64,000 nucleotides of DNA from Streptomyces sp. TS71-3 (lineage in GTDB: Bacteria > Actinomycetota > Actinomycetes > Streptomycetales > Streptomycetaceae). The notes under the pieces are model-generated. The model ran no database searches, was not told the DNA's origin, and saw only the letters and a list, made by a program, of their open reading frames with translations. Below are positions 1-64,000 of this stretch, one piece after another (position 1 is the stretch's first letter; the number at the start of each line of letters is the position of its first letter). The translations under genes and the position numbers were made by a program. The DNA is taken from assembly GCF_018327685.1 (NCBI RefSeq), contig NZ_BNEL01000001.1, positions 3,472,001 through 3,536,000 on the forward strand. The letters run 5' to 3'.

Positions 1-378
1 GAGCGCCTGATCGTGCCCGGCGACTTCACGGAGGAGGGCGGCCGGCGCGCCATGGCCCAGCTCCTGGAGCACCGCCCCGACCTGGACGCCGTCTTCGCGG
101 CCTCCGACGTGATGGCGGCCGGCGCCCGCCAGACGCTGCGCGCCATGAACCGCCGGATACCGGAGGACGTCGCCCTCATCGGCTTCGACGACTCCGCCAT
201 CGCCCGCCACATGGAACCCCCGCTCACCAGCGTGCGGCAGCCCATCGAGGAGATGGGCCGGGCGATGATCGACGTCCTCCTCGCGGAGATCGCCGAGCGG
301 CGGCCGCCGCAGGCGCGGGGGGCCGTGCATCGGCAGGTGCTGCTGCCCACGGAGCTGGTGGAGCGGGATTCTTCCTGA
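1..378 (+). CDS. LacI-family transcriptional regulator, C-terminal part (5' end outside window)
   Basis: The frame is open from base 1 and ends at a TGA at 376-378, so only the last 125 residues or so are present. They form the end of a periplasmic-binding-protein-like ligand domain. The segments DLDAVFAASDVMAAGA, IPEDVALIGFDDSAIARHM and PPLTSVRQP follow the usual LacI/GalR order near the C terminus. In this family the N-terminal helix-turn-helix binds operators and the C-terminal domain binds a sugar or similar effector. The ligand and target genes cannot be judged because the rest of the gene is missing. The downstream gene is on the opposite strand, so this is the last gene of its transcript. 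Confidence 0.9.
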   Translation, partial: ERLIVPGDFTEEGGRRAMAQLLEHRPDLDAVFAASDVMAAGARQTLRAMNRRIPEDVALIGFDDSAIARHMEPPLTSVRQPIEEMGRAMIDVLLAEIAERRPPQARGAVHRQVLLPTELVERDSS

Positions 379-675
379 GGGTGCCTGCGGCGGGCCGGGG
401 CCGGGTTCTCTTTTGCGAGGGTTGTGGTTCGGCTGCGGGTGTGTGGGGGGCGTTTGCGCAGTTCCCCGCGCCCCTGATGGGGGTGGTTGGGGCTGGTGGT
501 CTCGTGTTCGTCTGCCGGCCGGTCGTGGTGTTTGCGCAGTTCCCCGCGCCCCTGGTCGGGGTGGTGGGGGCTTCCGGGCTCGTGTGAATCCGCGCCAAGC
601 ACCTCTTCGGGCCAACGGGGACGGATCCGTGGACGAACAGGCCGGCGGGCGGCCGTCGCCCTTGCCGTGCCGGTC
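379..675. other. Gene-free region between convergent genes, with two dispersed-repeat copies
   Basis: No plausible gene is visible here. The stretch is G/T-rich on the + strand and holds two copies of the GCGCAGTTCCCCGCGCCCC element at 456-474 and 534-552. They sit in a direct repeat of about 78 bp. It separates the end of the LacI gene from the end of the membrane-protein gene on the other strand and may serve in termination. Confidence 0.7.
456..552 (+). repeat. Two direct copies of the dispersed GCGCAGTTCCCC element
   Basis: The 19-base core GCGCAGTTCCCCGCGCCCC occurs at 456-474 and again at 534-552, both preceded by GTTT and followed by CTG. The same core recurs between genes throughout the window. 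Confidence 0.85.
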
Positions 676-2337
676 TTACCGTGTCGGCGTGCCCGTCGCC
701 TCCGCCTGCTCGCAGGCGTTCTGCCAAGGGAATCGGTACTCCGATCCGATGCGGTACTCCCCGGGCGCCGGGACCACCAGCCGTACCCAGTCGCCCGTGG
801 CCCGGACGCAGGCGCCGCCGTTCGCGTGGAGCCAGCGGGAGTACACGACGCGCACGGTGATGCTGCCCTTGTGGCCGGCCCTGACGGTGAGGTGCGAGGC
901 GTCGGAGGTGACCGTGGTGGCGGCGGCGCCCGATACCAGCGGTACCGCGTCCTCGACCCGGTAGACGCTCCAGTAGGGGTCGTGCCAGACCCGGGTCAGC
1001 CAGCCGGGGTGGGACCGTACGAGGGCGGCCTCCCGTTCCGCGGGGCCGTCCGGTTGGCCGTGCGGGAGTACGACGAGGCCGACGGCCCAGTGGTCCAGCC
1101 ATGCGCGGTAGGCGGCGGTGGACGGGTCCGGACGGTAGAACAGCCGGCCGCGGACCACGTCCAGCTGGCGGTTCCAGCCGCGGGCCGTGTCCACGTGGGC
1201 CGAGAGGAGGTCGGCCTCGCGGTGGTTGCGCGCCGGCACCACCTCGACCCGGGTGCGGTCGGCCCGCAGGTGCCCCAGCTCCCGGATCACCCCGCTGGTG
1301 TGGGCGGCCCAGGGCGGCACGGTGGTGGATACGGAGATGTCGTCCTGCGTCTTCTGCGCCAGCCACAGCGACGACAGGGCGAGCGGGACGAGCAGCAGGG
1401 CGCGCCGCCGGGCGGGGGCGAGGTTCAGCAGGCAGGCGAGCAGGGCCGCGGGTGCCGCGAGTTCCGCCAGGCGTTCCACGTTGGTGCCTATCGGCGACGG
1501 AACGAGATATACGAGGACGACCCCGGCCGCGTAGACCACCGAGGCGCACCGCAACACCCGCCAGGAGCGGGGCGCGAGCAGCGCGGTCGCCAGGGCCAGG
1601 CCCGCCGGTTGCCAGATGCGGTCGGCGGGCATGGGCTGCTCGCCCTGGAACGGGAAGAGCAGCGTCGTCGTGGCGACGACCATCGACGGCGGCAACAGCA
1701 GGGGCAGTGCCCTGGACCAGTCCCGGCACAGCAGCCACGCGCCGCCCGCCACCGCCAGGAAGAGGCCCGCCACCGGGCTCGCCATCGTGGCCAGCCCCGC
1801 CCACAGCGCCGCGAGCCCGGGGCGGGCGGTGCCGCCGGCCAGCACGAGACACGCCGCCAGCGCGAACGCCGTGCCGAGGGCGAAGGTCGTCCTGCCGGAC
1901 ACGACGTCGCACCACAGGCAGACGGCGGCGAGCAGCGCGGGCCACAGGGGCCTCGCCATGCCGGTGCGCACCATGAGCAGGCCGGCCAACCAGGACGACG
2001 CGAGACCCGCCGCGACGCTGACCGTCCTGACACCCGCCGCGGCCATCAAGTACGGGGATATGAGGCTGTAGTTGGCGGTGTGCATGCCAGCGTACCAGAA
2101 GAGGTTGTACGCGGAGGACGGGGCCTGCGCGGCGAACCGCGCCCACGCGAGCTGCGCCGCCAGGTCGCCCCCACCGGTCGCCAGGAACCCCGCCCACACC
2201 GCGTACAAAGGAGCCGTGACCGCCAGCGCGCACAGGGGCACGCCATAGCGGCGCAGGAAGGCTCGGGCGGTGGCCGGCAGGAGGGCCCCGGCCCTGGGTA
2301 TCCAGGGCGATATAGCGGGCAACTCGTCGGTGGACAT
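676..2337 (-). CDS. Polytopic integral membrane protein of unknown function
   Basis: The product is 553 aa. The ATG at 2335-2337 has no strong Shine-Dalgarno. From about residue 33 to 400 there is a series of hydrophobic segments (for example VPLCALAVTAPLYAVWAGFL, then PALLAAVCLW and ALLLVPLALSSLWLA) suggesting ten or more membrane passes. The last 120-150 residues are hydrophilic and probably lie on one face of the membrane. The first loop contains GGDLAAQ followed by a Trp/Tyr-rich stretch and YSLISPYL, a layout reminiscent of GT-C-fold glycosyltransferases or polyprenol-linked sugar enzymes, but no diagnostic motif confirms this. Automated pipelines may call it an MFS transporter, and I see no MFS signature. 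It is convergent with the LacI gene. Confidence 0.7.
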   Translation of the reverse strand: MSTDELPAISPWIPRAGALLPATARAFLRRYGVPLCALAVTAPLYAVWAGFLATGGGDLAAQLAWARFAAQAPSSAYNLFWYAGMHTANYSLISPYLMAAAGVRTVSVAAGLASSWLAGLLMVRTGMARPLWPALLAAVCLWCDVVSGRTTFALGTAFALAACLVLAGGTARPGLAALWAGLATMASPVAGLFLAVAGGAWLLCRDWSRALPLLLPPSMVVATTTLLFPFQGEQPMPADRIWQPAGLALATALLAPRSWRVLRCASVVYAAGVVLVYLVPSPIGTNVERLAELAAPAALLACLLNLAPARRRALLLVPLALSSLWLAQKTQDDISVSTTVPPWAAHTSGVIRELGHLRADRTRVEVVPARNHREADLLSAHVDTARGWNRQLDVVRGRLFYRPDPSTAAYRAWLDHWAVGLVVLPHGQPDGPAEREAALVRSHPGWLTRVWHDPYWSVYRVEDAVPLVSGAAATTVTSDASHLTVRAGHKGSITVRVVYSRWLHANGGACVRATGDWVRLVVPAPGEYRIGSEYRFPWQNACEQAEATGTPTR

Positions 2338-2404
2338 GGAACCGTTCTTCTACCAGTGCGGCGGACGGCGTACGGGGTGTTCAGCAAGATTGTCCGACGA
2401 GGCG

Positions 2405-2545
2405 GTTCCGGCGCCGGAAGCGGACCCCGCGTCGGAAGCGGTCCCGCAGCGGAGGCAGACCACGCGCCGGAAGCGGTCCTCGCGCCGGAGGCAGAACCCG
2501 TCGGAAGCGGCCCCCGCACCGGAGGCGGCCGCCGCGGTATCGGCG
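2405..2545. repeat. Degenerate short tandem repeats (GCCGGAAGCGG-type)
   Basis: Imperfect repeats of the type GCGCCGGAAGCGGNCCC and CGCCGGAGGCAG follow each other in the gap between the CGNR gene and the membrane-protein gene. They open frames on both strands, such as Ala-Pro-Glu-Ala runs, but no start, family match or codon logic supports a gene. Confidence 0.6.
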
Positions 2546-2606
2546 CCCTCGTCCCGAGCGTCCGCGGATGCCGGACCGGCAGGCCCTGTGCGGGGTCCTG
2601 TTCGGA

Positions 2607-3182
2607 TCACTCCACCGATCCGGGCTTCTTGCGCTGGTTGGCGGTGAAGCGCGCCTTCTTCTGGCGATTTCCACACGTGTTCATGTCACACCATTTGCGG
2701 GTGCGGCTCTGGCTCGTGTCGAAGAAGGCGGCTCGGCAGGTCGGCGATGCGCACAAGGCCAGCCTTCCGTCCCGTTCGCCCGCGATGATGCTGATCGCGT
2801 CGGCGGCGATCACGCTGAGGGCGTCCTCCACGCAGGAGGCCGAGCCGAGCCGCCATCGCCGCTTGCCTTCGGGCGTCAGGATCGCCGCGGCCCGACCCTG
2901 GGCGCTGCGGTCGTTGATGACCTGGACGGCGGACGCCGGGAGGGTGTTCTGGAGCGCGGCCGCTGTCGCGACGGCGTGGATCGACTCCCGCAGCTCCCGT
3001 GCGAGGTCGAGCTGGGCAGGGGTGCAGGAGTCCACGGCGAGGCCGTTCACCGCCAGCCAGTCGACGAGTCGCTGCGGCGTGGGGATGCGCTCCACGGCGT
3101 TGCCGTGACGCTCCGACAGGGTCCCCGTGAAGCTGGTCGCCAGCACGTTGCCGAGGCGGAAGTCAGGGAAGCCGGCACGCAT
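2607..3182 (-). CDS. CGNR zinc-finger transcriptional regulator (ABATE-type stress domain)
   Basis: The product is 191 aa. The C terminus carries the CGNR zinc finger: a Cys pair in LALCASPTCRAAFFDTSQS, followed by RTRKWCDMNTCGNRQKK. This is the defining motif of proteins with an N-terminal ABATE-like domain and a C-terminal DNA-binding finger. The N-terminal part (about residues 8-130) matches the helical ABATE pattern, with a long stretch ending ...RRWRLGSASCVEDALSVIA. The ATG at 3180-3182 is preceded by AAGGTGG. The gene is divergent from an epoxide hydrolase, and two near-identical palindromes lie in the shared 103-bp promoter region, one of them touching this start codon. Autoregulation and control of the hydrolase is the natural inference. 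The effector is unknown. Confidence 0.85.
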   Translation of the reverse strand: MRAGFPDFRLGNVLATSFTGTLSERHGNAVERIPTPQRLVDWLAVNGLAVDSCTPAQLDLARELRESIHAVATAAALQNTLPASAVQVINDRSAQGRAAAILTPEGKRRWRLGSASCVEDALSVIAADAISIIAGERDGRLALCASPTCRAAFFDTSQSRTRKWCDMNTCGNRQKKARFTANQRKKPGSVE

Positions 3183-3183
3183 G

Positions 3184-3202
3184 GAACCACCTTAGCCGGT
3201 TG
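3184..3202. promoter_or_regulatory. Candidate operator 1 of the CGNR regulator
   Basis: GAACCA, seven bases (CCTTAGC), then CGGTTG form an imperfect palindrome directly upstream of the CGNR start codon. It shares the block CTTAGCCGGTT and the arm spacing with the second site. The centre-to-centre distance is 42 bp, or four helical turns. Confidence 0.55.
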
Positions 3203-3225
3203 CTGGCCGGCGTGAAGGCATGCTA

Positions 3226-3244
3226 GAACCGTCTTAGCCGGTTC
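3226..3244. promoter_or_regulatory. Candidate operator 2 of the CGNR regulator
   Basis: GAACCG, seven bases (TCTTAGC), CGGTTC: the six-base arms are perfectly complementary. It lies 41 bp upstream of the epoxide hydrolase start and faces the same side of the helix as operator 1. Confidence 0.55.
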
Positions 3245-3285
3245 CCGAGGGGCCGTAGCCAGTGCCGCGATGGCCAGGAGGTCCC

Positions 3286-4458
3286 ATGCCCCGCCCGAGC
3301 AGTGACGTGCGAGCATTCGAAGCCCACGCAACCGACGCCGACCTCGACGAGCTGCGCGCGCGACTGGCCGCGGCGCGGCTACCGGAGGCCGAGACGGTCC
3401 ATCGCGCCGCGCCCGGCCCTCGCCGCTGGGAACAGGGCGTTCCGCTCGCCGACCTCGTCGATGTCGTGCACTACTGGCGCACCGGGTACGACTGGCGGTC
3501 GTTCGAAGCGCGCCTCAACCGGATCGGCCAGTTCCGGGCGACCATCGATGGTCTGGGAATCCACTTCCTGCACCGCCGATCCGCGCGCGCGGACGCCACT
3601 CCTCTGATCCTGACGCACGGCTGGCCGGGCAGCATTGCCGAGTTCACCGACGTGGTGGACGAGCTGGCGGATCCGAAGGACGCGGGCGCGCCGGCGTTCC
3701 ACGTCGTGGTCCCGTCGCTGCCCGGCTTCGGTTACAGCGACAAGCCGGCCGCCACCGGCTGGGGAACCGAGAAGATCGCGGCCGCATGGGTGGAACTGAT
3801 GGGAAGGCTCGGCTACAGCACGTTCGCGGCCCACGGCGGCGACTGGGGAGGCGTGATCACCACGGTCCTCGGCGGCAGGTTCCCGGACCACGTTCTCGGC
3901 ATCCACACCACGCTCGCGCAGGCACCACCCGGGTTGACGACGGACGGGCTGACGGCGGTCGAGCGGAAGTGGACCGAGGAAACCCGCGATTTCTGGCGCC
4001 ACCGCGCGGCGTACGCGAAGCAGCAGGCGACCCGGCCGCAGACCATCGGCTACTCGCTCGTCGACTCACCGGTCGGGCTTCTCGCCTGGATCCTCGACAA
4101 GTTCGCCGAGTGGTCGGACACCGAGGACAGCCCTTTCGAGAGGATTTCCAGGGACAGGGTTCTCGACGACGTCACCCTGTACTGGCTGACGCGGACCGGT
4201 GCGTCGGCGGCCCGCATCTACTACGAGAGCCACAACTCGCTCGATCCCGGACTCCGGGTCGACGTCCCCTCGGCGATCAGCATGTATCCCCGCGACATCG
4301 AGAAGTGTCCGCGCCCCTGGGCGCAGGAGCGGTACCGGCAGATCGTCCGATGGAGGTCACCCGGGACCGGCGGACATTTCCCGTCGCTGGAGGTTCCCGA
4401 GTATTTCGTCAAGGACCTGCAAGAGGGGCTCGCGGCAGTGCTGGCCGCTCACCGGTGA
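3286..4458 (+). CDS. Epoxide hydrolase (microsomal-type, EHN domain + alpha/beta hydrolase)
   Basis: The product is 390 aa. An upstream GTG at 3262 is in frame, but AGGAGGT sits four bases before the ATG at 3286, so I chose the ATG. The first ~110 residues (VRAFEAHATDADLDELRARL ... DWRSFEARLNRIGQF) are the epoxide-hydrolase N-terminal domain. The alpha/beta hydrolase core follows with the oxyanion motif LTHGWPGS. The nucleophile elbow is HGGDWGG, with Asp as catalytic nucleophile. The final acid/His lie in the C-terminal part (GGHFPSLEVPEYF). Family members open epoxides to diols by an alkyl-enzyme intermediate. The substrate is unknown. Its promoter region is shared with the divergent CGNR regulator. 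Confidence 0.9.
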   Translation: MPRPSSDVRAFEAHATDADLDELRARLAAARLPEAETVHRAAPGPRRWEQGVPLADLVDVVHYWRTGYDWRSFEARLNRIGQFRATIDGLGIHFLHRRSARADATPLILTHGWPGSIAEFTDVVDELADPKDAGAPAFHVVVPSLPGFGYSDKPAATGWGTEKIAAAWVELMGRLGYSTFAAHGGDWGGVITTVLGGRFPDHVLGIHTTLAQAPPGLTTDGLTAVERKWTEETRDFWRHRAAYAKQQATRPQTIGYSLVDSPVGLLAWILDKFAEWSDTEDSPFERISRDRVLDDVTLYWLTRTGASAARIYYESHNSLDPGLRVDVPSAISMYPRDIEKCPRPWAQERYRQIVRWRSPGTGGHFPSLEVPEYFVKDLQEGLAAVLAAHR

Positions 4459-4572
4459 AGGCGGCCGGGCGGCCGGCACTCGATCGCCGCCTGATCCGGC
4501 CCTGGTCCTGGCCCTTCCTGATTCTTCCTGGCTCTTACTTTGTCTTCCGACTTGCTGTTCGACAGGCGCGGC

Positions 4573-5517
4573 CTACGGACGCACTCGGATGACCGTCTTG
4601 CCCGCGACTCGCTCCGTTGAATTGAACGCGGCAACGGCGGTGTCGAGAGTCGCGACCTTGCCGATGTGCGCCCGCACGCGTCCGTCCCGCACCCGCTGGG
4701 CGATCTCGCCCAGTTGGGTGCGATCGGAAACGACGATGAAGTCGACGGCCAGGCCCTCGGCGGGGCGCTCCTCAGGGGGCCCAGCGACGGTCACGAGCGT
4801 TCCCCCGGCCCGAACCAGGCTCGCGGACCGCTTCCCGATGTCTCCGCCGAAGACGTCGAAGACAAGATCGACCTTGCCGACGGCCTTCAGGTCTTCGTTC
4901 TCGAGGTCGACGAACTCGTGGGCGCCGAAATCGAGCGCGGCGCGGCGGTGGGCCTCGCGACCTGTACCGATGATGTGCGCGCCGGCCTCGTGAGCGAGCT
5001 GGGCCGCCATGGATCCGACGGCGCCGCCCGCACCGTGTACGAGGACGCTCTGGCCGGCCTGAAGGCGGCCGTGATCGAACAGGCCCTGCCATGCGGTCAG
5101 GCCCGTCATCGCGACGCCCGCCCCCACGGTGAAGTCGACGTCGCCCGGCAGCGGCGCGAGGTTGCGTGCTTCGACGACCGCGTACTCCGCGAGGCTGCCG
5201 TCGCGGGTCCAGTCCGTGAGGCCGAACACGCGCTGCCCCACCGACAGCCCCGTCGTTCCGTAGCTGAGCGAGGTGACCACGCCGGCCAGCTCGTGGCCGG
5301 GGATCACCGGTGTGCGGTCGTGGCCACGGCGATCGACCCAGGTCGAGGGCCATTCCAGCTCGTTCCCGGTGAACCCTGACGCATGGACTTCAACGACCAC
5401 GTCGCCGTAGTTCGCGCCGTCGAGGGTGGCGAGCCTCGCGGTGTCCGGGGCGGGCCGCTCCGCCAGCCGCATGCCTGCGGTTCCGGACGCCTTGTCCGTC
5501 ACCACGATCGCCTTCAT
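4573..5517 (-). CDS. Zinc-independent NADP-dependent quinone oxidoreductase (MDR family), copy 1
   Basis: The product is 314 aa. The frame opens at 5568, but MKAIVVTDK at 5517 is the family N terminus and has GGAGAGG seven bases upstream. It has the GroES-like domain (about 1-120, with TPVIPGHELAGVV) and then a Rossmann domain with GAGGAVGSMAAQLA for NADP. No structural or catalytic zinc cysteines are present, so it belongs to the quinone reductase/zeta-crystallin branch rather than the alcohol dehydrogenases. The next gene upstream encodes a close paralog, and most residues are identical by eye. Compared with that copy it carries a short insertion (ARLATLDGANYG) near residue 30. The substrate is probably an alkenal or quinone. 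Confidence 0.88.
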   Translation of the reverse strand: MKAIVVTDKASGTAGMRLAERPAPDTARLATLDGANYGDVVVEVHASGFTGNELEWPSTWVDRRGHDRTPVIPGHELAGVVTSLSYGTTGLSVGQRVFGLTDWTRDGSLAEYAVVEARNLAPLPGDVDFTVGAGVAMTGLTAWQGLFDHGRLQAGQSVLVHGAGGAVGSMAAQLAHEAGAHIIGTGREAHRRAALDFGAHEFVDLENEDLKAVGKVDLVFDVFGGDIGKRSASLVRAGGTLVTVAGPPEERPAEGLAVDFIVVSDRTQLGEIAQRVRDGRVRAHIGKVATLDTAVAAFNSTERVAGKTVIRVRP

Positions 5518-5610
5518 CGAGTACCTCTCCGAATCTGCTGTCGCCGACGTGACATCTTCCGCTCGCAACGACGTCGTCGATGCCGAATACCGGTGTCCTC
5601 GTCTGCGTCC

Positions 5611-6528
5611 TTACCGGCGAACGCGGACCATCGTCTTCCCCTTGGCCCGGTGCTTCGGATTGAGGGCCCCGACGGCATCATCGAGGGTCGTCACGTTGCC
5701 GACGTTGGTCCGCAGCCGCCCGTCCTGAACCCTCCGGACGATCTCACCCAGCTGTGCGCGATCGGCCTCGACGACGAAATCCACCGCCAGGCCCTCGGCC
5801 GGCTGGGCCTCCGCCGGTCCGGCGATGGTCACCAGCATTCCGCCGGCGCGGACCAGACCCGCGGAACGCCTCCCGATGTCGCCACCGATCACGTCGAAGA
5901 CCAGATCCACCTGACCGACGTCCTCCAGGGTGTCGTGGTCGAGGTCGACGAACTCCTGCGCACCGAAGTCGAGTGCGGTCCCCCGGTCGGCGGTGCGTCC
6001 GGTGCCGATGACGTATGCGCCGGCTGCTTTCGCGAGTTGGGCCACCATCGAGCCGACGCCGCCGGCCGCGCCGTGCACGAGGACGCTCTGGCCCGCCTGG
6101 AACCGGCCGTGCACGAACAGCCCCTGCCACGCGGTCAGGCCCGAGATCGGCAGGCTCGCACCCACGGTGAAGTCGACGTCGCCGGGGAGCGGCGCGAGGT
6201 TGCGCGCCTCGATGGCGACACGCTCCGCGAGGGTGCCGTCGCGCGTCCAGTCCGCGAGGCCGAACACCCGCTGTCCCACCGACAGGCCCCGGGTGCCGTA
6301 GCCCAGGGCGCTCACGACGCCGGCCACCTCGTGGCCGGGGATCGAGGGGGTGCGGTCCCGGCCGAGCCGGTCGGTCCAGGTTCCGGGCCACGTCAACTCG
6401 CCGGGCGTGAACCCCGATGCGTACACCTCGACGAGGACGTCGTTCTGTGTCGCTTCCGGCTCCGGACGCTCCGCCAGTTTCATACCGGCCGTTCCAGCGG
6501 CCTGATCCGTAACCACAATGGCCTTCAT
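5611..6528 (-). CDS. Zinc-independent NADP-dependent quinone oxidoreductase (MDR family), copy 2
   Basis: The product is 305 aa from the ATG at 6526-6528, with GGAAGG upstream. The longer open frame to 6675 has no family support. Features match copy 1: MKAIVVTDQ start, TPSIPGHEVAGVV, FGLADWTRDG, NADP loop GAAGGVGSMVAQLA, and no zinc ligands. The two genes are on the same strand 93 bp apart and each has its own Shine-Dalgarno, so this is a tandem duplication that has already diverged. It is probably the first gene of a two-gene transcript. The physiological electron acceptor is unknown. Confidence 0.88.
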   Translation of the reverse strand: MKAIVVTDQAAGTAGMKLAERPEPEATQNDVLVEVYASGFTPGELTWPGTWTDRLGRDRTPSIPGHEVAGVVSALGYGTRGLSVGQRVFGLADWTRDGTLAERVAIEARNLAPLPGDVDFTVGASLPISGLTAWQGLFVHGRFQAGQSVLVHGAAGGVGSMVAQLAKAAGAYVIGTGRTADRGTALDFGAQEFVDLDHDTLEDVGQVDLVFDVIGGDIGRRSAGLVRAGGMLVTIAGPAEAQPAEGLAVDFVVEADRAQLGEIVRRVQDGRLRTNVGNVTTLDDAVGALNPKHRAKGKTMVRVRR

Positions 6529-6823
6529 CCGGCACCTTCCCCTGTCTGGTCCCCGCCCCGGCAGCGCTTCGATCGGTGAGCCTTGGATCCGCCCGCAAAA
6601 CGTACCAGGACGAACTATTTCTGCTATTGCCGAACCGCCGATTACGCGGGGAAAGCGGCACCACACCGCACGCAAACGGCGCCGTGGCGGTCTCGGCGGC
6701 GGCCATGGCCTGGCTGCCGCCTCGGGCGCTTAGCATGGAAAGCGAGATGACCGAGTGGGTCGCCTCGCCGTACTCACCCGTCTGGTGACGCATATCGAGC
6801 CACCGACTCCAGGTAGGTGAACA

Positions 6824-7837
6824 ATGGGCATCGGAACAGGACACGTCAAAAGGCTCTTCGCGGTCACCGCTGCTCTGGCGGCCTCCACGACTTCGAGCTC
6901 GGGATCACGGGGCGAGAGCGGCGGGGACGGCTCCGTGACGGCGCAGTCACCGTCGTCCTACCCGCAATCGCAGCCACCCCCTGGCTTCCAGTCCGAATAC
7001 GCGGAGGTGAATGGCTTTCGCATGCACTACATGCGGGGCGGCGAAGGTTCACCCGTGGTGATGATCCACGGGTTCCCCCATTCCTGGGCCGAGTGGCGGA
7101 AGCAGATGGGCCAGCTCTCCCGGACGCACACCGTGATCGCGGTCGACCTGCGGGGCACCGGCAACTCCCAGGTCACCACGGATGGTTACCATGCGGCGCA
7201 GTTGGCGAAGGACGTGCATGAGCTGCTGAAGCAGCTGGGGCTCAACGACGGCGTCCAGGTGGTCGCCCACGACATCGGTGTGTGGGTGGCCTACGACTAC
7301 GCGGCGCAATGGCCCTCAGAGGTGCGGAGCATGGCCGTGATGGAAGCGCCCATCCCGGATGAGAACGTCTACAGCTTCCCCGTTCTCAACGCCGACCCGA
7401 ACCAACCCGCGGTCTGGCACTACGGCCTGTTCCAGCTGCCCCTCGCCGAACGCCTCATCGACGGTCACGAGCGCGTCTTCGTCCAGGACATGATCACCCA
7501 GTTCCTGGTGGGAAACGAGTCGCCGTTCACCGCGTCGGACTATGACTTCTACGCCCACTATCTGAAGGAACCCGGCCGCACGACGGCCTGGATGAACGTA
7601 TACCGTGCGCTCCATACGGACATCCAGCACAACAAGGAGTTCCTGGCCCGGGGCAAACTTCAGATGCCCATACTCGCGGTCGGCGGCCAGGATTCGCTCG
7701 GTGAAATGGTCGCCGACCAATGGCGTGACTACGCCGTAGATGTCGAGGCACGAGTCCTGAAGAATTCGGGACACTTCGTGACGGAGGAGAAGCCACAGGA
7801 AGTGACGGCCATGTTGCAGTCCTTCCTGCGGGAGTAG
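6824..7837 (+). CDS. Alpha/beta hydrolase (epoxide hydrolase/haloalkane dehalogenase-like), probably exported
   Basis: The product is 337 aa. The N terminus (HVKRLFAVTAALAAST, then a Ser/Gly-rich linker) looks like a signal peptide and mature start. The catalytic domain starts near residue 50 with EVNGFRMHYMRGGEG. The oxyanion motif is MIHGFPHSW, and VDLRGTGNS follows. The nucleophile elbow is VAHDIGVWVAY, with Asp as nucleophile. The C-terminal acid/His segment is GGQDSLGEMV ... NSGHFVTEEKP. An Asp nucleophile with this cap arrangement points to epoxide hydrolase, fluoroacetate or haloalkane dehalogenase relatives rather than to an esterase. The 295-bp gap upstream holds no convincing gene. 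Confidence 0.85.
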   Translation: MGIGTGHVKRLFAVTAALAASTTSSSGSRGESGGDGSVTAQSPSSYPQSQPPPGFQSEYAEVNGFRMHYMRGGEGSPVVMIHGFPHSWAEWRKQMGQLSRTHTVIAVDLRGTGNSQVTTDGYHAAQLAKDVHELLKQLGLNDGVQVVAHDIGVWVAYDYAAQWPSEVRSMAVMEAPIPDENVYSFPVLNADPNQPAVWHYGLFQLPLAERLIDGHERVFVQDMITQFLVGNESPFTASDYDFYAHYLKEPGRTTAWMNVYRALHTDIQHNKEFLARGKLQMPILAVGGQDSLGEMVADQWRDYAVDVEARVLKNSGHFVTEEKPQEVTAMLQSFLRE

Positions 7838-7858
7838 CGACAACGGCGGGTACCGGCT

Positions 7859-7885
7859 GCCCGGGGGGCTCCGCACCCCCCGGGC
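7859..7885 (+). terminator. Hairpin downstream of the alpha/beta hydrolase gene
   Basis: A perfect 10-bp stem GCCCGGGGGG/CCCCCCGGGC closes a 7-base loop, 22 bp after the stop codon. There is no U-run, as is usual for Streptomyces terminators. Confidence 0.7.
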
Positions 7886-8015
7886 CCGACGAACTCACCC
7901 GCACCGTCGACCCGTTCGGGCTCGTCCCCCGGAGAAGGCCGGGCACCCTGGGGAATAGCTCCGCCTGCCGACCTGTCTGCGTTCCGCCAGCGCAACGGGA
8001 AGAACGGGAGTCGCC

Positions 8016-8528
8016 ATGGCGGAGATCGTCGCGGCCGCAGCGGTCGTGCACGCACCCCAACTGCTCAGCCGTCCACCGCACGAGGACATGGCCAAGCTGG
8101 ACCGCAGTACGGCTGTCCTCGAACGGTTCGGCGAAGTGCTCGCCGAGACCAGGCCGGACGCGGTGATCCTGATCGGCCTCGACCACCTGGAGACGTTCTG
8201 GCTGGAGGCCGTGCCGGCGTTCACGCTGGTGCTGTCGCCGGACGTGACCGCGCACTACATGGACCAGCAGAAGACCGTCCGCGTCGACACGGGGCTGGCG
8301 ACGAGGATCCTGCACGGGGTGATCGAGCGGGACTTCGACCTCACGTACTCCCAGGACGCCCTGCTCGGGCACGCCTTCCTTACCCCGCTGACGTACGTGC
8401 TCGGCGAGAGGGACGTGCCGGTCGTCCCTCTCCTCGTCAACACGTACCTGCCGCCGATCCCCTCCCCGCGCCGCGCCCACGCGCTCGGCCGGGCCATCGC
8501 CGCCGCGCGCCTTCCCCGACTTCGATGA
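8016..8528 (+). pseudogene. LigB-family (type III extradiol) dioxygenase, 3'-truncated remnant
   Basis: The ATG at 8016 follows GGGAAGAACGGGAGTC. About 163 residues align with the N-terminal half of LigB/MhpB-type ring-cleavage dioxygenases: AAAVVHAPQLL with the first metal-binding His, DAVILIGLDHLETF with the second, and VPLLVNTYLPPIPSPRRAHALGRAI. Family members are usually about 270-315 aa, so the C-terminal half is absent. Sequence match stops near 8505-8512, where the opposite strand starts to read the end of a VOC-protein fragment. The frame then runs into a TGA at 8526. The simplest reading is a deletion that fused two convergent genes. The remnant lacks the part that completes the active site and is unlikely to be functional. 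Confidence 0.75.
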
Positions 8529-8694
8529 GCAGCAGTTCATGGTGCGTCCGCCCGGTCGAGAACGCCATGACCGAGCCGCGCATCCGCTCCGGTGTCTCCA
8601 GGGCGCGAAATCCGAGCACGTCCGGGTAGAAATGCGCCGAGCGCTCCAGATTCTTGACGAAAAGCACGACGTGGCCGAGCTCGTGGATGTGCAT
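8511..8694 (-). pseudogene. VOC/glyoxalase-fold protein (type I extradiol dioxygenase-like), 3'-truncated remnant
   Basis: The ATG at 8692-8694 has a strong AAGGAGG upstream. The first ~62 residues (MHIHELGHVVLFVKNLERS, FYPDVLGFRAL, then HHELLLIEVGE) form the first beta-alpha-beta-beta-beta module of the vicinal oxygen chelate fold, with a candidate metal His at residue 8. The match ends at about 8511. Past that point the frame reads the antisense of the LigB remnant as an Arg/Gly-rich tail to 8437. A complete VOC protein would need at least 60 further residues. The good ribosome site shows the truncation is recent or that the N-terminal half is still translated. Confidence 0.75.
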
Positions 8695-8751
8695 CGTTCC
8701 TCCTTGTGACGCACTCCGGACAGCCGCGGCGTGGCTGTTATTCCATGGGCG

Positions 8752-8872
8752 CCGGGTGGCGTCGGGTGGCGTCGGTCCGCATCGGTCGGCGTCGGTCCGG
8801 TCGGTCCGGTGGTCCGCGCCGGTCCGCGAGGAGCCGCGTCCGTTCCCGTCCATCCGCGTCGGTCGGCGTCGA
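8752..8872. repeat. Low-complexity GGTCGGCGTCGGTCCG repeats
   Basis: Overlapping imperfect units of GGCGTCGGTCCG and GTCCGCGTCGGTCGGCGTC fill the gap between the VOC remnant and the heme-binding gene. No coding potential is apparent. Confidence 0.65.
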
Positions 8873-8895
8873 GCTGATGGGGAGCCATGCGAGGC

Positions 8896-9333
8896 TCACC
8901 CGCCTGCCGGAAGTGGAGGTTCCGGCTGGAGCCCGACCTGGGTGGCGGCGAGGATGGCGCAGGCCTCGTCCACGTCGGAGTTGTCGCCGCTGACACCGAT
9001 CGCGCCCACGATGTCGCCCTCGCCGGTCCGGAGCAGGACGCCGCCGGGTGCCGGCACGACCCTGCCGCCGGTAGCCGCCAGCGCGTTGAAGAACTCGGGG
9101 AAGCGGGCGGCGGCGCCGGCGACGCCCCGGGAGCTGAAGCCGAGGCCGAGCGCTCCCCACGCCTTCCCCGTGGCGATCTGAGGCCGCGCGATGCCCGAGC
9201 CGGTCTGGCGGTACACCACGACCTCGTGCCCGCCCCCGTCGAGAACGGCGACGGTCAGAGGGGCCGCTCGGCGACGCGTTCCCTCGGCGAGGGCCGCGTC
9301 CGCGAGCCGGCGGGCGGTGTCGAAGGTCAGCAT
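8896..9333 (-). CDS. HbpS/GlcG-type heme-binding protein
   Basis: The product is 145 aa from the ATG at 9331-9333, with GCAGGAG upstream. The longer frame to 9498 crosses the divergent promoter and is not used. The pattern is that of the GlcG/HbpS family: MLTFDTARRLADAA, LTVAVLDGGGHEVVVYRQTG, PQIATGKAWGALGLGFSSRG, the glycine-rich VPAPGGVLLRTGEGDIVGAIGVSG and a DEACA helix. Some members bind heme or act with two-component sensors in redox sensing, while others are of unknown role. It lacks a signal peptide, unlike HbpS itself. It is divergent from an MmyB-type regulator, which may control it. Confidence 0.8.
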   Translation of the reverse strand: MLTFDTARRLADAALAEGTRRRAAPLTVAVLDGGGHEVVVYRQTGSGIARPQIATGKAWGALGLGFSSRGVAGAAARFPEFFNALAATGGRVVPAPGGVLLRTGEGDIVGAIGVSGDNSDVDEACAILAATQVGLQPEPPLPAGG

Positions 9334-9461
9334 GCGTGCTCCTGCGGTGGACGGTGTCGACGCCGCCATGCTCGACCGGCGTGCCGCGACCAGCCAGCGG
9401 CCCTCGAACGTAGGGTCGGCGGCACCACCCTCGGCCGCGCCGGACCGGTTATCGTCGCCGT

Positions 9462-10310
9462 ATGGCCGGCAACGAGCTGGGCGCGTTCCTGAGGGCACGC
9501 CGGGCGCAGATCAGTCCGCTGGACGTCGGACGGGCGGAGTCCGCCCGGCGCCGGGTGCCGGGGCTGCGCCGGGGCGAGGTCGCCGAACTGGCACAGATCT
9601 CCGTCGAGTACTACGTCGAGCTGGAGCAGGGCCGCGGGCGCAACCCGTCGGACCAGGTGGTCGCGGCGCTGGCGCGGGCCCTGCGGCTGGACCACGACGA
9701 GCGGGACTACCTCTTCCGCCTGGCCGGCATCGCCGCCCCCTCCGACCACGGCCCCGGCGCCCACGTCGAGGCCGCGGTGCTCAGCCTGCTCGACCACCTC
9801 ACCGGCATTCCCGCGCAGCTGTTCACCGACCTCTACGAGCTGGTCGCGCAGAACGACCTCGCCGTCGCGCTGCTCGACGAGCCCCTCTCGACCGGACCCG
9901 AGGACAGCCAGGTGCGCCGGTGGTTCCTGGATCCGGACACCGCCCGTGCCCGGTACCCGCTCGACGTTCAGCCCGGCGTGTCCCGGGCCTACGTCGCCGA
10001 CCTGCGCGCGACGAGCGGCCGGCGGCCGCACGACCGGCGCGTCAACGGGTTCGTCGAACGCCTGCGTGCCGGCAGCGCCGAGTTCTCCACGCTGTGGAAC
10101 GAGGCCGCCGTGCGGGTCCGGCGGTCCGGCAGCCACCAGGTCCGGCATCCGGCACTGGGGGTCATCGACCTGGAGTGCACGGGCATGCTGAGCGAGGACG
10201 GCAGGCAGCGGCTGGTGTGGTACTCCCCGCAGGCCGGTGGAGAGGCCGCGGAGCAGTTGCGCCTGCTGACCGTCGTCGGAACGACCGCCTTCACCGATCG
10301 CCCCTCGTGA
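9462..10310 (+). CDS. XRE/MmyB-family transcriptional regulator
   Basis: The product is 282 aa. The N-terminal helix-turn-helix (residues ~8-80) contains PGLRRGEVAELAQISVEYYVELEQGRGRNPS written as two motifs, RRGEVAELA and YYVELEQGR. The MmyB-like ligand domain follows (about 100-270), with the typical VLSLLDHLTGIPAQLFT and TGMLSEDGRQRLVWYSPQAG. This PAS-like domain may bind fatty acids or similar molecules in relatives. There is no Shine-Dalgarno. A TATCGT hexamer at 9450-9455 ends six bases before the ATG, which is the spacing of a leaderless Streptomyces promoter. MmyB regulators usually control a divergent oxidoreductase. Here the divergent gene is the GlcG/HbpS-like protein. Confidence 0.87.
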   Translation: MAGNELGAFLRARRAQISPLDVGRAESARRRVPGLRRGEVAELAQISVEYYVELEQGRGRNPSDQVVAALARALRLDHDERDYLFRLAGIAAPSDHGPGAHVEAAVLSLLDHLTGIPAQLFTDLYELVAQNDLAVALLDEPLSTGPEDSQVRRWFLDPDTARARYPLDVQPGVSRAYVADLRATSGRRPHDRRVNGFVERLRAGSAEFSTLWNEAAVRVRRSGSHQVRHPALGVIDLECTGMLSEDGRQRLVWYSPQAGGEAAEQLRLLTVVGTTAFTDRPS

Positions 10311-10398
10311 CGGTCGTGCCTGCGGGATTCGATGTCACTGCCGTTCGCTATCTTCTGCGGCGGATCGGGAGTACCGAATTCTTCGAGGAGTGGTGACG

Positions 10399-10905
10399 AT
10401 GGTGGCGCTGTCCGGGCTGTCGGAGCGCAACGAGTTCTCAGCCGTGATCATCAGGACGGACTTCACGGACGAGGCCGCGTGGCGGGAGGTGACCGCGGAG
10501 CTGGACAGCTCCTCCCAGGACGACGACCCCGCGGAGTCCTACGACGTGGTCGACGCGCCGGAGCTGGACGGCGCCGACACGGACGCGATCCTGGCGGCGA
10601 TATCGGCCGAGGAGGAGCTGTGGAACCAGCTCAGCGTGGTGTTCGTCGCCGACGGCACGACGATGCGCGCCGGCCACCACGCCCTGCTCGCGGTCACCAC
10701 CCTGACCCGGGAGGACATCGACGACGACGACGAGGCGTACGAGGCCATGGTCGAGTTCGGACGCGAATTCCGCACGGTGCCGAGCGGTGTCCACTCGATC
10801 CATGCCAACCTCGAACTGGCCAACATGGATTTCGAGGAGTTCTCGTCGAACGCGCATGAGGACCCGGAGGGCGTCTTCCGCGACTTCCTCTCGACTGCCG
10901 GCTGA
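10399..10905 (+). CDS. DUF6924-like protein
   Basis: The product is 168 aa. GTG codons at 10390 and 10393 are in frame, but GAGGAG eight bases before the ATG at 10399 supports the ATG. The segments VIIRTDFTDEAAWREV near the N terminus and NLELANMDFEEFSSNAHEDPEGVFRDF near the C terminus are the marks of a small actinobacterial family of unknown function. The protein is very acidic (DDDDEAYEAMVEFG) and has no membrane segment or signal. In many Streptomyces genomes several copies occur, often next to regulators. I do not know a function. The hairpin at 10947 probably ends the transcript. Confidence 0.7.
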   Translation: MVALSGLSERNEFSAVIIRTDFTDEAAWREVTAELDSSSQDDDPAESYDVVDAPELDGADTDAILAAISAEEELWNQLSVVFVADGTTMRAGHHALLAVTTLTREDIDDDDEAYEAMVEFGREFRTVPSGVHSIHANLELANMDFEEFSSNAHEDPEGVFRDFLSTAG

Positions 10906-10946
10906 CGCGTCGACCGCCGACTGAACCGGACTCCGGGGGCCTCGGA

Positions 10947-10980
10947 GGGGGAGGGGCCGGCTCCCGGGACCGGCTCCCCC
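10947..10980 (+). terminator. GC-rich hairpin after the DUF6924-like gene
   Basis: GGGGGAG pairs with CTCCCCC and an inner CCGG pairs with CCGG, separated by a short bulge. Confidence 0.5.
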
Positions 10981-11053
10981 ACCTGGGCCACCTGCACGGT
11001 CCGTGCCGTGCCCGTCGCCGTGGGCTCCGGGGGTCTGGCCGGAGGGAACAGCA

Positions 11054-11095
11054 GAGAGGCCCCTGATCTGCGAATCCGCAGGTCAGGGGCCTCTC
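11054..11095 (-). terminator. tRNA-His terminator
   Basis: An 18-bp stem (GAGAGGCCCCTGA with TCAGGGGCCTCTC, then five more pairs including one G-T) closes a 6-base loop. It begins 7 bp past the 3' end of the tRNA gene on the minus strand. Confidence 0.8.
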
Positions 11096-11102
11096 CCCAG
11101 AG

Positions 11103-11176
11103 GGTGAGTGACGGGACTCGAACCCGCGGCATCCTGGACCACAACCAGGTGCTCTACCAGCTGAGCTACACCCACC
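11103..11176 (-). tRNA. tRNA-His (GTG anticodon)
   Basis: Read on the minus strand, the cloverleaf is complete. The acceptor stem of seven pairs is extended by an encoded G-1 (11176) opposite C73 (11103), the identity element of tRNA-His. The D-arm is TAGCTCAGCTGGTAGAGC. The anticodon loop is TTGTGGT with anticodon GTG. The T-arm loop is TTCGAGT. The 3' CCA is not encoded, so it must be added after transcription. The gene lies just downstream of orn on the same strand. Confidence 0.97.
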
Positions 11177-11313
11177 GCGACCGGTGTTCACCCTGTCCGT
11201 CCACGACGGCGGGCTCCCTTCCGGACGAGAAAAAGTGTACAGGGTCCCGGCGAGTGCTCACGCACGGCTTTTCGGGGCGCCCTGCCTGCCGTACCGCAGG
11301 TACACGGCAATGC

Positions 11314-11916
11314 TCACTCCGGTGGGAGCACGTGCCGTGTCGCGATGGCCTTGGCGGCGTCCGAGTCGGGTCCGGGCTGCGGTACGAAGACGGCCTCGCG
11401 GTAGTAGCGCAGCTCGACGATGGACTCGCGGATGTCGGCGAGGGCGCGGTGGTTGCCGTTCTTCTCCGGGCTGTTGAAGTACGCCCTCGGGTACCAGCGG
11501 CGGGCCAGTTCCTTGACGGAGGAGACGTCCACGATCCGGTAGTGCAGGTACTGCTCCAGGTCGGGCATGTCGCGCGCCAGGAAGCCGCGGTCCGTGCCGA
11601 CGGAGTTGCCGCACAGCGGGGCCTTGCCCGGCTCCTTGACGTGCTCGCGGACATAGGAGAGGACCCGCTCCTGGGCGTCGGCGAGCGTGGTGCCGTCGGC
11701 GAGCTCCTCCAGCAGGCCCGAGCTGGTGTGCATCTGCCGCACCACGTCGGGCATCGTCTCCAGTGCCGGCTCCGGCGGGCGGATCACGATGTCCACGCCG
11801 TCGCCGAGCACGTTCAGCTCCGAGTCGGTGACCAGTGCGGCCACCTCGATGAGCGCGTCCTTCGTCAGCGAGAGCCCGGTCATCTCGCAGTCGATCCAGA
11901 CCATGCGATCGTTCAT
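11314..11916 (-). CDS. orn: Oligoribonuclease (DEDDh 3'-5' exonuclease)
   Basis: The product is 200 aa, the usual length. DEDDh residues are visible: the first Asp and Glu in [11 protein letters not shown], the next Asp in the [16 protein letters not shown] region, and the final His/Asp in [13 protein letters not shown]. The enzyme degrades RNA of two to five nucleotides, including pGpG from c-di-GMP breakdown. In Streptomyces the adjacent order orn-adpA is conserved and orn (ornA) mutants are known to be defective in development. The start ATG at 11914 has only a weak upstream purine tract. A second ATG twelve bases later is possible. tRNA-His follows downstream on the same strand. Confidence 0.97.
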
Positions 11917-12065
11917 GCGGCCTACCCTACGCGGAGCGCCCCTTTCCGGGGCGCGAGGATCCGAAGCGGTGGTGTGCGTCTACCGGTCGGTGGGCCTGGG
12001 CCCGGCCGGGGGCTGCCCCTTCGGGGCGGGGAATGTGTGGCTTCACCGTGGGCGGTGGGCCTTGA

Positions 12066-12281
12066 GCGGCAGGGGCTGCCCCCTTGGGGTGGTGGCGGTC
12101 TGCGGGTTGCGTTGTGGCTGGTTGCGCAGTTCCCCCGCGCCCCTTTCGGGGCGCGTAGACGTTCGGTTTCGCCGTGGGCCGGTGGCCCTGGGGCGGCAGG
12201 GGCTGCCCCCTTGGGGTGGTGGCGGTCTGCCGGTTGCGTTGTGGCTGGTTGCGCAGTTCCCCGCGCCCCTTTCGGGGCGCG
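12066..12281. repeat. 90-bp unit present twice, each ending in the dispersed element
   Basis: Copy 1 is 12066-12155 and copy 2 is 12193-12281. They start GCGGCAGGGGCTGCCCCC and end CCCCTTTCGGGGCGCG. They differ by one extra C in the C-run of copy 1 and one substitution (CGGG/CCGG). Confidence 0.85.
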
Positions 12282-12325
12282 CCCTGATGTCGGGTTGTGC
12301 CAAGGAGGGGCGCGGGGAACTGCGC
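12251..12325. repeat. Inverted pair of the dispersed element (large potential stem-loop)
   Basis: GCGCAGTTCCCCGCGCCCC at 12251 is followed by its exact complement at 12307-12325, giving a stem of at least 19 bp around a loop of about 37 bases. Flanking GTT/AAC bases extend the pairing. Confidence 0.8.
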
Positions 12326-12440
12326 GAGCAACCGCGGGTGGCCGTTGGTCCGGATGCAGCCGAAGCCACCCCGGACCGGCGGGGCACCCCGGGAGGGGCG
12401 TCCTGTGAAGGGGCGCCCGTGCCCCGGGGTGGGGCGGGGG

Positions 12441-13646
12441 TCAGACCCGTCCCGATGCCGATCGCTCGGCGTCGGTCCGCTGGCCGGGTACGTTCGGCCG
12501 TGCGTACGCCTCCTGGCCGCGGCCGTTCTCGCCGGTCAGCGAGGCGCCCGTGCCGGGAGACCCGGCGCCCGCGCGGCGCGCGCCCGAGGGCAGGCCCTCA
12601 GGATGCGGCTCCGCGGGCTTGTCACCGCCGGGCCTGCGGGCCCGGTACGCGGCCCGGTACGCGGCGGGGGAGGAGCCGAGCTGGCGCCGGAAGTGCCCGC
12701 GCAGGGCCACCGGCGAGCGGAAGCCGCAGCGGCCCGCCACCTCGTCGACCGAGTAGTCGGAGGTCTCCAGCAGCCGCTGCGCCTGCAGCACCCGCTGGGT
12801 GATCAGCCACTGGAGGGGAGCACTCCCTGTCAGCGACCTGAACCTCCGGTCGAACGTGCGGCGGCTCATGTACGCCCGCGCGGCCAGCGTCTCCACGTCG
12901 AACTGCTCGTGGAGGTGCTCCAGTGCCCAGGCGACGACCTCGGCGAGCGGGTCGGCGCCGATCTCCTCTGGTAAAGACCTGTCCAGGTAGCGCTCCTGGC
13001 CTCCACTTCTGCGCGGCGGTACGACGAGCCGGCGTGCCAGCGCGCCCGCGGCCTCGTTGCCGTGGTCGGAGCGCACGATGTGCAGGCACAGGTCGATGCC
13101 CGCGGCCGTGCCCGCGGAGGTGAGCACGTCGCCGTCGTCCACGAAGAGCTCGCGCGGGTCGACGTGGACGGACGGGTAGCGCTTGGCCAGCGTCGGTGCG
13201 TACATCCAGTGCGTGGTCGCAGGGCGGCCGTCCAGCAGCCCGGCCGCGGCCAGCACGAAGGCACCGGTGCACAGGCCGACGATCCTGGCGCCCTCCTCGT
13301 GTGCCCTGCGGAGCGCGTCGAGCGCGTCCTCGGGGGGAGGGGCCGTGATCGACCGCCAGGCCGGCACCACCACGGTCCCGGCCCGGGAGATGGCTTCGAG
13401 CGTGTGGGGCGCGGTGAGTTCCAGCCCGCCCGTCGTGCGCAGTGGACCGTCCTCGCCGGAGCACACCAGCAGCCGGTAGCGCGGCACGCCGGCGTCCTGG
13501 CGGTCGATGCCGAAGACGGAGAGCGGTATGGAACTCTCGAAGATGGGGCCGCCGCTGAACAGCACCACGGCGACGATTTCCCTGCGCCGTCGCCCCGACA
13601 GCTTCCGGGTGGCGGCCTCGGGTGCGGCAGTGGAGTCGTGGCTCAT
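12441..13646 (-). CDS. adpA: AdpA, AraC-family master regulator of development and secondary metabolism
   Basis: The product is 401 aa. The N-terminal half (about residues 22-195) is a DJ-1/PfpI glutamine-amidotransferase-like domain that mediates dimerisation in AdpA: VVLFSGGPIFESSIPLSVFGID, with the elbow IVGLCTGAFVLA. The C-terminal half (about 240-335) holds two AraC helix-turn-helix units, with YMSRRTFDRRFRSLTG and VDEVAGRCGFRSPVALRGHFRR. The tail is disordered. Codon 225 is TTA (12972-12974), the conserved point of control by the bldA leucyl-tRNA. AdpA binds the loose consensus TGGCSNGWWY and activates or represses hundreds of genes. The neighbour orn and the very long gene-free upstream region agree with the adpA locus of other Streptomyces. 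Confidence 0.98.
   Translation of the reverse strand: MSHDSTAAPEAATRKLSGRRRREIVAVVLFSGGPIFESSIPLSVFGIDRQDAGVPRYRLLVCSGEDGPLRTTGGLELTAPHTLEAISRAGTVVVPAWRSITAPPPEDALDALRRAHEEGARIVGLCTGAFVLAAAGLLDGRPATTHWMYAPTLAKRYPSVHVDPRELFVDDGDVLTSAGTAAGIDLCLHIVRSDHGNEAAGALARRLVVPPRRSGGQERYLDRSLPEEIGADPLAEVVAWALEHLHEQFDVETLAARAYMSRRTFDRRFRSLTGSAPLQWLITQRVLQAQRLLETSDYSVDEVAGRCGFRSPVALRGHFRRQLGSSPAAYRAAYRARRPGGDKPAEPHPEGLPSGARRAGAGSPGTGASLTGENGRGQEAYARPNVPGQRTDAERSASGRV
12972..12974 (-). promoter_or_regulatory. adpA: TTA leucine codon in adpA (bldA-dependent translation)
   Basis: The minus strand reads AGG TCT TTA CCA GAG GAG, giving Arg-Ser-Leu-Pro-Glu-Glu in the linker between the two AdpA domains. TTA is rare at this G+C and its position matches the TTA in other adpA genes. 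Confidence 0.95.
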
Positions 13647-14798
13647 GTCCCTAAGCCCCCCTCGGTAGTCGCGTCGCCCCTAACCTGGTGGGTCTGTCGC
13701 TCCTGCACGTTTCCCCTCGGTCCTGCACGAGTCCCCCGCCGTGTGACAAGCATGATCGAATCTACTGTGCCCGTTGGTGCCGAGGTGACCAGTTCAGCAC
13801 CCGCCACTATGTCGACATGGCAACTTGGCGTAAAGCATTCGATCACGAAGCGTTGCACTCCGGGACCCCGGCTGGGAAGTGGGCCTCGGGCTCGTGGCCG
13901 GTCCCCATAGGGCGCGAGTCCGCCCCGAGATCCTTCCCCTACTGGTGGACACGCGGGTCGAGGGGTTCTGGCGGCGAATAATTCACCCGTGAGAAGTTGG
14001 CCGAAAATCGCCGTCGGTGAGTTAACAAACCGGACGGTCTTCTGGGATCTGCGCCTCAGAGCCCGCATGGCACCTGTGCTCCGGCGCGCCGGTCCGTCCG
14101 AGTTCGCAGAGGTTGCTCACAGGTTCGAAAGCTCGGATGGCTTGGACGGCACGCGCCGCCCGGGAGTCGCGGACGGCTCGGAGGGCGCATCCGGAGCCCG
14201 TTGGAGCGCTCCCGTCGTGCGCCCTGACCTACCTCATGTGCGTAGCATGCGCCCGCGCTCGTGTCGGGGCGCCATGCGGGGCGGAAAGAGTCGCGCGAGG
14301 CGCATGGGCGCGGTGCGCCGTCCCGCGGTCACCCCGGAGCGGGCCGCTCGCCCTCCGGCGCCTGCGGCATCCGGGGCAACTGGCCGCGCCACCGTGCACG
14401 TATGCCCTCGTAACATGCCCCGTGCATGACGTTCCGGCAGGTCAACGCGGCAGGGCGGCCGACCGGACACGGAACGTGCCGGATCTTTGACCGGCTGTAC
14501 CGGGCAGCGACCATTGCCAGACGGGCGCTCGCTCATGCATGCTCCCTGGAACACCGCATCTGCACCGCTGCACAGCACCCTTCAGTGCCCTGGGCGGGGC
14601 ATGGAAGGACCTGGGAACGAGAGGAGTGCAGCCGTACCCTTGCGGGTAAGGGGTTGGGAAGATGATTCCCGGACATGGGTCCGGTACCGCGGTGGTCCGA
14701 ACTGCCGCTGAATCACGCGAACATCCCGCTCGACATCTTGACAACCGCATTCCGTCAGCCGCCCGCTCCTCAAGAGGACTTTCTTCGCCGAGACACCG
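13647..14798. other. 1.15-kb gene-free region upstream of adpA and the usp gene
   Basis: Open frames here have no family pattern, poor starts and mixed codon use, so I call none of them. The part at 13740-14060 is less G+C-rich than its surroundings (for example GTTAACAAACC and GCGAATAATTC) and probably holds the adpA promoter and a long leader. I searched by eye for TGGCSNGWWY AdpA sites and for a gamma-butyrolactone receptor operator and found no convincing one. A 16-bp palindrome at 14669 belongs to the usp side. Confidence 0.65.
14669..14684. promoter_or_regulatory. Palindrome upstream of the universal stress protein gene
   Basis: CCGGAC-ATGG-GTCCGG has perfect six-base arms and lies 114 bp before the start codon. 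The GGAC/GTCC core resembles the DevR/OsdR class of site that often drives usp genes in actinobacteria. That link is only suggestive. Confidence 0.35.
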
Positions 14799-15323
14799 AT
14801 GGCCGGTCACGAATACTTCGAACCAGCGGACCGCAAACGGCAGGTCGCCGACCCCACGGCAGACCCCCTGGCGGCGGAAGACCCGCGCCATTCCTGCGAT
14901 CCAGCCTTCAAGCACGGCGTCGTCGTCGGTTTCGACGGCTCCACATCGAGCGAGCGAGCGCTCGCCTACGCCATCGGAATGGCGCACCGATCAAGCTCCG
15001 GTCTGATCATCGTTCATGTCGCCAACCGGCTGCCCACCACCGTGTGGGCGGGCTGCGAGCCCCCGGTCTTCGTGGACGTCCCGGACCACCGCACCGAGGT
15101 CCTCGGGCTCGAACTGGCCTGCGCGGACTATCTGTCAGAGGTGCCGTGGATCCTGGTCGAGCGCGGCGGCGACATCTGCCATGAACTGGAGGAAGTCGGC
15201 AAGGAGTACGAGGCGGACGCCATCGTCGTCGGCTCCACGCACGGCATCGTCGGCCGCATCTTCGGCTCGGTGGCGGGCCGCCTGGCGCGACGCGCACAGC
15301 GCCCGGTCATCGTCATTCCCTGA
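14799..15323 (+). CDS. Universal stress protein (UspA domain)
   Basis: The product is 174 aa. After an N-terminal extension of ~35 residues there is a single UspA domain: VVVGFDGSTSSERALAYAIG at the first strand and helix, GLIIVHVAN at strand 2, and ADAIVVGSTHGIVGRIFGS-VAGRLARRAQRPVIVIP at the end. The last segment carries a G-x2-G-x-(9)-G-[S/T]-like nucleotide loop, written here as GSTHGIVG and GSVAG, so ATP binding is possible. Family members respond to stress or hypoxia in actinobacteria. The start has no clear Shine-Dalgarno. A perfect hairpin at 15344 ends the gene. Confidence 0.88.
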   Translation: MAGHEYFEPADRKRQVADPTADPLAAEDPRHSCDPAFKHGVVVGFDGSTSSERALAYAIGMAHRSSSGLIIVHVANRLPTTVWAGCEPPVFVDVPDHRTEVLGLELACADYLSEVPWILVERGGDICHELEEVGKEYEADAIVVGSTHGIVGRIFGSVAGRLARRAQRPVIVIP

Positions 15324-15343
15324 CGCCTGATGTCTGACGCGGA

Positions 15344-15369
15344 CCCCGCGCCCCGGAAGGGGCGCGGGG
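15344..15369 (+). terminator. Hairpin after the usp gene
   Basis: CCCCGCGCCCC-GGAA-GGGGCGCGGGG: a perfect 11-bp stem with a stable tetraloop, 20 bp after the stop codon. Confidence 0.8.
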
Positions 15370-15530
15370 CTGTGTCGTGGGGGCACCTTCCACGCCCTTG
15401 AGGCAGTGGGGGAGGCTCCGCCGCGTAGGCGCGACAAGCCACGGTGAACAGTCAGGCCGTCAACGACCCAAGGGGGGCAGACGCAGCCGCCCCCCGGCCA
15501 AGGGTCACCCCATCCGTGGGGGCCCACCAC

Positions 15531-17348
15531 TTACTCGACGGTCACCGACTTCGCCAGGTTCCGCGGCTTGTCGATGTCCCGCCCGAGCGCCAGTGCCGTG
15601 TGGTACGCGAGGAGTTGGAGCGGGATCCCCATCAGGATCGGGTCCAGCTCGTCCTCGTTCTTCGGCACCACGACGGTCCGGTCCGCCTTCGGCTGCTCCT
15701 GGTGGGCCACCGCCAGGATGCGCCCGTCGCGCGCCTTGATCTCCTCCAGCGCCGCCCGGTTCTTCTCCAGCAGGTCGTCGTCCGGGACGATCGCCACCGT
15801 CGGCAGCGCCGGCTCGATCAGCGCCAGCGGCCCGTGCTTCAGCTCCGAGGCCGGGTACGCCTCGGCGTGCACGTAGGAGACCTCCTTCAGCTTCAGCGAG
15901 GCCTCGCGCGCCACCGGGTAGCCGCGCACCCGCCCGATGAACATCATCGACCTGGCCGCGGCGTACTCCTGGGCCAGTTCCCTGATGTGCTCCTCCTGGG
16001 CGAGGATCTCGGAGATCTGCGCCGGCAGCCTGCGCAGCCCCTCGATGATCCGCCGGCCGTCCCGCACCGACAGGTCGCGGATCCGGCCGAGGTGCAGCGC
16101 GAGCAGCGCGAACGCGACCGTGGTGTTCGTGAAGCACTTGGTGGAGACCACGCACACCTCGGGTCCCGCGTGCACGTACACACCGCCGTCCGCCTCGCGG
16201 GCGATCGCCGAGCCCACCACGTTCACCACGCCGAGCACCCGTGCGCCCTTGCGCTTCAGCTCCTGCACGGCCGCCAGCACGTCGTAGGTCTCACCGGACT
16301 GCGAGACGGCGATGTAGAGCGTGTCGGGATCGACCACCGGGTTGCGGTAGCGGAACTCCGAGGCGGGCTCGGCGTCCGACGGGATGCGGGCCAGCTCCTC
16401 GATCATCTGCGCCCCGATCATGCCCGCGTGGTACGAGGTGCCGCAGCCGAGGATCTTCACCCGGCGCACGGCCCGCGCCTCGCGCGCGTCCAGGTTGAGC
16501 CCGCCGAGGCGCACGGTGGCGAACCGCTCGTCGATCCGGCCCCGCAGTACCCGGTCCACGGCGTCCGGCTGCTCGCAGATCTCCTTGTGCATGTACGTGT
16601 CGTGGCCGCCCATGTCGTACGACTCGGCCTCCCACTCCACCGTGGTGGGCGAGGCCGTGGTGCGGGTGCCCTCGATGGTGTAGGTGCGGAAGTCGTCGGC
16701 CTTGAGGGTGGCCATCTCCCCGTCGTCCAGGGTGACGATCTGCCGGGTGTGCGCGACCAGAGCGGCGACGTCCGAGGCGACGAACATCTCCTTCTCCCCG
16801 ATGCCCAGCACCACCGGGGAGCCGTTGCGGGCCGCCACGATGCGGTCGGGGAAGGCGGAGTGCAGCACCGCGATGCCGTAGGTGCCCTCGATCAGCCGGA
16901 GCGCGCCCTGCACGCGCTCCTCCAGGGTCTCCGCCTCGCCGCGGGCGATGAGGTGGGTGACGACCTCGGTGTCCGTCTCGGAGCGGAACTCCACCCCGTC
17001 GGCGATGAGCTTGGCGCGCAGCTCGGCGGCGTTGTCGATGATGCCGTTGTGGACGACGGCGACGCGGCCCTCGCCGTCCAGGTGCGGGTGCGCGTTGTCG
17101 TCGGACGGGGCGCCGTGGGTGGCCCACCGGGTGTGCGCGATGCCGGTGGTGCCCGCGAACCGCTTGGGGATCCGCGCCTCCAGATCCCGTACCCGGCCCT
17201 TCGCCTTGATCATCTTCAGGGCGGCGGCCTTCGGGCCCGTGACCACGATGCCCGCCGAGTCGTAGCCGCGGTACTCCAGCCGCTGCAGCCCCTCCAGCAG
17301 CAGCGGCGCCACGTCACGCCTGCCGATGTATCCGACGATTCCGCACAT
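15531..17348 (-). CDS. glmS: Glutamine-fructose-6-phosphate aminotransferase (isomerising)
   Basis: The product is 605 aa, full length. The protein starts MCGIVGYIG, so after Met removal the N-terminal Cys is the glutaminase nucleophile. RLEYRGYDSAGI and HTRWATHGAPSDDNAHPH are glutamine-site motifs. Two SIS domains follow (about 280-420 and 450-590), with CGTSYHAG and SQSGETYDVLAAV for fructose-6-phosphate, and the C terminus ends NLAKSVTVE. The enzyme makes glucosamine-6-phosphate for peptidoglycan and other amino sugars. The position near adpA and the hexosaminidase matches the second glmS of S. coelicolor (glmS2, from memory). The leader contains 17-18-bp tandem repeats. No glmS ribozyme is apparent. 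Confidence 0.96.
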   Translation of the reverse strand: MCGIVGYIGRRDVAPLLLEGLQRLEYRGYDSAGIVVTGPKAAALKMIKAKGRVRDLEARIPKRFAGTTGIAHTRWATHGAPSDDNAHPHLDGEGRVAVVHNGIIDNAAELRAKLIADGVEFRSETDTEVVTHLIARGEAETLEERVQGALRLIEGTYGIAVLHSAFPDRIVAARNGSPVVLGIGEKEMFVASDVAALVAHTRQIVTLDDGEMATLKADDFRTYTIEGTRTTASPTTVEWEAESYDMGGHDTYMHKEICEQPDAVDRVLRGRIDERFATVRLGGLNLDAREARAVRRVKILGCGTSYHAGMIGAQMIEELARIPSDAEPASEFRYRNPVVDPDTLYIAVSQSGETYDVLAAVQELKRKGARVLGVVNVVGSAIAREADGGVYVHAGPEVCVVSTKCFTNTTVAFALLALHLGRIRDLSVRDGRRIIEGLRRLPAQISEILAQEEHIRELAQEYAAARSMMFIGRVRGYPVAREASLKLKEVSYVHAEAYPASELKHGPLALIEPALPTVAIVPDDDLLEKNRAALEEIKARDGRILAVAHQEQPKADRTVVVPKNEDELDPILMGIPLQLLAYHTALALGRDIDKPRNLAKSVTVE

Positions 17349-17362
17349 ATGGTTCTCCCCTG

Positions 17363-17445
17363 GGGTGGGCTTGCGTTCCCGTGTGGGCTTGTGTTCGCGT
17401 GTGGGCTTGCTTCCCGTCCGGGCTTGCTTCCCGTGTGGGCTCGCC
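17363..17445 (-). repeat. Five 17-18-bp tandem repeats in the glmS leader
   Basis: On the + strand the units read GTGTGGGCTTGCTTCCC with small changes, at 17363-17380, 17381-17398, 17399-17415, 17416-17432 and a shortened 17433-17445. They begin about 15 bp upstream of the glmS start codon and fill most of the space to the preceding gene. Confidence 0.8.
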
Positions 17446-17494
17446 GGGGCCGGTCCGGCAGTACCGCCCGGCGCCCGGCCGCCGGCGGGCCGGC

Positions 17495-17752
17495 TCAGCC
17501 GTAGACGAGCCGGCGGAGCTGTCTTTGGGACAGCTCGGGCGGCGCGACCGCGCGGTAGCGCAGCTCGGCCTCGACCCGCTCGAAGATCTCCGCGTTCACC
17601 AGGCCCTGGCCCTGGAGCTCGCGGTGCCGGCGGCGCACGAATTCCTCGGCCGTCTCGTCGAAGTAGGCGAGTACGTCCTGGACCACCCGCAGGGCCTCGC
17701 CCCGGCTGAGTGGAGTGCTGCGCGTCAGGTGGTCAACGAGGTCGTCGTGCAC
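17495..17752 (-). CDS. Conserved small actinobacterial protein of unknown function
   Basis: The product is 85 aa from a GTG at 17750-17752. No other start is available before an upstream stop. The Shine-Dalgarno is weak. The sequence is mostly helical and charged: SRGEALRVVQDVLAYFDETAEEFVRRRHRELQ is split as an amphipathic N-terminal half (GEALRVVQDVLAYF) and a basic-acidic half, and the protein ends LSQRQLRRLVYG. I recognise the pattern as a conserved gene next to glmS in Streptomyces but know no assigned role. No membrane segment, Cys motif or helix-turn-helix is evident. It is likely co-transcribed with glmS, with a 146-bp repeat-filled gap. Confidence 0.75.
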   Translation of the reverse strand: MHDDLVDHLTRSTPLSRGEALRVVQDVLAYFDETAEEFVRRRHRELQGQGLVNAEIFERVEAELRYRAVAPPELSQRQLRRLVYG

Positions 17753-17876
17753 CCGTTGATCGTGGAGTAAGCCCCCGGCTTTCGCAACAATTCTGCCCGA
17801 TTCCGGGCACGAATCCGGTATCTCGGATGATGCGATGCCTCACTCCCGTCCCGCCCCGTTCTGCTTTCCCGGATGT

Positions 17877-17892
17877 ATTGGTCTGCACCTTG
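17877..17892. promoter_or_regulatory. dre-like DasR operator
   Basis: ATTGGTCTGCACCTTG keeps the TGGTCT...ACC core of the dre consensus (ACTGGTCTAGACCACT), 10 of 16 positions by eye. It lies 97 bp upstream of the hexosaminidase. DasR is the GntR regulator of N-acetylglucosamine metabolism and is known to control such genes. Confidence 0.55.
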
Positions 17893-17988
17893 ACCGATCG
17901 TGAGGCGCGCGGTACGCATGGCGACGGTCCGCCACCGCCGCGCGGGGGTGCCCGCCACCAGTACCGGCCGAGCTGAAGGGAACCGCCC

Positions 17989-19734
17989 GTGAGCCAGAAG
18001 GCGACAGCGCGTACAAGACACCGCTTCGGAACGTCCAGGCTGCTCGGCTCGCTGGTCCTGCTCACGGCGGCCGGGCTCTGCACCTTCGGGACCCTGCCCG
18101 CGGCGGCGGCCCCGGGCCCGCGCCCCGTCACCCCGCTCGACGCGATCGTGCCCGCCCCCGCCTCCGTCACCCCGGCCGGCACCGGCTACGAGATCACCAG
18201 GACCACCGCCATCCACGTCCAGGCCGCGACCGCGGGTGGGCACGGAGGGCACGGCGGTCACGGCGGGCATGCCGTGAGCGGGACGCAGGAGACGGCGGAC
18301 GCGTCCCGCGGCGGCGGGCACGGCCAGCCGGACAAGGCCGCCCTGCGGGAGGCCGAGGCGGTCGGCGACTACCTGGCCGGCGTGCTGCGCCGCTCCACGG
18401 GTTTCCCGCTGCCCGTCGTCGGCGGTAAGGGCACGGACGGCATCCGCCTGGAACTGGCCCCGAACGACACCGCGCTCGGCACGGAGGGATACCGGCTCGC
18501 CAGCGACAGGCACTCGGTCACCATCACCGCGGCGGCGTCCGGCGGGCTCTTCCACGGGGTGCAGACGCTCCGGCAGCTGCTGCCCGCCGCCGTGGAGAAG
18601 TCCACCCGGCAGCCCGGGCCCTGGAAGATCGCGGGCGGCACCATCGAGGACACCCCGCGGTTCGCCTACCGGGGCGCCATGCTCGACGTCTCCCGGCACT
18701 TCTTCACCGTCGACCAGGTCAAGCGGTACATCGACGAGCTGGCCATCTACAAGATCAACGAACTCCATCTGCACCTCTCCGACGACCAGGGCTGGCGCAT
18801 CGCGGTCGACTCCTGGCCCAAGCTGGCCACGTACGGCGGCTCGACCGAGGTCGGCGGCGGCAAGGGCGGCTCCTACACCAAGGCCCAGTACAAGGAGCTC
18901 GTGCGGTACGCCGCCTCCCGGTACGTGGAGGTGGTCCCGGAGATCGACATGCCGGGCCACACCAACGCCGCCCTCGCCTCCTACGCCGAACTGAACTGCG
19001 ACGGCGTCGCGCCCCCGCTCTACACCGGCACGGACGTCGGCTTCAGCTCGCTGTGCGTGAACAAGCCCGTGACGTACGACTTCCTGAACGACGTCCTCTC
19101 CGAGCTCGCCGCCCTGACCCCGGGCCGGTACCTGCACATCGGCGGCGACGAGGCGCACTCCACCAGCCACGACGACTACGTCACGCTGATGGACAAGGCC
19201 CAGCCGCTGGTCACCGCCCACGGCAAGCAGGTCATGGCCTGGCACCAGCTCACCGGAGCGCATCCGGTGCCGGGCGCGGTGGCGCAGTACTGGGGCTACG
19301 ACGACACCGGCGCCGACGAGCGCCAGCAGGTGGTGGACGCGGCACGCAACGGCACCAAGGTCGTCATGTCCCCGGCGGACCGCGACTACCTCGACATGAA
19401 GTACACCGAGGACACCCCGCTCGGGCAGGACTGGGCGGGCCTGGTCAACGTGCAGCGGTCCTACGACTGGGACCCGGGCACGTACCTGGAGGGGCTGCCC
19501 GAGAGCGCCGTCCTGGGCGTGGAGGCCCCGCTGTGGACGGAGACCATCACCGACTCGGCGGACATCGACTACATGGCCTTCCCCCGGCTGCCCGGCATCG
19601 CCGAGCTGGGCTGGTCGCCGGCGTCGACACACGACTGGAACGCGTACAGGGTGCGCCTTGCGGCGCAGGGGCCGCGTATGACGGCGCTCGGTATCGACTT
19701 CTTCCGGTCGCCGGAGGTGGACTGGCAGCAGTGA
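17989..19734 (+). CDS. Secreted beta-N-acetylhexosaminidase (GH20)
   Basis: The product is 581 aa from a GTG with GAAGGGA upstream. A signal peptide is clear (basic start, SLVLLTAAGLCTFG, cleavage near LPAAAAPG). The GH20 N-terminal domain spans about 45-215 and contains a His/Gly-rich insertion (GGHGGHGGHGGH) near residue 85. The catalytic TIM barrel follows, starting RFAYRGAMLDVSRHFF, with the Asp-Glu catalytic pair in GGDEAHS at about 386-387 and a Trp-rich pocket in EAPLWTE. The enzyme releases N-acetylglucosamine from chitobiose. A dre-like site upstream fits control by DasR. In S. coelicolor the orthologous gene directly adjoins desD. Here three genes lie between them. Confidence 0.95.
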   Translation: MSQKATARTRHRFGTSRLLGSLVLLTAAGLCTFGTLPAAAAPGPRPVTPLDAIVPAPASVTPAGTGYEITRTTAIHVQAATAGGHGGHGGHGGHAVSGTQETADASRGGGHGQPDKAALREAEAVGDYLAGVLRRSTGFPLPVVGGKGTDGIRLELAPNDTALGTEGYRLASDRHSVTITAAASGGLFHGVQTLRQLLPAAVEKSTRQPGPWKIAGGTIEDTPRFAYRGAMLDVSRHFFTVDQVKRYIDELAIYKINELHLHLSDDQGWRIAVDSWPKLATYGGSTEVGGGKGGSYTKAQYKELVRYAASRYVEVVPEIDMPGHTNAALASYAELNCDGVAPPLYTGTDVGFSSLCVNKPVTYDFLNDVLSELAALTPGRYLHIGGDEAHSTSHDDYVTLMDKAQPLVTAHGKQVMAWHQLTGAHPVPGAVAQYWGYDDTGADERQQVVDAARNGTKVVMSPADRDYLDMKYTEDTPLGQDWAGLVNVQRSYDWDPGTYLEGLPESAVLGVEAPLWTETITDSADIDYMAFPRLPGIAELGWSPASTHDWNAYRVRLAAQGPRMTALGIDFFRSPEVDWQQ

Positions 19735-20069
19735 GACGGGGCGCCCGGGCGCCCACGGTGCCCACGATCGCGGCACGGGCCACCACGCACCTCCGGTGGC
19801 CCTGGCCGCGGTAGGGGCTGCCCCTTTGGGTCGGTGGCGGTCTGACGGTTCCGTCGTGGCTTGTCGCGCAGTTCCCCGCGCCCCTGAAGGGGGCACAGTG
19901 GCCGTCGGGCCGCCCTGGCCCACCAAAGGGGCGGGGGGAACTGCGCGAGCAACCGCATCGAGACCGTCAGACCGCCAACCGGCCGAAGGGGCACTACCTG
20001 CCGCGCCAGGGGCCGGGCCGGGGTAGGCCCGAGCGTGACCGAGCCCCGGAACCGGCCCGCCCGACGGAG
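19735..20069. other. Gap between convergent genes with an inverted pair of the dispersed element
   Basis: No gene is visible. Cores occur at 19866-19884 (+) and, with one altered base, inverted at 19928-19946. The pair can fold into a long stem-loop and may terminate transcription from both sides. Confidence 0.7.
19866..19946. repeat. Inverted pair of the dispersed GCGCAGTTCCCC element
   Basis: GCGCAGTTCCCCGCGCCCC at 19866-19884 faces GGGGCGGGGGGAACTGCGC at 19928-19946, and CTTGTC/GAGCAA flanks extend the homology to the other copies. Confidence 0.8.
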
Positions 20070-20705
20070 TCAGATCGCGTTGATCGGGGCCGACGCGCGC
20101 TCCACGCGCGCAAGCGCACGGAGCAAGGCCGCCTGCCCATGCCGCCGCGCGGCAAGCCTCGCCAGCAGGACGAGCACGGGGTCGAACGCCGAGGCGGGCA
20201 ACTCGGGCGTGGGGAGCCGGACGCTGACGGCGAGGTCGTCCAGGTGCACGGCCAGCTCCAGCAGGCGGGTGGCGAGGAAGTCGTCGAGGTGCAGCGCCCA
20301 GCCGGTCTGCGGCATGAAGAACACCTCGTCACCGGTGCGGTCAGCCAGCAGGGCGCGCTGCTCGGCGAGTGCCGCGCGGGTGCGCTCGTGCAGGCAGGCC
20401 GGGCCCTCGGCCGCGATGCCCTCGCCCTTGGCGCGGATACCGGAGTTGGCGTCACCGTCCAGCGGCGCGCCGAGCCACTCGGCGCGCGCGTAGTGCTCCA
20501 GCAGCGTGATCGGCGGCCCGCCCGACGGCGCCGCCTCAAGCGCCTCGGTGACGCTGAGCACCTGGTACGCGAGGTGCCCGGCAAGAGCGCCGACGCTCAT
20601 ACCCTCCAGCGCGCTCCGCTCGCCCCAGGCCGCCGCGACCTCGGCGCTTCCCAGCTGCCCCACGGCCGCCTCCGCCGCGGCCGGGTATCCGGCGAGCGCA
20701 CTCAT
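20070..20705 (-). CDS. DinB/maleylpyruvate isomerase N-terminal-type (mycothiol-dependent) protein
   Basis: The product is 211 aa from an ATG with GGAGGGG upstream. The helical bundle pattern includes GHLAY near residue 44 and LATRLLELAVHLDDLAVS near residue 145. These give two of the three His metal ligands typical of the DinB/MDMPI fold. Actinobacterial members can use mycothiol or bacillithiol in isomerase or detoxification reactions, but for most the substrate is not known. No signal peptide is present. It is divergent from the Ser/Thr kinase, sharing a 221-bp promoter region, and convergent with the hexosaminidase. Confidence 0.78.
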   Translation of the reverse strand: MSALAGYPAAAEAAVGQLGSAEVAAAWGERSALEGMSVGALAGHLAYQVLSVTEALEAAPSGGPPITLLEHYARAEWLGAPLDGDANSGIRAKGEGIAAEGPACLHERTRAALAEQRALLADRTGDEVFFMPQTGWALHLDDFLATRLLELAVHLDDLAVSVRLPTPELPASAFDPVLVLLARLAARRHGQAALLRALARVERASAPINAI

Positions 20706-20926
20706 ACGGTTCCCCTCCGTACCGTCGGCCGCGTGACGTGTTCAGCAGGTCCATGGCCCTGCGCGCGGATCCCACAACGGTCCCGGCGCCGCGGGTTACT
20801 TGCCCACGCCGGGCTCGGTCGCGTGCGGTACGGTTGCGCCGCTGCGAACGCACACGGTCTCGTGTCCAGGAAGGCCCGTCCGTCTTCCGAGTGAGCCGCC
20901 AGCGCGAGCGAGTCGGGACTGTAGTG

Positions 20927-22720
20927 ATGACCAATGAGGATACCGTGCCGGAAGAGTCGGGCCGCGAGCGTGTGATCGCCGGCCGCTACCACCTGCTGTC
21001 GCCCCTCGGTGAGGGCGGTATGGGAACCGTGTGGCGCGCCCGCGACGAGGTGTTGCACCGCGAGGTCGCCGTCAAGGAGGTCCGGGCGCCAAGTGGAATG
21101 GCGGCGCCCGATGTCGAGCGGATGTACCGGCGGCTGGAGCGTGAGGCATGGGCCGCGGCCCGGGTGTCGCACCGGAACGTCGTGACCGTCCATGACGTGG
21201 TCATGGAGGAGAGCCGCCCGTGGATCGTCATGGAGCTGGTTCGCGGGCAGTCCCTCGCCGATCTGCTCAAGGTCGCGGGCCCGCTCTCCCCGAAACGCAC
21301 CGCGTCCATCGGCATCGAGGTTCTGGCCGCACTCCGCTCCGCCCATGAGGCCGGGGTGCTGCACCGTGACGTGAAGCCGGCCAACGTGCTGATGGCCAAG
21401 GACGGCCGGGTGGTGCTCACCGATTTCGGCATAGCCGTGGTCGAGGGCAGCTCGGCGTTGACCATGCCCGGCGAGGTGGTCGGGTCGCCCGAGTTCCTGG
21501 CGCCGGAGCGGGCGTTGGGAAAGACGCCAGGGCCGGCATCGGACCTGTGGTCGCTCGGCGTGTTGCTGTACGCGGCGGTTGAGGGAACCTCGCCGTTCCG
21601 CAACAGCACACCGCTCAGCACCCTGCGTGCCATCGTGGATGTGGAGCTGCCGCCGCCGAGCCAGGCCGGCGCCCTGGCCCCGGTCATCGAAGGGCTACTC
21701 CGCAAGGACCCGGAGGAACGCCTCGGCGCCGAGCAGGCGGAACAGGGCCTGCGGCTGGTGGGCGAGGGGACATCCCTCCACACGGCGACCGCGGCACAGG
21801 ACTCCCTCTCGGCGACTGCCCTGGCAGATTCCGCCACGCAGGTGTCGGCCACGGATGCGGCCACGCAGGTGTCGGCCACGGATGCCGCCACGCAGGTGTC
21901 GGCCACGGATGCCGCCACGCAGGTGTCTCCCCCCGACTCCGTGACGCAGGCCGCGGTCGCGGATCCCGCGCCGGAGCCCGCCGCGGAGCCGTCCGCCGCG
22001 ACTGCGGTGACGCAGACCGCGGACACCCACCCCGCGGCCCCGACGACGGCCACGCAGACCGCGGACACCCACCCCACGGCACCGGCGGCGACGGCCGCGC
22101 AGGCCCCGGATCCCGGGCCGGTCGCCGCCGCAGCACCCGCGTCCCCGCCGTCCCCGGCCTCCCCTCGGCGCAAGCGGCGCACCACCTTCGTGGCCGCGGG
22201 CGCGACCCTGCTCGCTCTGGTGCTGACCGGGGCGGGCTTCGGGCTGCACGCGCTCATCAGCGACGGAGACGGAGGCCGGCAGGACGCCGGCGGTTCGGCT
22301 GCGGGCGCCGGTGCGCTCTCGGTCGCCTCGGGCGGCGGTGCACGGGACAGCATCCAGGTGGGCGTGAACGTCACGGGTTCGCGGACGACGTACGCGGGAC
22401 CGTGTCCGTCCCCGAACGAGCAGGCGCCCACCTTCACGGCGACCTTCTCGGTGGACCGGATCCCGGCCCAGCTCTCCTACCGGTGGGTGACCGCGGACGG
22501 CGACCTGATCGCCGGGGGCTGGAGGACGCTCGCGTTCCCCGAGGGCGGAGACGACGTCGAGCAGGAAACGGTGCGCCTGACCACGTGGGCGCGCGGCGGG
22601 ACGTTCGAGAGCGGGATCGGCGTGGAGCTCAAGGCGCCCCTCCAGGGCAAGTCCAACTTCGTGCCCGTGTCGCTGACGTGCGAGACGGGCACGGGCGAGG
22701 GCACGTCCTCCGGCCAGTGA
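20927..22720 (+). CDS. Membrane Ser/Thr protein kinase (PknB-type) with Thr-Gln repeat linker
   Basis: The product is 597 aa from the ATG at 20927. The frame is open further upstream, but the kinase domain starts 20 residues after this Met, as usual. Kinase motifs: glycine loop GEGGMGTVW (29-36), Lys50 in VAVKEV, catalytic HRDVKPANVL (146-155), DFG (166-168), activation segment with SALTMPGEVVGSPEFLAPE. A ~120-residue Pro/Ala/Thr linker follows. It contains four ATQV motifs in 9-residue repeats (302-333) and two TQTADTHP motifs. One membrane helix lies at about 420-443. The exported C-terminal domain (~150 aa) is of unknown type. The gene 46 bp downstream encodes an FHA domain, a phosphothreonine reader, so the two probably form a signalling pair. 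Confidence 0.93.
   Translation: MTNEDTVPEESGRERVIAGRYHLLSPLGEGGMGTVWRARDEVLHREVAVKEVRAPSGMAAPDVERMYRRLEREAWAAARVSHRNVVTVHDVVMEESRPWIVMELVRGQSLADLLKVAGPLSPKRTASIGIEVLAALRSAHEAGVLHRDVKPANVLMAKDGRVVLTDFGIAVVEGSSALTMPGEVVGSPEFLAPERALGKTPGPASDLWSLGVLLYAAVEGTSPFRNSTPLSTLRAIVDVELPPPSQAGALAPVIEGLLRKDPEERLGAEQAEQGLRLVGEGTSLHTATAAQDSLSATALADSATQVSATDAATQVSATDAATQVSATDAATQVSPPDSVTQAAVADPAPEPAAEPSAATAVTQTADTHPAAPTTATQTADTHPTAPAATAAQAPDPGPVAAAAPASPPSPASPRRKRRTTFVAAGATLLALVLTGAGFGLHALISDGDGGRQDAGGSAAGAGALSVASGGGARDSIQVGVNVTGSRTTYAGPCPSPNEQAPTFTATFSVDRIPAQLSYRWVTADGDLIAGGWRTLAFPEGGDDVEQETVRLTTWARGGTFESGIGVELKAPLQGKSNFVPVSLTCETGTGEGTSSGQ
21833..21927 (+). repeat. 27-bp tandem repeat encoding (V)SATDAATQ in the kinase linker
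   Basis: Units at 21833-21859, 21860-21886 and 21887-21913 are nearly identical, and a fourth is partial (21914-21927). Each begins GCCACGCAGGTGTCGGCC. The reading frame is kept. Confidence 0.92.
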
Positions 22721-22766
22721 CGGATCGGGCGATCTTCGCGTTTGGTGTCGTACGCAAGGAGTATGA

Positions 22767-24686
22767 GTGTCATCGGTCATCATCGGGCAGAACGGCCCCT
22801 TCTCGGGCCAAAGCGTGGTTCTTGATTCCGCTCCTCTGACGTTCGGTCGCAAGAGCGACAACGGTGTTGTGATCGTCAGCCAGAAGGCCTCACGTCTGCA
22901 CGCGGAAATCGTGGAGGAGGACGCCGGCTTCGTCCTTTACGACCGCAACAGCCGCAACGGCACCTTCGTCAACGACGAGCGCATCACGCGGCATGTGCTG
23001 CGCCCCGACGACTGCATACGGATCGGCGACGAGACCTTCCTCTACGCGTCGCAGGACGCCATGGAGACGGTCATGGACCTCTCCCACCTCGACGAGGCTC
23101 CCCGCGGGGCGGCCTCCGACGACCCCACCGTGCTGCACGTCACGGTCACCGGCGGAGGTCCGGTGGGCCTCGCCTTCGCGCTGACGTTGGAGAACATGCT
23201 GCGCGAGCGTGTTTCCGTCACGATCCACGACGGGCGGTGGACGGAGGACGGCTCCACCGTCGTCTGGAAGAACAAGGCCCAGGGGAACAACCGCCGCCAG
23301 CAGGTCGTGACCGTCCAGAGCCGCCAGTACCTCGCGCTGCCCGAGGAACTGCAGTCGGCGCTGTTCGGCGGGGGCGAGTACGCGGAGATGTGGCCCGTCG
23401 GGCCCGACTCCGTGGACGGACAGCCGCCCCGCAACATCCGGATCGCCTACATCGAGGACCGGCTGCTCGAACTGGCGAACGACAACGCCAGGATCCACCT
23501 GGTGCCGAAGCGGTTCGACCCGGCGGAGCAGCAGGAGCAGGCCGCGCAGTCACATGTCCTCGTGATCTGCGAGGGCGGATCGTCCCGCACGCGGGAGCAC
23601 TACAGCGACCGGTTCGGCGCGGCCGACACCACGGTCTACTCCCTGGACGGCGAGCACCTTCAGGACGTGGTGCTCGGGCTCAAGGTGAAGTCCGCGCTCT
23701 CCGACCAGATGAGCGTCCTGCTGACCGTCTCGCAGAACAGGTTCCTCCTCAACTCGCTGAGGGGGGAGGGCTTCCTGAACATGCGGCTCACGCGCGAGGA
23801 GGCCCGCAACGTGATCGGCATCGACCCGGTCCGCCAGGTCTTCGAGCAGTGCATCGCCTCCCGCCCCTGCCTGATGACCCGTGACGAGGAGGAGAACGAG
23901 TTCCGCTGTCCCACGCACGGAACCCTCTTCCTTCCTGCCCTGCTCCAGAGTTCACCCCTGTGGAAGCGGATCCGGCAGGGGCTCAAGCTGTTCGGGGTGG
24001 CCGAGCCCGACCTCACCGCGGTCACGTCGTTCCGGCTGGACATGGTGCAGCGCCCGCGGTTCACCGCGCAGCTCAGCCGTCCCACCCCGACGAGCCCCGG
24101 AACGTACGGCTTCCTGCTGGGCGACGCGGCCAACTCCATGCACTTCTGGCCGGGGCGCGGCCTGAACAGCGGTCTTGCCTCCGCCCTTTCGCTCGCCCGC
24201 TCCCTCAGCCGCGCGTGGAACGGGAAGCCGCTGCGTGATGCCGACTTCATCCGGCACGAGGCCGCGATGTCCATGCTCCAGTACCGGCACAAGAGCCGGG
24301 CCTGGAACGCCATGGTCACCACGGACGAGCAGGGCGCCACCCGCGCCATCAAGGACATCATCGCGCGCAGCGTGGATCCGGAGGCCGGCGACCTCCCCGC
24401 GTCGCAGGACGAATGCCTCGACGCGCTGCTGGAGCGCATGGGCGCGATACGCGACCGCCTCGCGTCCCGCCTGCCCGGTATGCCCACCGACGAGGAGCTG
24501 CGGGAGCACCTCTCGAAGCTGGACCTGGCCACGCTCCACACGCTCCAGGAGAGCGGCGCCTGGGACACCCTGATCGTCGGCGGCGAGGAGGCCGACATCG
24601 ACCTCTTCTACCAGTCGGACTCTCCGGTCTACGTCCCCCGCCCCGCCGCCGCGGAGGGCATTCCGTCGGCTCCGGTACCGCTGTGA
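22767..24686 (+). CDS. FHA domain fused to a FAD-dependent monooxygenase-like domain
   Basis: The product is 639 aa from a GTG with AAGGAG five bases upstream. The N-terminal FHA domain (about 1-95) has all signature residues: GR at 27-28, SRLH at 42-45, NSRNG at 61-65. After a short linker a class A flavoprotein fold starts with VTGGGPVGLAFALTLE (about 127-142), the ADP-binding loop of FAD. The second FAD motif is LLGDAANSMHFWPGRGLNSG (about 450-469). It resembles p-hydroxybenzoate hydroxylase/kynurenine monooxygenase/MICAL-type enzymes. The last ~130 residues form a helical tail ending in a region with LQESGAWDTLIVGG. Substrate is unknown. The kinase just upstream suggests that a phosphothreonine signal recruits or controls the flavoenzyme. 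I do not recall this domain pair as a described system. Confidence 0.85.
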   Translation: MSSVIIGQNGPFSGQSVVLDSAPLTFGRKSDNGVVIVSQKASRLHAEIVEEDAGFVLYDRNSRNGTFVNDERITRHVLRPDDCIRIGDETFLYASQDAMETVMDLSHLDEAPRGAASDDPTVLHVTVTGGGPVGLAFALTLENMLRERVSVTIHDGRWTEDGSTVVWKNKAQGNNRRQQVVTVQSRQYLALPEELQSALFGGGEYAEMWPVGPDSVDGQPPRNIRIAYIEDRLLELANDNARIHLVPKRFDPAEQQEQAAQSHVLVICEGGSSRTREHYSDRFGAADTTVYSLDGEHLQDVVLGLKVKSALSDQMSVLLTVSQNRFLLNSLRGEGFLNMRLTREEARNVIGIDPVRQVFEQCIASRPCLMTRDEEENEFRCPTHGTLFLPALLQSSPLWKRIRQGLKLFGVAEPDLTAVTSFRLDMVQRPRFTAQLSRPTPTSPGTYGFLLGDAANSMHFWPGRGLNSGLASALSLARSLSRAWNGKPLRDADFIRHEAAMSMLQYRHKSRAWNAMVTTDEQGATRAIKDIIARSVDPEAGDLPASQDECLDALLERMGAIRDRLASRLPGMPTDEELREHLSKLDLATLHTLQESGAWDTLIVGGEEADIDLFYQSDSPVYVPRPAAAEGIPSAPVPL

Positions 24687-24786
24687 TCCTTACGCGGGAA
24701 CCCGGACCGGGCCGTCCGGCCTCGCCGGGTTCCGGCTGACGGTTCGGGGTTCGGGTCCGGCGACGACCGAACCCGGCAGGGACCCT

Positions 24787-24826
24787 GCCAAGGCCCAGGT
24801 CAGGCGGTACCGACCTGGGCCCTGGC
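24787..24826. terminator. Bidirectional terminator between the FHA-FAD gene and desD
   Basis: GGCCCAGGTC pairs with GACCTGGGCC across a 10-base loop. The flanks GCCAA and CTGGC add partly matched pairs. It lies between the two convergent stop codons. Confidence 0.8.
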
Positions 24827-24878
24827 CATCGTCCACGGGCGCGGGCCGCCGATGCCGCGTGCGGGTGCGGCCCGTCGC

Positions 24879-26654
24879 TCACGCGATCGGGTTCTTCAGC
24901 GTCCCCACGAGCTGGAGCGCACCCGACGGATCCGCCAGGTCCACCATCTGGCGGTTGTCGCGGAGCTGGAGCCGGTTCAGGCAGGACAGCGCGAACTCGG
25001 GGGCGAAGATGTCGTAGCGGCGGAAGGCGGCGGCGAGTTCGGGGTGGGCGCGCTGGTAGGCGTGGACGCAGTCGGCGACCGCCAGCCAGAACGTGTCCTC
25101 CTCGATCAGGCCCTCGGTGGCCAGCTGCGCGGAGAGGAAGCGGAAGAAGCAGTCGAAGACGTCGGTGAAGATCGACAGCAGCCGCTGGTCCTCGGGGACG
25201 TCCGCCTTGATCCGCGCGACCTGAGGCGGGAGCTCCGCGTCCGGGTCCAGGACGGCGATCTCCTCGGCGATGTCCTTGAAGACGGCACGCCGCACGCTGC
25301 CCGCCTCGTCCAGGACCAGGATGACGTTCTCGCCGTGCGGCATGAACACCAGGCCGTACGCGTAGAAGCAGTGCAGCAGCGGCACCAGGTAGGCGTCCAG
25401 GTAGCGGCGCAGCCACTCGGCAGGGCGCAGGCCGGACCGCTCGATGAGCGCGGCGGCCAGGGACGCGCCGGCGCCGTCGGTGTGCAGCAGCGAGGCCATG
25501 GTGGCGAGCCGCTCACCGTCCTTCAGGCCCGGCACCGGCGACTCCCGCCACAGTGCCGCCAGCATCTTGCGGTAGGGCGAGTAGCGGTCCGTGGCGGCCT
25601 CGTACTCCAGGTGCCGGTAGCCGACGGCGGCCCGTTCGCGCAGCACGGTGAGGCCGGCGGCGCGCAGCACCTCGTCGGAGCGGACCAGCTCCGCGAGCCA
25701 GTCGTTGATGGCGGGGGTGGCTTCCATGTACGCGGCGGACAGGCCCCGCATGAAGCCCATGTTCAGCACCGACAGCGCGGTCTTGACGTAGTGCTTGGCG
25801 GGGTCGGTGGTGTTGAAGAAGGTGCGGATCGACTGCTGGGCGAGGTAGGAGTCGTCGCCCTCGCCGAGGCAGACAAGACGCCGGGTGGCTATCTCCGCGG
25901 CGAAGGTGACGGTGAGCTTGTTCCACCACTGCCAGGGGTGGACGGGTATCAGGAGGTAGTCGTCCGGGTCGAGGCCCTGGCCGCGGAGCGCCGCGGAGAA
26001 GCGGATCAGGGTGGCCTCGCCCAGCTCGGCGCGGAGCAGCGCCTCGTATCCGACGCCGGCTCCCGCGTGGAACGCGGCGCGGTCCCGGTGCGCGGCGACC
26101 CAGACCAGCCGGACGGGGCTCGCGGTCTCGGGTGCGTAGGAGAGGTACTCGTGGACGCCGAAGCCGAGCCGGCCGTTGTTGGCGACGAAGCACGGGTGGC
26201 CCTCGGTCATCCCGGTCTCGACGGCCTGGAAGTCCGCCCCCGCCAGCTCGGCCGACGAGACGCCGGGCTTGGCCAGCTTGTAGCAGGTGCTCGCGAGCGT
26301 CGAGGAGATCTCCTCCAGGTAGACCGGCAGGATGTCGTCGCTCAGGCCCAGGCTGCCGCGCAGCTCGATGCAGAAGTCCAGCGCGGCGAGCGGCAGCTCG
26401 GTGCCGTCCGCGGTGCGCCGCCGGGATATGGAGGCCGCGTCGACGGCCCAGTGGTCCAGCGCGAACAGCCGCGCACGGAACCGGTAGACCGTGCCGCCGT
26501 CGTCGCTGAACACCTCGTACTGCCCGTCTCCGCAGGCGGCGGGGGTGAGCAGCCGTTCGTGGCCGAACTCCGCGAGGGCCTTGCGGACGAGCAGGCGGTT
26601 CGCCTCCTCCCAGCGCTCCGGGGCCAGGTGGGCGACGGCGTCGGACAGGCTCAT
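24879..26654 (-). CDS. desD: Desferrioxamine synthetase, NRPS-independent siderophore (IucA/IucC) type
   Basis: The product is 591 aa. The IucA/IucC family is evident from HPCFVANNGRLGFGVHEYLSYAPE written here as its two motifs EGHPCFVANNGRLGF and IPVHPWQWWNKL, and from the C-terminal FhuF-like ferric reductase-type segment with HCFYAYGLVFMPHGEN. DesD activates succinylated N-hydroxycadaverine units with ATP and joins and cyclises them to desferrioxamine E/B. It is the last gene of desABCD. Its ATG overlaps the desC stop as TCATGA. A bidirectional terminator follows. Confidence 0.97.
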   Translation of the reverse strand: MSLSDAVAHLAPERWEEANRLLVRKALAEFGHERLLTPAACGDGQYEVFSDDGGTVYRFRARLFALDHWAVDAASISRRRTADGTELPLAALDFCIELRGSLGLSDDILPVYLEEISSTLASTCYKLAKPGVSSAELAGADFQAVETGMTEGHPCFVANNGRLGFGVHEYLSYAPETASPVRLVWVAAHRDRAAFHAGAGVGYEALLRAELGEATLIRFSAALRGQGLDPDDYLLIPVHPWQWWNKLTVTFAAEIATRRLVCLGEGDDSYLAQQSIRTFFNTTDPAKHYVKTALSVLNMGFMRGLSAAYMEATPAINDWLAELVRSDEVLRAAGLTVLRERAAVGYRHLEYEAATDRYSPYRKMLAALWRESPVPGLKDGERLATMASLLHTDGAGASLAAALIERSGLRPAEWLRRYLDAYLVPLLHCFYAYGLVFMPHGENVILVLDEAGSVRRAVFKDIAEEIAVLDPDAELPPQVARIKADVPEDQRLLSIFTDVFDCFFRFLSAQLATEGLIEEDTFWLAVADCVHAYQRAHPELAAAFRRYDIFAPEFALSCLNRLQLRDNRQMVDLADPSGALQLVGTLKNPIA

Positions 26655-27250
26655 GAGACGGCTCCTCTGGCTGCGGCGAACTGCTCGCGGGTGCAGAAGC
26701 TGAGCAGCGCGGTCTTCTCCGGCTTGGTGATCTCGCGGTCGGGAACGAAGCCGACGGCGCGGTTGAGCGCGTGGACGGCGGTGTTGCGGACATCGGGTTC
26801 CACGACGACGCGCCGGGCCGCCGGGTCGGCGAACAGGAACTCCATCACGGTGGTGAGCACGGCCAGGGTGAAGCCCGGGAGGCGGACGTCACCCGGCGCG
26901 GTCAGGAAATGCATGCCCACATCGCCGGGCCGGGCCTCGTACAGACCCTCCAGCTCCACGCGGGCCGGGTCGTAGCGCTCCACGAGGAACGCGGGCGCGC
27001 CGCGGTGCAGGCCGAGGAACGCGTCGTGGTGCGGGTGGGCGGCTACCGCCATGTAGGCGCGCTCCACCTCCTCCAGCCTGGCGTCCCCCATCAGCCAGAA
27101 CACCGCCTTCGGATGGGTCACCCAGCGGTGCAGCAGCTCCGCGTCGGTCGTCGGGTCGAGGTCGCGCAGGGCGAACACGCCGAGGGCGGGGTCGCCGCGG
27201 GTGAAGAGGGGGCCGGGGCCGCCGCGCCCGGCGTCGTCGTGGTCGGTCAT
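26651..27250 (-). CDS. desC: Desferrioxamine acyltransferase (GNAT, acyl-CoA:N-hydroxycadaverine)
   Basis: The product is 199 aa. It is a single GNAT domain of the siderophore acyltransferase type (RhbD/IucB-like): [19 protein letters not shown] at the start, [30 protein letters not shown], and VGMHFLTAP near the acetyl-CoA site. DesC transfers succinyl or acetyl from CoA to N-hydroxycadaverine. Its ATG overlaps the desB stop by four bases and its stop overlaps the desD start, so translation is coupled. Confidence 0.95.
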
Positions 27251-28740
27251 GAGGGGCCGCTTTCCGGTGAGAGGTCCGGGGAACCGTCGGGGGCGGCGAA
27301 GTCCTGGAACGCGATGGACTTCTCCACCGGGTAGACCTCGCGGCCCAGCAGCTCCCGGATGATGTACGCGTTGCGGTAGGCGCCCATGCCCAGGTCGGGG
27401 CTGGTGACGCTGTGGGTGTGCACGCCGGCGTTCTGGAGGAAGATGCCGCCTCCGGTGGTGTCGACGGCGTAGTTGCGGGCCACGTCGAAGCGGCCCCGGC
27501 CGTCCCAGCGGATCCGGTCGTGCACCGGTCGCAGGAACTCGGGCGTGCGGTACCGGTAGCCCGTGGCGAGGATCAGGCCCTCGGTGTCCAGGGCGAAGTC
27601 ACGTTCCTGCTCCTCGTGGCGCAGGCCCAGGGTGTACGTGCCGGAAGGGGCGTCGTAGGCGGCCGTGCGCAGCGAGGTGTTGGTGAGCAGCCGGGTGGGC
27701 ACGGGGCCCGCCAGGCTCTTCTGGTAGAGCAGGTCGAAGATGGCGTCGATCAGGGCCGAGTCGATGCCCTTGAAGAGGCCCTTCTGCTGCTGCTCCAGGC
27801 GGTAGCGGGTGTCCTCCGGCAGCGCGTGGAAGTAGTCGGCGTACTCCGGGGACGTCATCTCCAGCGTCAGCTTGGTGTACTCCAGCGGGAAGAACCGCGG
27901 GGAGCGGGTCACCCAGTCGAGCCGGTAGCCGTGTGTGTCGATCTCGCCGAGCAGGTCGTAGTAGATCTCGGCGGCGGACTGGCCGCTGCCGACCAGGGTG
28001 ATCGACTTCTTCGCGGTCAGCCGGGACCGGTTGGCCAGGTAGCGGGAGTTGTGGATCGCGTCGCCGTCCAGGCCCTCGCACGCCTTCGGGACGTACGGCG
28101 GCGTGCCGGTGCCGAGCACCAGGCGCGGGGCGCGGTAGGTGACGCCGGTGGAGGTGCGCGCGGTGTAGTGGCCGCCGCCGTCCGTGCCGTCGTGGCCGGC
28201 TGCGCTGCCGCCTGTCCCCGGGGTGTACGTCACCTCCGTGACCGTCGTGTCGAAGCGGACGCTGGAGAGCTGCGCCGCGGCCCAGCGGCAGTACGCGTTG
28301 TACTCGGTGCGCAGCGGATAGAAGTTCTCGCGGATGTAGAAGGCGTACAGCCGGCCCGACTGCTTGAGGTAGTTCAGGAACGAGTACGGGGAGGTGGGGT
28401 CCGCCAGCGTCACCAGGTCCGACAGGAACGGGGTCTGGAGGTGGGCACCGTCCAGGAACATCCCCGAGTGCCAGTCGAAGTCGGGCTTGGCCTCCAGGAA
28501 GACGCCGTTCAGCTCGTCGAGGGGCTCGGTCAGGCAGGCGAGGCCCAGATTGAAGGGGCCGAGGCCGATGCCGAGGAAGTCGGCGTCCACGACGCGGCCG
28601 GAATCCGGGTAGGAACCGGAGCTCGCGGGGGAGGCGGTGGCCGCTCGGGGGCCCGCGTCCGCCGGGGAGGCGGCGGTCGCGCGGGGGCCGGTGCCCACGT
28701 GGGAATCGGTGTCCGCGGCGTGGTCAGCAGGCGTGGTCAA
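27247..28740 (-). CDS. desB: Cadaverine N-monooxygenase (FAD/NADPH)
   Basis: The product is 497 aa. The start is a TTG at 28738-28740 with GGGAGAG five bases upstream. It overlaps the desA stop by 17 bp. A ~45-residue Ala/Ser/Pro-rich extension precedes the conserved domain, which starts [17 protein letters not shown] (FAD). NADPH binding is seen in [18 protein letters not shown], and [15 protein letters not shown] is the ATG motif. DesB hydroxylates cadaverine to N-hydroxycadaverine. If the extension is not translated, a GTG at V16 or just before VDADF could be used, but those lack the ribosome site. Confidence 0.95.
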
Positions 28741-30178
28741 GGTTCTCTCCCAGGTACTGCTCGGCGTGGCCGGCGATCAGGTCGAGGACGGCCGCGATGT
28801 CGCCGGCCGTCGTGGCGGGGTTGAGCAGCGTGAACTTGAGGTAGTGGCGGCTGTCCACCGTGGTGCCCGCGACGACCGCGTCGCCCGAGGAGAACAGCGC
28901 CTTGCGCGCGTGCAGGTTGGCGCGGTCGATGCCGGCCTGGTCGGTGGGGGCCGCGGGGATGTAGCGGAAGACGAGCGTGGAGAGCTGGGGCCGCACCACG
29001 ACGTCGAAGCGCGGGTCGGCCGCGAGCATCCGCCAGCCCTCCTCGGCCAGCGCGCACACCTCGTCGAAGAGGGCGCCCACCGCGTCCGCGCCCATGATGC
29101 GCAGCGTCATCCAGAGCTTGAGCGCGTCGAAGCGGCGGGTGGTCTGGAGCGACTTGTCCACCTGGTTGGGGATGCGCTCCTCGGCCGCCCGCCGGGGGTT
29201 GAGGTAGTCCGCGTGGTAGGTGGCGTGCCGGAGCACGGCCGAGTCCCTGACCAGCAGGGCGCTGGAGCTCACCGGCTGGAAGAACGACTTGTGGTAGTCG
29301 ACGGTGACCGAGTCGGCCAGTTCGATGCCGTCCAGCAGGTGCCGGCCCGACGGGGACGCCAGCAGGCCGCAGCCGTACGCCGCGTCGACGTGCAGCCAGG
29401 TGCCGTGCTCGGCGCACAGCCCGGCGATCTCCTCCAGCGGGTCGATGGAGCCGAAGTCGGTGGTGCCCGCGGTGCCGACCACCGCCATCGGCACCAGGTC
29501 CTCGCGGGTGCAGCGGGCCAGCTCCTGGGCGAGTGCGAGGGTGCTCATCCGCTTGTCCCGGTCGCAGGGGATGGCGATCACCGCGTCGGGGCCGAGGCCG
29601 AGGAGTTTCGCGGACTTGCGCACGCTGAAGTGGCTGACCTCGGAGGTGAGGATGCGCAGCCGGGCCGGGGTGCCGGCGAGGCCGCAGACCTTGGCCTCCT
29701 CGCGGGCGAGCAGCAGCGCCTGGAGGTTGGACTGCGTGCCGCCGCTGGTGAAGACCCCGTCCGCGGCCGGCCCGAGGCCGAGCCGCCCCGCCGTCCAGTC
29801 GATCAGCCGGCGCTCGATGAGGGTGCCGCCCGCTGACTGGTCCCAGGTGTCCAACGAGGAGTTCACCGCCGCGAGCACGGCCTCGCCGAGCACGGCGGGG
29901 ATGACGACGGGGCAGTTGAGGTGGGCCAGGTAGCGGGGGTGGTGGAACCAGACCGCGTCGCGGAGGTAGACCTCCTCCAGCTCGTCGAGCGCGGCGGTGG
30001 TGTCGCCCAGGGGACGGTCGAGGTCGATGGCGTCGAAGCGAGGGGCGAGTTCGTCGGCGGTGACACCGGTGAACGGCCGGTCGACGGCGGTGAGTCTCGC
30101 GGCCACGCGCTCGATTCCCTCGGTTACGGACTGGAGGTAGCGATCCGTCGTCCCGTCGTTGAGCAGGTGCGAGCGCAT
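28724..30178 (-). CDS. desA: Lysine decarboxylase (PLP), first gene of the desferrioxamine operon
   Basis: The product is 484 aa from the ATG at 30176-30178 with GGAGG upstream. The longer frame to 30247 would run through the iron box and is rejected. It is a group II PLP decarboxylase: [32 protein letters not shown] for the PLP-ring Asp, and [22 protein letters not shown] with the Schiff-base Lys. DesA makes cadaverine from lysine. The iron box at 30207 lies 29 bp upstream, so the operon is repressed by DmdR1 when iron is plentiful. The operon order A-B-C-D is standard. Confidence 0.97.
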
Positions 30179-30206
30179 GGGGAGTCCTCCGGTGTGAGTC
30201 GGGAAC

Positions 30207-30225
30207 TTAGGTGAGGCTAACCTAA
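30207..30225 (-). promoter_or_regulatory. Iron box (DmdR1/IdeR operator) of desABCD
   Basis: TTAGGTGAGGCTAACCTAA is an interrupted 19-bp palindrome matching the Streptomyces iron box TTAGGTTAGGCTCACCTAA closely. It is positioned just upstream of the desA ribosome site. Confidence 0.93.
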
Positions 30226-30497
30226 GTAAAATGTCGGCTCGCAGCACGCCGCGCCCGCGGCGCCGCGGCAGGGTATGGGGGTGTTGCCGGCGGGCGGGTT
30301 CTGAAAGGGGGCCGTGGGCCGGGCCCGGAACGGCCGGACCTTGGCGGGGGCAGAGCCCTGGGGTGAGGTCTGGGGGCGGGGCACGGGGCCGGCGCGAGGT
30401 GTCCCGGAGGGGGCGCCCCTGGCGCGGGGCGGCCGAGGGTGGGGCCGTGAGGCCCGGCGCTAGCTCACCGCGCCCTCCGCAGTCACCCTGCCTCCGC
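30226..30497. other. Gap between desA promoter and desE end
   Basis: The stretch is G-rich with no gene pattern and no copy of the dispersed element. The desA promoter must be close to the iron box at its left edge. Confidence 0.6.
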
Positions 30498-31541
30498 TCA
30501 GCTCACCTTCTTGGCCTTCTCGATGGCCGACGCCAGATCGTTCAGGATCGGGGCGCATTTGCTGTAGGAGTAGATGGGCTCGGTCACCCGGGGGATGACC
30601 TGGCCCGCGGCGACGGCGGGGAGCTTCCGCCAGGTCGGCTTGGAGGTGTCCAGCGTCGCGGGCTGGAGCGCCGAGCTACGGTTGTCGATCATGATGAGGT
30701 CGGCGGGGTACTTGTCGACGTTCTCCCAGCTGAGGTTCTCGTACCAGCCGCCGGTCGACTTCTTCGCCGACTCCGGCGGCTCCACGAAGTTCACGCCGAG
30801 GGACTTGAAGTACTCCAGGTCGGCGGAGAGGTGGGAGCCGGAGACGTAGAAGATGTCCTGGCTGGCCGAGCCCACCAGGACCTTGATCTCCGGCCTGGCC
30901 TTCGCCGTCTTGCGCAGCCGGGCCGAGGCGTCCTCGAAGCTCTTCCTGGCGTCGGTCACCTTCTTCGCGCCGGTGTCGGCGCCGAGCGCCCCCGCGAGGG
31001 CGAGCAGGCGCTCCAGCGGCTTGGTCATCGGCCGGTCGTAGACGCTGATGCCCACGCTGGGCGCCAGCTTCAGGATCTTGTCCTTGGACTCCTCGGGGAC
31101 GTACCAGAGGGTGCCCGAGTTGTCGAACATCGTGGAGACGAGCAGGTCGGGGGCGAGGGACGCGTACTTCTCCAGGTTGAACTGGCCCCACTCGTTGCCG
31201 AGTATGCTCACCTTGTCGACGTCCAGGTCGCCGGCCTGCACGTCGGGCCCCCCGGACTTGGTCTTCGTGGGCCCGAAGACGCCCTTGACCGCTATGCCGT
31301 AGTCGTGGAGCGCGGCGGCGACGCCGGTGAAGGCCACGATGTTCTTCGGGCGGCCGTCGGCCTTCACGTGGGTGCCGCGGTCGTCGGTGAAACTCCAGGG
31401 GCCGCCCGCCCCGCTCTTGCCACCGGTTTCCCCGTCCGACCCGCCGCTGCCGCATGCGGCGAGGAGGGCGCCGGCTCCAAGTGCGCCGCCCGCGGCGAGA
31501 ATCCCGCGACGGGAGGGATGGGGGACACGATCGAGGGTCAT
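30498..31541 (-). CDS. desE: Ferrioxamine-binding lipoprotein of an ABC importer
   Basis: The product is 347 aa. The N terminus has RRGILAAGGALGAGALLAACGSG, listed as an Arg pair followed by the lipobox LLAAC, so the protein is a membrane-anchored lipoprotein. The body is a periplasmic-binding-protein type 2 (TroA/FepB) fold: NIVAFTGVAAALHDYGI, KYASLAPDLLVSTMFD, and YPADLIMIDNR. DesE delivers ferrioxamine to a permease encoded elsewhere. The gene lies upstream of desA on the same strand with its own perfect iron box, as in S. coelicolor. Confidence 0.95.
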   Translation of the reverse strand: MTLDRVPHPSRRGILAAGGALGAGALLAACGSGGSDGETGGKSGAGGPWSFTDDRGTHVKADGRPKNIVAFTGVAAALHDYGIAVKGVFGPTKTKSGGPDVQAGDLDVDKVSILGNEWGQFNLEKYASLAPDLLVSTMFDNSGTLWYVPEESKDKILKLAPSVGISVYDRPMTKPLERLLALAGALGADTGAKKVTDARKSFEDASARLRKTAKARPEIKVLVGSASQDIFYVSGSHLSADLEYFKSLGVNFVEPPESAKKSTGGWYENLSWENVDKYPADLIMIDNRSSALQPATLDTSKPTWRKLPAVAAGQVIPRVTEPIYSYSKCAPILNDLASAIEKAKKVS

Positions 31542-31594
31542 GACGGCTGCTTTCGTGACGGGGCGTACGGGGCTGGTGGATCGCCGGTGCAGTG

Positions 31595-31620
31595 CTTAGG
31601 TTAGGTTAACCTAACCTAAG
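31595..31620 (-). promoter_or_regulatory. Iron box of desE (26-bp perfect palindrome)
   Basis: Bases 31595-31607 (CTTAGGTTAGGTT) are the exact complement of 31608-31620. It lies 53 bp upstream of the desE start codon and is longer and more symmetrical than the desA box. Confidence 0.95.
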
Positions 31621-31701
31621 CGGATGTCCAGAACCCGGGGTCGTCGAAGCGGTTTGCGAGCGACGGCCTCCCCTCGTCGGGGCTGTGCCCCGGCCGACCC
31701 A

Positions 31702-31827
31702 GGGGCGCGGGGAACTGCGCGAGCAACCACCACCCGCTGGTGGTCCGGACACGACAGAACCAGCCCCCTCGGGACGGTGGCGACCTGACGGTCACGTCGT
31801 GGCTGGTCGCGCAGTTCCCCGCGCCCC
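31702..31827. repeat. Inverted pair of the dispersed element between desE and acdH
   Basis: GGGGCGCGGGGAACTGCGC at 31702-31720 and its complement at 31809-31827. The remaining bases of the 331-bp gap between desE and acdH contain no gene. Confidence 0.85.
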
Positions 31828-31872
31828 TATCCGGGACCGGGGTTGGTCCTCACCGGGAGGGCACCCGAAAGC

Positions 31873-33039
31873 TCAGCTCGTGAGCCCGAGCTCGCGAGCG
31901 ATCAGCATGCGCTGCACCTCGCTCGTACCCTCACCGATCTCCAGGATCTTCGCGTCCCGCCACATCCGGGCGACCGGATACTCGTTCATGAAGCCGTAAC
32001 CGCCGTGGATCTGCGTGGCGTCGCGGGCGTTGTCCACGGCGACGGTGGACGAGTACAGCTTGGCGAGCGCCGCCTCCTTCTTGAACGGCTCGCCGCTGAC
32101 CAGCCGGGACGCCGCGTCCCGCCAGGCGAGCCGCGCGGTGTGGGCCTTCATCTCCATGTCGGCGATCTTGAACTGGATGGCCTGGTAGGCGCCGATGTTC
32201 CGGCCGAAGGCGTGCCGCTCCTGGGCGTACTTCACCGACTCGTCGACGCAGCCCTGCGCCAGGCCGGTGGCCAGCGCCGCGATGGCGACCCGGCCCTCGT
32301 CCAGGATGCGCAGGAACTGCGCGTACCCGCGGCCCTCCTCGCCGAGCATGTTCGCCGCCGGCACGCGCACGTCCGCGAACGACAGCTCGCGGGTGTCCGA
32401 GGCGTTCCAGCCCACCTTCGAGTACGGGGCTGCGACCGTGAAGCCGGGCGTGCCGGAGGGCACGATGAACGACGAGATCCGCGGGCTGCCGTCCTCCTTG
32501 CGGCCGGTGACCGCGGTGACCGTGACCAGGCCGGTGATGTCGGTGCCCGAGTTGGTGATGAAGCACTTGGTGCCGTTGATCACCCACTCGTCGGTGCCCT
32601 CGTCGAGGACGGCGGTCGTGCGGGTCGCTCCGGCGTCGGAGCCGCCGTCCGGCTCGGTCAGGCCGAACGCGCCCAGCATCTCGCCGGAGCACAGCCGCGT
32701 CAGCCACGTGCGCTTCTGCTCCTGAGTGCCGAACAGGTGGATCGGCATCGCGCCCAGGGAGACCCCCGCCTCCAGGGTGATCGCCACCGAGGAGTCCACC
32801 CGGGCCAGCTCCTCCAGGACGATGCCGAGCGCCAGGTAGTCGCCGCCCATGCCGCCGTACTCCTCGGGGAAGGGCAGCCCGAAGAGGCCCATGCGGCCCA
32901 TCTCGCGGACGATCTCGTACGGGAACTCGTGCCGCTCGTAGAAGTCGCCGATCTTCGGCGCCACGACGTCGTGGGCGAACTCGGCCACGGTCCGGCGGAG
33001 TTCTTCGTGTTCCGGGGAGAGCCGGTGGTCAATGGTCAT
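31873..33039 (-). CDS. acdH: Acyl-CoA dehydrogenase of branched/short-chain acyl-CoA catabolism
   Basis: The product is 388 aa, typical length. Signatures: GAFGLTEPDGGSDAGATRTTA for the FAD/substrate region, FGRNIGAYQAIQFKIADME, the signature QIHGGYGFMNEYPVARMWRD, and GTSEVQRMLIARELG. It oxidises acyl-CoA to the 2-enoyl-CoA and passes electrons to ETF. It is the last gene of accD1-accA1-hmgL-acdH (called fadE4 in S. avermitilis). The conserved S. coelicolor counterpart was named acdH for its role in branched-chain amino acid breakdown. It starts 16 bp after hmgL. Confidence 0.93.
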   Translation of the reverse strand: MTIDHRLSPEHEELRRTVAEFAHDVVAPKIGDFYERHEFPYEIVREMGRMGLFGLPFPEEYGGMGGDYLALGIVLEELARVDSSVAITLEAGVSLGAMPIHLFGTQEQKRTWLTRLCSGEMLGAFGLTEPDGGSDAGATRTTAVLDEGTDEWVINGTKCFITNSGTDITGLVTVTAVTGRKEDGSPRISSFIVPSGTPGFTVAAPYSKVGWNASDTRELSFADVRVPAANMLGEEGRGYAQFLRILDEGRVAIAALATGLAQGCVDESVKYAQERHAFGRNIGAYQAIQFKIADMEMKAHTARLAWRDAASRLVSGEPFKKEAALAKLYSSTVAVDNARDATQIHGGYGFMNEYPVARMWRDAKILEIGEGTSEVQRMLIARELGLTS

Positions 33040-33055
33040 GACGGGAACTCCTTGG

Positions 33056-34192
33056 TTAGGTCCGCGCGGACGGGACCGCGGTTGCCCCGGTGAGGGCCCG
33101 TACGGTGCGGGACGGGCTGGGCCGCCCCAAGTGCTGTGCCAGCCAGACGCTGGTGGCGGTGAGCCGGTCCAGATCGACGCCGGTCTCGATACCGAGGCCG
33201 TCCAGCATCCACACGAGGTCTTCGGTGGCGAGGTTGCCGGTGGCGCTCTTCGCGTAGGGGCAGCCGCCGAGGCCGCCCGCCGAGGCGTCGACGGTGGTGA
33301 CGCCGTGTTCGAGGGCGGCCAGGGTGTTGGCGAGCGCCTGGCCGTAGGTGTCGTGGAAGTGCACGCCCAGCACCTCGGTGGGGACGCCGGCGTCGTTCAG
33401 CGCGGTGAGCAGGGCGCGCACATGGCCCGGGGTGGCCACGCCGATGGTGTCGCCGAGGCTCAGCTCGTCGCAGCCCATGTCCACCAGGGCCCGGCAGACC
33501 CGGACCACCTGGGCCACGGGGACGGGGCCCTCCCACGGGTCGCCGAAGCACATGGAGAGGTAGCCGCGGACGTGGGCGGTGCCCGCGGTGCCGGTGGACG
33601 GGCCGGTGGGTCCGCCGGCGCCGGCGCCCGGGGTGTCGTCGGCGGAGTCCCCTTGGGCGGCCGCTTCCTTGGCCTGGGCGACGACCTTGGCGAACACCTC
33701 CAGGGACTCGTCCACCGAGCGGTTGAGGTTGGCGCGGGCGAACGACTCCGTGGCGCTGGCGAACACGGCGAGCCGCCGGGCACCCAGCGCGCGGGCCCGC
33801 TCCAGGCCGCGCAGGTTGGGCACCAGCACCGGCAGGTCCACCCCGGGGAGGTCGCCGACCAGCGGGAAGAGCTGCTCGGCGTCGGCGAGCTGGGGCACCC
33901 ACTTGGGGTGCACGAAGCTGGTGGCCTCGATGGTGGTGAGGCCGGCTGCGGCGAGCCGGCGGATGAACTCGGCCTTCACCTGCGTCGGCACCGTGGCGCT
34001 CTCGTTCTGCAGGCCGTCACGGGCGCCGACCTCGTGGATCCGCACCCGGGTGGGCAGCCCGGGCGCCGGGACGGCCATCGGCAGCCCGGCGGTGCGCGTG
34101 ACGCCCACCGCCGTGCCCGTCCGGCCGGGGCCGTTCTCCGATTCCGCGCCGCCAGCCGCCGCGCCGGTGCCCGTCGTGATGCCGTCCGTCAT
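33056..34192 (-). CDS. hmgL: Hydroxymethylglutaryl-CoA lyase
   Basis: The product is 378 aa. After a ~45-residue variable N terminus the TIM-barrel starts [16 protein letters not shown], the HMG-CoA lyase signature with the metal Asp. [13 protein letters not shown] and [21 protein letters not shown] hold the His metal ligands, and [12 protein letters not shown] carries the catalytic Cys. A Gly/Thr/Pro-rich insertion of ~25 residues (around residue 180) interrupts the fold between two conserved elements. It cleaves HMG-CoA to acetoacetate and acetyl-CoA, the last step of leucine breakdown. ATG overlaps the accA1 stop. Confidence 0.95.
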
Positions 34193-36333
34193 GACACCGC
34201 CTCCTCGTTCGTCGCCGGGCCGGACCCGTCGCCGTCGCTGGATCCGTCGCCGTCGCCGCCCCCGGGGGCGACCGCCGCGCCGGGCCCGCCGGACCCTGTG
34301 GCGCCGCCCGTCGCCGGGTCGCCGTCCTCCTCGGGGACGATCACCGCCAGGATCTGGTCCATGGCGACCGTGCTGCCCGGGGTGACGTCCAGTTCGGTGA
34401 CCGTGCCGGCGCCCGGGGCCGAGATGACGTGCTCCATCTTCATCGCCTCCACCACCAGCAGGCTCTGGCCCGCCACCACCTGGTCGCCGACGGCGGCCTT
34501 GACGACCGTGACCGTCCCGGGCATGGGGGCGGTCAGCGAGTCGGCACCGGCCCGGGCGGCGCCCGCGAGCGCGGCGGCCACCGGGTCATGGTCCTCGACG
34601 AGCCACGCGTCGCCGTCGCGGCCCAGCCAGTCGCCGGCGCGGTCGAACGTGTACTGGATCCCGCCGACCGCGACCATGACCCGGTCCGGCGTGACGGTGT
34701 GCCCGCTCGCCGGTCCTGGACGGTGCACCACGGGCTCGTGGCCCGGCACCTTCAGGGGGAACTCCACCGGCGCCGGCGTCCCGCCGAGCCGCCAGCCGCT
34801 CGGCACCGCGAACGGGTCCCGCCAGCCGGACGCGTCGGCCTCGGGCTGGAGGGCCGCGAGCCGCACCGCGGCCGCCGCCTCGTACACCTCGTCCGGCACG
34901 GACAGGGGCACCAGGGCGTCCAGCTCCCGCTCGACCAGGCCGGTGTCCAGGTCGCCCGCCACCACCGCGGGGTGCGCGAGCAGCCGGCGCAGGAAGCCGG
35001 TGTTGACGGGCACGCCCAGGGTCACGGTGCCGGCGAGTGCGGCACGCAGCCGGCGCAGGGCCGTCGGGCGGTCGGGGCCGTACGCGATCACCTTCGCCAG
35101 CATCGGGTCGTACCGGCTGCCGACCTCGGTGCCCTCGCTGAGGCCGGAGTCCGTGCGCACGCCGTCGCCGGAGGGCTCGCGCAGGGCGAGGACCGTGCCT
35201 CCCGAGGGCAGGAAGCCGCGGGCGCCCTCCTTGACGGAGACGGTCTCGGCGCAGATCCGGGCCTCCATGGCGTGCCCGGTGAGCGTGATGTCCCCCTGCT
35301 CGGCTGCCAGGGGCTCGCCCGCCGCGATCCTGAGCTGCCACTCGACCAGGTCCAGGCCGGTGACCAGCTCGGTGACGGGGTGCTCCACCTGGAGGCGGGT
35401 GTTCATCTCCATGAAGAAGTACGCCCCCGGGTCGGTGCCCGGCACGATGAACTCGACCGTGCCCGCGCCGCGGTACCCGCACGAGCGCGCCGCCTGCACG
35501 GCCGCCTCGCCCATCGCCGCGCGGGTCGCCGGATCGAGCAGCACGCTGGGCGCCTCCTCGATCAGCTTCTGGTGCCTGCGCTGGAGGGAGCACTCGCGCT
35601 CGCCCAGGTGGATCACCCGGCCCTGGCCGTCCGCGAGGACCTGGATCTCGATGTGCCGGGGGCTGTCGATCCAGCGCTCCACGAGGAGGGTGTCGTCGCC
35701 GAAGGACGCCAGGGCCTCGCGGCGGGCGGCGGCGATCTCGTCGGCCAGCAGCGCGGGGTCGCGCACCAGGCGCATGCCCTTGCCGCCGCCTCCCGCGGAC
35801 GGCTTCAGCAGCACCGGCAGTCCCGTCTCGCGGGCCGCCTCCGCCAGCTCGGCGTCGCTGAGCCCGGTGCCCGAGGAGCCCGGCACCACGGGCACCCCCG
35901 CGGCGCGCACCGTCTCCTTGGCGCGGATCTTGTCGCCCATCAGGGCGATGGCGTCGGCGGGCGGGCCGATGAAGACCAGGCCGGCCTCCGTGCACGCGCG
36001 CGCGAAGGCGGCGTTCTCCGCGAGGAATCCGTAGCCGGGGTGGACCGCCTGGGCGCCGCTCCGCGCGGCGGCCGCCAGCAGGTTCTCCGTCGACAGGTAG
36101 CTTTCCGCGGCGGGCGCGGGGCCGATGCGGACCGCGGTGTCGGCCTCGCGCACGTGCCGTGCGGTGGCGTCGGCGTCGCTGTAGACGGCGACGGAGCGGA
36201 TGCCGAGCGCACGGAGCGTGCGGATGATGCGGACGGCGATCTCGCCTCTGTTGGCCACCAGGACCGTGTCGAACATGGCGGGGGCGGGGCCCCCGGGTCC
36301 CGCCTCCTGTGCCGGCGCCCCCTCCGTGGTCAT
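34189..36333 (-). CDS. accA1: Acyl-CoA carboxylase alpha subunit (biotin carboxylase + biotin carrier)
   Basis: The product is 714 aa. The open frame runs to 36519, but those extra 62 residues are translated from a copy of the dispersed intergenic element. The ATG at 36331-36333 has GGAG upstream, so I chose it. Biotin carboxylase starts [18 protein letters not shown]. The ATP loop is [12 protein letters not shown]. Active-site segments include [12 protein letters not shown] and [13 protein letters not shown]. The C-terminal carrier domain holds the biotinylation motif [11 protein letters not shown]. With accD1, hmgL and acdH this is best read as 3-methylcrotonyl-CoA carboxylase for leucine breakdown, although actinobacterial AccA1 can also serve acetyl- or propionyl-CoA. 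Confidence 0.93.
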
Positions 36334-36452
36334 CTTTGTCTCCGTCCTCGTCTTCCTTGTCTCCGACGGCCGCCCCTGCGGGGCGGGCTGATCTCCGTCC
36401 GGGAGGGGTGGTTGCTGCTGTGTCCGGACCACCTGTTCGTGGAGCGTTGCTC

Positions 36453-36471
36453 GCGCAGTTCCCCGCGCCCC
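36453..36471 (+). repeat. Dispersed GCGCAGTTCCCC element between accD1 and accA1
   Basis: One exact copy of the 19-base core. Its presence inside the open frame upstream of accA1 argues that translation starts further down. Confidence 0.85.
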
Positions 36472-36531
36472 TTCCGGTGCGCTCTTGGCGTCCGCAGTGC
36501 CCTCTGGTGTGGTCGTCATGGTGTCCGCCCC

Positions 36532-38154
36532 TCACATCCGGAACACGCCGAAACCGGCGGCCTTCTGAGGCAGTGGGGCGTGGGCGCAGGCCGTGAGGGC
36601 GAGGGCGAGGGTCTGGCGGGTTTCCAACGGGTCGATCACGCCGTCGTCCCAGAGGCGGGCGGTGGCGTAGTAGGCGTTGCCCTGGGTCTCGTACTGCTCG
36701 CGGATCGGGGCCTTGAACGACGCCTCGTCCTCGGCGGACCACTCCTCGCCGCGGCCCTCCATCTGGTCGCGCCGGACCGTGGCCAGCACCGAGGCGGCCT
36801 GCTCGCCGCCCATCACGGAGATCTTGGCGTTGGGCCACATCCACAGGAAGCGGGGGCCGTAGGCCCGGCCGCACATCGAGTAGTTCCCCGCGCCGTACGA
36901 ACCGCCTATGACGACCGTCAGCTTGGGAACCCTGGTGCACGCCACGGCCGTGACCATCTTGGCGCCGTGCTTGGCGATGCCGCCCGCCTCGTAGTCGCGG
37001 CCGACCATGAAGCCGGAGATGTTCTGGAGGAAGAGCAGGGGGATGCCGCGCTGGTCGCACAGCTCGATGAAGTGGGCGCCCTTCTGGGCGGACTCGGAGA
37101 ACAGGATGCCGTTGTTCGCGACGATGCCGACCGGGTGGCCGTGGATCCTGGCGAAGCCCGTCACCAGGGTCTGCCCGTACTCGGCCTTGAACTCCGCGAA
37201 CCGCGAGGCGTCCACCACGCGCGCGATGACCTCGCGCACGTCATAGGGCGTGCGGGAGTCGGCCGGGACCGCGCCGTACAGCCCGAACGGGTCCACCTTG
37301 GGCTCCTCGGCGGGCTCCACCTTCCACGGGAACGCGGGGGGCTCGGGGAGGGTGGAGACGATCGTACGCACGATGCGCAGCGCGTGGGCGTCGTCCTCGG
37401 CGAGGTGGTCCGTGACGCCCGAGACGCGGGAGTGCACCTCGCCGCCGCCCAGCTCCTCGGCCGTCACCACCTCGCCCGTGGCCGCCTTCACCAGCGGGGG
37501 ACCGCCCAGGAAGATGGTGCCCTGGCCGCGCACGATCACCGCCTCGTCGCTCATCGCGGGCACGTAGGCGCCGCCCGCCGTGCAGGAGCCGAGGACGGCG
37601 GCGATCTGGGGGATGCCGGCGCCGGACATCCGGGCCTGGTTGTAGAAGATGCGGCCGAAGTGCTCGCGGTCCGGGAAGACCTCGTCCTGCATGGGCAGGA
37701 AGGCGCCGCCCGAGTCGACCAGGTACAGGCAGGGCAGCCGGTTCTCCAGCGCGACCTCCTGGGCGCGCAGGTGCTTCTTCACCGTCATCGGGTAGTAGGT
37801 GCCGCCCTTGACCGTGGCGTCGTTGGCGACGATGACGCAGGCCCGGCCCGAGACCCGGCCGATGCCGGCGATCACGCCGGCCGCCGGTGCCGCTCCGTCG
37901 TACATGTCCTCGGCCGCCAGCGGTGCCAGCTCCAGGAAGGGGGAGCCCGCATCCAGGAGGGCGTCCACGCGGTCCCGGGGCAGCAGCTTGCCGCGCGCCA
38001 CATGGCGGGCCCTCGCCCGCTCGCCGCCGCCTTCGCGGGCCGCCGCGAGCCGGGTGCGCAGCTCGTCGGCGAGCGCGCGGTGCGCCGCCTCGTTGGCCCG
38101 CCAGGCCGCCGAGGCCGGATCGGCGGTGCTCGTGAGCACCGGTGCCTGCTGCAT
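36532..38154 (-). CDS. accD1: Acyl-CoA carboxylase beta subunit (carboxyltransferase)
   Basis: The product is 540 aa from the ATG at 38152-38154, with AAGGGGG eight bases upstream. A GTG/ATG 12 codons earlier is possible. Carboxyltransferase motifs: [29 protein letters not shown], and [19 protein letters not shown], typical of methylcrotonyl-CoA carboxylase beta, then [13 protein letters not shown] and [15 protein letters not shown]. The C half has [20 protein letters not shown] and [22 protein letters not shown] written as shorter motifs. It transfers CO2 from biotin to the acyl-CoA. First gene of the operon, with AccR boxes upstream. Confidence 0.93.
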
Positions 38155-38281
38155 CTGTGCGCCCCCTTGCCCTGCTGCCGGCCCCGCCACCTGGCCCGGC
38201 CGCCCGCCGCCGCCCCGGGGTCGCCGGGCACGGCCGCACGGGGCGGCCGGTGGCCGCGGAGGACCGGCGCCGTACGGATAT

Positions 38282-38297
38282 GTTAATGAGCGTTAAC
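38282..38297. promoter_or_regulatory. AccR operator, perfect GTTAA-N6-TTAAC
   Basis: GTTAA-TGAGCG-TTAAC matches exactly the 16-nt palindrome reported for AccR of S. avermitilis. It lies between the divergent accD1 operon and accR. Confidence 0.88.
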
Positions 38298-38310
38298 CTG
38301 CTGCCTCCAG

Positions 38311-38326
38311 GTTAACGAGCGCTAAC
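38311..38326. promoter_or_regulatory. Second AccR operator (one mismatch)
   Basis: GTTAA-CGAGCG-CTAAC differs from the consensus in one base of the right arm. Its centre is 29 bp from the first box and it ends 22 bp before the accR start codon. Confidence 0.75.
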
Positions 38327-38348
38327 CGTCCTGTCTAGAATTGCCGGC

Positions 38349-38939
38349 ATGACCACCAGGACCGACGCGCCCTCCCGGCGCGACCAGATCCTCAAGGAGG
38401 CCGCGCGCCTCTTCGCCGAGCGGGGCTTCCACGGCGTAGGCGTCGATGAGATAGGCGCCGCCGTCGGCATCAGCGGTCCGGGTCTCTACCGGCACTTCGC
38501 GGGCAAGGACGCCATGCTCGCCGAGCTGCTGGTGGGCATCAGCGGGCAGCTGCTGACAGGCGGCAAGCGCCGGGTGGCCGACGCGGGCGGCGGGCCGCAC
38601 GCGGTCCTGGACTCGCTCATCGAGGGCCACATCGACTTCGCGATCGACGACCGCCCGCTGATCACCCTGCACGACCGCGAGCTGGACCGGCTCCGGGACA
38701 GCGACCGCAAGCTGGTCCGCCAGCTCCAGCGGCAGTACGTCGAGTTGTGGGTGGAGGTGGTCCGCCGGGCGTACCCCCGGCTCGCCGAGCCGGAGGCACG
38801 CGCGTGCGTGCACGCCGTCTTCGGACTGCTGAACTCCACCCCGCACCTCAGCGGTCCCGGCACGCTGCCGGGCCGCGGGGAGACGGCCGCGCTGCTGCAC
38901 CGGCTCGCGCGGGGCGCGTTCGAGGGGGCGGCGGAGTAG
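38349..38939 (+). CDS. accR: TetR-family repressor AccR of the acyl-CoA carboxylase operon
   Basis: The product is 196 aa. The TetR helix-turn-helix is at residues ~10-57: RDQILKEAARLFAERGFHG and VDEIGAAVGISGPGLYRHFAGKD. The C-terminal ligand domain is all-helical. Position, divergence from accD1-accA1-hmgL-acdH and the GTTAA-N6-TTAAC boxes match AccR of S. avermitilis, which senses short-chain acyl-CoA and represses the operon and itself. No strong Shine-Dalgarno precedes the ATG (TGCCGGC), so translation may be weak or nearly leaderless. Confidence 0.9.
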   Translation: MTTRTDAPSRRDQILKEAARLFAERGFHGVGVDEIGAAVGISGPGLYRHFAGKDAMLAELLVGISGQLLTGGKRRVADAGGGPHAVLDSLIEGHIDFAIDDRPLITLHDRELDRLRDSDRKLVRQLQRQYVELWVEVVRRAYPRLAEPEARACVHAVFGLLNSTPHLSGPGTLPGRGETAALLHRLARGAFEGAAE

Positions 38940-39065
38940 TGGCGGGGGCGGCGGGCTGGGCCGGTGCGCCGGCTCGCGCGAACGCCCCGCCCGAGGCGGC
39001 GGGTCCCCGGGCAGTGACCGGGATCTCCCTGGACGCTCCATGCGACTGGCGGGTAACCTTGCCTG

Positions 39066-39079
39066 AGCAAGCGCTTAGT
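39066..39079. promoter_or_regulatory. Palindrome AGCAAGCGCTTAGT upstream of the second acyl-CoA dehydrogenase
   Basis: It fits AnCAAGnnCTTGnT, the site of some TetR regulators of acyl-CoA pathways (KstR2 type), with one mismatch. It ends 41 bp before the start codon. The regulator would be encoded elsewhere. Confidence 0.35.
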
Positions 39080-39120
39080 CCGGTGACAGGGGCCGCAGGG
39101 CCCGGCAGAGGGAGTTCTCC

Positions 39121-40278
39121 GTGCGCCGAACCGTCTACAACGAGGACCACGAGGCCTTCCGGGACACCATCCGTGCCTTCGTCGAGGCCGAGGTCGTGCC
39201 CGTCTACGACGAGTGGCTGGCGGCGGGCCAGGTCCCGCGCGAGTTCTACTACAAGCTCGGGGAGCTCGGCATCTTCGGCATCGAGGTGCCCGAGGAGTAC
39301 GGCGGCGCCGGCGAGGAGTCCTTCAAGTTCCAGGCGGTGATCTCCGAGGAGTGCGCCCGTGCGGGCGTCTCGTTCGGCGGCTCCGGCGTCCATGTGGCGC
39401 TCTGCCTGCCCTACCTGAAGGCGTACGCCACCGACGAGCAGAAGAAGCGCTGGCTGCCGGGCCTGGTGAGCGGCGAGACGATGTTCGCCATCGCCATGAC
39501 GGAGCCCGGCACCGGCTCCGACCTGGCCGGCATGAAGACCACCGCGAAGCTCTCCGAGGACGGCACCCACTACGTCCTCAACGGCGCCAAGACCTTCATC
39601 ACCGGCGGCGTGCACGCCGACCGCGTCATCGTCTGCGCCCGCACCGCGCCGCCGACCGAGCAGGACCGCCGCTTCGGCATCTCGCTGCTCGTCGTCGACA
39701 CCGCGTCCGAGGGGTACGCGGTCGGCCGCAAGCTCGACAAGCTGGGCCTGAAGACGTCCGACACCGCCGAGCTGTCCTTCACCGACGTGAAGGTGCCCGT
39801 CGAGGACCTGCTCGGCGAGGAGAACAAGGGCTTCTCCTACCTCGGCCAGAACCTCCCCCAGGAGCGCCTCGGCATCGCCGCCGGCGCCTACGCCCAGGCG
39901 AAGGCCGCCGTCCGGTTCGCCCAGCAGTACGTGGAGGAGCGCACCGTCTTCGGCAAGCCCGTCGCGGCCTTCCAGAACACCAAGTTCGAACTGGCCGCGT
40001 GCAAGGCCGAGGTGGACGCCGCGGAAGCCGTCGTCGACCGCGCCCTGGAGGCCCACGACGCCGGTGAGCTGACCGCGGCGGAGGCGGCCAGCGCCAAGCT
40101 GTTCTGCACCGAGGTCGCGCACCGCGTCATCGACCGCTGCCTCCAGCTGCACGGCGGCTACGGCTACATGAACGAGTACCCGATCGCCCGGCTGTACGCC
40201 GACAACCGTGTCAACCGCATCTACGGCGGCACCAGCGAGGTCATGAAGATGATCATCGCCAAGGACATGGGGCTGTAG
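39121..40278 (+). CDS. Acyl-CoA dehydrogenase
   Basis: The product is 385 aa from a GTG with GAGGGAG upstream. Signatures: FAIAMTEPGTGSDLAGMKTTAK shown by its parts AMTEPGTGSDLAG, AFQNTKFELAACKAEVDAAE, and LQLHGGYGYMNEYPIARLYAD, and GGTSEVMKMIIAKDMGL at the C terminus. Glu is present in GTSEV, the usual catalytic-base region. It is separate from the acdH operon and transcribed on the other strand together with, or just ahead of, the thioesterase gene. Substrate chain length cannot be judged. It ends in an 18-bp sequence that is repeated directly after the stop. Confidence 0.93.
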   Translation: MRRTVYNEDHEAFRDTIRAFVEAEVVPVYDEWLAAGQVPREFYYKLGELGIFGIEVPEEYGGAGEESFKFQAVISEECARAGVSFGGSGVHVALCLPYLKAYATDEQKKRWLPGLVSGETMFAIAMTEPGTGSDLAGMKTTAKLSEDGTHYVLNGAKTFITGGVHADRVIVCARTAPPTEQDRRFGISLLVVDTASEGYAVGRKLDKLGLKTSDTAELSFTDVKVPVEDLLGEENKGFSYLGQNLPQERLGIAAGAYAQAKAAVRFAQQYVEERTVFGKPVAAFQNTKFELAACKAEVDAAEAVVDRALEAHDAGELTAAEAASAKLFCTEVAHRVIDRCLQLHGGYGYMNEYPIARLYADNRVNRIYGGTSEVMKMIIAKDMGL

Positions 40279-40303
40279 GCAGGCGAAGGACATGGGGCTG
40301 TAG
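40261..40303 (+). repeat. 18-bp duplication of the acyl-CoA dehydrogenase 3' end
   Basis: AAGGACATGGGGCTGTAG occurs at 40261-40278, ending with the stop codon, and again at 40286-40303. Confidence 0.9.
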
Positions 40304-40458
40304 CCGGGCGGAGGCGGCCGCGGGCTGGGCCGCGGCCTGAGGCGACGGCTTGAGTTCGCGGCCCGGACCGCGGCCGGCCTTGCCGCCGTGGCGCAGGGCC
40401 GCCAGCATGTGTCCGGGTCCCGTCGGGGCCCGGACGGTCAGGGAGCGAAAGGACGGCG

Positions 40459-41364
40459 GTGCCCGCTGCGCGGGCGCCGGAGCACCACATCATGCATCCA
40501 GCACTCGGTTCCCTGCTCGATCTGCTCGACCTGGAGCGGATCGAGGAGGACATCTTCCGCGGGCAGTCACGGTCCGCCGTCGTCCCGCGGGTCTTCGGCG
40601 GGCAGGTCGCCGCGCAGGCCCTGGTGGCCGCCGGCCGGACCGTCCCCGACGACCGCGACGCCCACTCCCTGCACGCCTACTTCCTGCGCGCCGGCGACCC
40701 CGGCGCGCCCATCGTCTACACCGTCGACCGGATCCGCGACGGCCGCTCCTTCACCACCCGCCGGGTCGTCGCCGTCCAGCACGGCCAGCCGATCTTCCAC
40801 CTCTCCGCGTCCTTCCAGACGTACGAGGACGGGCTCGACCACCAGGCCGGCATGCCGGACGCGCCCGACCCCGAGTCACTGCCCACCGCCCAGGAGATGC
40901 TGCCGCGGTACGCTGACCGGTTCCTGGCGCCGTCCGTCGTCGACCGGATGCTGGAGGCGCGCGCCGGGGTCGACCTGCGGTACGTGGACCCGCCCCCGTA
41001 CGCCACGGTGGGCCAGCAGCGCGAGGCGCGCTCCCAGGTGTGGTTCCGCACGGACGGCAAGCTCGCCGACGACCACCTGCTGCACGTCTGCCTCGCCACG
41101 TACGTCTCCGACATGACGCTGCTGGACTCGGTCCTGCTGGCGCACGGGCGCGGCGGGTGGACCACCGGCGACGTCGTCGGGGCCTCGCTGGACCACGCGA
41201 TGTGGTTCCACCGGCCGTTCCGGGCGGACGAGTGGCTGCTGTACGACCAGCAGTCCCCGTCGGCACACGGCGGACGGGGCCTGGGCCAGGCGCGGATCTA
41301 CACGCAGGACGGGCAGCTCGCGATCACGGTGATCCAGGAAGGGGTCATGCGGGTGCCGCGCTGA
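40459..41364 (+). CDS. tesB: Acyl-CoA thioesterase II (TesB)
   Basis: The product is 301 aa from a GTG with AAAGGACG upstream. An ATG at 40492 is an alternative and would remove 11 residues. Double hotdog fold: LLDLLDLERIEEDIFRGQS and FGGQVAAQALVAAGRTV, then SLHAYFLRAGDPGAPIVYTVDRIRDGRSF, given as LHAYFLRAGDP and DRIRDGRSFTTRRV. In the second half DHAMWFHRPFRADEWLLYDQ contains the catalytic Asp, and QSPSAHGGRGLGQARIY the Thr/Gln region. It hydrolyses acyl-CoA to free acid and CoA, fitting the acyl-CoA neighbourhood. Confidence 0.93.
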   Translation: MPAARAPEHHIMHPALGSLLDLLDLERIEEDIFRGQSRSAVVPRVFGGQVAAQALVAAGRTVPDDRDAHSLHAYFLRAGDPGAPIVYTVDRIRDGRSFTTRRVVAVQHGQPIFHLSASFQTYEDGLDHQAGMPDAPDPESLPTAQEMLPRYADRFLAPSVVDRMLEARAGVDLRYVDPPPYATVGQQREARSQVWFRTDGKLADDHLLHVCLATYVSDMTLLDSVLLAHGRGGWTTGDVVGASLDHAMWFHRPFRADEWLLYDQQSPSAHGGRGLGQARIYTQDGQLAITVIQEGVMRVPR

Positions 41365-41409
41365 GCGGCCGGGGCGGCCCGGGGCCGGGAACCCTGGCGG
41401 GTGCGGGTG

Positions 41410-42207
41410 CTACAGCACGTCCTCCAGCCCCGCCGCGGCCAGCAGGTAGGTCTTCATGGGGTCGTAGTGGCGCGGGCTGGTGACGTGGTCGTCCAGGGGA
41501 ACGGTGACCTGGAGGGTGCCCTCCGCCTCGCCGATGAAGAGGGCGGGGTCGTTGCAGTCGGCGTAGCCGCAGGAGTCCAGGCCCCGCTGGCCCGCGCAGC
41601 CCGCCCAGCCGTGGTCCGCGACCACCAGGTCGGGCAGCGGGCGGCCGAGGCGCTCCAGGCCGTCCAGGACCGCCGTCATGGGGTCGGGGGAGTGGGTGTG
41701 CCAGAGCGTGGCGCCGCGCTCCAGCATCGCGACGTCCGCGAACTGGAAGACCATGCCCTCAGCGGTGTGCAGGCCGTCCGGGACCACCATGATCTCGCAG
41801 CCGACGGCGCGCAGAGCTGCCGCCGTCGCCCGGTGCACGTCCAGCAGCCCGCCCGGGTGGCCGGTCGCGAACAGCACGCGCTGCCCGTCCTCCGCGGCCT
41901 TGCGGAGCCGCCCGGCCAGGCGCTCCAGCGCGTCGACCGTCAGCTCCGGGTCGATGGTGTCCTGGCCGAAGCGGTACTCGAAGTCGTCGTTGACACCGCA
42001 GCGCTCCGCCATCACGGCGAGCACGTCCTGCTCGTCGTCCCAGCGCTCGCCCAGTTCCAGGCCCAGCCAGAAGTGCCGGTCGCCGTTCGCGAGCTTGCGG
42101 TAGTGGGAGAGGTTGTTCTCGCGCGGGGTGGCGACGTCACCCGCGATGCGGGTGCGCACGAGGTGCTCGATCAGCTCGGCGCGGCTGGGTGTCCCGGGTA
42201 TCGGCAT
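41410..42207 (-). CDS. Phosphatase-like protein conserved in Streptomyces
   Basis: The product is 265 aa from the ATG at 42205-42207 with GGGAG upstream. The frame opens at 42303 but the extra 32 residues have no support. The protein starts with an acidic/aromatic domain (FWLGLELGERWDDEQDVLAVM) and contains VLFATGHPGGLLDVH and VVPDGLHTAEGMVFQFADVAMLERG, listed as GLHTAEGMVFQF, then ADHGWAGCAGQRGLD, with four Cys near SCGYADCNDPALFIGEAEG. Databases tend to call this family phosphatase. I see His and Asp residues that could bind a metal but no classical phosphatase motif, so the function is unproven. Confidence 0.65.
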   Translation of the reverse strand: MPIPGTPSRAELIEHLVRTRIAGDVATPRENNLSHYRKLANGDRHFWLGLELGERWDDEQDVLAVMAERCGVNDDFEYRFGQDTIDPELTVDALERLAGRLRKAAEDGQRVLFATGHPGGLLDVHRATAAALRAVGCEIMVVPDGLHTAEGMVFQFADVAMLERGATLWHTHSPDPMTAVLDGLERLGRPLPDLVVADHGWAGCAGQRGLDSCGYADCNDPALFIGEAEGTLQVTVPLDDHVTSPRHYDPMKTYLLAAAGLEDVL

Positions 42208-42299
42208 AGCTCCCATTGTGCAGTCGGTGATGGCCGTACGGGGACGGCGTCCCGAACGCTGGACGGCGCGGGGGCCGGGCGGGCCCCCTTGTGTCACGT

Positions 42300-42863
42300 T
42301 CATGACTCGGCAGGCAGCGGAGCCTCGGCGACGGCCCTGACGCCCTCACCGATTCCGACCTCGGCCGAGACGCCCTTCTCGATCCTCACCTCGGCCCAGA
42401 CGGCCTTGCCGATGCCGTGCCGACGTGGGCAGCAGCCCCATCGTTCGGCGAGCATCGCCACCAGCCGCAGGCCCCGACCGCCCTCGTCGTCCGCCTCGGC
42501 TGCCCGCGGCTGGGGCAGACGGCCGTCGGCGCCCGCCACCTCGACGCGGAGCAATCCGTCGTATCGGGCGAAGCGCACCGCGATCTCCCTGCCGCGCGGC
42601 GTGCCGGCGTGCCGGACGGCGTTGGCGACCAGCTCGGAGAGCGGCAGTTCCGCGGTCTCCGCGGGCTCGCCTTTGATCTCCCAGACCGGGAGCCGCTCTC
42701 GCAGAAGCGCTCGGGCACGGCCGGCACTGCGGGGCGTTCGGGGCAGGCGCCATTGGATGTCGACGGCATCGGCGTTCGTCGTGCGGGCCTCCGGTGTGGC
42801 GGATGTCGCCAGGACATCTCTAGAGATGTTGCGGGTAAAGCGAGAGTGGCGACATCGCGTCAA
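42300..42863 (-). CDS. Anti-sigma-factor-type ATP-binding protein (HATPase, RsbW/SpoIIAB-like)
   Basis: The product is 187 aa if it starts at the TTG at 42861-42863, which has AGAGG four bases upstream. No ATG or GTG is available in frame near the domain start, so the first ~35 residues are uncertain. The GHKL ATPase domain spans about 40-155: N-box ELPLSELVANAVRHAG, then G1 box-like RLPQPRAAEADDEGGRGLRLVAML, given as DDEGGRGL, and the final strand KAVWAEV. Such Streptomyces proteins phosphorylate anti-anti-sigma factors or bind sigma factors. It is divergent from a GntR regulator, and one palindromic operator lies inside its first codons. Confidence 0.82.
   Translation of the reverse strand: MTRCRHSRFTRNISRDVLATSATPEARTTNADAVDIQWRLPRTPRSAGRARALLRERLPVWEIKGEPAETAELPLSELVANAVRHAGTPRGREIAVRFARYDGLLRVEVAGADGRLPQPRAAEADDEGGRGLRLVAMLAERWGCCPRRHGIGKAVWAEVRIEKGVSAEVGIGEGVRAVAEAPLPAES
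42814..42829. promoter_or_regulatory. GntR operator candidate 1 (perfect palindrome)
   Basis: ACATCTCT-AGAGATGT, a perfect 16-bp palindrome inside the 5' end of the HATPase gene. Confidence 0.6.
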
Positions 42864-42865
42864 GC

Positions 42866-42881
42866 GCCTCTCTAGAGATGT
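42866..42881. promoter_or_regulatory. GntR operator candidate 2
   Basis: GCCTCTCTAGAGATGT shares the inner 12 bases and one full arm with candidate 1, at a centre distance of 52 bp. A weaker copy (GATGTCTAGGGATGA) lies at about 42951-42965, just before the GntR gene. Confidence 0.55.
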
Positions 42882-42983
42882 CTCACGTGGGATCCGTACT
42901 GGTCAGAAGGTGGATGCCGGCGAACGATCAGGGCGCTTAGGATGACGTGAGATGTCTAGGGATGACGATGAGAGGACTTCCTG

Positions 42984-43742
42984 ATGGCCAGCCAGGGCTC
43001 TGGGCGGCAGCCCAAGTACCAGCGCATCGCCGACGAGCTGAAGGCCGCCATCGAAGCCGGTGAGTACGGTCCCGGGGACCGGCTGCCGGGGGAGAACGAC
43101 CTGATGGCCCGGCATGAGGTGGCCAGGATGACGGTGCGGCAGGCGCTCGGGGTGCTCCAGGCCGAGGGGCTCGTGGAGGCGCGCAAGGGTGCCGGGGTGT
43201 TCGTCCGGGAGTTCCGGCCGGTACGGCGGCGCAGCGTGCAGCGGCTCTCCCCGGAGAACTGGAGGGTCGGCAGGTCCCTCTGGGAGACGGACACCGCGGG
43301 GCGCGAGCTGGCCGTCGAGGCGGTGTCGGTGGCCGAGGAGGAGCCTCTGGAGGATGTCGCCAGGGCGCTCGGTCTGGAGGAGGGCGGCAGGGTCTGTGTC
43401 CGGCGCCGGCGGTTCGTTCTCGACGGGCGGCCGGTCCTCGCCGCCACCTCGTACCTGGACGCGGCGCTCGTGGCCGGCACGGCGATCGCCGACACGGACA
43501 CCGGGCCCGGCGGCATCTACGCCCGGCTCGACGAGATCGGGCGCGGCCCCGTCCGCTTCCGCGAGGAGGTCCGCTCGCGGATGCCCAGTGCCGGTGAGAC
43601 GGAGCAGCTTCGGCTGGCCCCCGGTACTCCCGTCGTCCTCGTCCGCCGCACCGCCTTCGCCGACGACGGACGCGCGGTCGAAGTCAACGACATGCTCCTG
43701 GACGCCTCTGCCTACATCCTGGAGTACGACTTTGAGGCATGA
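42984..43742 (+). CDS. GntR/HutC-family transcriptional regulator
   Basis: The product is 252 aa from an ATG with AGAGGA upstream. The winged helix-turn-helix covers residues ~10-75 (YQRIADELKAAIEAGEY, GDRLPGENDLMARHEVARMT and VRQALGVLQAEGLV). The UTRA ligand domain follows (about 95-245), with VCVRRRRFVLDGRPV and VVLVRRTAFADDGRAVEVNDM. HutC-type regulators bind sugars, histidine-pathway compounds or similar. The CTCTAGAG palindromes between this gene and the divergent HATPase gene are likely its operators. A short open frame overlaps its 3' end. Confidence 0.92.
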   Translation: MASQGSGRQPKYQRIADELKAAIEAGEYGPGDRLPGENDLMARHEVARMTVRQALGVLQAEGLVEARKGAGVFVREFRPVRRRSVQRLSPENWRVGRSLWETDTAGRELAVEAVSVAEEEPLEDVARALGLEEGGRVCVRRRRFVLDGRPVLAATSYLDAALVAGTAIADTDTGPGGIYARLDEIGRGPVRFREEVRSRMPSAGETEQLRLAPGTPVVLVRRTAFADDGRAVEVNDMLLDASAYILEYDFEA

Positions 43743-43938
43743 GACTGCCGACACCGGTAGCTGCCAGACGGGTGAAGAGGCTTCGCCGGAGGCGCGAGGG
43801 CTGCGGGCGCTGGAGAGGCTGGCCGAGATGGGCGAGCGCGGTGACTTCGACGTCCTGCTGGACAAGCGGGCCTACCGGCCGCATCCGGTGGTACCGCCTC
43901 CCCTTGAGCGCCCGGCCGCCGCCCCCGCCGGCCAGTAG
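43732..43938 (+). CDS. Possible small protein overlapping the end of the GntR gene
   Basis: A 68-codon frame starting at TTG 43732 overlaps the last codons of the regulator. The central part (GLRALERLAEMGERGDFD, VLLDKRAYRPHP) is an amphipathic helix followed by a basic turn, and third codon positions are G/C-rich as in real genes here. There is no ATG/GTG start and no family I recognise. It could equally be a C-terminal extension reached by frameshifting from the GntR frame. Confidence 0.35.
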   Translation: MRHETADTGSCQTGEEASPEARGLRALERLAEMGERGDFDVLLDKRAYRPHPVVPPPLERPAAAPAGQ

Positions 43939-44099
43939 TCCGGTACTCCGTCCCAGCACCAGGAGGCCGACGTCATTTCTCGGTAACACGAGCCCCGGTA
44001 AGGACCCGGGCCCCCGCGACACGAATGGTGCGGCGGGGTCATCAGGCCCCGTTCCATACCAGGCGACCTGCGTCGCCGTGCTCGTTAGGGAAACTGATC

Positions 44100-45236
44100 A
44101 TGAGACAGCAGTCTGGACCGGTTCTCGCCGGTGCCGCCGTCGCCGCCCTGGCCTCGGTGGCCCTGTTCGCGGCGCCCGCCTCCGCGCACACGCCCCAGCG
44201 CACCGGCTCGGCCCCCGTCGCCTCGGCGCGCGGCGTGGTGTTCGTGCAGAACGACGACGTCAAGGGGAACACGGTCGTCGTCTACGACCGGGCCGCCGAC
44301 GGATCGCTGACGAAGGCCGGCGGCTACGCGACGGGCGGGCTCGGGGGGCAGGAAGAAGGCACCGGGCCCGACCACCTCGCCTCGCAGGGCTCCCTCGCGT
44401 ACGACAAGGCCCACCGGCGCCTCTACGCGGTCAACGCGGGCAGCGACACGCTCACCGTGTTCGCCGTGCGCGGGGACCGGCTCGTGCGTGAGCAGACCGT
44501 GTCCACCGGGGGCTCCTTCCCGGTGAGCGTGGCCGTGCACGGCGGCAGCGTGTACGTGCTGAACGCCCTGGACGGCGGGTCCGTGCAGGGGTACGCGAAC
44601 GTCGCGGGCCACCTCGTGCGCGTGCCGTCCTGGCACCGTTCGCTGGGCATCCAGGGCGGCGGCACGCCGGGGCAGGTGTCGTTCACGCCCGACGGCTCGA
44701 AGCTCGTGGTGGCGGGCAAGGCGAACAACAGCCTGATGGTCTTCCGTGTCGACCCGCTCGGCGCCATCGCGGCCAAGCCGGTCGCCACGACCCTGGCGTC
44801 GGGCGGCGTACCGTTCGCGCTGGCCTTCGACGCCGCGGGGCGCGCGGTCGTCGCGGACGCGGCGGCGAACTCCCTGGACACCTTCACCGTGGGCCGCGAC
44901 GGCTCCCTGACCAAGGTGGACGAGGCCGCGACCGGCCAGAAGGCCACTTGCTGGGTGGTCAGGGACGGCGACTTCTTCTTCACCGGCAACGCGGGCAGCA
45001 GCACCATCTCCGGCTTCGAGCAGAGCCACGGGCGGCTGAAGGAGATCGGGAACACCCCGGCCGGCGCCGGCACCGTGGACCTCGCGGCCAGCTCGGACGG
45101 CAGGTTCCTCTACGCCCAGACCGGCACCGCGGGCGGCGTGGACGAGTTCCGCGTCCACGCGGACGGCTCGCTCACGAAGGTCGGCTCCGTGACTGTGCCG
45201 GACGCCGTCGGCGGCGAGGGCATCGCCGCTTCCTGA
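44100..45236 (+). CDS. Exported seven-bladed beta-propeller (lactonase/YVTN-like)
   Basis: The product is 378 aa from the ATG at 44100 (AGGGA upstream). The frame is open from 44025, but the signal peptide begins here: MRQQSGPVLAGAAVAALASV, cleavage near APASAHTP. The mature part repeats blades of the type VVVYDRAADGSLTKAGGYATG, LTVFAVRGDRLVREQTV, GQVSFTPDGSKLVVAG, TFTVGRDGSLTKV and YAQTGTAGGVDEFRVHADGSL, as in 6-phosphogluconolactonase-like and YVTN propellers. Catalytic residues of the true lactonase cannot be assigned by eye. A long hairpin at 45336 ends the gene. Confidence 0.85.
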   Translation: MRQQSGPVLAGAAVAALASVALFAAPASAHTPQRTGSAPVASARGVVFVQNDDVKGNTVVVYDRAADGSLTKAGGYATGGLGGQEEGTGPDHLASQGSLAYDKAHRRLYAVNAGSDTLTVFAVRGDRLVREQTVSTGGSFPVSVAVHGGSVYVLNALDGGSVQGYANVAGHLVRVPSWHRSLGIQGGGTPGQVSFTPDGSKLVVAGKANNSLMVFRVDPLGAIAAKPVATTLASGGVPFALAFDAAGRAVVADAAANSLDTFTVGRDGSLTKVDEAATGQKATCWVVRDGDFFFTGNAGSSTISGFEQSHGRLKEIGNTPAGAGTVDLAASSDGRFLYAQTGTAGGVDEFRVHADGSLTKVGSVTVPDAVGGEGIAAS

Positions 45237-45251
45237 CCCTCCTTTCCTCCC

Positions 45252-45323
45252 GGCCCCGGAACCCCCACCCGCTTCCGGCCCGCGAACCCCACCCGCTTCC
45301 GGCCTCCGGAACCCCCACCCGCG
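45252..45323 (+). repeat. Three ~24-bp tandem repeats after the propeller gene
   Basis: Units starting GGCCCCGGAACCCCCACCC, GGCCCGCGAACCCCACCC and GGCCTCCGGAACCCCCACCC follow each other at 45252, 45277 and 45301. The gap up to the ABC gene (45237-45583) holds no other feature except the terminator. Confidence 0.75.
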
Positions 45324-45335
45324 GGGTCGGGACCA

Positions 45336-45376
45336 GGGACGTCACCGTGCGCACGAGATGTGCGCGGTGACGTCCC
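45336..45376 (+). terminator. Strong hairpin between the propeller and ABC genes
   Basis: An 18-bp stem (GGGACGTCACCG with CGGTGACGTCCC plus six inner pairs, two of them G-T) closes the loop CGAGA. Confidence 0.8.
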
Positions 45377-45583
45377 GCATGGCCCTGGCCGGACGCAGGC
45401 AGGGGCGCGTGGCACCTGCGACGGCCCCCTCCGTCCCGGTGGCAGCGGCCGTACCTGGTCCTGGGTCCATGGCCGGAAGGCGCTCCGTCCTCGGCTGTGG
45501 AATTGTTGCTGAAGGATGAAATCCGCACCGCGCCGCGTTGCCGCCTTCCGGAGACGGCGGTGGAGGCGACGAGGAGGCACCGG

Positions 45584-48500
45584 GTGGCGGACACAGGGAG
45601 TGACGGCGGCAGTACGGGCGCCGAGGGCGAAGGCACGCAGGCGGGCTGGGCCAGGCGCCTTGCGGGGTACGCCCTGCGGTACCGCAGGGACGTCGTGCTC
45701 GCCCTGGGATCCTCGCTGGCGGGCATGGCCGTGACGGCCGTCGTCCCGCTGATCACCAAAGTGATCATCGACGACGTGATCGGCAGCCACACCCGCCCCA
45801 TGGCCGTCTGGGTGGCCCTCTTCCTGGCCGGCGCCGTCGTGGTCTACGGCCTCGCCTTCGTCCGGCGCTACTACGGCGGCCGGCTCGCGCTCGACGTGCA
45901 GCACGACCTCCGTACGGAGATGTACGACACCCTCACCCGGCTGGACGGCCGCCGCCAGGACGAACTCTCCACCGGCCAGGTCGTCGGCCGCGCCACCAGC
46001 GACCTCCAGCTCATCCAGGGCCTGCTCTTCATGCTGCCGATGACCATCGGCAGCGTCCTCCTCTTCGTGATCTCCCTGGTCATCATGGCGTGGCTCTCCC
46101 CGCCGCTCACCCTCGTCGCGCTCGCCGTCGCCCCCGCCATCTGGTTCATAGCCAAGCGCAGCCGCGCCCGGCTGCACCCCGCCACCTGGTACGCCCAGGC
46201 CCAGGCCGCGGCCGTGGCGGGCGTGGTGGACGGCGCCGTGTCGGGGGTCAGGGTCGTCAAGGGGTTCGGCCAGGAGGAGCAGGAGACCGGCAAGCTCCGG
46301 CAGGTCGGCCGCAGGCTCTACGCGGGCCGCTTGCGCACCATCCGGCTGAACGCCAGGTACACCCCCGCCCTCCAGGCCGTCCCCGCGCTCGGACAGGTCG
46401 CCATGCTGGCGCTCGGCGGCTGGCTCGCCGTGCGCGGCCAGATCACCCTCGGCACCTTCGTCGCCTTCTCCACCTACCTCGCCCAGCTCATCGGCCCGGT
46501 GCGGATGCTCGCCGTGGTGCTCACCGTCGGCCAGCAGGCCCGCGCCGGCGTGGAACGCGTCCTGGAGCTGATCGACACCCGGCCCACCCTCACCGACGGC
46601 ACCAAGGAACTGCCCGCCGACGCCGTGGCCACCGTCGAGTTCGACGACGTCACCTTCGCGTACGGCGACGGCCACGGCCCCCGGGTCCTCGACGGCCTCT
46701 CGTTCAGCATCGAGGCGGGGGAGACGGTCGCCGTCGTCGGCGCCTCCGGCTCCGGCAAGTCGACGCTCTCGCTGCTGCTGCCGCGCTTCTACGACGTGAA
46801 CCGCGGCGCCGTCCTCGTCGGCGGCCACGACGTCCGCGAGCTGACCCTCGAATCCCTGCGTGCCGCGATCGGCCTCGTCCCGGAGGACAGCTTCCTGTTC
46901 TCCGACTCGGTCCGCGCCAACATCGCGTACGGCCGTCCGGACGCCACCCAGGAGGAGGTCGAGGCCGCCGCGCGCGCCGTCCAGGCCGACGGGTTCATCC
47001 AGGCGCTGCCCGACGGCTACGACACCAAGGTCGGCGAGCAGGGCCTCACCCTCTCCGGCGGGCAGCGCCAGCGCGTCGCGCTCGCCCGCGCGCTCCTCAC
47101 CGACCCGCGGCTGCTCATCCTGGACGACGCCACCTCCGCGGTCGACGCCCGCGTCGAGCACGAGATCCACGACGCCCTGCGCGCGGTCATGGCACGCCGC
47201 TCGGGCACGGGTGCCGGTGCGGGTGCGGGCGTGACCGGCGCGGTCTCGGCTGATGTCGCCTCGGACACCGGCACGGTCACGGCCGAGGCGGCTTCGGGTA
47301 CGGACACGGTCACGACCGGCGTCGCTTCGGGCGCCGACGCGCGCAGCACCCTCCTCATCGCCCACCGCCGCTCCACCCTCGGCCTCGCCGACCGGATCGC
47401 CGTACTGGAGGACGGCCGGCTCGCCGACATCGGCACCCACGACGAGCTGACCGCGCGCTCCCCCCTCTACCGCCGGCTGCTCACCGACCCCGACGAGCTG
47501 GCCGGTCCGTCCCCAGGCCACCGGCCGGCGCCGTCCGCCGCGCTCGCCGACGAGGTGTGCGACCGCACCGTCCGCGAGGAGCTGGACGCGGAGTTCGACG
47601 CCGAGCGCGGCATCACGCCCAGCCTGTGGACGGGCGACCGGGCGCCGAAGGACACCGCGCTCACCGGCATGCCCGCCACCCCCGAACTGCTCGACCAGGT
47701 CGACGCGCTGCCGCCGGCCACGGACGCCCCCGAGGTGGACGAGGCGGCGGCCGTGCAACCCGAGCCGTCGTACGGGCTGCGCAGGCTGCTGCGCGGCTTC
47801 GGCTCGCCGCTGCTGATCAGCCTCCTGATGGTCGCCGTCGACGCGGGCATGGGCCTGCTGCTGCCCGTCCTCATCCGGCACGGCATCGACGAGGGCGTCA
47901 ACCGCCTCGCGCTCGCCGCCGTCTGGTCGGCCGCCGCGCTCGCGCTGGTCGCCGTCGTCGCGCAGTGGGGGGCGCAGATCGCCGAGACCCGGATGACCGG
48001 GCGCACCGGCGAACGGGTCCTCTACACGCTCCGGCTGAAGATCTTCGCCCAGCTCCAGCGGCTCGGGCTCGACTACTACGAGCGCGAGCTGTCCGGCCGG
48101 ATCATGACCAGGATGACCACGGACGTGGACGCGCTCTCCAGCTTCCTGCAGACCGGCCTGGTCACCGCGTTCGTCTCGGTGCTCACCTTCTTCGGGATCA
48201 TGGTCGCGCTGCTCGCGATCGACGTGCAGCTCGCCCTCGTGGTCTTCGCGACGCTGCCGCCGCTGCTGGCCGGCACCGTCGTCTTCCGCAGGAAGAGCAA
48301 GAGGGCGTACGAGCTCGCCCGCGAACGGGTCTCCATCGTCAACGCCGACCTTCAGGAGACCGTCGCGGGACTGAGGATCGTCCAGGCGTTCCGGCGGGAG
48401 CGGGCCGGGTCCGCGCGGTACGCGGAGCGCAGCCGTTCCTACCGGGCCGCCCGGGTGCGCGGGCAGCGGCTGATCTCGACGTACTTCCCGTTCGTCCAGC

Positions 48501-49798
48501 TGCTCTCCTCGGTGGCCGCCGCGCTCGTGCTGATCGTGGGCGCGGGCCGGGTGGAGGGCGCCACCCTGACCACCGGTGCGCTGGTCGCGTACCTGCTCTA
48601 CATCGACCTGTTCTTCGCGCCGGTCCAGCAGCTCTCCCAGGTCTTCGACGGCTACCAGCAGGCGACCGTCTCCCTGGGCCGCATCCAGGAACTGCTGCAG
48701 GTCCCGACCTCCGTCGAGGAGCCGGCCGCACCCCGCGGCGTCGGGAGGGTGCGCGGGGAGATCGCCTTCGAGGACGTCGTGTTCGACTATGCCGCGAGCG
48801 ACTCCGCCGACGGGGCGGGGGCCGATGGCGTGGTGGCGGATGCCGCCACCGACTCTGCCCTGACGAAGGTGGCGAACGTGCCGGACGTGCCGGACGGGGC
48901 GGACGTGGCTGACGGGATCGCGCGGCGCGGCGAGGCGGCGCTCCGCGGCGTCAGCCTGGTGATACCCGCCGGCCAGACCGTCGCCTTCGTCGGCGAGACC
49001 GGGGCGGGCAAGTCGACCCTGGTCAAGCTGGTGGCCAGGTTCTACGACCCGACGGGCGGACGGCTCACCGTCGACGGCACGGACATCCGCGAGCTGGACC
49101 TGACGGCGTACCGGCAGCGGCTCGGCGTCGTCCCCCAGGAGGCGTTCCTGTTCGCGGGCACGGTCCGCGACGCCATCGCCTACGGCAGGCCCGACGCGAG
49201 CGACGCCGACGTGGAGGCGGCGGCCCGCGCGGTCGGAGCGCACGACATGATCGCCACGCTGGAGGGCGGCTACCTGCACGAGGTCAACGAGCGGGGCCGC
49301 AACCTCTCGGCCGGGCAGCGGCAGCTGATCGCGCTGGCCCGCGCGGAGCTGGTCGATCCGGCGATCCTGCTGCTCGACGAGGCCACGGCGGCGCTGGACC
49401 TGGCCACCGAGGCGCAGGTCAACCAGGCCACCGACCGGCTCGCCGGGCGGCGCCGGGCCGCCGGGGCGGACACGGCGGCGGGCGACGGCCCGCGCACCGC
49501 CCACCCGTCGCCCGACCACCGCCCCCCATCGAGCGCTGTCGCGCGCACGACCCTGATCGTCGCCCACCGGCTCACCACCGCCGCGCGGGCCGACCGGGTG
49601 GTGGTGATGGACCACGGGCGTGTCGTGGAGGACGGCACGCACGACGAACTCGTCGCCGCGGGCGGGCACTACGCGCGCCTCTGGTACACGTTCCTGGGCG
49701 ACGACGGCGCTTCGGCGCGGCTGCCGGAGGGGGTGCCGGGCGCCGGTGCCGGCGCCGGGCGCGGTCCCGGCCAGGAACCCGAGTCGGTCGGGGCCTGA
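45584..49798 (+). CDS. Double-length ABC exporter (TMD-NBD-TMD-NBD in one chain)
   Basis: The product is 1404 aa from the GTG at 45584, chosen because GAGGAGG lies six bases upstream. The open frame starts at 45497. Two complete half-exporters are joined. TMD1 starts GYALRYRRDVVLALGSSLAG. NBD1 has Walker A GASGSGKST (~386), signature LSGGQRQR (~490), and H-loop IAHRRST. TMD2 starts near LLRGFGSPLLISLLMV. NBD2 has Walker A GETGAGKST (~1138), LSAGQRQL (~1240), and H-loop VAHRLTT. Disordered Gly/Ala/Thr/Asp-rich insertions interrupt NBD1 between D-loop and H-loop (~537-587) and NBD2 before Walker A (~1069-1120), with another ahead of the final H-loop. Most relatives are two separate genes. Likely lipid, peptide or drug export. 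Confidence 0.92.
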   Translation: MADTGSDGGSTGAEGEGTQAGWARRLAGYALRYRRDVVLALGSSLAGMAVTAVVPLITKVIIDDVIGSHTRPMAVWVALFLAGAVVVYGLAFVRRYYGGRLALDVQHDLRTEMYDTLTRLDGRRQDELSTGQVVGRATSDLQLIQGLLFMLPMTIGSVLLFVISLVIMAWLSPPLTLVALAVAPAIWFIAKRSRARLHPATWYAQAQAAAVAGVVDGAVSGVRVVKGFGQEEQETGKLRQVGRRLYAGRLRTIRLNARYTPALQAVPALGQVAMLALGGWLAVRGQITLGTFVAFSTYLAQLIGPVRMLAVVLTVGQQARAGVERVLELIDTRPTLTDGTKELPADAVATVEFDDVTFAYGDGHGPRVLDGLSFSIEAGETVAVVGASGSGKSTLSLLLPRFYDVNRGAVLVGGHDVRELTLESLRAAIGLVPEDSFLFSDSVRANIAYGRPDATQEEVEAAARAVQADGFIQALPDGYDTKVGEQGLTLSGGQRQRVALARALLTDPRLLILDDATSAVDARVEHEIHDALRAVMARRSGTGAGAGAGVTGAVSADVASDTGTVTAEAASGTDTVTTGVASGADARSTLLIAHRRSTLGLADRIAVLEDGRLADIGTHDELTARSPLYRRLLTDPDELAGPSPGHRPAPSAALADEVCDRTVREELDAEFDAERGITPSLWTGDRAPKDTALTGMPATPELLDQVDALPPATDAPEVDEAAAVQPEPSYGLRRLLRGFGSPLLISLLMVAVDAGMGLLLPVLIRHGIDEGVNRLALAAVWSAAALALVAVVAQWGAQIAETRMTGRTGERVLYTLRLKIFAQLQRLGLDYYERELSGRIMTRMTTDVDALSSFLQTGLVTAFVSVLTFFGIMVALLAIDVQLALVVFATLPPLLAGTVVFRRKSKRAYELARERVSIVNADLQETVAGLRIVQAFRRERAGSARYAERSRSYRAARVRGQRLISTYFPFVQLLSSVAAALVLIVGAGRVEGATLTTGALVAYLLYIDLFFAPVQQLSQVFDGYQQATVSLGRIQELLQVPTSVEEPAAPRGVGRVRGEIAFEDVVFDYAASDSADGAGADGVVADAATDSALTKVANVPDVPDGADVADGIARRGEAALRGVSLVIPAGQTVAFVGETGAGKSTLVKLVARFYDPTGGRLTVDGTDIRELDLTAYRQRLGVVPQEAFLFAGTVRDAIAYGRPDASDADVEAAARAVGAHDMIATLEGGYLHEVNERGRNLSAGQRQLIALARAELVDPAILLLDEATAALDLATEAQVNQATDRLAGRRRAAGADTAAGDGPRTAHPSPDHRPPSSAVARTTLIVAHRLTTAARADRVVVMDHGRVVEDGTHDELVAAGGHYARLWYTFLGDDGASARLPEGVPGAGAGAGRGPGQEPESVGA

Positions 49799-49806
49799 CG
49801 GGGGAG

Positions 49807-49823
49807 GGGCGCCTTCGGCGCCC
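49807..49823. terminator. Short hairpin between convergent ABC and qcrB genes
   Basis: GGGCGCC-TTC-GGCGCCC, perfect 7-bp stem, nine bases after the ABC stop. Confidence 0.65.
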
Positions 49824-49858
49824 GCGCCCGGTTGCCGAGGAGCGGCCCGCGGGCGCGG

Positions 49859-51478
49859 TCAGCGCTCCGTGTTGATCTCCTTGTACTCCTCGACCGTGGC
49901 CTTGGGGATCTGCGCGCCCTGCCCGTAGAAGATCCGGCTGAGCCTGACCCGCATGCGCTGCATGCGGCCGGGCTTCCCGTCCGGACCTCCCTCGCCGCCC
50001 TCCTGGCCCGTCCCGAAGGGTGCGTACTGGTCGTGGGACGTCAAGGTGTGCAGTTCGGCCCGGCTGAGTGGCTCGTGCACCTCGATGTACTCACCGTGCG
50101 ACAGCCGTCTGATGACACCGGCCTCCCGGCCGTGCAGGACCTTGTGGCGGTCCCGGAGCTGGAGGCCCATGGCACACCGCTTCGTCACGACGTACACCAG
50201 GAGCGGGATGGCGAAGAGACCGACGCGCGAGGCCCACGTCACCGAATTGAGCGAGACATGGAAATGGGTGGCGATCAGATCGTTGCTGGAGCAGAGCAAC
50301 GCCACCAGGTACGCGCTCATCCACGCCGCGCCCAGCCCCGTGCGCACCGGCCGGTTGCGGGCTCGGTCGATGAGGTGGTGCCCGCGATCGTCATCGGTGA
50401 CCCAGGACTCGATGAACGGGTACGCACCCAGGGAGAGGAAGAGGACGGCGGCAGCCAGCAGCGGAATGAAGTTGTCGAGAGCGAGCGTATGGCCAAGGAC
50501 ATTGATCTCCCAGCCGGGCATGATTCTCAGCAGCCCGTCGACGACTCCCATGTACCAGTCGGGCTGAGATCCCGCGAAGGCCTGATCGGGGCGGAAAGGG
50601 CCGTATTGCCAGATGGGGTTGATCTGCGCGATCGACGCGATGGTGAAGATGATTCCCGAGAGCAGGAAGAGAAATCCCGTTGATTTCGCCGCATAGACCC
50701 ACACCGACATGCCGACCGCGATTCTGCTCGTGCGTCCGGGTCCGGGATACTGCGTGTGCCCGTGATAGAGAGCCAGGCCCATGTGGGCGGCGATCAGCCC
50801 CACCATGAGGCCGGGGATCAGCAGGATGTGAACGGTGTTGAACCGGGCCACCAGCTCGGTCCCCGGGAACTCTCCCCCGAAGATGAACATGGACGCGTAC
50901 GTGCCGACGACGGGTACGGAGAGGATCGCGCCGTTCACGACGGCGAGGCCCGTACCGGAAAGCTGGTCGTCTCCCAGGTCGTATCCGGTCAGGCCCTCGA
51001 ACATGGCCAGGATCAGCAGCAGGAAGCCGAACACCCAGTTGAGTTCGCGCGGCTTCCGGAAGGCTCCGGTGAAGAAAACCCTCAGCATGTGCACGAAAAT
51101 GCCGGCGATGAAGATCAGGGTCGCCCAGTGGTGGGCCTGGCGGATCAGCAGGCCGCCCCGGACGTCGAAGGAGATGTGCAGGGTCGAGCGGAAGGCCTCC
51201 GACATGATCTGGCCGTGCAGCGGGGTGTACCTGCCGTGGTACACCACCTCGTTCATCGAGGGGTGGAAGTACAACGACAGGAAGACACCCGTGACGACGA
51301 GGATGAGGAAGCTGTAGAGGCAGATCTCTCCGATCATGAAAGACCAGTGGTCGGGAAATGCCGTTCGCATGACGGTCTTCGCAAGACCGTAGACGCCCAG
51401 CCGGCCGTCGGCCCAGTCGGCCGCCCTTTTCCCCCTGCCGCCGCGCCGCGATTCCCCACGTCGGCTCTCGGTACTCAT
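49859..51478 (-). CDS. qcrB: Cytochrome bc1 complex cytochrome b subunit, orphan paralog
   Basis: The product is 539 aa from the ATG at 51476-51478. The frame runs to 51694, but the membrane part begins only ~35 residues after this Met, as in QcrB. Eight or more helices are seen. Heme ligands are in HHWATLIFIAGIFVH and NTVHILLIPGLMVGLIAAH. The Qo-site motif is PDWYMG. The C-terminal extension (MGLQLRDRHKVLHGREAG ...) is the actinobacterial type. The canonical genes for the Rieske protein (qcrA), cytochrome c (qcrC) and cox are not adjacent, so this is probably a second copy, like the orphan qcrB of S. coelicolor. Function with the main complex is possible. Confidence 0.9.
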   Translation of the reverse strand: MSTESRRGESRRGGRGKRAADWADGRLGVYGLAKTVMRTAFPDHWSFMIGEICLYSFLILVVTGVFLSLYFHPSMNEVVYHGRYTPLHGQIMSEAFRSTLHISFDVRGGLLIRQAHHWATLIFIAGIFVHMLRVFFTGAFRKPRELNWVFGFLLLILAMFEGLTGYDLGDDQLSGTGLAVVNGAILSVPVVGTYASMFIFGGEFPGTELVARFNTVHILLIPGLMVGLIAAHMGLALYHGHTQYPGPGRTSRIAVGMSVWVYAAKSTGFLFLLSGIIFTIASIAQINPIWQYGPFRPDQAFAGSQPDWYMGVVDGLLRIMPGWEINVLGHTLALDNFIPLLAAAVLFLSLGAYPFIESWVTDDDRGHHLIDRARNRPVRTGLGAAWMSAYLVALLCSSNDLIATHFHVSLNSVTWASRVGLFAIPLLVYVVTKRCAMGLQLRDRHKVLHGREAGVIRRLSHGEYIEVHEPLSRAELHTLTSHDQYAPFGTGQEGGEGGPDGKPGRMQRMRVRLSRIFYGQGAQIPKATVEEYKEINTER

Positions 51479-51845
51479 CTCACCACTCGTTTCGTGATAC
51501 ATGCACAGCGCGTCACGTCGGGTCGTCCTTCGGCGGGCGGTACCTCCCTCGGCGGGCGAGTTCCTCCCTCGACGGGCGGCCTTGCCGAGGTGGGACTCGG
51601 ACGACATCGACCGGCGCACTCTGCAAGGCATGATCGACGCTCCCCGCGCGCCCCCGCGGACGCGACACGCCTTTTCGACATCCGCGCTGACCACGGGTCA
51701 GCACTTCGTTTCCGGTAGCCGGTCTCTCGTGTGAACACCGGGCCGGCGGGGTCGGTCGCGTACTGGGAGGCGGCCGGACCTCCGCTAGGTTCGCGCACGC
51801 ATTCGTGCATCCACCCGCGACCGCGGGCGAACCGGAGGAGAGTGC
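51479..51845. other. Promoter region between divergent qcrB and peptidase genes
   Basis: No gene is visible. Near 51498-51602 short GGGCGG...TCCCTC repeats occur. GGAGGAG at 51834-51840 is the ribosome site of the peptidase gene. Confidence 0.55.
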
Positions 51846-53276
51846 ATGCGCAAGGCTGTCAGATGGCTGCTGGCGTTCGCGGTGCTGATCGGCACCCTGG
51901 CACGCTCGGCAGCGCAACGAGCCCGGCGGAGGCCGCCGTCCCCGCCGCCACCCAGGGCACCACCGACATCAAGGACCGGCTCCTCGCCATCCCGGGCATG
52001 AGCCTGATCGAGGAGAAGCCGTACGACGGCTACCGGTACTTCGTCCTCGCCTACACGCAGCCGGTGGACCACCGGCACCCCGGCCGGGGCACCTTCCAGC
52101 AGCGTCTGACAGTCCTGCACAAGGACGTCAGCCGCCCCACCGTCTTCTACACCAGCGGCTACGACGTCTCGACCGACCCGAGCCGCGCCGAGCCGACCAA
52201 GATCGTGGACGGCAACCAGGTCTCCCTGGAGTACCGGTACTTCACGCCGTCACGCCCGAGCCCCACCGACTGGACCAAGCTCGACATCTGGCAGGCGGCC
52301 AGCGACCAGCACCGCATCTTCGAGGCGCTGAAGCCGATCTACGGCCACAAGTGGCTGGCACCGGAGGCTCCAAGGGCGGCATGACCGCCACCTACTTCGA
52401 GCGGTTCTACCCGCACGACATGGACGGCGTCGTCGCCTACGTCGCGCCGAACGACGTCGTCAACGACGAGGACTCTGCGTACGACGCGTTCTTCGAGCAG
52501 GTCGGCACCCCCGAGTGCCGCGACTCGCTCAACGCGGTCCAGCGCGAGGCGCTGCTGCGGCGCGCCCCGCTGGAGAAGATGTACGCCGACTACGCCGCCG
52601 CGAACGGCTACACGTTCAGCACCGTCGGCAGCCTGGACAAGGCCTTCGAGTCCGTCGTCCTGGACCTGGTGTGGGGCTTCTGGCAGTACCACCTGCTGTC
52701 CGAGTGCTCCGCCGTGCCGGACGCCGCGACGGTCTCCGACCAGGCGCTCTTCGACTACGTCGACGACATCTCCGGCTGGTCGTTCTACACCGACCAGGGA
52801 CTCGCGCCGTACACGCCGTACTACTATCAGGCCGGCACCCAGCTCGGCGCGCCCGACATCGCGCTGCCGCACCTGAAGGGCCTCATGCGGTACGGCTACC
52901 AGCCGCCGCGGAGCTACGTGCCGCGGTCCATCCCGATGCGGTTCGACTCGTCGGCGATGCGTGACGTCGACCGCTGGGTGCAGCGGCACGCCACCCGGAT
53001 GCTCTACGTCTACGGGCAGAACGACCCGTGGGGTGCCGAGCGCTTCCGGCTCGGTTCCGGCGCGCGGGACTCGTACGTCTTCACGGCGCCGGGCGCGAAC
53101 CACGGTGCCAAGGTCGCCGGCCTCGAACCGGAGCAGCAGGCCAAGGCCACGGCCCGCATCCTGGCCTGGGCAGGGGTGGCCCCGCGGCCGTCACCGAGAA
53201 CCCCTCGGCGGCCCGGCCGCTGGCGGCTCCCGACGCCCGGCTCGACCGCCCGGACGTCCGGCACGAGCCGCACTGA
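51846..53276 (+). pseudogene. Secreted S37 (PS-10) tripeptidyl aminopeptidase-type protease, three frameshifts
   Basis: The ATG at 51846 has a perfect GGAGGAG. The product would be about 475 aa: signal peptide MRKAVRWLLAFAVLIGTLA, then frame 2 from about 51900 (DIKDRLLAIPGMSLIEEKPY, YTQPVDHRHPGRGTFQQRL), then frame 3 from about 52360 with the Ser elbow GGSKGGMTATYF, DDISGWSFYT and VYGQNDPWGAERF with the catalytic acid. A third shift near 53180 leads to AAVTENPSAARPL and the stop at 53274. Each shift is repaired by adding one C right after TGGC: 51901, 52359 and 53180-53183. No other gene in the window is broken this way, so it is either a decayed gene or carries sequence errors in a common context. 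Confidence 0.85.
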
Positions 53277-53332
53277 CCCGCACGCGACGAAGCACGGACC
53301 CCTGGGTCGCACCGTCCCCCCAGGGCCGCGAC

Positions 53333-53364
53333 CCGCTGTCCGGGCCTTTCGGCCCGGACAGCGG
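53333..53364 (+). terminator. Hairpin 1 after the S37 gene
   Basis: CCGCTGTCCGGGCC-TTTC-GGCCCGGACAGCGG: a perfect 14-bp stem. Confidence 0.85.
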
Positions 53365-53373
53365 CCGTCCCCC

Positions 53374-53405
53374 CGAGGCCCCTCGACTCCCGGCGAGGGG
53401 CCTCG
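53374..53405 (+). terminator. Hairpin 2 after the S37 gene
   Basis: CGAGGCCCCTCG, eight-base loop, CGAGGGGCCTCG: a perfect 12-bp stem immediately after hairpin 1. Confidence 0.8.
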
Positions 53406-53826
53406 CCCCTTGAGTGGTCCGTGGCCCTCGCACCGAGCCGGCCCTCCCGTCCATCCCCCCCCCGTCGGACAGGCGGACAGGCCGGCTCGGAGACGTGCGC
53501 CGGCCTACCGGCGTCCCCCGGCCGGCTCGCAGGCGGGCGCGCTGGTGGTGGTCTGCCGGGCGGCCGCCATGACCTGGTTGCTGCGTAGCCTCACGGTGCT
53601 GTCCTCCTTCGAGGGGGTGGCGGGCCGGAGCCCGCCGCATGTCCCGGGAGCCCGGTGGCGGTGCGTGCGGAGATGGGCACGCCCGGCCGGCCGGGGTCCT
53701 CGTCGGACGTCAGGTCTAGCCCATGAGAATTGTTCGGGCTCGGCGGCCGGGAGCCGAACAATCGGATCGTGGAAAATATGACGCCTGTAAGGGGCCGTGA
53801 TCGGGCGAACTGGGGGTGCGGGCCGG

Positions 53827-56709
53827 ATGCCGAGATACGAACGTCCACTGGAGACGGAGGGCGGACCGCTGCTGGAGTTCGCCGAGAGACTGCGCGGGGT
53901 GCGCCGGAACGCCGGCAACCCCACCTACCGCGAACTCGCCGAGCGCGCCCACTATTCCGTCTCGACGCTCTCCGCCGCGGCCGACGGCCGCCGCCTGCCG
54001 ACGCTGGCGGTGACGCTCGCCTACGTGGGGGCATGCGGCGGCGACCTGCCCGAGTGGGAGCGCACCTGGCACGCGACCGCGTCCGCGCTGGACACCCCCG
54101 AGCCGGCGGAGGAGCCCCCGGCCGCGGACGCGGTCAGGCCCCCGTACGCGGGTCTCGCGGCGTTCCAGCCCGAGGACGCCGACTGGTTCTTCGGACGTGA
54201 GCGGCTGGTGCAGGAACTGGCCGAGAAGCTGCGGCGGCACCGCTTCGTCGCGGTGCTGGGCGCCTCCGGATCCGGCAAGTCGTCACTGCTGCGGGCCGGC
54301 CTGGTGCCGCGGCTGGCGCGGGCGGTGGTGTTCACGCCGGGCCCGCGGCCGCTGGAGGAGGCCGCCATACAGCTCAGCGCGCTCGGCGGCGGCAGCCCCG
54401 GCGCGCTCTGCGCGGAACTGTCCGAGGATCCGGCCAACCTCCACCGGGTGCTGCGGAAGATCCAGGTGTCCGAGGGGCCCGAGACCGAACTCGTCCTCGT
54501 CGTCGACCAGTTCGAGGAGCTGTTCACGCAGGGCGCCGGGCCGCCGGAGGTGGCGGCGTTCGTCGAGGCGCTGGCGACCGCCGCGGGCGCGGCCACCAGC
54601 CGGTGCAGGGTGGTGCTGGGCGTGCGCGCCGACTTCTACGCTCACTGCACCCGCCACCCCCGGCTGCTGGAGGTGCTGCGCGACGCCGTGGTGCCGGTGG
54701 GGCCGATGAGCCTGGAGGAGCTGCGCAGGGCGATCGTGCGGCCCGCCGTCCGGTCCGGGCTGACCGTCGAGGGCGCGCTGCTCGCGACGCTCACCGCGCA
54801 GGCGCACGGCCGGTCCGGCGTGCTGCCGCTGCTGTCGCACGCGCTGTCCGAGACCTGGCGGCGCCGCCGCGGCAACGCGCTCACCCTGGCCGGCTTCGAG
54901 GCCAGCGGCGGCCTGGAGGGAGCCCTCGCCCGCACCGCGGAACGCTTCCACGCCCGCCTGACGGCACCGCAGCGCGACATCGCCCGCCATGTGTTCACCC
55001 GGCTGACGGCGCTCGGCGACGGCACCGAGGACACCCGGCGCCGGGTGCCGGTCGCCGAGTGGGACCCCACCCCCGACACCACCGCCGTCCTGGAGGCGGC
55101 GGCCGCGGCACGCCTGCTGACCCTGGACCGGGACCAGGCCGAGCTGACCCACGAGGCGCTGATCCGCTGCTGGCCCCGGCTGCACGGCTGGCTGACCGAC
55201 GACCGCGAGGCGCTGCGCACCCAGCGGCAGCTCACCTCGGCCGTGGAGGTGTGGGAGTCGCTCGGCCGGGACCCCGAGGCGCTCTTCAGAGGCGCCCGGC
55301 TGGCCACCGCCCGGCGCCTGACCGGCGGCCTGACGGCACGCGAGAAGGAGTTCCTGGCGGCCGGCGCCCGCGCGGAGGAGGAGAGCGAGCGACTGAGCCA
55401 GCGGCGCAGCCGGCGGATGCGCCAGCTCGTGGCGCTGCTGACCGTGCTGCTGGTGCTCGCGGTCGGCTCCGCGGCCACCGCCGTGCGCGCCCGCAGCGAG
55501 CTGGCCCAGCAGCGTGACGCGTCGCTGGCCCGGGAGGTCGCCGGCGAGGCGGTGGCGCTGCGCTCGACGCAGCCGGCGCTGGCCGGCCAGCTCGCCCTGG
55601 CCGCCTACCGGCTCGCGCCCGCCGACGCCACCCGCAGCGCGCTGCTCAGCAGCCAGGCCGTGGACCTTCCGGCGCGCCCCGGGCAGCCCGGCCACACCCA
55701 GAGCGTCTCGGCGGTGGCGTTCAGCCCCGACGGGCGGCTGGTGGCCACCGGCAGCTTCGACCACACCGTGCGGTTGTGGGACCTCCGCGATCCCCTGCAC
55801 CCCGTCCCGCTACCGGGGGTCCTCACCCACGCCGACGTCGTCAGCGGCCTCGCGTTCAGCCCGGACGGGCGGTATCTGGCCACGGTGGGCCGGGAGCGGA
55901 CCGTGCGGGTGTTCAGCCTGGCCGACCCGCGGGGGCCGCGGCTGCTGGCCGGCCTCACCGGCCACCGGGACGTGGTCTTCTCGGTGGCGTTCAGCCCGGA
56001 CGGGCGACTGCTCGCCACGGGCAGCTACGACCACACCGTCCGCCTCTGGGACGTCCACGACCCGTCCCGGGCCAGGCCCCTGGCGGTCCTCACCGGCCAT
56101 CACCTCAACGTCAAGCCGGTCGCGTTCAGCCCCGACGGGCACACGCTCGTCTCCGGCAGCGACGACCGCACCCTGCGGCTCTGGGACATCACCGACCCCG
56201 CCGACCCCCACACCCTCAGCGTGCTCACCGGCCACCAGGACTTCGTGGACGCCGCCGTCTTCAGCCCCGACGGGCACACCCTCGCCTCCGGCAGCGACGA
56301 CCACACCATCCGGCTCTGGGACGTCCGCGACCTCCGCCATCCGCGGCGGCTCGCGGTGGTCTCCGGTCACGCCGACGTCGTCACCGCATTGGCCTTCAGC
56401 CCGGACGGCCGCCGCCTGCTCAGCGGCAGCAACGACCGCACGGCGCGCATCACCGACCTCACCGACCCGCGGCGGCCCCGCCTCACGAACGTCCTCACCG
56501 GCCACTTGGGAGCCGTGAACTCGGTCGCCTTCAGCCCCGACGGGAGGCACCTGCTCACCGGCAGCTCCGACCACACCGCCCGGCTGTGGCTGCCCAACCT
56601 GGACGAGGCACGGTCCCAGGTCTGTGCCCACTCCGAGCGGCCGCTCAGCCAGGGGCAGTGGCGCACGTACTTTCCCGACCTGGCGTATCAGCCGCCTTGT
56701 GGAGGGTGA
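53827..56709 (+). CDS. HTH-nSTAND NTPase-transmembrane-WD40 protein
   Basis: The product is 960 aa from the ATG at 53827 (GGGGGTG upstream). A GTG at 53797 is also in frame. Domains: an XRE-like helix-turn-helix (~15-75, TYRELAERAHYSVSTLSAAADG). Novel STAND NTPase 1 follows: PYAGLAAFQPEDADWFFGRE, P-loop GASGSGKSS (145-153), Walker B LVLVVDQFEELF (~220). A helical region and one membrane helix (~533-553) come next. Seven WD40 repeats at ~625-945 each carry AFSPDGRxLxTGSxDHTxRLWD, one full propeller. STAND proteins are switch ATPases that oligomerise on a trigger. With HTH and WD40, roles in signalling or phage defence are both possible. No effector nuclease is seen. Confidence 0.92.
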   Translation: MPRYERPLETEGGPLLEFAERLRGVRRNAGNPTYRELAERAHYSVSTLSAAADGRRLPTLAVTLAYVGACGGDLPEWERTWHATASALDTPEPAEEPPAADAVRPPYAGLAAFQPEDADWFFGRERLVQELAEKLRRHRFVAVLGASGSGKSSLLRAGLVPRLARAVVFTPGPRPLEEAAIQLSALGGGSPGALCAELSEDPANLHRVLRKIQVSEGPETELVLVVDQFEELFTQGAGPPEVAAFVEALATAAGAATSRCRVVLGVRADFYAHCTRHPRLLEVLRDAVVPVGPMSLEELRRAIVRPAVRSGLTVEGALLATLTAQAHGRSGVLPLLSHALSETWRRRRGNALTLAGFEASGGLEGALARTAERFHARLTAPQRDIARHVFTRLTALGDGTEDTRRRVPVAEWDPTPDTTAVLEAAAAARLLTLDRDQAELTHEALIRCWPRLHGWLTDDREALRTQRQLTSAVEVWESLGRDPEALFRGARLATARRLTGGLTAREKEFLAAGARAEEESERLSQRRSRRMRQLVALLTVLLVLAVGSAATAVRARSELAQQRDASLAREVAGEAVALRSTQPALAGQLALAAYRLAPADATRSALLSSQAVDLPARPGQPGHTQSVSAVAFSPDGRLVATGSFDHTVRLWDLRDPLHPVPLPGVLTHADVVSGLAFSPDGRYLATVGRERTVRVFSLADPRGPRLLAGLTGHRDVVFSVAFSPDGRLLATGSYDHTVRLWDVHDPSRARPLAVLTGHHLNVKPVAFSPDGHTLVSGSDDRTLRLWDITDPADPHTLSVLTGHQDFVDAAVFSPDGHTLASGSDDHTIRLWDVRDLRHPRRLAVVSGHADVVTALAFSPDGRRLLSGSNDRTARITDLTDPRRPRLTNVLTGHLGAVNSVAFSPDGRHLLTGSSDHTARLWLPNLDEARSQVCAHSERPLSQGQWRTYFPDLAYQPPCGG

Positions 56710-56737
56710 CGCTGCCGGGCGTCGGCGGTGCGCACCG

Positions 56738-56756
56738 GGGGCGCGGGGAACTGCGC
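56738..56756 (-). repeat. Dispersed element copy after the nSTAND gene
   Basis: GGGGCGCGGGGAACTGCGC, followed by GAGCAACCACC as in the copy at 31702. The rest of 56710-56984 holds no gene. Confidence 0.85.
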
Positions 56757-56984
56757 GAGCAACCACCCACCTGCCGGTGGTCCGGATGCGACGTCATCTG
56801 CCCCTTCGGGACGGTCACGACCTGACGTCCCCCACCACCTGAAGGGCGTGGGAGGCGCCCCCAGTCGTGGCTGGTTCGGCCCACGTGGCGGAGCCGCACA
56901 TTGGCACAGGCCCCTGGGCGGACCCGGGGTGGCCGTCGGCACCGCGGGGCACGGGCCGTCGGGGGACGGCCCGTGCGCGAGGGG

Positions 56985-58856
56985 TCAGTACGAGAGGCCG
57001 TACCCGATCGGGTAGAGGCTCTTCGCCGGGTCGTCCGCGGTGGGCACCGCGACCGGCAGCTTGCCGCGGGGCCTGGCGCGGCCGGCGATGACCCGGACGG
57101 CGGCGCGCAGTTCCACGTCCGTCCAGGAGTACGCGGCCAGGACCGCCTTGGCGCCCGGCACGTACGCCGCGTCGTACGGGTTGCGGATCGCGAGGACGAT
57201 CACCGGGACGCCCGTGGCGACGAGCGCCTGGACCAGGGTGCGCTGCGAACCGCTCGCCGTGACGTTGTACGTGCCGACGACCACCGCGTCCTTGCCGGCC
57301 GCCGCGGCGACCGCCTGGTCGATCACGGCCTGGGACGGGTTGCCGCTCGCGCCCGTGGACAGCGCGGTGGCCTTGAAGCCCAGCTCCGTGAAGGCCTTGG
57401 CGAGGACGGTGCTGGGCGGGCCCGTGGTGCCGGACGGGGAGGCCGGGTCGGCACCCACGACGAGGACGTCGTCGCTCGTGCGCCGCGACAGCGGCAGCAC
57501 CCGCTCCTCGTTGACCAGCAGGGTCGTGGTGTGCTCCGCGATCCGGTCGGCCGCGGCCAGGTGCGCCCGGGAGCCGACGATGCGGTCCACGCCGGACTGC
57601 GTGACGTAGGGCGCCGTGAACAGGTCCCGGCGCGCCTTCATCCGCAGGATGCGCAGGATCGACTCGTCGAGCCGGTCCTCCGCCAGCTCACCGCCCTTGA
57701 CCGCGTCCAGGACCGCGTGCCAGGCGAGGTCCAGGTCCGGCGGGTTGAGGAGCTGGTCGACGCCCGCCTTGAGCGCCAGTACCGGCACCCGCTCGTCACC
57801 GTACTTCTCGCGGACGCCGGCCATGCCGAGCGAGTCCGTGATCACCACGCCGTCGTAGCCGAGCTCGCCGCGGAGGATGCCGGAGAGGATGGGCGTGGAG
57901 AGGGTGGCCGGGTCGCCGGAGGCGTCGAGCGCCGGGACCATGATGTGGGCGGTCATCACGGAGTCGATGCCCGCCGCGATGGCCGCGCGGAACGGCGGCG
58001 CGTCCAGGGTGTCCCACTGCTCGCGGGTGTGCTGGATGACCGGGAAGCCGAAGTGGCTGTCGGTCGCGGTGTCGCCGTGCCCGGGGAAGTGCTTGGAGGT
58101 GCTGGCGATGCCCGCGCTCTGGTAGCCCTTCACCTGCGCCGCGACCAGCCCCGCCACCGCCTCGGGGTCGGCGCCGAAGGAACGCACGCCGATCACCGGG
58201 TTGGCCGGGTTCACGTTGACGTCGGCGTCCGGGGCGTAGTCCTGCCGGATGCCGAGGGCGCGCAGCTCGGTGCCGCCGATCCGGGCGGCCTCCCGCGCGT
58301 CGGAGCGCGAGCCGCCCGCGCCGAGCGCCATCGCGCCGGGCATCAGGGTCGCGGGGACGCCGACGCGCTCGACGATCCCGTACTCCTGGTCGGTGGCGAT
58401 CAGCAGCGGCAGGCCGCGCGGCTGGGTCAGGCCGGCCCGCTGGATGCCGTTGGAGAGGTCGGCGATCTGGTGCGGGTTCTGCGTGTTGTGCGCCCAGGCG
58501 AAGTAGATGATCCCGCCGACGCGGTACTTGGCGATGAGCTCGGCGGCCGTCCCGACCCCGATCTCGGTCATGTTGGCGTCGATGTCGGCCTGGTCGGGGT
58601 CCGTGGCGGAGGCGCCGTAGACCCGCATGACGAACACCTGGCCGACCTTCTCCTCCAGGGTCATCCCGGAGATGAGCTTCTTCAGCTCGGTGTCGTCGGG
58701 GCGGCGGTTGAAGGTACCCGTGGTGCCCATGGTGCCCGCGGCCTTGGCGCCGGTGGCGGCGGTGGCCTGGACGGTGCCGGTGGCGGCAAGCGCGGCCGCA
58801 CCCGCCGTGACGGCGAGCAGGCCCCGTCTGGTGGGGCCGGTGTGTCGGAACTGCAC
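56985..58856 (-). CDS. Exported GH3 beta-N-acetylhexosaminidase (NagZ-type)
   Basis: The product is 623 aa from a GTG at 58854-58856, with AAGGAG five bases upstream. The frame is open to 59150 without further support. The N terminus has twin Arg and a hydrophobic stretch (TRRGLLAVTAGAAALAATG), a Tat-type signal. The GH3 TIM barrel starts KLISGMTLEEKVGQVFVMR. STSKHFPGHGDTATDSHFG is the NagZ motif, with the His/Asp dyad used as acid-base. The nucleophile Asp lies in YDGVVITDSLGM. A C-terminal GH3 sandwich domain follows. It releases N-acetylglucosamine from cell-wall or chitin fragments outside the cell. Confidence 0.93.
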   Translation of the reverse strand: MQFRHTGPTRRGLLAVTAGAAALAATGTVQATAATGAKAAGTMGTTGTFNRRPDDTELKKLISGMTLEEKVGQVFVMRVYGASATDPDQADIDANMTEIGVGTAAELIAKYRVGGIIYFAWAHNTQNPHQIADLSNGIQRAGLTQPRGLPLLIATDQEYGIVERVGVPATLMPGAMALGAGGSRSDAREAARIGGTELRALGIRQDYAPDADVNVNPANPVIGVRSFGADPEAVAGLVAAQVKGYQSAGIASTSKHFPGHGDTATDSHFGFPVIQHTREQWDTLDAPPFRAAIAAGIDSVMTAHIMVPALDASGDPATLSTPILSGILRGELGYDGVVITDSLGMAGVREKYGDERVPVLALKAGVDQLLNPPDLDLAWHAVLDAVKGGELAEDRLDESILRILRMKARRDLFTAPYVTQSGVDRIVGSRAHLAAADRIAEHTTTLLVNEERVLPLSRRTSDDVLVVGADPASPSGTTGPPSTVLAKAFTELGFKATALSTGASGNPSQAVIDQAVAAAAGKDAVVVGTYNVTASGSQRTLVQALVATGVPVIVLAIRNPYDAAYVPGAKAVLAAYSWTDVELRAAVRVIAGRARPRGKLPVAVPTADDPAKSLYPIGYGLSY

Positions 58857-59107
58857 GTGCGCTCCTTCCGGAGAGGAGGACCGGTGACCCGGAGAGCGTC
58901 GGACGATGGTGTGTACGGCAAGCGGTGGCGAGCGACTGGTGAAGGAAACTTCCGAGAACGATCGATAGACCGAAAATAATTTACGGTCAAGAGCGCGCGC
59001 ACGCGGAGCGGTTGGAGAGGAGGCGAACCTACGACGGGCGGATGGCGGGTGGCAGACGCCCCGGAGCGGGTCGGGTCCGGGGCGCGGCGCCGGGGACCGG
59101 GCGCGTG

Positions 59108-59959
59108 TCAGTCGGCGGTGGCCCGCTTGGGCTTCGTGAAGCGGTGCCACCAGTGGGCGCGGCGGGGGTGGACGGCGCGGCCCACCCGCCGTCCCAGGAT
59201 GAGATAGCCGACCAGCGAGCCCGCGGTGTTGAGGATGACGTCGTCGATGTCGAAGGCCCGGCCGGCGACCAGCGAACCCTGCGCCAGCTCCACCAGGAGC
59301 ATCACCGCCGCCGTGATCCCCGCCACCCGCAGCAGCCCGTGGGCCTTCGGGAAGAGCACCGGCAGCAGCAGCCCGAACGGCACGCCCAGCACGATGTTGC
59401 CGCCGATCTGCTTCACCGTCTCCCGGAACGCGGGCTGGTCGACGTACGTGCGGATGGAACTGCCCGGGTGGAGGTTGCTGTGCGTCAGCGGCACCGAGGC
59501 GGGCGAGGGCACGAGCGTCACCTTCGCCAGCACCACCGCGAAGCCGACCATCGCCGCGAACGCCACCAGCATCACGAGCACCCGCACCGCGGCGTGCACC
59601 GGCGGCGCCGTCCGGGCACCCGCGGCGGCACCGGCGGACCCGGCCGCGCCGCTCCCGGCCCGCTTACCCGACGCGGCGGACCCCTTGGGCCGCCTCGACG
59701 CGGCCGCCTTCACCGACTTGGCCGATTTCACCACCTTGTCCGACGCGGACCGCCTGCCCGAGCCGGACGTCTTCGACGCCGTCTTGGAGGAGCCTCCGGC
59801 CTTGCCCGCGTCGCCGTCCTTGCCGGACCGCCACCCCCGGCGCGTGCCCTGCCCCTTCGCCGCCTTGCCGCTCCGTGCCTTCGTCTTGGTGCCCTTCCCA
59901 CCCTTCGGACGGGCCGTCTTGCCGATCTCGAAACCGAACAGCCTTACTTTGCGCGCCAC
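59108..59959 (-). CDS. VanZ-like membrane protein with a long basic Lys/Ser/Ala-rich N-terminal region
   Basis: The product is 283 aa if it begins at the GTG at 59957-59959. The frame is open to 60067 and the first 36 residues there look non-coding. Residues ~10-125 are highly basic and low-complexity (KTKARSGKAAKGQGTRRG, SGSGRRSASDKVVKSAKS), unusual for the family. The VanZ domain follows: helix VHAAVRVLVMLVAFAAMVGF, then IGGNIVLGVPFGLLLPVL and DIDDVILNTAGSLVGYLILG, with the FDIDDVILN signature. VanZ proteins give low-level teicoplanin resistance or have unknown envelope roles. The basic arm could bind the cell wall or nucleic acid. Confidence 0.82.
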   Translation of the reverse strand: MARKVRLFGFEIGKTARPKGGKGTKTKARSGKAAKGQGTRRGWRSGKDGDAGKAGGSSKTASKTSGSGRRSASDKVVKSAKSVKAAASRRPKGSAASGKRAGSGAAGSAGAAAGARTAPPVHAAVRVLVMLVAFAAMVGFAVVLAKVTLVPSPASVPLTHSNLHPGSSIRTYVDQPAFRETVKQIGGNIVLGVPFGLLLPVLFPKAHGLLRVAGITAAVMLLVELAQGSLVAGRAFDIDDVILNTAGSLVGYLILGRRVGRAVHPRRAHWWHRFTKPKRATAD

Positions 59960-60179
59960 ACGAAACCCCAAGTTCAGGGCGGTCCCCCTGGTCTCCGGAG
60001 GCCGCCTCGCCTGTGCCCTGTCGCTTGCCAGGCAGTTACCCGAAGCCCGCTGCCGCACGCGTCGCACCGGCCGGCCGGTGGCCCGCGGCGCCTGCTCCTG
60101 GCCGGAACGGGTGCCTGGACGGCGCCGGGCTCCGCTCCCGCCCGGCTCCGTCCGCCGGGCGTCGCTCCCGCCCGGAGAC

Positions 60180-60340
60180 GGCGGGCGGGCGGCCCAGCGG
60201 ACGCGGGCGGCCCGAGGGGCGGGGCGGCCGAGGACGCGGGGTCGGCCGGGGAAGCGAGGTCGGTCCGGGAAGCGGGGTCGGCCGAGGGTGCCGGGTCGGC
60301 CCGTGCGGGGTCAGCCAAGGACGCGGGCCCGGCCTCCTGG
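60180..60340. repeat. Degenerate GCGGGGTCGGCC repeats
   Basis: Units of the type GACGCGGGGTCGGCCGGGGAAGC recur about five times between the VanZ and epimerase genes. Any translation gives Ala/Gly/Ser runs. No gene is called in 60068-60342. Confidence 0.6.
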
Positions 60341-60342
60341 AG

Positions 60343-61143
60343 TCACGCCGCCTCGGTGAGCAGCCGGGTCAGGTGCTCGCGGCCCTGGGTGAGCAGCGGC
60401 GGCAGTGGCTGCGCGTGCTCGTACCAGCGCTTCTCGTACTCCCAGCAGAGCCAGCCCTCCCAGCCCGCACGGCTGAGCACCTCCACGCACTCGCCGAGCG
60501 GCAGCACCCCGGCGCCCAGCGGGACCGGTGTGGTGTCCTCGGCGGAGGCGATGTCCTTGACCTGCACGTAGCCGAGGTGCGGGGAGAGCGCGGCGAAGGT
60601 GTCCTGGGGCTGCTCGCCTCCGAGCCAGGTGTGCATCACGTCCCACAGCGAGCCGACCTGGCCGTGCCCGACCTGACCCAGGACACGGATGGCGTCCGCG
60701 CCCGTGCGGTGCGAGTCGTGGGTCTCCAGCAGGACCCTGACGCCGCGCTCGCCGGCGTACTCGGCGACCGTGCCCAGCCGCCGGGCGGCCGTGGCATCGG
60801 CCTCCTCGCGGGACTGGTCGGTGCCGCCGCCCGGGAAGACCCGGATGTAGGGCGCGCCCAGGTCGTGCGCGAGGTCGAGCAGGGCCCGGATCTCCGCCAG
60901 CACGGCCTCGTCGTCGCCGGGTGCGGCCACGCGGGCGTACCCCGCGATCCCCGCGATCTCGATGCCGCGCTCCTGGAAGAGGGCGACGGCCTCGGATCTT
61001 TCGGCCGGACCGATGCCCGGGTGCACGGGCTCGTCGGGGTGGGCGCGCAGTTCCACGCCGTGGTAGCCGTGGTCCGCCGCGAGCCATGCCACGTCGGAGA
61101 CGGGGAGTCCGGGTACGCCGAGAGTGGAGAACGCCAGTTTCAT
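60343..61143 (-). CDS. Sugar phosphate isomerase/epimerase (AP endonuclease 2-like TIM barrel)
   Basis: The product is 266 aa from the ATG at 61141-61143. The frame to 61275 has no support. TIM-barrel pattern of the xylose-isomerase-like family: MKLAFSTLGVPGLPVSDVAWLA, GVELRAHPDEPVHPG, YIRVFPGGGTDQSREEADA, VRVLLETHDSH (metal Glu), GSLWDVMHTWLGGEQ (metal Asp/His), YVQVKDIAS, GWEGWLCWEYEKRW. Substrate unknown. No ribosome site is obvious, so it may be leaderless. It is followed by a repeat-rich gap and preceded by the MarR-GNAT gene 43 bp away on the same strand. Confidence 0.85.
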   Translation of the reverse strand: MKLAFSTLGVPGLPVSDVAWLAADHGYHGVELRAHPDEPVHPGIGPAERSEAVALFQERGIEIAGIAGYARVAAPGDDEAVLAEIRALLDLAHDLGAPYIRVFPGGGTDQSREEADATAARRLGTVAEYAGERGVRVLLETHDSHRTGADAIRVLGQVGHGQVGSLWDVMHTWLGGEQPQDTFAALSPHLGYVQVKDIASAEDTTPVPLGAGVLPLGECVEVLSRAGWEGWLCWEYEKRWYEHAQPLPPLLTQGREHLTRLLTEAA

Positions 61144-61186
61144 GCAGCGGACACTATCCGCCCAGAGCCCCCGTAATCCTCCGACA

Positions 61187-62617
61187 TCAGCCACGTCGGC
61201 CGCTCGCCGCGCCCTCCCTTCCGGATATCCGGACTCCGGCCTCCTCGGGTGCGGGCGCCTCGGCCGCCGCACCACCCTCCCGGGATGCGGTGCGCCCGGG
61301 AGGTATGGCGCTGTCCTCGGCGGTGCGCAGTCGCAGGTGCCAGTCCTGGCCGGTCAGGTCGGCGCCGAACGAGTGGTGCGGCTGCTCGGCGGTGAGGGTG
61401 AAGCCGTGTCGCTGGTAGATCCCGCGGGCCGACCGGAGGACGTCGTTCGTCCACAGGACCATGTCGTCATACCCCGCCTCGCGGGCGAACTCGGTACAGG
61501 CCCGCACCAGGCGGTCGCCGATCCCGAGCCCCCGGGCGTCGGGCTCCACCAGCAGCAGCCGGAGGCGGGCGGTGCCGGGGGAGGGGCGGGGGCCCTGCTC
61601 GGGGCCGGCGTCCCTCACGGAGGCGGTGGTCTCTCCGGAGGCTGCGCCATCCCCGGAGGCGTCCTCCCCGGAGGCGGTGTCCGCGAGGGCCGTGTCCTCC
61701 GCCGGGGCCGTGCCCTCCCCGGCGGTGGCGTCCCCGTGGCTCGCCTCCCCATGGTTCGCGTCCCCGTGCGTGTCCCGTACGCACATCACGCACCCCACCG
61801 GGCGGTCGTCCAGCTCCGCCACCCAGACGCGCTCCAGGCGCGGGTCGTGGTGCTCGGCGAAGTCGGCGACGATACGGGCCACCAGGGCCTCGTAGTCGGA
61901 GTTCCACCCGAATTCGGCGGCGTAGACCGCGGCGTTGCGCTGGATGATCCAGCCCAGGTCGCCGGGGCCGGGAGCGCGCAGTACGACGTCGTCGCGGTGT
62001 GGGGAACGGTCCCGGGAGAGGATGTCCTGGATGGTGCGCATGGCGCCCGTGAGACGGGAGCGGTCGCCCGCCGGGACCCTGCCGAGCAGGGCGCCCACGC
62101 TTTCCCTGGACCGCTCGTCCAGCAGGTCGGCGGCGCTTCGGCCGTGGCCGGTGAGGGTGATGCTCTGCCGGCGCGGGTCACGCGACGACGGGGCGCGCTC
62201 GACCAGCTCGGCCTTCTCGAACTTGGCCAGCAGCCGGCTGAGGTAGCCGGCGTCCAGGGACAGCGCGCCGCGCAGGTCCGCCGCGTCGGTCCGCGGTGAG
62301 TGGGCCAGCTCGTACAGGACCCGGGCCTCGGTGAGGGTGTACGGGACGTAGAGCTGGCGGCTGTAGTCGAGGGCGCCGATGAGGTTGGTGTAGAAGCGGT
62401 TGAAGGCGCGGATGTCGTGGATGGGCCGGGTGGAAGCGCCGGCGGAGCCGCTGGTGGGAATGCCCTCGCCCGCCGCTTCCGCTGCTTCCACCGTTTCCGA
62501 CGTCGGCACCGTCCGCGTCGAACCTCTGGCTCCCGTTCCCCCTGTTGCTCCCGTAGCCCTCGCCCCCGCTGACGTTCCCGCCGTGCTGCTTGCGGCGGCC
62601 CTCTTCCTCGCCGACAT
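61187..62617 (-). CDS. MarR regulator fused to a GNAT acetyltransferase
   Basis: The product is 476 aa. A ~65-residue Ala/Thr/Gly-rich leader precedes the MarR winged helix (about 68-200): FNRFYTNLIGALDYSRQL, LTEARVLYELA, LDAGYLSRLLAKFEKAELVER. The GNAT domain follows (~215-440), with LRLLLVEPDARGLGIGDRLV as the acetyl-CoA loop. A 60-residue His/Gly/Glu/Asp/Ala-rich stretch (HGDANHGEASHGD ..., about 298-360) is inserted between two beta strands of the GNAT fold. The fusion is a known architecture in actinobacteria. The inserted stretch is unusual. A perfect palindrome lies upstream at 62713. Confidence 0.9.
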   Translation of the reverse strand: MSARKRAAASSTAGTSAGARATGATGGTGARGSTRTVPTSETVEAAEAAGEGIPTSGSAGASTRPIHDIRAFNRFYTNLIGALDYSRQLYVPYTLTEARVLYELAHSPRTDAADLRGALSLDAGYLSRLLAKFEKAELVERAPSSRDPRRQSITLTGHGRSAADLLDERSRESVGALLGRVPAGDRSRLTGAMRTIQDILSRDRSPHRDDVVLRAPGPGDLGWIIQRNAAVYAAEFGWNSDYEALVARIVADFAEHHDPRLERVWVAELDDRPVGCVMCVRDTHGDANHGEASHGDATAGEGTAPAEDTALADTASGEDASGDGAASGETTASVRDAGPEQGPRPSPGTARLRLLLVEPDARGLGIGDRLVRACTEFAREAGYDDMVLWTNDVLRSARGIYQRHGFTLTAEQPHHSFGADLTGQDWHLRLRTAEDSAIPPGRTASREGGAAAEAPAPEEAGVRISGREGAASGRRG

Positions 62618-62692
62618 GGCGTCCCCCTTCGCGCAGTGACCCGACCTCGTCGAGTGGTCCCGCTTTCACATGGCCGCGGCTCGGTGACTGGC

Positions 62693-62725
62693 TTGACTCA
62701 GTCCACTCAGCCTTGACTCAGTCAA
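62693..62725. promoter_or_regulatory. Operator pair of the MarR-GNAT gene
   Basis: TTGACTCAGTCAA at 62713-62725 is a perfect palindrome around a central C. TTGACTCAGTC at 62693-62703 repeats it 20 bp away, or about two helical turns. Confidence 0.65.
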
Positions 62726-63142
62726 TGATAAGCCGAACCCCTCCGCCACCGGAACCCCGACCGACCCCTGAGAAAACCCCGAGGCCGACCCTGAGCAACG
62801 GGCCCCGACCCCATCCCGGCCCCGATCCCGCCCGGACCACGGCCCGACCCGCCCCGGCTCCACCCCGAGCACTCGGACGCCTGCGCCCCGCTCGCACGTC
62901 CGCCCAGCCAGCGTTCCCCCTCCCGAGCGCCGTTTCGTCATGCCTCGGGCAAAGGCGGGTCATGCGCGTTCGGTGGCCCGGTATAGCAGGTCAGGGCTTG
63001 GCCAAGTGTCCGCCGCCTGTTGTTGGCATGTTCACCGCTAACGGCCGCTGCCCCTCATGTACCGCCTGGAGAGTGGCGCATCGGTCCCGGGGGCCGAGAC
63101 CCCCGTGGGCCAGTCATCAGGAGTGCTCAAGAAGGGACAGTC
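62726..63142. other. Gap upstream of the phospholipase C gene
   Basis: No gene is visible. A single PHO-box-like GTTCACC at 63030-63036 is preceded 11 bases earlier by GTTGTTG, only a weak match to the PhoP direct-repeat consensus. Confidence 0.5.
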
Positions 63143-64000
63143 ATGGCCGAGTTGACTCGTCGCAGGCTCCTCGGATCGGCGGCAGGGGTCTTGGGCGGCG
63201 CCGCCGCGCTCTCACTACTGCCTCCGAGCGTGCAGCGGGCCGTCGCCGCCGGGCCCGCGCCCACCGGCTCGTTGCAGGACGTCGAGCACGTCGTCCTGCT
63301 GATGCAGGAGAACCGCTCGTTCGACCACTACTTCGGCACACTCTCCGGCGTCCGCGGCTTCGCGGACCCCGACGCCCTGACCCTGCCGGGCGGCCGTTCC
63401 GTCTTCTACCAGCCGGACACGGTCAACCCCAAGGGCTACATGCTCCCGTTCCACCTGGACACCCACACCACCAGCGCCCAGGCCATCCCGTCCACGAGCC
63501 ACGCCTGGAGCGTGCAGCACCAGGCGTGGAACAACGGCAAGATGGACAGCTGGCTGCCCGCGCACCGCAAGGCGGACGGCGCCAACGGCCCGTACGTGAT
63601 GGGCTACCACACGCGCGAGGACATCCCCTTCCAGTTCGCCCTCGCCGAGAACTTCACCATCTGCGACAACTACTTCTGCTCGGTCATGGGCCCCACCTGG
63701 CCGAACCGCCTCTACTGGATGACGGGCACCATCGACCCCGGCGGCACGCAGGGCGGCCCGGTCATCAGCAACTCCGCCCCGTCCCCGTACCGCTGGAAGA
63801 CCTACGCCGAGCGGCTCCAGGCGGCCGGGATCAGCTGGAAGGTCTACCAGCAGACCGACGACTACGGCTGCAACATGCTGGAGAACTTCCAGGCATTCAA
63901 GAGCGCGAAGGCCGGCTCCGACCTCTACGAGCGCGGCGTGCGCCCGCAGCCCGAGGGGACCTTCGAGGACGACGCGCGGGGCGACCGGCTGCCCGCGGTC
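63143..64000 (+). CDS. Tat-exported phosphocholine-specific phospholipase C (3' end outside window)
   Basis: The frame is open from the ATG at 63143 (AAGGGA upstream) to the last base, 286 codons. The N terminus MAELTRRRLLGSAAGVLGG is a twin-arginine signal with hydrophobic core. The enzyme part begins DVEHVVLLMQENRSFDHYFG, the metal-binding motif of the phospholipase C/acid phosphatase-A family. WMTGTIDP and other conserved blocks follow. PLC enzymes of this type hydrolyse phosphatidylcholine or sphingomyelin and often respond to phosphate supply. The last half of the protein is missing because the window ends. Confidence 0.92.
   Translation, partial: MAELTRRRLLGSAAGVLGGAAALSLLPPSVQRAVAAGPAPTGSLQDVEHVVLLMQENRSFDHYFGTLSGVRGFADPDALTLPGGRSVFYQPDTVNPKGYMLPFHLDTHTTSAQAIPSTSHAWSVQHQAWNNGKMDSWLPAHRKADGANGPYVMGYHTREDIPFQFALAENFTICDNYFCSVMGPTWPNRLYWMTGTIDPGGTQGGPVISNSAPSPYRWKTYAERLQAAGISWKVYQQTDDYGCNMLENFQAFKSAKAGSDLYERGVRPQPEGTFEDDARGDRLPAV

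Follow-up and report, generated by a model that had tools for sequence, protein, structure and literature searches.

The window analysed here, a 64,000-nucleotide stretch of Streptomyces DNA, carries a gene for a membrane Ser/Thr kinase followed by a gene, here called FHA-FAD, whose product joins an FHA domain to a class A flavin monooxygenase fold. In one of the two clades of the FHA-FAD family (clade A), the two genes are a co-inherited pair, with trees that match beyond host ancestry. With confidence and doubt in equal measure, we propose that they form a two-gene accessory signalling module, in which an FHA-gated flavoenzyme is switched via a near-invariant threonine, Thr101, located just after the FHA domain.

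The kinase/FHA-FAD locus

The features of the locus are as follows:

20070..20705, minus strand: MDMPI_N-domain gene, in the same extra segment as the pair (Pfam)
20927..22720, plus strand: membrane Ser/Thr (Hanks-type) kinase gene, 597 aa (Pfam, tblastn)
20987..21742, plus strand: kinase catalytic domain, residues 21-272, with HRDVKPAN and DFG motifs (Pfam PF00069; motifs from the translation)
21713..22180, plus strand: Thr-rich cytoplasmic linker, limits approximate, overlapping the end of the Pfam kinase match (sequence, composition)
21833-21928, plus strand: tandem ATQVSATDA units inside the kinase linker (sequence)
22181..22258, plus strand: predicted single transmembrane segment of the kinase, approximate (hydrophobic stretch in the translation)
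22337..22720, plus strand: kinase extracytoplasmic domain, residues 471-597, predicted 8-strand beta fold (model, Foldseek)
22767..24686, plus strand: FHA-FAD gene, 639 aa, an FHA domain and a class A flavin monooxygenase fold in one protein
22767..23051, plus strand: FHA domain, residues 1-95 of FHA-FAD (Pfam, PDB sequence matches, Foldseek)
23067..23069, plus strand: Thr101 codon, within E-T-V-M-D of the linker that follows the FHA, candidate site of a phospho-switch (conservation; model confidence)
23151..23171, plus strand: GGGPVGL dinucleotide-binding motif of FHA-FAD (invariant in 95 aligned relatives)
24120..24167, plus strand: GDAANSMHFWPGRGLN flavin (GD) motif of FHA-FAD (13/16 positions invariant in 95)

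Both open reading frames are present at these coordinates, separated by 46 bp (22721-22766), and the order given in the earlier note, a kinase and then an FHA-flavin fusion, is confirmed by Pfam and structure prediction. A 660-aa form of the kinase, starting with GTG at 20738, is probably an over-extension, since the alignments with close relatives begin at the first residue of the 597-aa form. The pair sits in an extra segment, and the two genes that flank it adjoin each other in 17/29 relatives. The MDMPI_N gene probably lies outside the pair because it is absent beside other copies: it was found within 1.5 kb of desD in none of 29 relatives, and its family has no member at the other 71 FHA-FAD loci.

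The kinase domain (Pfam Pkinase, E 7e-48, residues 21-272), the HRD and DFG motifs, one transmembrane segment (by hydrophobicity only) and the extracytoplasmic domain identify a Hanks-type membrane kinase, which scores below the cut-off of the NCBIfam model for PASTA kinases (Stk1/PknB equivalog; 252.1 bits vs 450). The ectodomain was modelled with a pLDDT of 85, and gave one Foldseek match with E below 0.001, the rest being weak. It is present in 179/295 genomes of the genus, and kinase Pfam domains occur in all 73 proteins found with this region. A second genomic copy of the kinase was at first linked to the S. coelicolor SCO4775-4779 kinase cluster (described in excerpts of PMC4416010), because kinase-sized genes stand there in a row; this link was dropped because the three neighbouring gene families (one member each) do not read as kinases, judged from their first 80 residues and long tree branches.

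The Thr-rich linker is real, as the earlier note had it, but Thr-containing linkers are also found in kinase paralogues outside the pair. The linkers of 29 co-directional partners hold a median of 23 threonines, compared with 9 for the 11 divergent partners and 8 for the 11 paralogues that lie at another locus. No single conserved docking motif was found in the partner-kinase linkers, where PT[VI] occurs in 11/29 and 0/11. The linker is a candidate region for autophosphorylation and, putatively, for FHA docking.

Conservation of the FHA domain and flavin fold

Residue conservation was assessed in an alignment of 95 of the 240 homologues listed. The FHA domain (PF00498, E 8e-16, residues 25-87) has the phosphothreonine-binding residues announced in the earlier note, the pocket positions G27, R28, S42, R43, H45, N64, G65 and T66 (GR, SRxH, NGT) being invariant in 95/95. 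Among the matches listed from PDB sequence, profile and Foldseek comparisons, it most resembles the FHAs of GarA, OdhI and Rv1747, with an Rv1747 FHA structure as the best single-sequence PDB match. The protein falls below the cut-off of the OdhI equivalog model (41.7 bits vs 200), its FHA lies at the very N-terminus, and there is no N-terminal ETTS.

By Pfam alone the FAD part is weak (PF01494, E 1.5e-5, covering only the GD-motif stretch). In the predicted structure (mean pLDDT 77.7), residues ~120-615 adopt a class A flavoprotein monooxygenase (PHBH-type) fold, and all three motifs of this class, GxGxxG, DG and GD, are found. Invariant in the 95 relatives are GGGPVGL (129-135), R157, G270, G452, D453, A454, A455, N456, H459, F460, W461, P462, G463, R464, G465 and N467; position 155 (D155) is D or E in 95/95, and the acid of the DG motif is E in 83 and D in 12. 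Since these motif residues are conserved, the flavin-binding positions have not been lost, a loss that the earlier note had named as a concern, and the protein is predicted to bind FAD. The structural matches listed for the flavin part are small-molecule hydroxylases (kynurenine, pyridine, phenol, ubiquinone, tetracycline/rifampicin hydroxylases and similar).

A near-invariant threonine follows the FHA domain

T101 is kept in 94/95 relatives, flanked by E100 in 89/95, V/I/L/M102 in 95/95 and D104 in 78/95, the last being absent in 17/95. The linker that holds it (residues 98-118) is modelled with pLDDT below 50. T-x-x-D is found within residues 89-118 at 58/70 loci, vs 8.9 percent of random 30-residue stretches from the flavin part of the same proteins. 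This near-invariance suggests a GarA/OdhI-like switch, in which T101 would be phosphorylated; the conservation could also come from structural constraint.

Distribution and co-inheritance of the pair

The FHA-FAD family is accessory, occurring in 45/295 Streptomyces genomes, and forms two branches, clade A (46 loci) and clade B (26 loci). Partial matches (L021, L022) and duplicates of named loci (L052, L095, L104, L066, L086) were left out of the locus counts, and the kinase tree was also computed without the contig-edge fragments L012, L013 and L015. The FHA-FAD alignment comprises 70 loci, L017 and L094 being outside it and therefore placed in clades by identity only. Searches at E <= 1e-3 returned 1110 and 1135 proteins; some of these may have only the FHA or only the flavin part, and the totals are no measure of family size. 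PF00498 was found in all 240 homologues listed, a top-scoring and thus biased sample, and PF01494 in fewer. When 296 genomes of the phylum were searched for an FHA-less flavin domain (E <= 1e-8, with up to five first-look candidates scored in each genome), only four same-genus FHA-FAD holders were found. Two FHA-less copies came to light by other routes: L017, with an intact frame, and L094, a C-terminal remnant behind a subtilase ORF.

In clade A, a kinase gene lies within 4 kb at 43/46 loci, co-directional at 31 and divergent at 12. The gap is 46-300 bp at 41 loci, 635 bp at L053, and 1349 bp with one intervening ORF at L014. At L060 and L103 the FHA is kept and the kinase neighbour is gone, the ectodomain kinase being absent from the first genome and located elsewhere in the second. 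At L017, the sole intact clade A copy without FHA, the upstream 6 kb contain no kinase; the contig ends about 600 bp downstream, and a kinase may lie on that side.

In clade B, the kinase was found within 4 kb at 0/26 loci. The expectation that a kinase gene is always adjacent, by which the earlier note had proposed to test its reading, is thus false, and the pair holds as a real unit in clade A only. No ectodomain match at E <= 1e-6 was obtained in 8/12 clade B genomes in one search and in 4/14 in another, so the kinase is not required for persistence of the flavoenzyme. Of the clade B loci, L087 and L117 have a distant relative of the kinase (37 and 30 percent) at 5-7 kb. Pfam analysis of 18 neighbouring proteins from 17/26 clade B loci showed no kinase and no common partner; the neighbour families include MMPL, BTAD regulators, arabinofuranosidase, methyltransferase, aminotransferase, P450, subtilase, thermolysin and others. 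Across the family, no other gene family occurs within two genes of FHA-FAD in more than 5/72 loci.

The distances in the FHA-FAD and kinase trees are strongly correlated (r 0.912, 40 loci; best of 2000 permutations 0.199). In 29 genomes the correlation was 0.934, with a partial r of 0.905 after removing host rpoB (permutation maximum 0.252). The correlation with rpoB itself was 0.553 for FHA-FAD and 0.629 for the kinase in these genomes; at this moderate level descent is partly vertical and the history is not purely horizontal. In the kinase tree, 11 paralogues at another locus split from the partner kinases with a support of 0.998. All divergent copies belong to one FHA-FAD clade, and the divergent gene order is therefore probably a single event. 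Co-inheritance is linkage, distinct from physical interaction. The side-by-side upkeep of the two genes at varying genomic places in many Streptomyces suggests an oxidation reaction under the control of protein phosphorylation.

A proposed phosphothreonine switch and alternative readings

In the mechanism that we propose, the beta ectodomain of the kinase would sense something outside the cell, and the kinase would autophosphorylate on threonines of its disordered linker in the cytoplasm. Through its FHA, the flavoenzyme may then dock on the phosphorylated linker, and the docked kinase would phosphorylate Thr101, between the FHA and the flavin domain. Phospho-Thr101 would be captured by the FHA in cis, or in a second copy, and this capture may alter the activity, oligomer state or location of what would be a FAD-dependent hydroxylase of a small molecule, with either direction of control conceivable. 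In clade B, with FHA, usually Thr101, and no such kinase beside it, the input would come from other cellular kinases. The proposal builds on the genes and their domains, the binding and flavin residues, the co-inheritance in clade A and the near-invariance of Thr101. It has a precedent in excerpts of PMC8546545, which describe an autophosphorylated, poorly conserved, disordered kinase extension that anchors an FHA substrate, the FHA raising kinase activity on a nearby Thr about 45-fold.

Rather more tentatively, and leaning slightly against it, we consider that the kinase and FHA-FAD form a moveable module built around a phosphothreonine-gated class A flavin monooxygenase, in which phosphorylation of the flavoenzyme's own linker Thr, read by its own FHA, would switch oxidation. 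Relatives of this flavoenzyme number in the hundreds in Streptomyces and other actinomycetes (at least 240 listed).

As for physiology, the pair may be a moveable cassette for stress, for inactivation of xenobiotics or antibiotics, or for phage defence, in which the kinase would be the sensor and the flavin oxygenase the effector, a role that we find possible but doubtful, and that is compatible with the T101 switch. It would fit the patchy accessory spread, the extra segment, the lack of conserved FHA-FAD neighbours, the occurrence of FHA-FAD on seven Streptomyces plasmid records, and the presence of Tet destructases and rifampicin monooxygenase among the structural matches. However, the likeness to antibiotic enzymes is common to many other hydroxylases, all eight plasmid-collection records are predicted non-mobilizable, and descent is partly vertical. 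FHA-FAD matched no PADLOC family at E <= 1, no PHROG model and no phage record, and the PADLOC matches of the kinase (PD-T4-6) are, in our judgement, those expected of any Hanks kinase.

Somewhat less probable, and in our view unlikely, is that FHA-FAD is a general phospho-regulated enzyme served by many kinases, the adjacent one being an optional partner acquired in a single event at the base of clade A (or, alternatively, lost in a single event in clade B). In clade B the FHA residues, and usually T101, do persist with no such kinase alongside; several of its genomes lack the kinase altogether at the threshold above, and OdhI is phosphorylated by several kinases (abstract of PMC2784874). By itself, however, this reading leaves unexplained why the two genes stay together in clade A through two gene orders and a shared history.

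The earlier note had inferred that autophosphorylation of the kinase recruits the flavoenzyme to the membrane and controls oxidation of a small molecule or, as by MICAL, of a protein side chain. The version in which the phosphorylated kinase linker does no more than recruit, and a protein side chain is oxidised, we consider improbable. Recruitment is one possibility, consistent with the Thr-rich linker, richer in the co-directional partners than in the paralogues, and with the FHA pocket; it is at odds with the poor conservation of the linker motifs, next to a near-invariant T101. MICAL-like chemistry finds no support in the small-molecule hydroxylases matched; MICAL is not among the sequence and structure matches listed, an absence that excludes nothing. 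Finally, the gaps of 46 to 1349 bp and the varying orientation, by which the pair is not always one transcript, might suggest that an ordinary kinase and an unrelated biosynthetic monooxygenase lie side by side by chance, but for clade A this is contradicted by the 43/46 loci, the matched trees and the two gene orders, and we regard it as very improbable.

The phosphothreonine switch makes a sharp prediction: a single kinase, a single phosphosite (T101), a single reader domain and a single enzyme, whose flavin absorbance and NAD(P)H consumption can be monitored. The family is widespread in actinomycetes amenable to laboratory work. The distribution of the pair, both accessory and co-inherited, suggests a self-contained trait.

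Comparison with known systems

A kinase plus an FHA effector is a known arrangement, and in bacteria such pairings regulate both metabolic enzymes and transporters (excerpts of PMC3908365 and PMC8546545). For an FHA built into a flavin oxygenase, our literature searches on this architecture gave no apparent description, in line with the earlier note, which had held the architecture to be uncommon and the system possibly undescribed.

Compared with class A monooxygenases (KMO, MHPCO, UbiI, PHBH, Tet(50), RIFMO), to which its identity is about 10-18 percent, FHA-FAD has the FHA fusion and conserved stretches peculiar to its family, e.g. NRFLLN, GEGFLNMRLT and FWPGRGLN. Like MICAL, it is a flavin monooxygenase within a signalling protein, and the two presumably share an FWPxG-type motif; unlike MICAL, it is bacterial and has no calponin-homology or LIM domain in a Pfam scan.

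The PknF - Rv1747 system of M. tuberculosis, a two-gene operon according to excerpts of PMC3908365, likewise places a Hanks-type kinase gene beside a gene for an FHA-effector fusion. The Rv1747 effector is an FHA-containing ABC exporter, whereas that of FHA-FAD is a flavin oxygenase, and the pair described here is accessory and found at varying genomic places. In the PknG/PknB - GarA/OdhI system (excerpts of PMC8546545), whose FHAs rank with the closest matches listed by fold and by profile, the FHA docks on the autophosphorylated kinase and the substrate Thr lies next to the FHA, as we propose for FHA-FAD. GarA and OdhI are stand-alone regulators with an N-terminal Thr (ETTS), whereas in FHA-FAD the Thr follows the FHA on its C-terminal side, and a covalent fusion joins the FHA to the enzyme that it would control.

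The gene pair and its genomic setting

The earlier note had described a kinase ORF followed, after 46 bp, by an ORF in which an FHA domain is fused to a flavin monooxygenase, and this arrangement was confirmed by ORF and sequence checks. The features concerned are:

20927-22720, + strand: membrane Hanks-type Ser/Thr kinase (Pkinase, Pfam 7e-48)
22767-24686, + strand: FHA-FAD protein (FHA, Pfam 8e-16; FAD_binding_3 weak, 1.5e-5, C-terminal motif only)
24879-30247: ORFs that run convergently to the FHA-FAD gene and look like a desferrioxamine-type siderophore cluster, desD first (IucA/IucC by Pfam; other names read from sequence)

Neither the kinase nor the FHA-FAD protein exceeds the cut-off of any NCBIfam model. 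The kinase ectodomain is predicted to be a beta fold in the structure model, and a match search with this model returned nothing informative. The FHA-FAD protein is single-copy in its own genome, where four further matches span the FHA part only. Together with an MDMPI_N gene, the pair is flanked by a beta-N-acetylhexosaminidase gene and an IucA/IucC (Pfam) gene, which we take to be the desferrioxamine gene desD. A desD match was found in 32 relatives, and in 17 of the 29 examined the hexosaminidase gene directly abuts desD, so that the stretch bearing the pair is an added segment.

Distribution of the FHA-FAD family

With the window protein as query, the best 120 of 1110 proteins (E <= 1e-3) all contain PF00498 and cover at least 96 percent of the query, those with names being mostly Streptomyces 'FHA domain-containing protein' entries. 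A divergent relative as query gave further named members in Streptosporangium, Microbispora, Microtetraspora, Nonomuraea, Sphaerisporangium, Micromonospora, Kitasatospora and Actinacidiphila (best 120 of 1135). FHA-FAD was detected in 45 of 295 genomes of the genus sample (E <= 1e-40, including the remnant L094), in 22 of 200 genomes and 6 of 17 genera of the bacterial family sample (E <= 1e-25), and in 4 of 396 genomes of the phylum sample, all four from the genus of the window; the phylum sample is thin, since the divergent query finds members in other families. No FHA-FAD was found in phage records, and the eight records in the plasmid collection (seven Streptomyces and one Nonomuraea record of 11.85 Mb) are all predicted to be non-mobilizable. 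This accessory spread fits a self-contained trait, be it compound detoxification, defence or signalling. In a single genome, a C-terminal remnant of the family (L094:4542-5555, residue 286 onward) lies behind a subtilase ORF; the N-terminal half was looked for and not found, and this is probably a decayed copy.

Kinase adjacency and co-inheritance

We compared the neighbourhoods of 72 distinct loci, 70 of which were included in the FHA-FAD tree. Two branches are present, clade A (46 loci including the window, about 70-82 percent identity to the window FHA-FAD protein) and clade B (26 loci, 61-68 percent), the latter set apart with support 1.0 (25 loci in the tree). A relative of the window kinase lies within 4 kb of FHA-FAD in 43 of the 46 clade A loci, co-directional and upstream in 31 and divergent in 12. 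The gap measures 46-300 bp in 41 of these loci; L053 has one of 635 bp, and in L014 an ORF lies within a gap of 1349 bp. The commonest other family reaches at most 5 of 72 loci within two genes of FHA-FAD, and at most 7 in the entire fetched flanks. Among the three exceptions, L060 and L103 retain the FHA domain and have no adjoining kinase; upstream of the L060 copy is a protein-arginine deiminase gene (L060:6723-8723; PAD, Pfam E 2e-111). The third, L017:5995-7677 from Streptomyces fumigatiscleroticus, has an intact flavin domain (76 percent identical) without FHA, and no kinase in the 6 kb upstream, the contig stopping about 600 bp downstream. This double absence is one natural case that agrees with FHA-kinase coupling.

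In clade B no kinase relative was found within 4 kb of FHA-FAD (0/26), and two loci have a distant relative 5-7 kb away. An ectodomain match (E <= 1e-6) was absent from 8 of 12 clade B genomes searched; in the genus sample, where the ectodomain was detected in 179 of 295 genomes, 4 of 14 clade B genomes had no match.

Pairwise tree distances of FHA-FAD and the adjacent kinase correlate with r 0.912 over 40 loci (maximum of 2000 permutations, 0.199). With rpoB from 29 of these genomes as host control, FHA-FAD and kinase correlate at 0.934, FHA-FAD and rpoB at 0.553, and kinase and rpoB at 0.629, which leaves a partial correlation of 0.905 between FHA-FAD and kinase (permutation maximum 0.252). 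The history is therefore partly host-like, with an agreement within the pair far above the host share. Divergent gene order probably arose in one event, because the divergent FHA-FAD copies form one clade (support 0.999, together with L012 and L103) and the 11 kinases of divergent loci form another (support 1.0). The partner kinases separate (support 0.998) from 11 paralogues at another, syntenic locus conserved in other genomes of the genus (L130-L140), whose kinase domain is about 74-83 percent identical to that of the window kinase. The L141 kinase clusters with the partner kinases, and the 16 kb fetched for this locus contain no FHA-FAD.

T101 and the proposed phospho-switch

The Thr-containing linker of the partner kinases drifts in sequence and is highly variable in length, from 47 residues to a co-directional median of 156, and a P-T-V/I motif is present in 11 of the 29 co-directional linkers and in none of the 11 divergent ones. 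In the window kinase, tandem ATQVSATDA-coding repeats occupy 21833-21928 of this region.

T101, in the linker between the FHA and flavin domains, is kept in 94 of 95 aligned proteins, with E at -1 in 89, V/I/L/M at +1 in 95 and D at +3 in 78; residues 98-118 are modelled with low confidence (pLDDT <50). FHA domains commonly prefer pT-x-x-D or pT-x-x-I/L, and 58 of 70 loci have a T-x-x-D inside residues 89-118, compared with a background of 8.9 percent in random 30-residue stretches from the flavin part of the same proteins. Since T101 is near-invariant and T-x-x-D enriched, as opposed to the drifting kinase linker, we favour a GarA-like order of events, and infer binding and catalytic steps in which the FHA-FAD protein would dock onto the kinase, T101 would become phosphorylated, and the FHA domain would then capture pT101. 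Such an order would require no fixed motif in the kinase linker. It would also account for clade B, which retains the FHA domain and mostly T101 without a kinase neighbour, because there the phosphate may be supplied by other kinases.

Comparison with known systems

A kinase beside an FHA effector is established logic, as with PknF and the FHA effector Rv1747 (PMC3908365) and with PknG and GarA (PMC8546545). In the latter, a poorly conserved N-terminal extension of PknG bears the autophosphorylation sites that anchor the FHA domain of GarA/OdhI (PMC8546545), and the partner-kinase linker is likewise Thr-bearing and poorly conserved. No description of an FHA-flavin monooxygenase fusion was found in the titles and abstract openings of a literature set with few subscription papers, and its 'undescribed' status holds for the literature and terms searched. 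The flavin domain adds a new member to the class A fold, and what is new here is the FHA-flavin fusion with a kinase partner, within the known logic of a kinase and its FHA effector.
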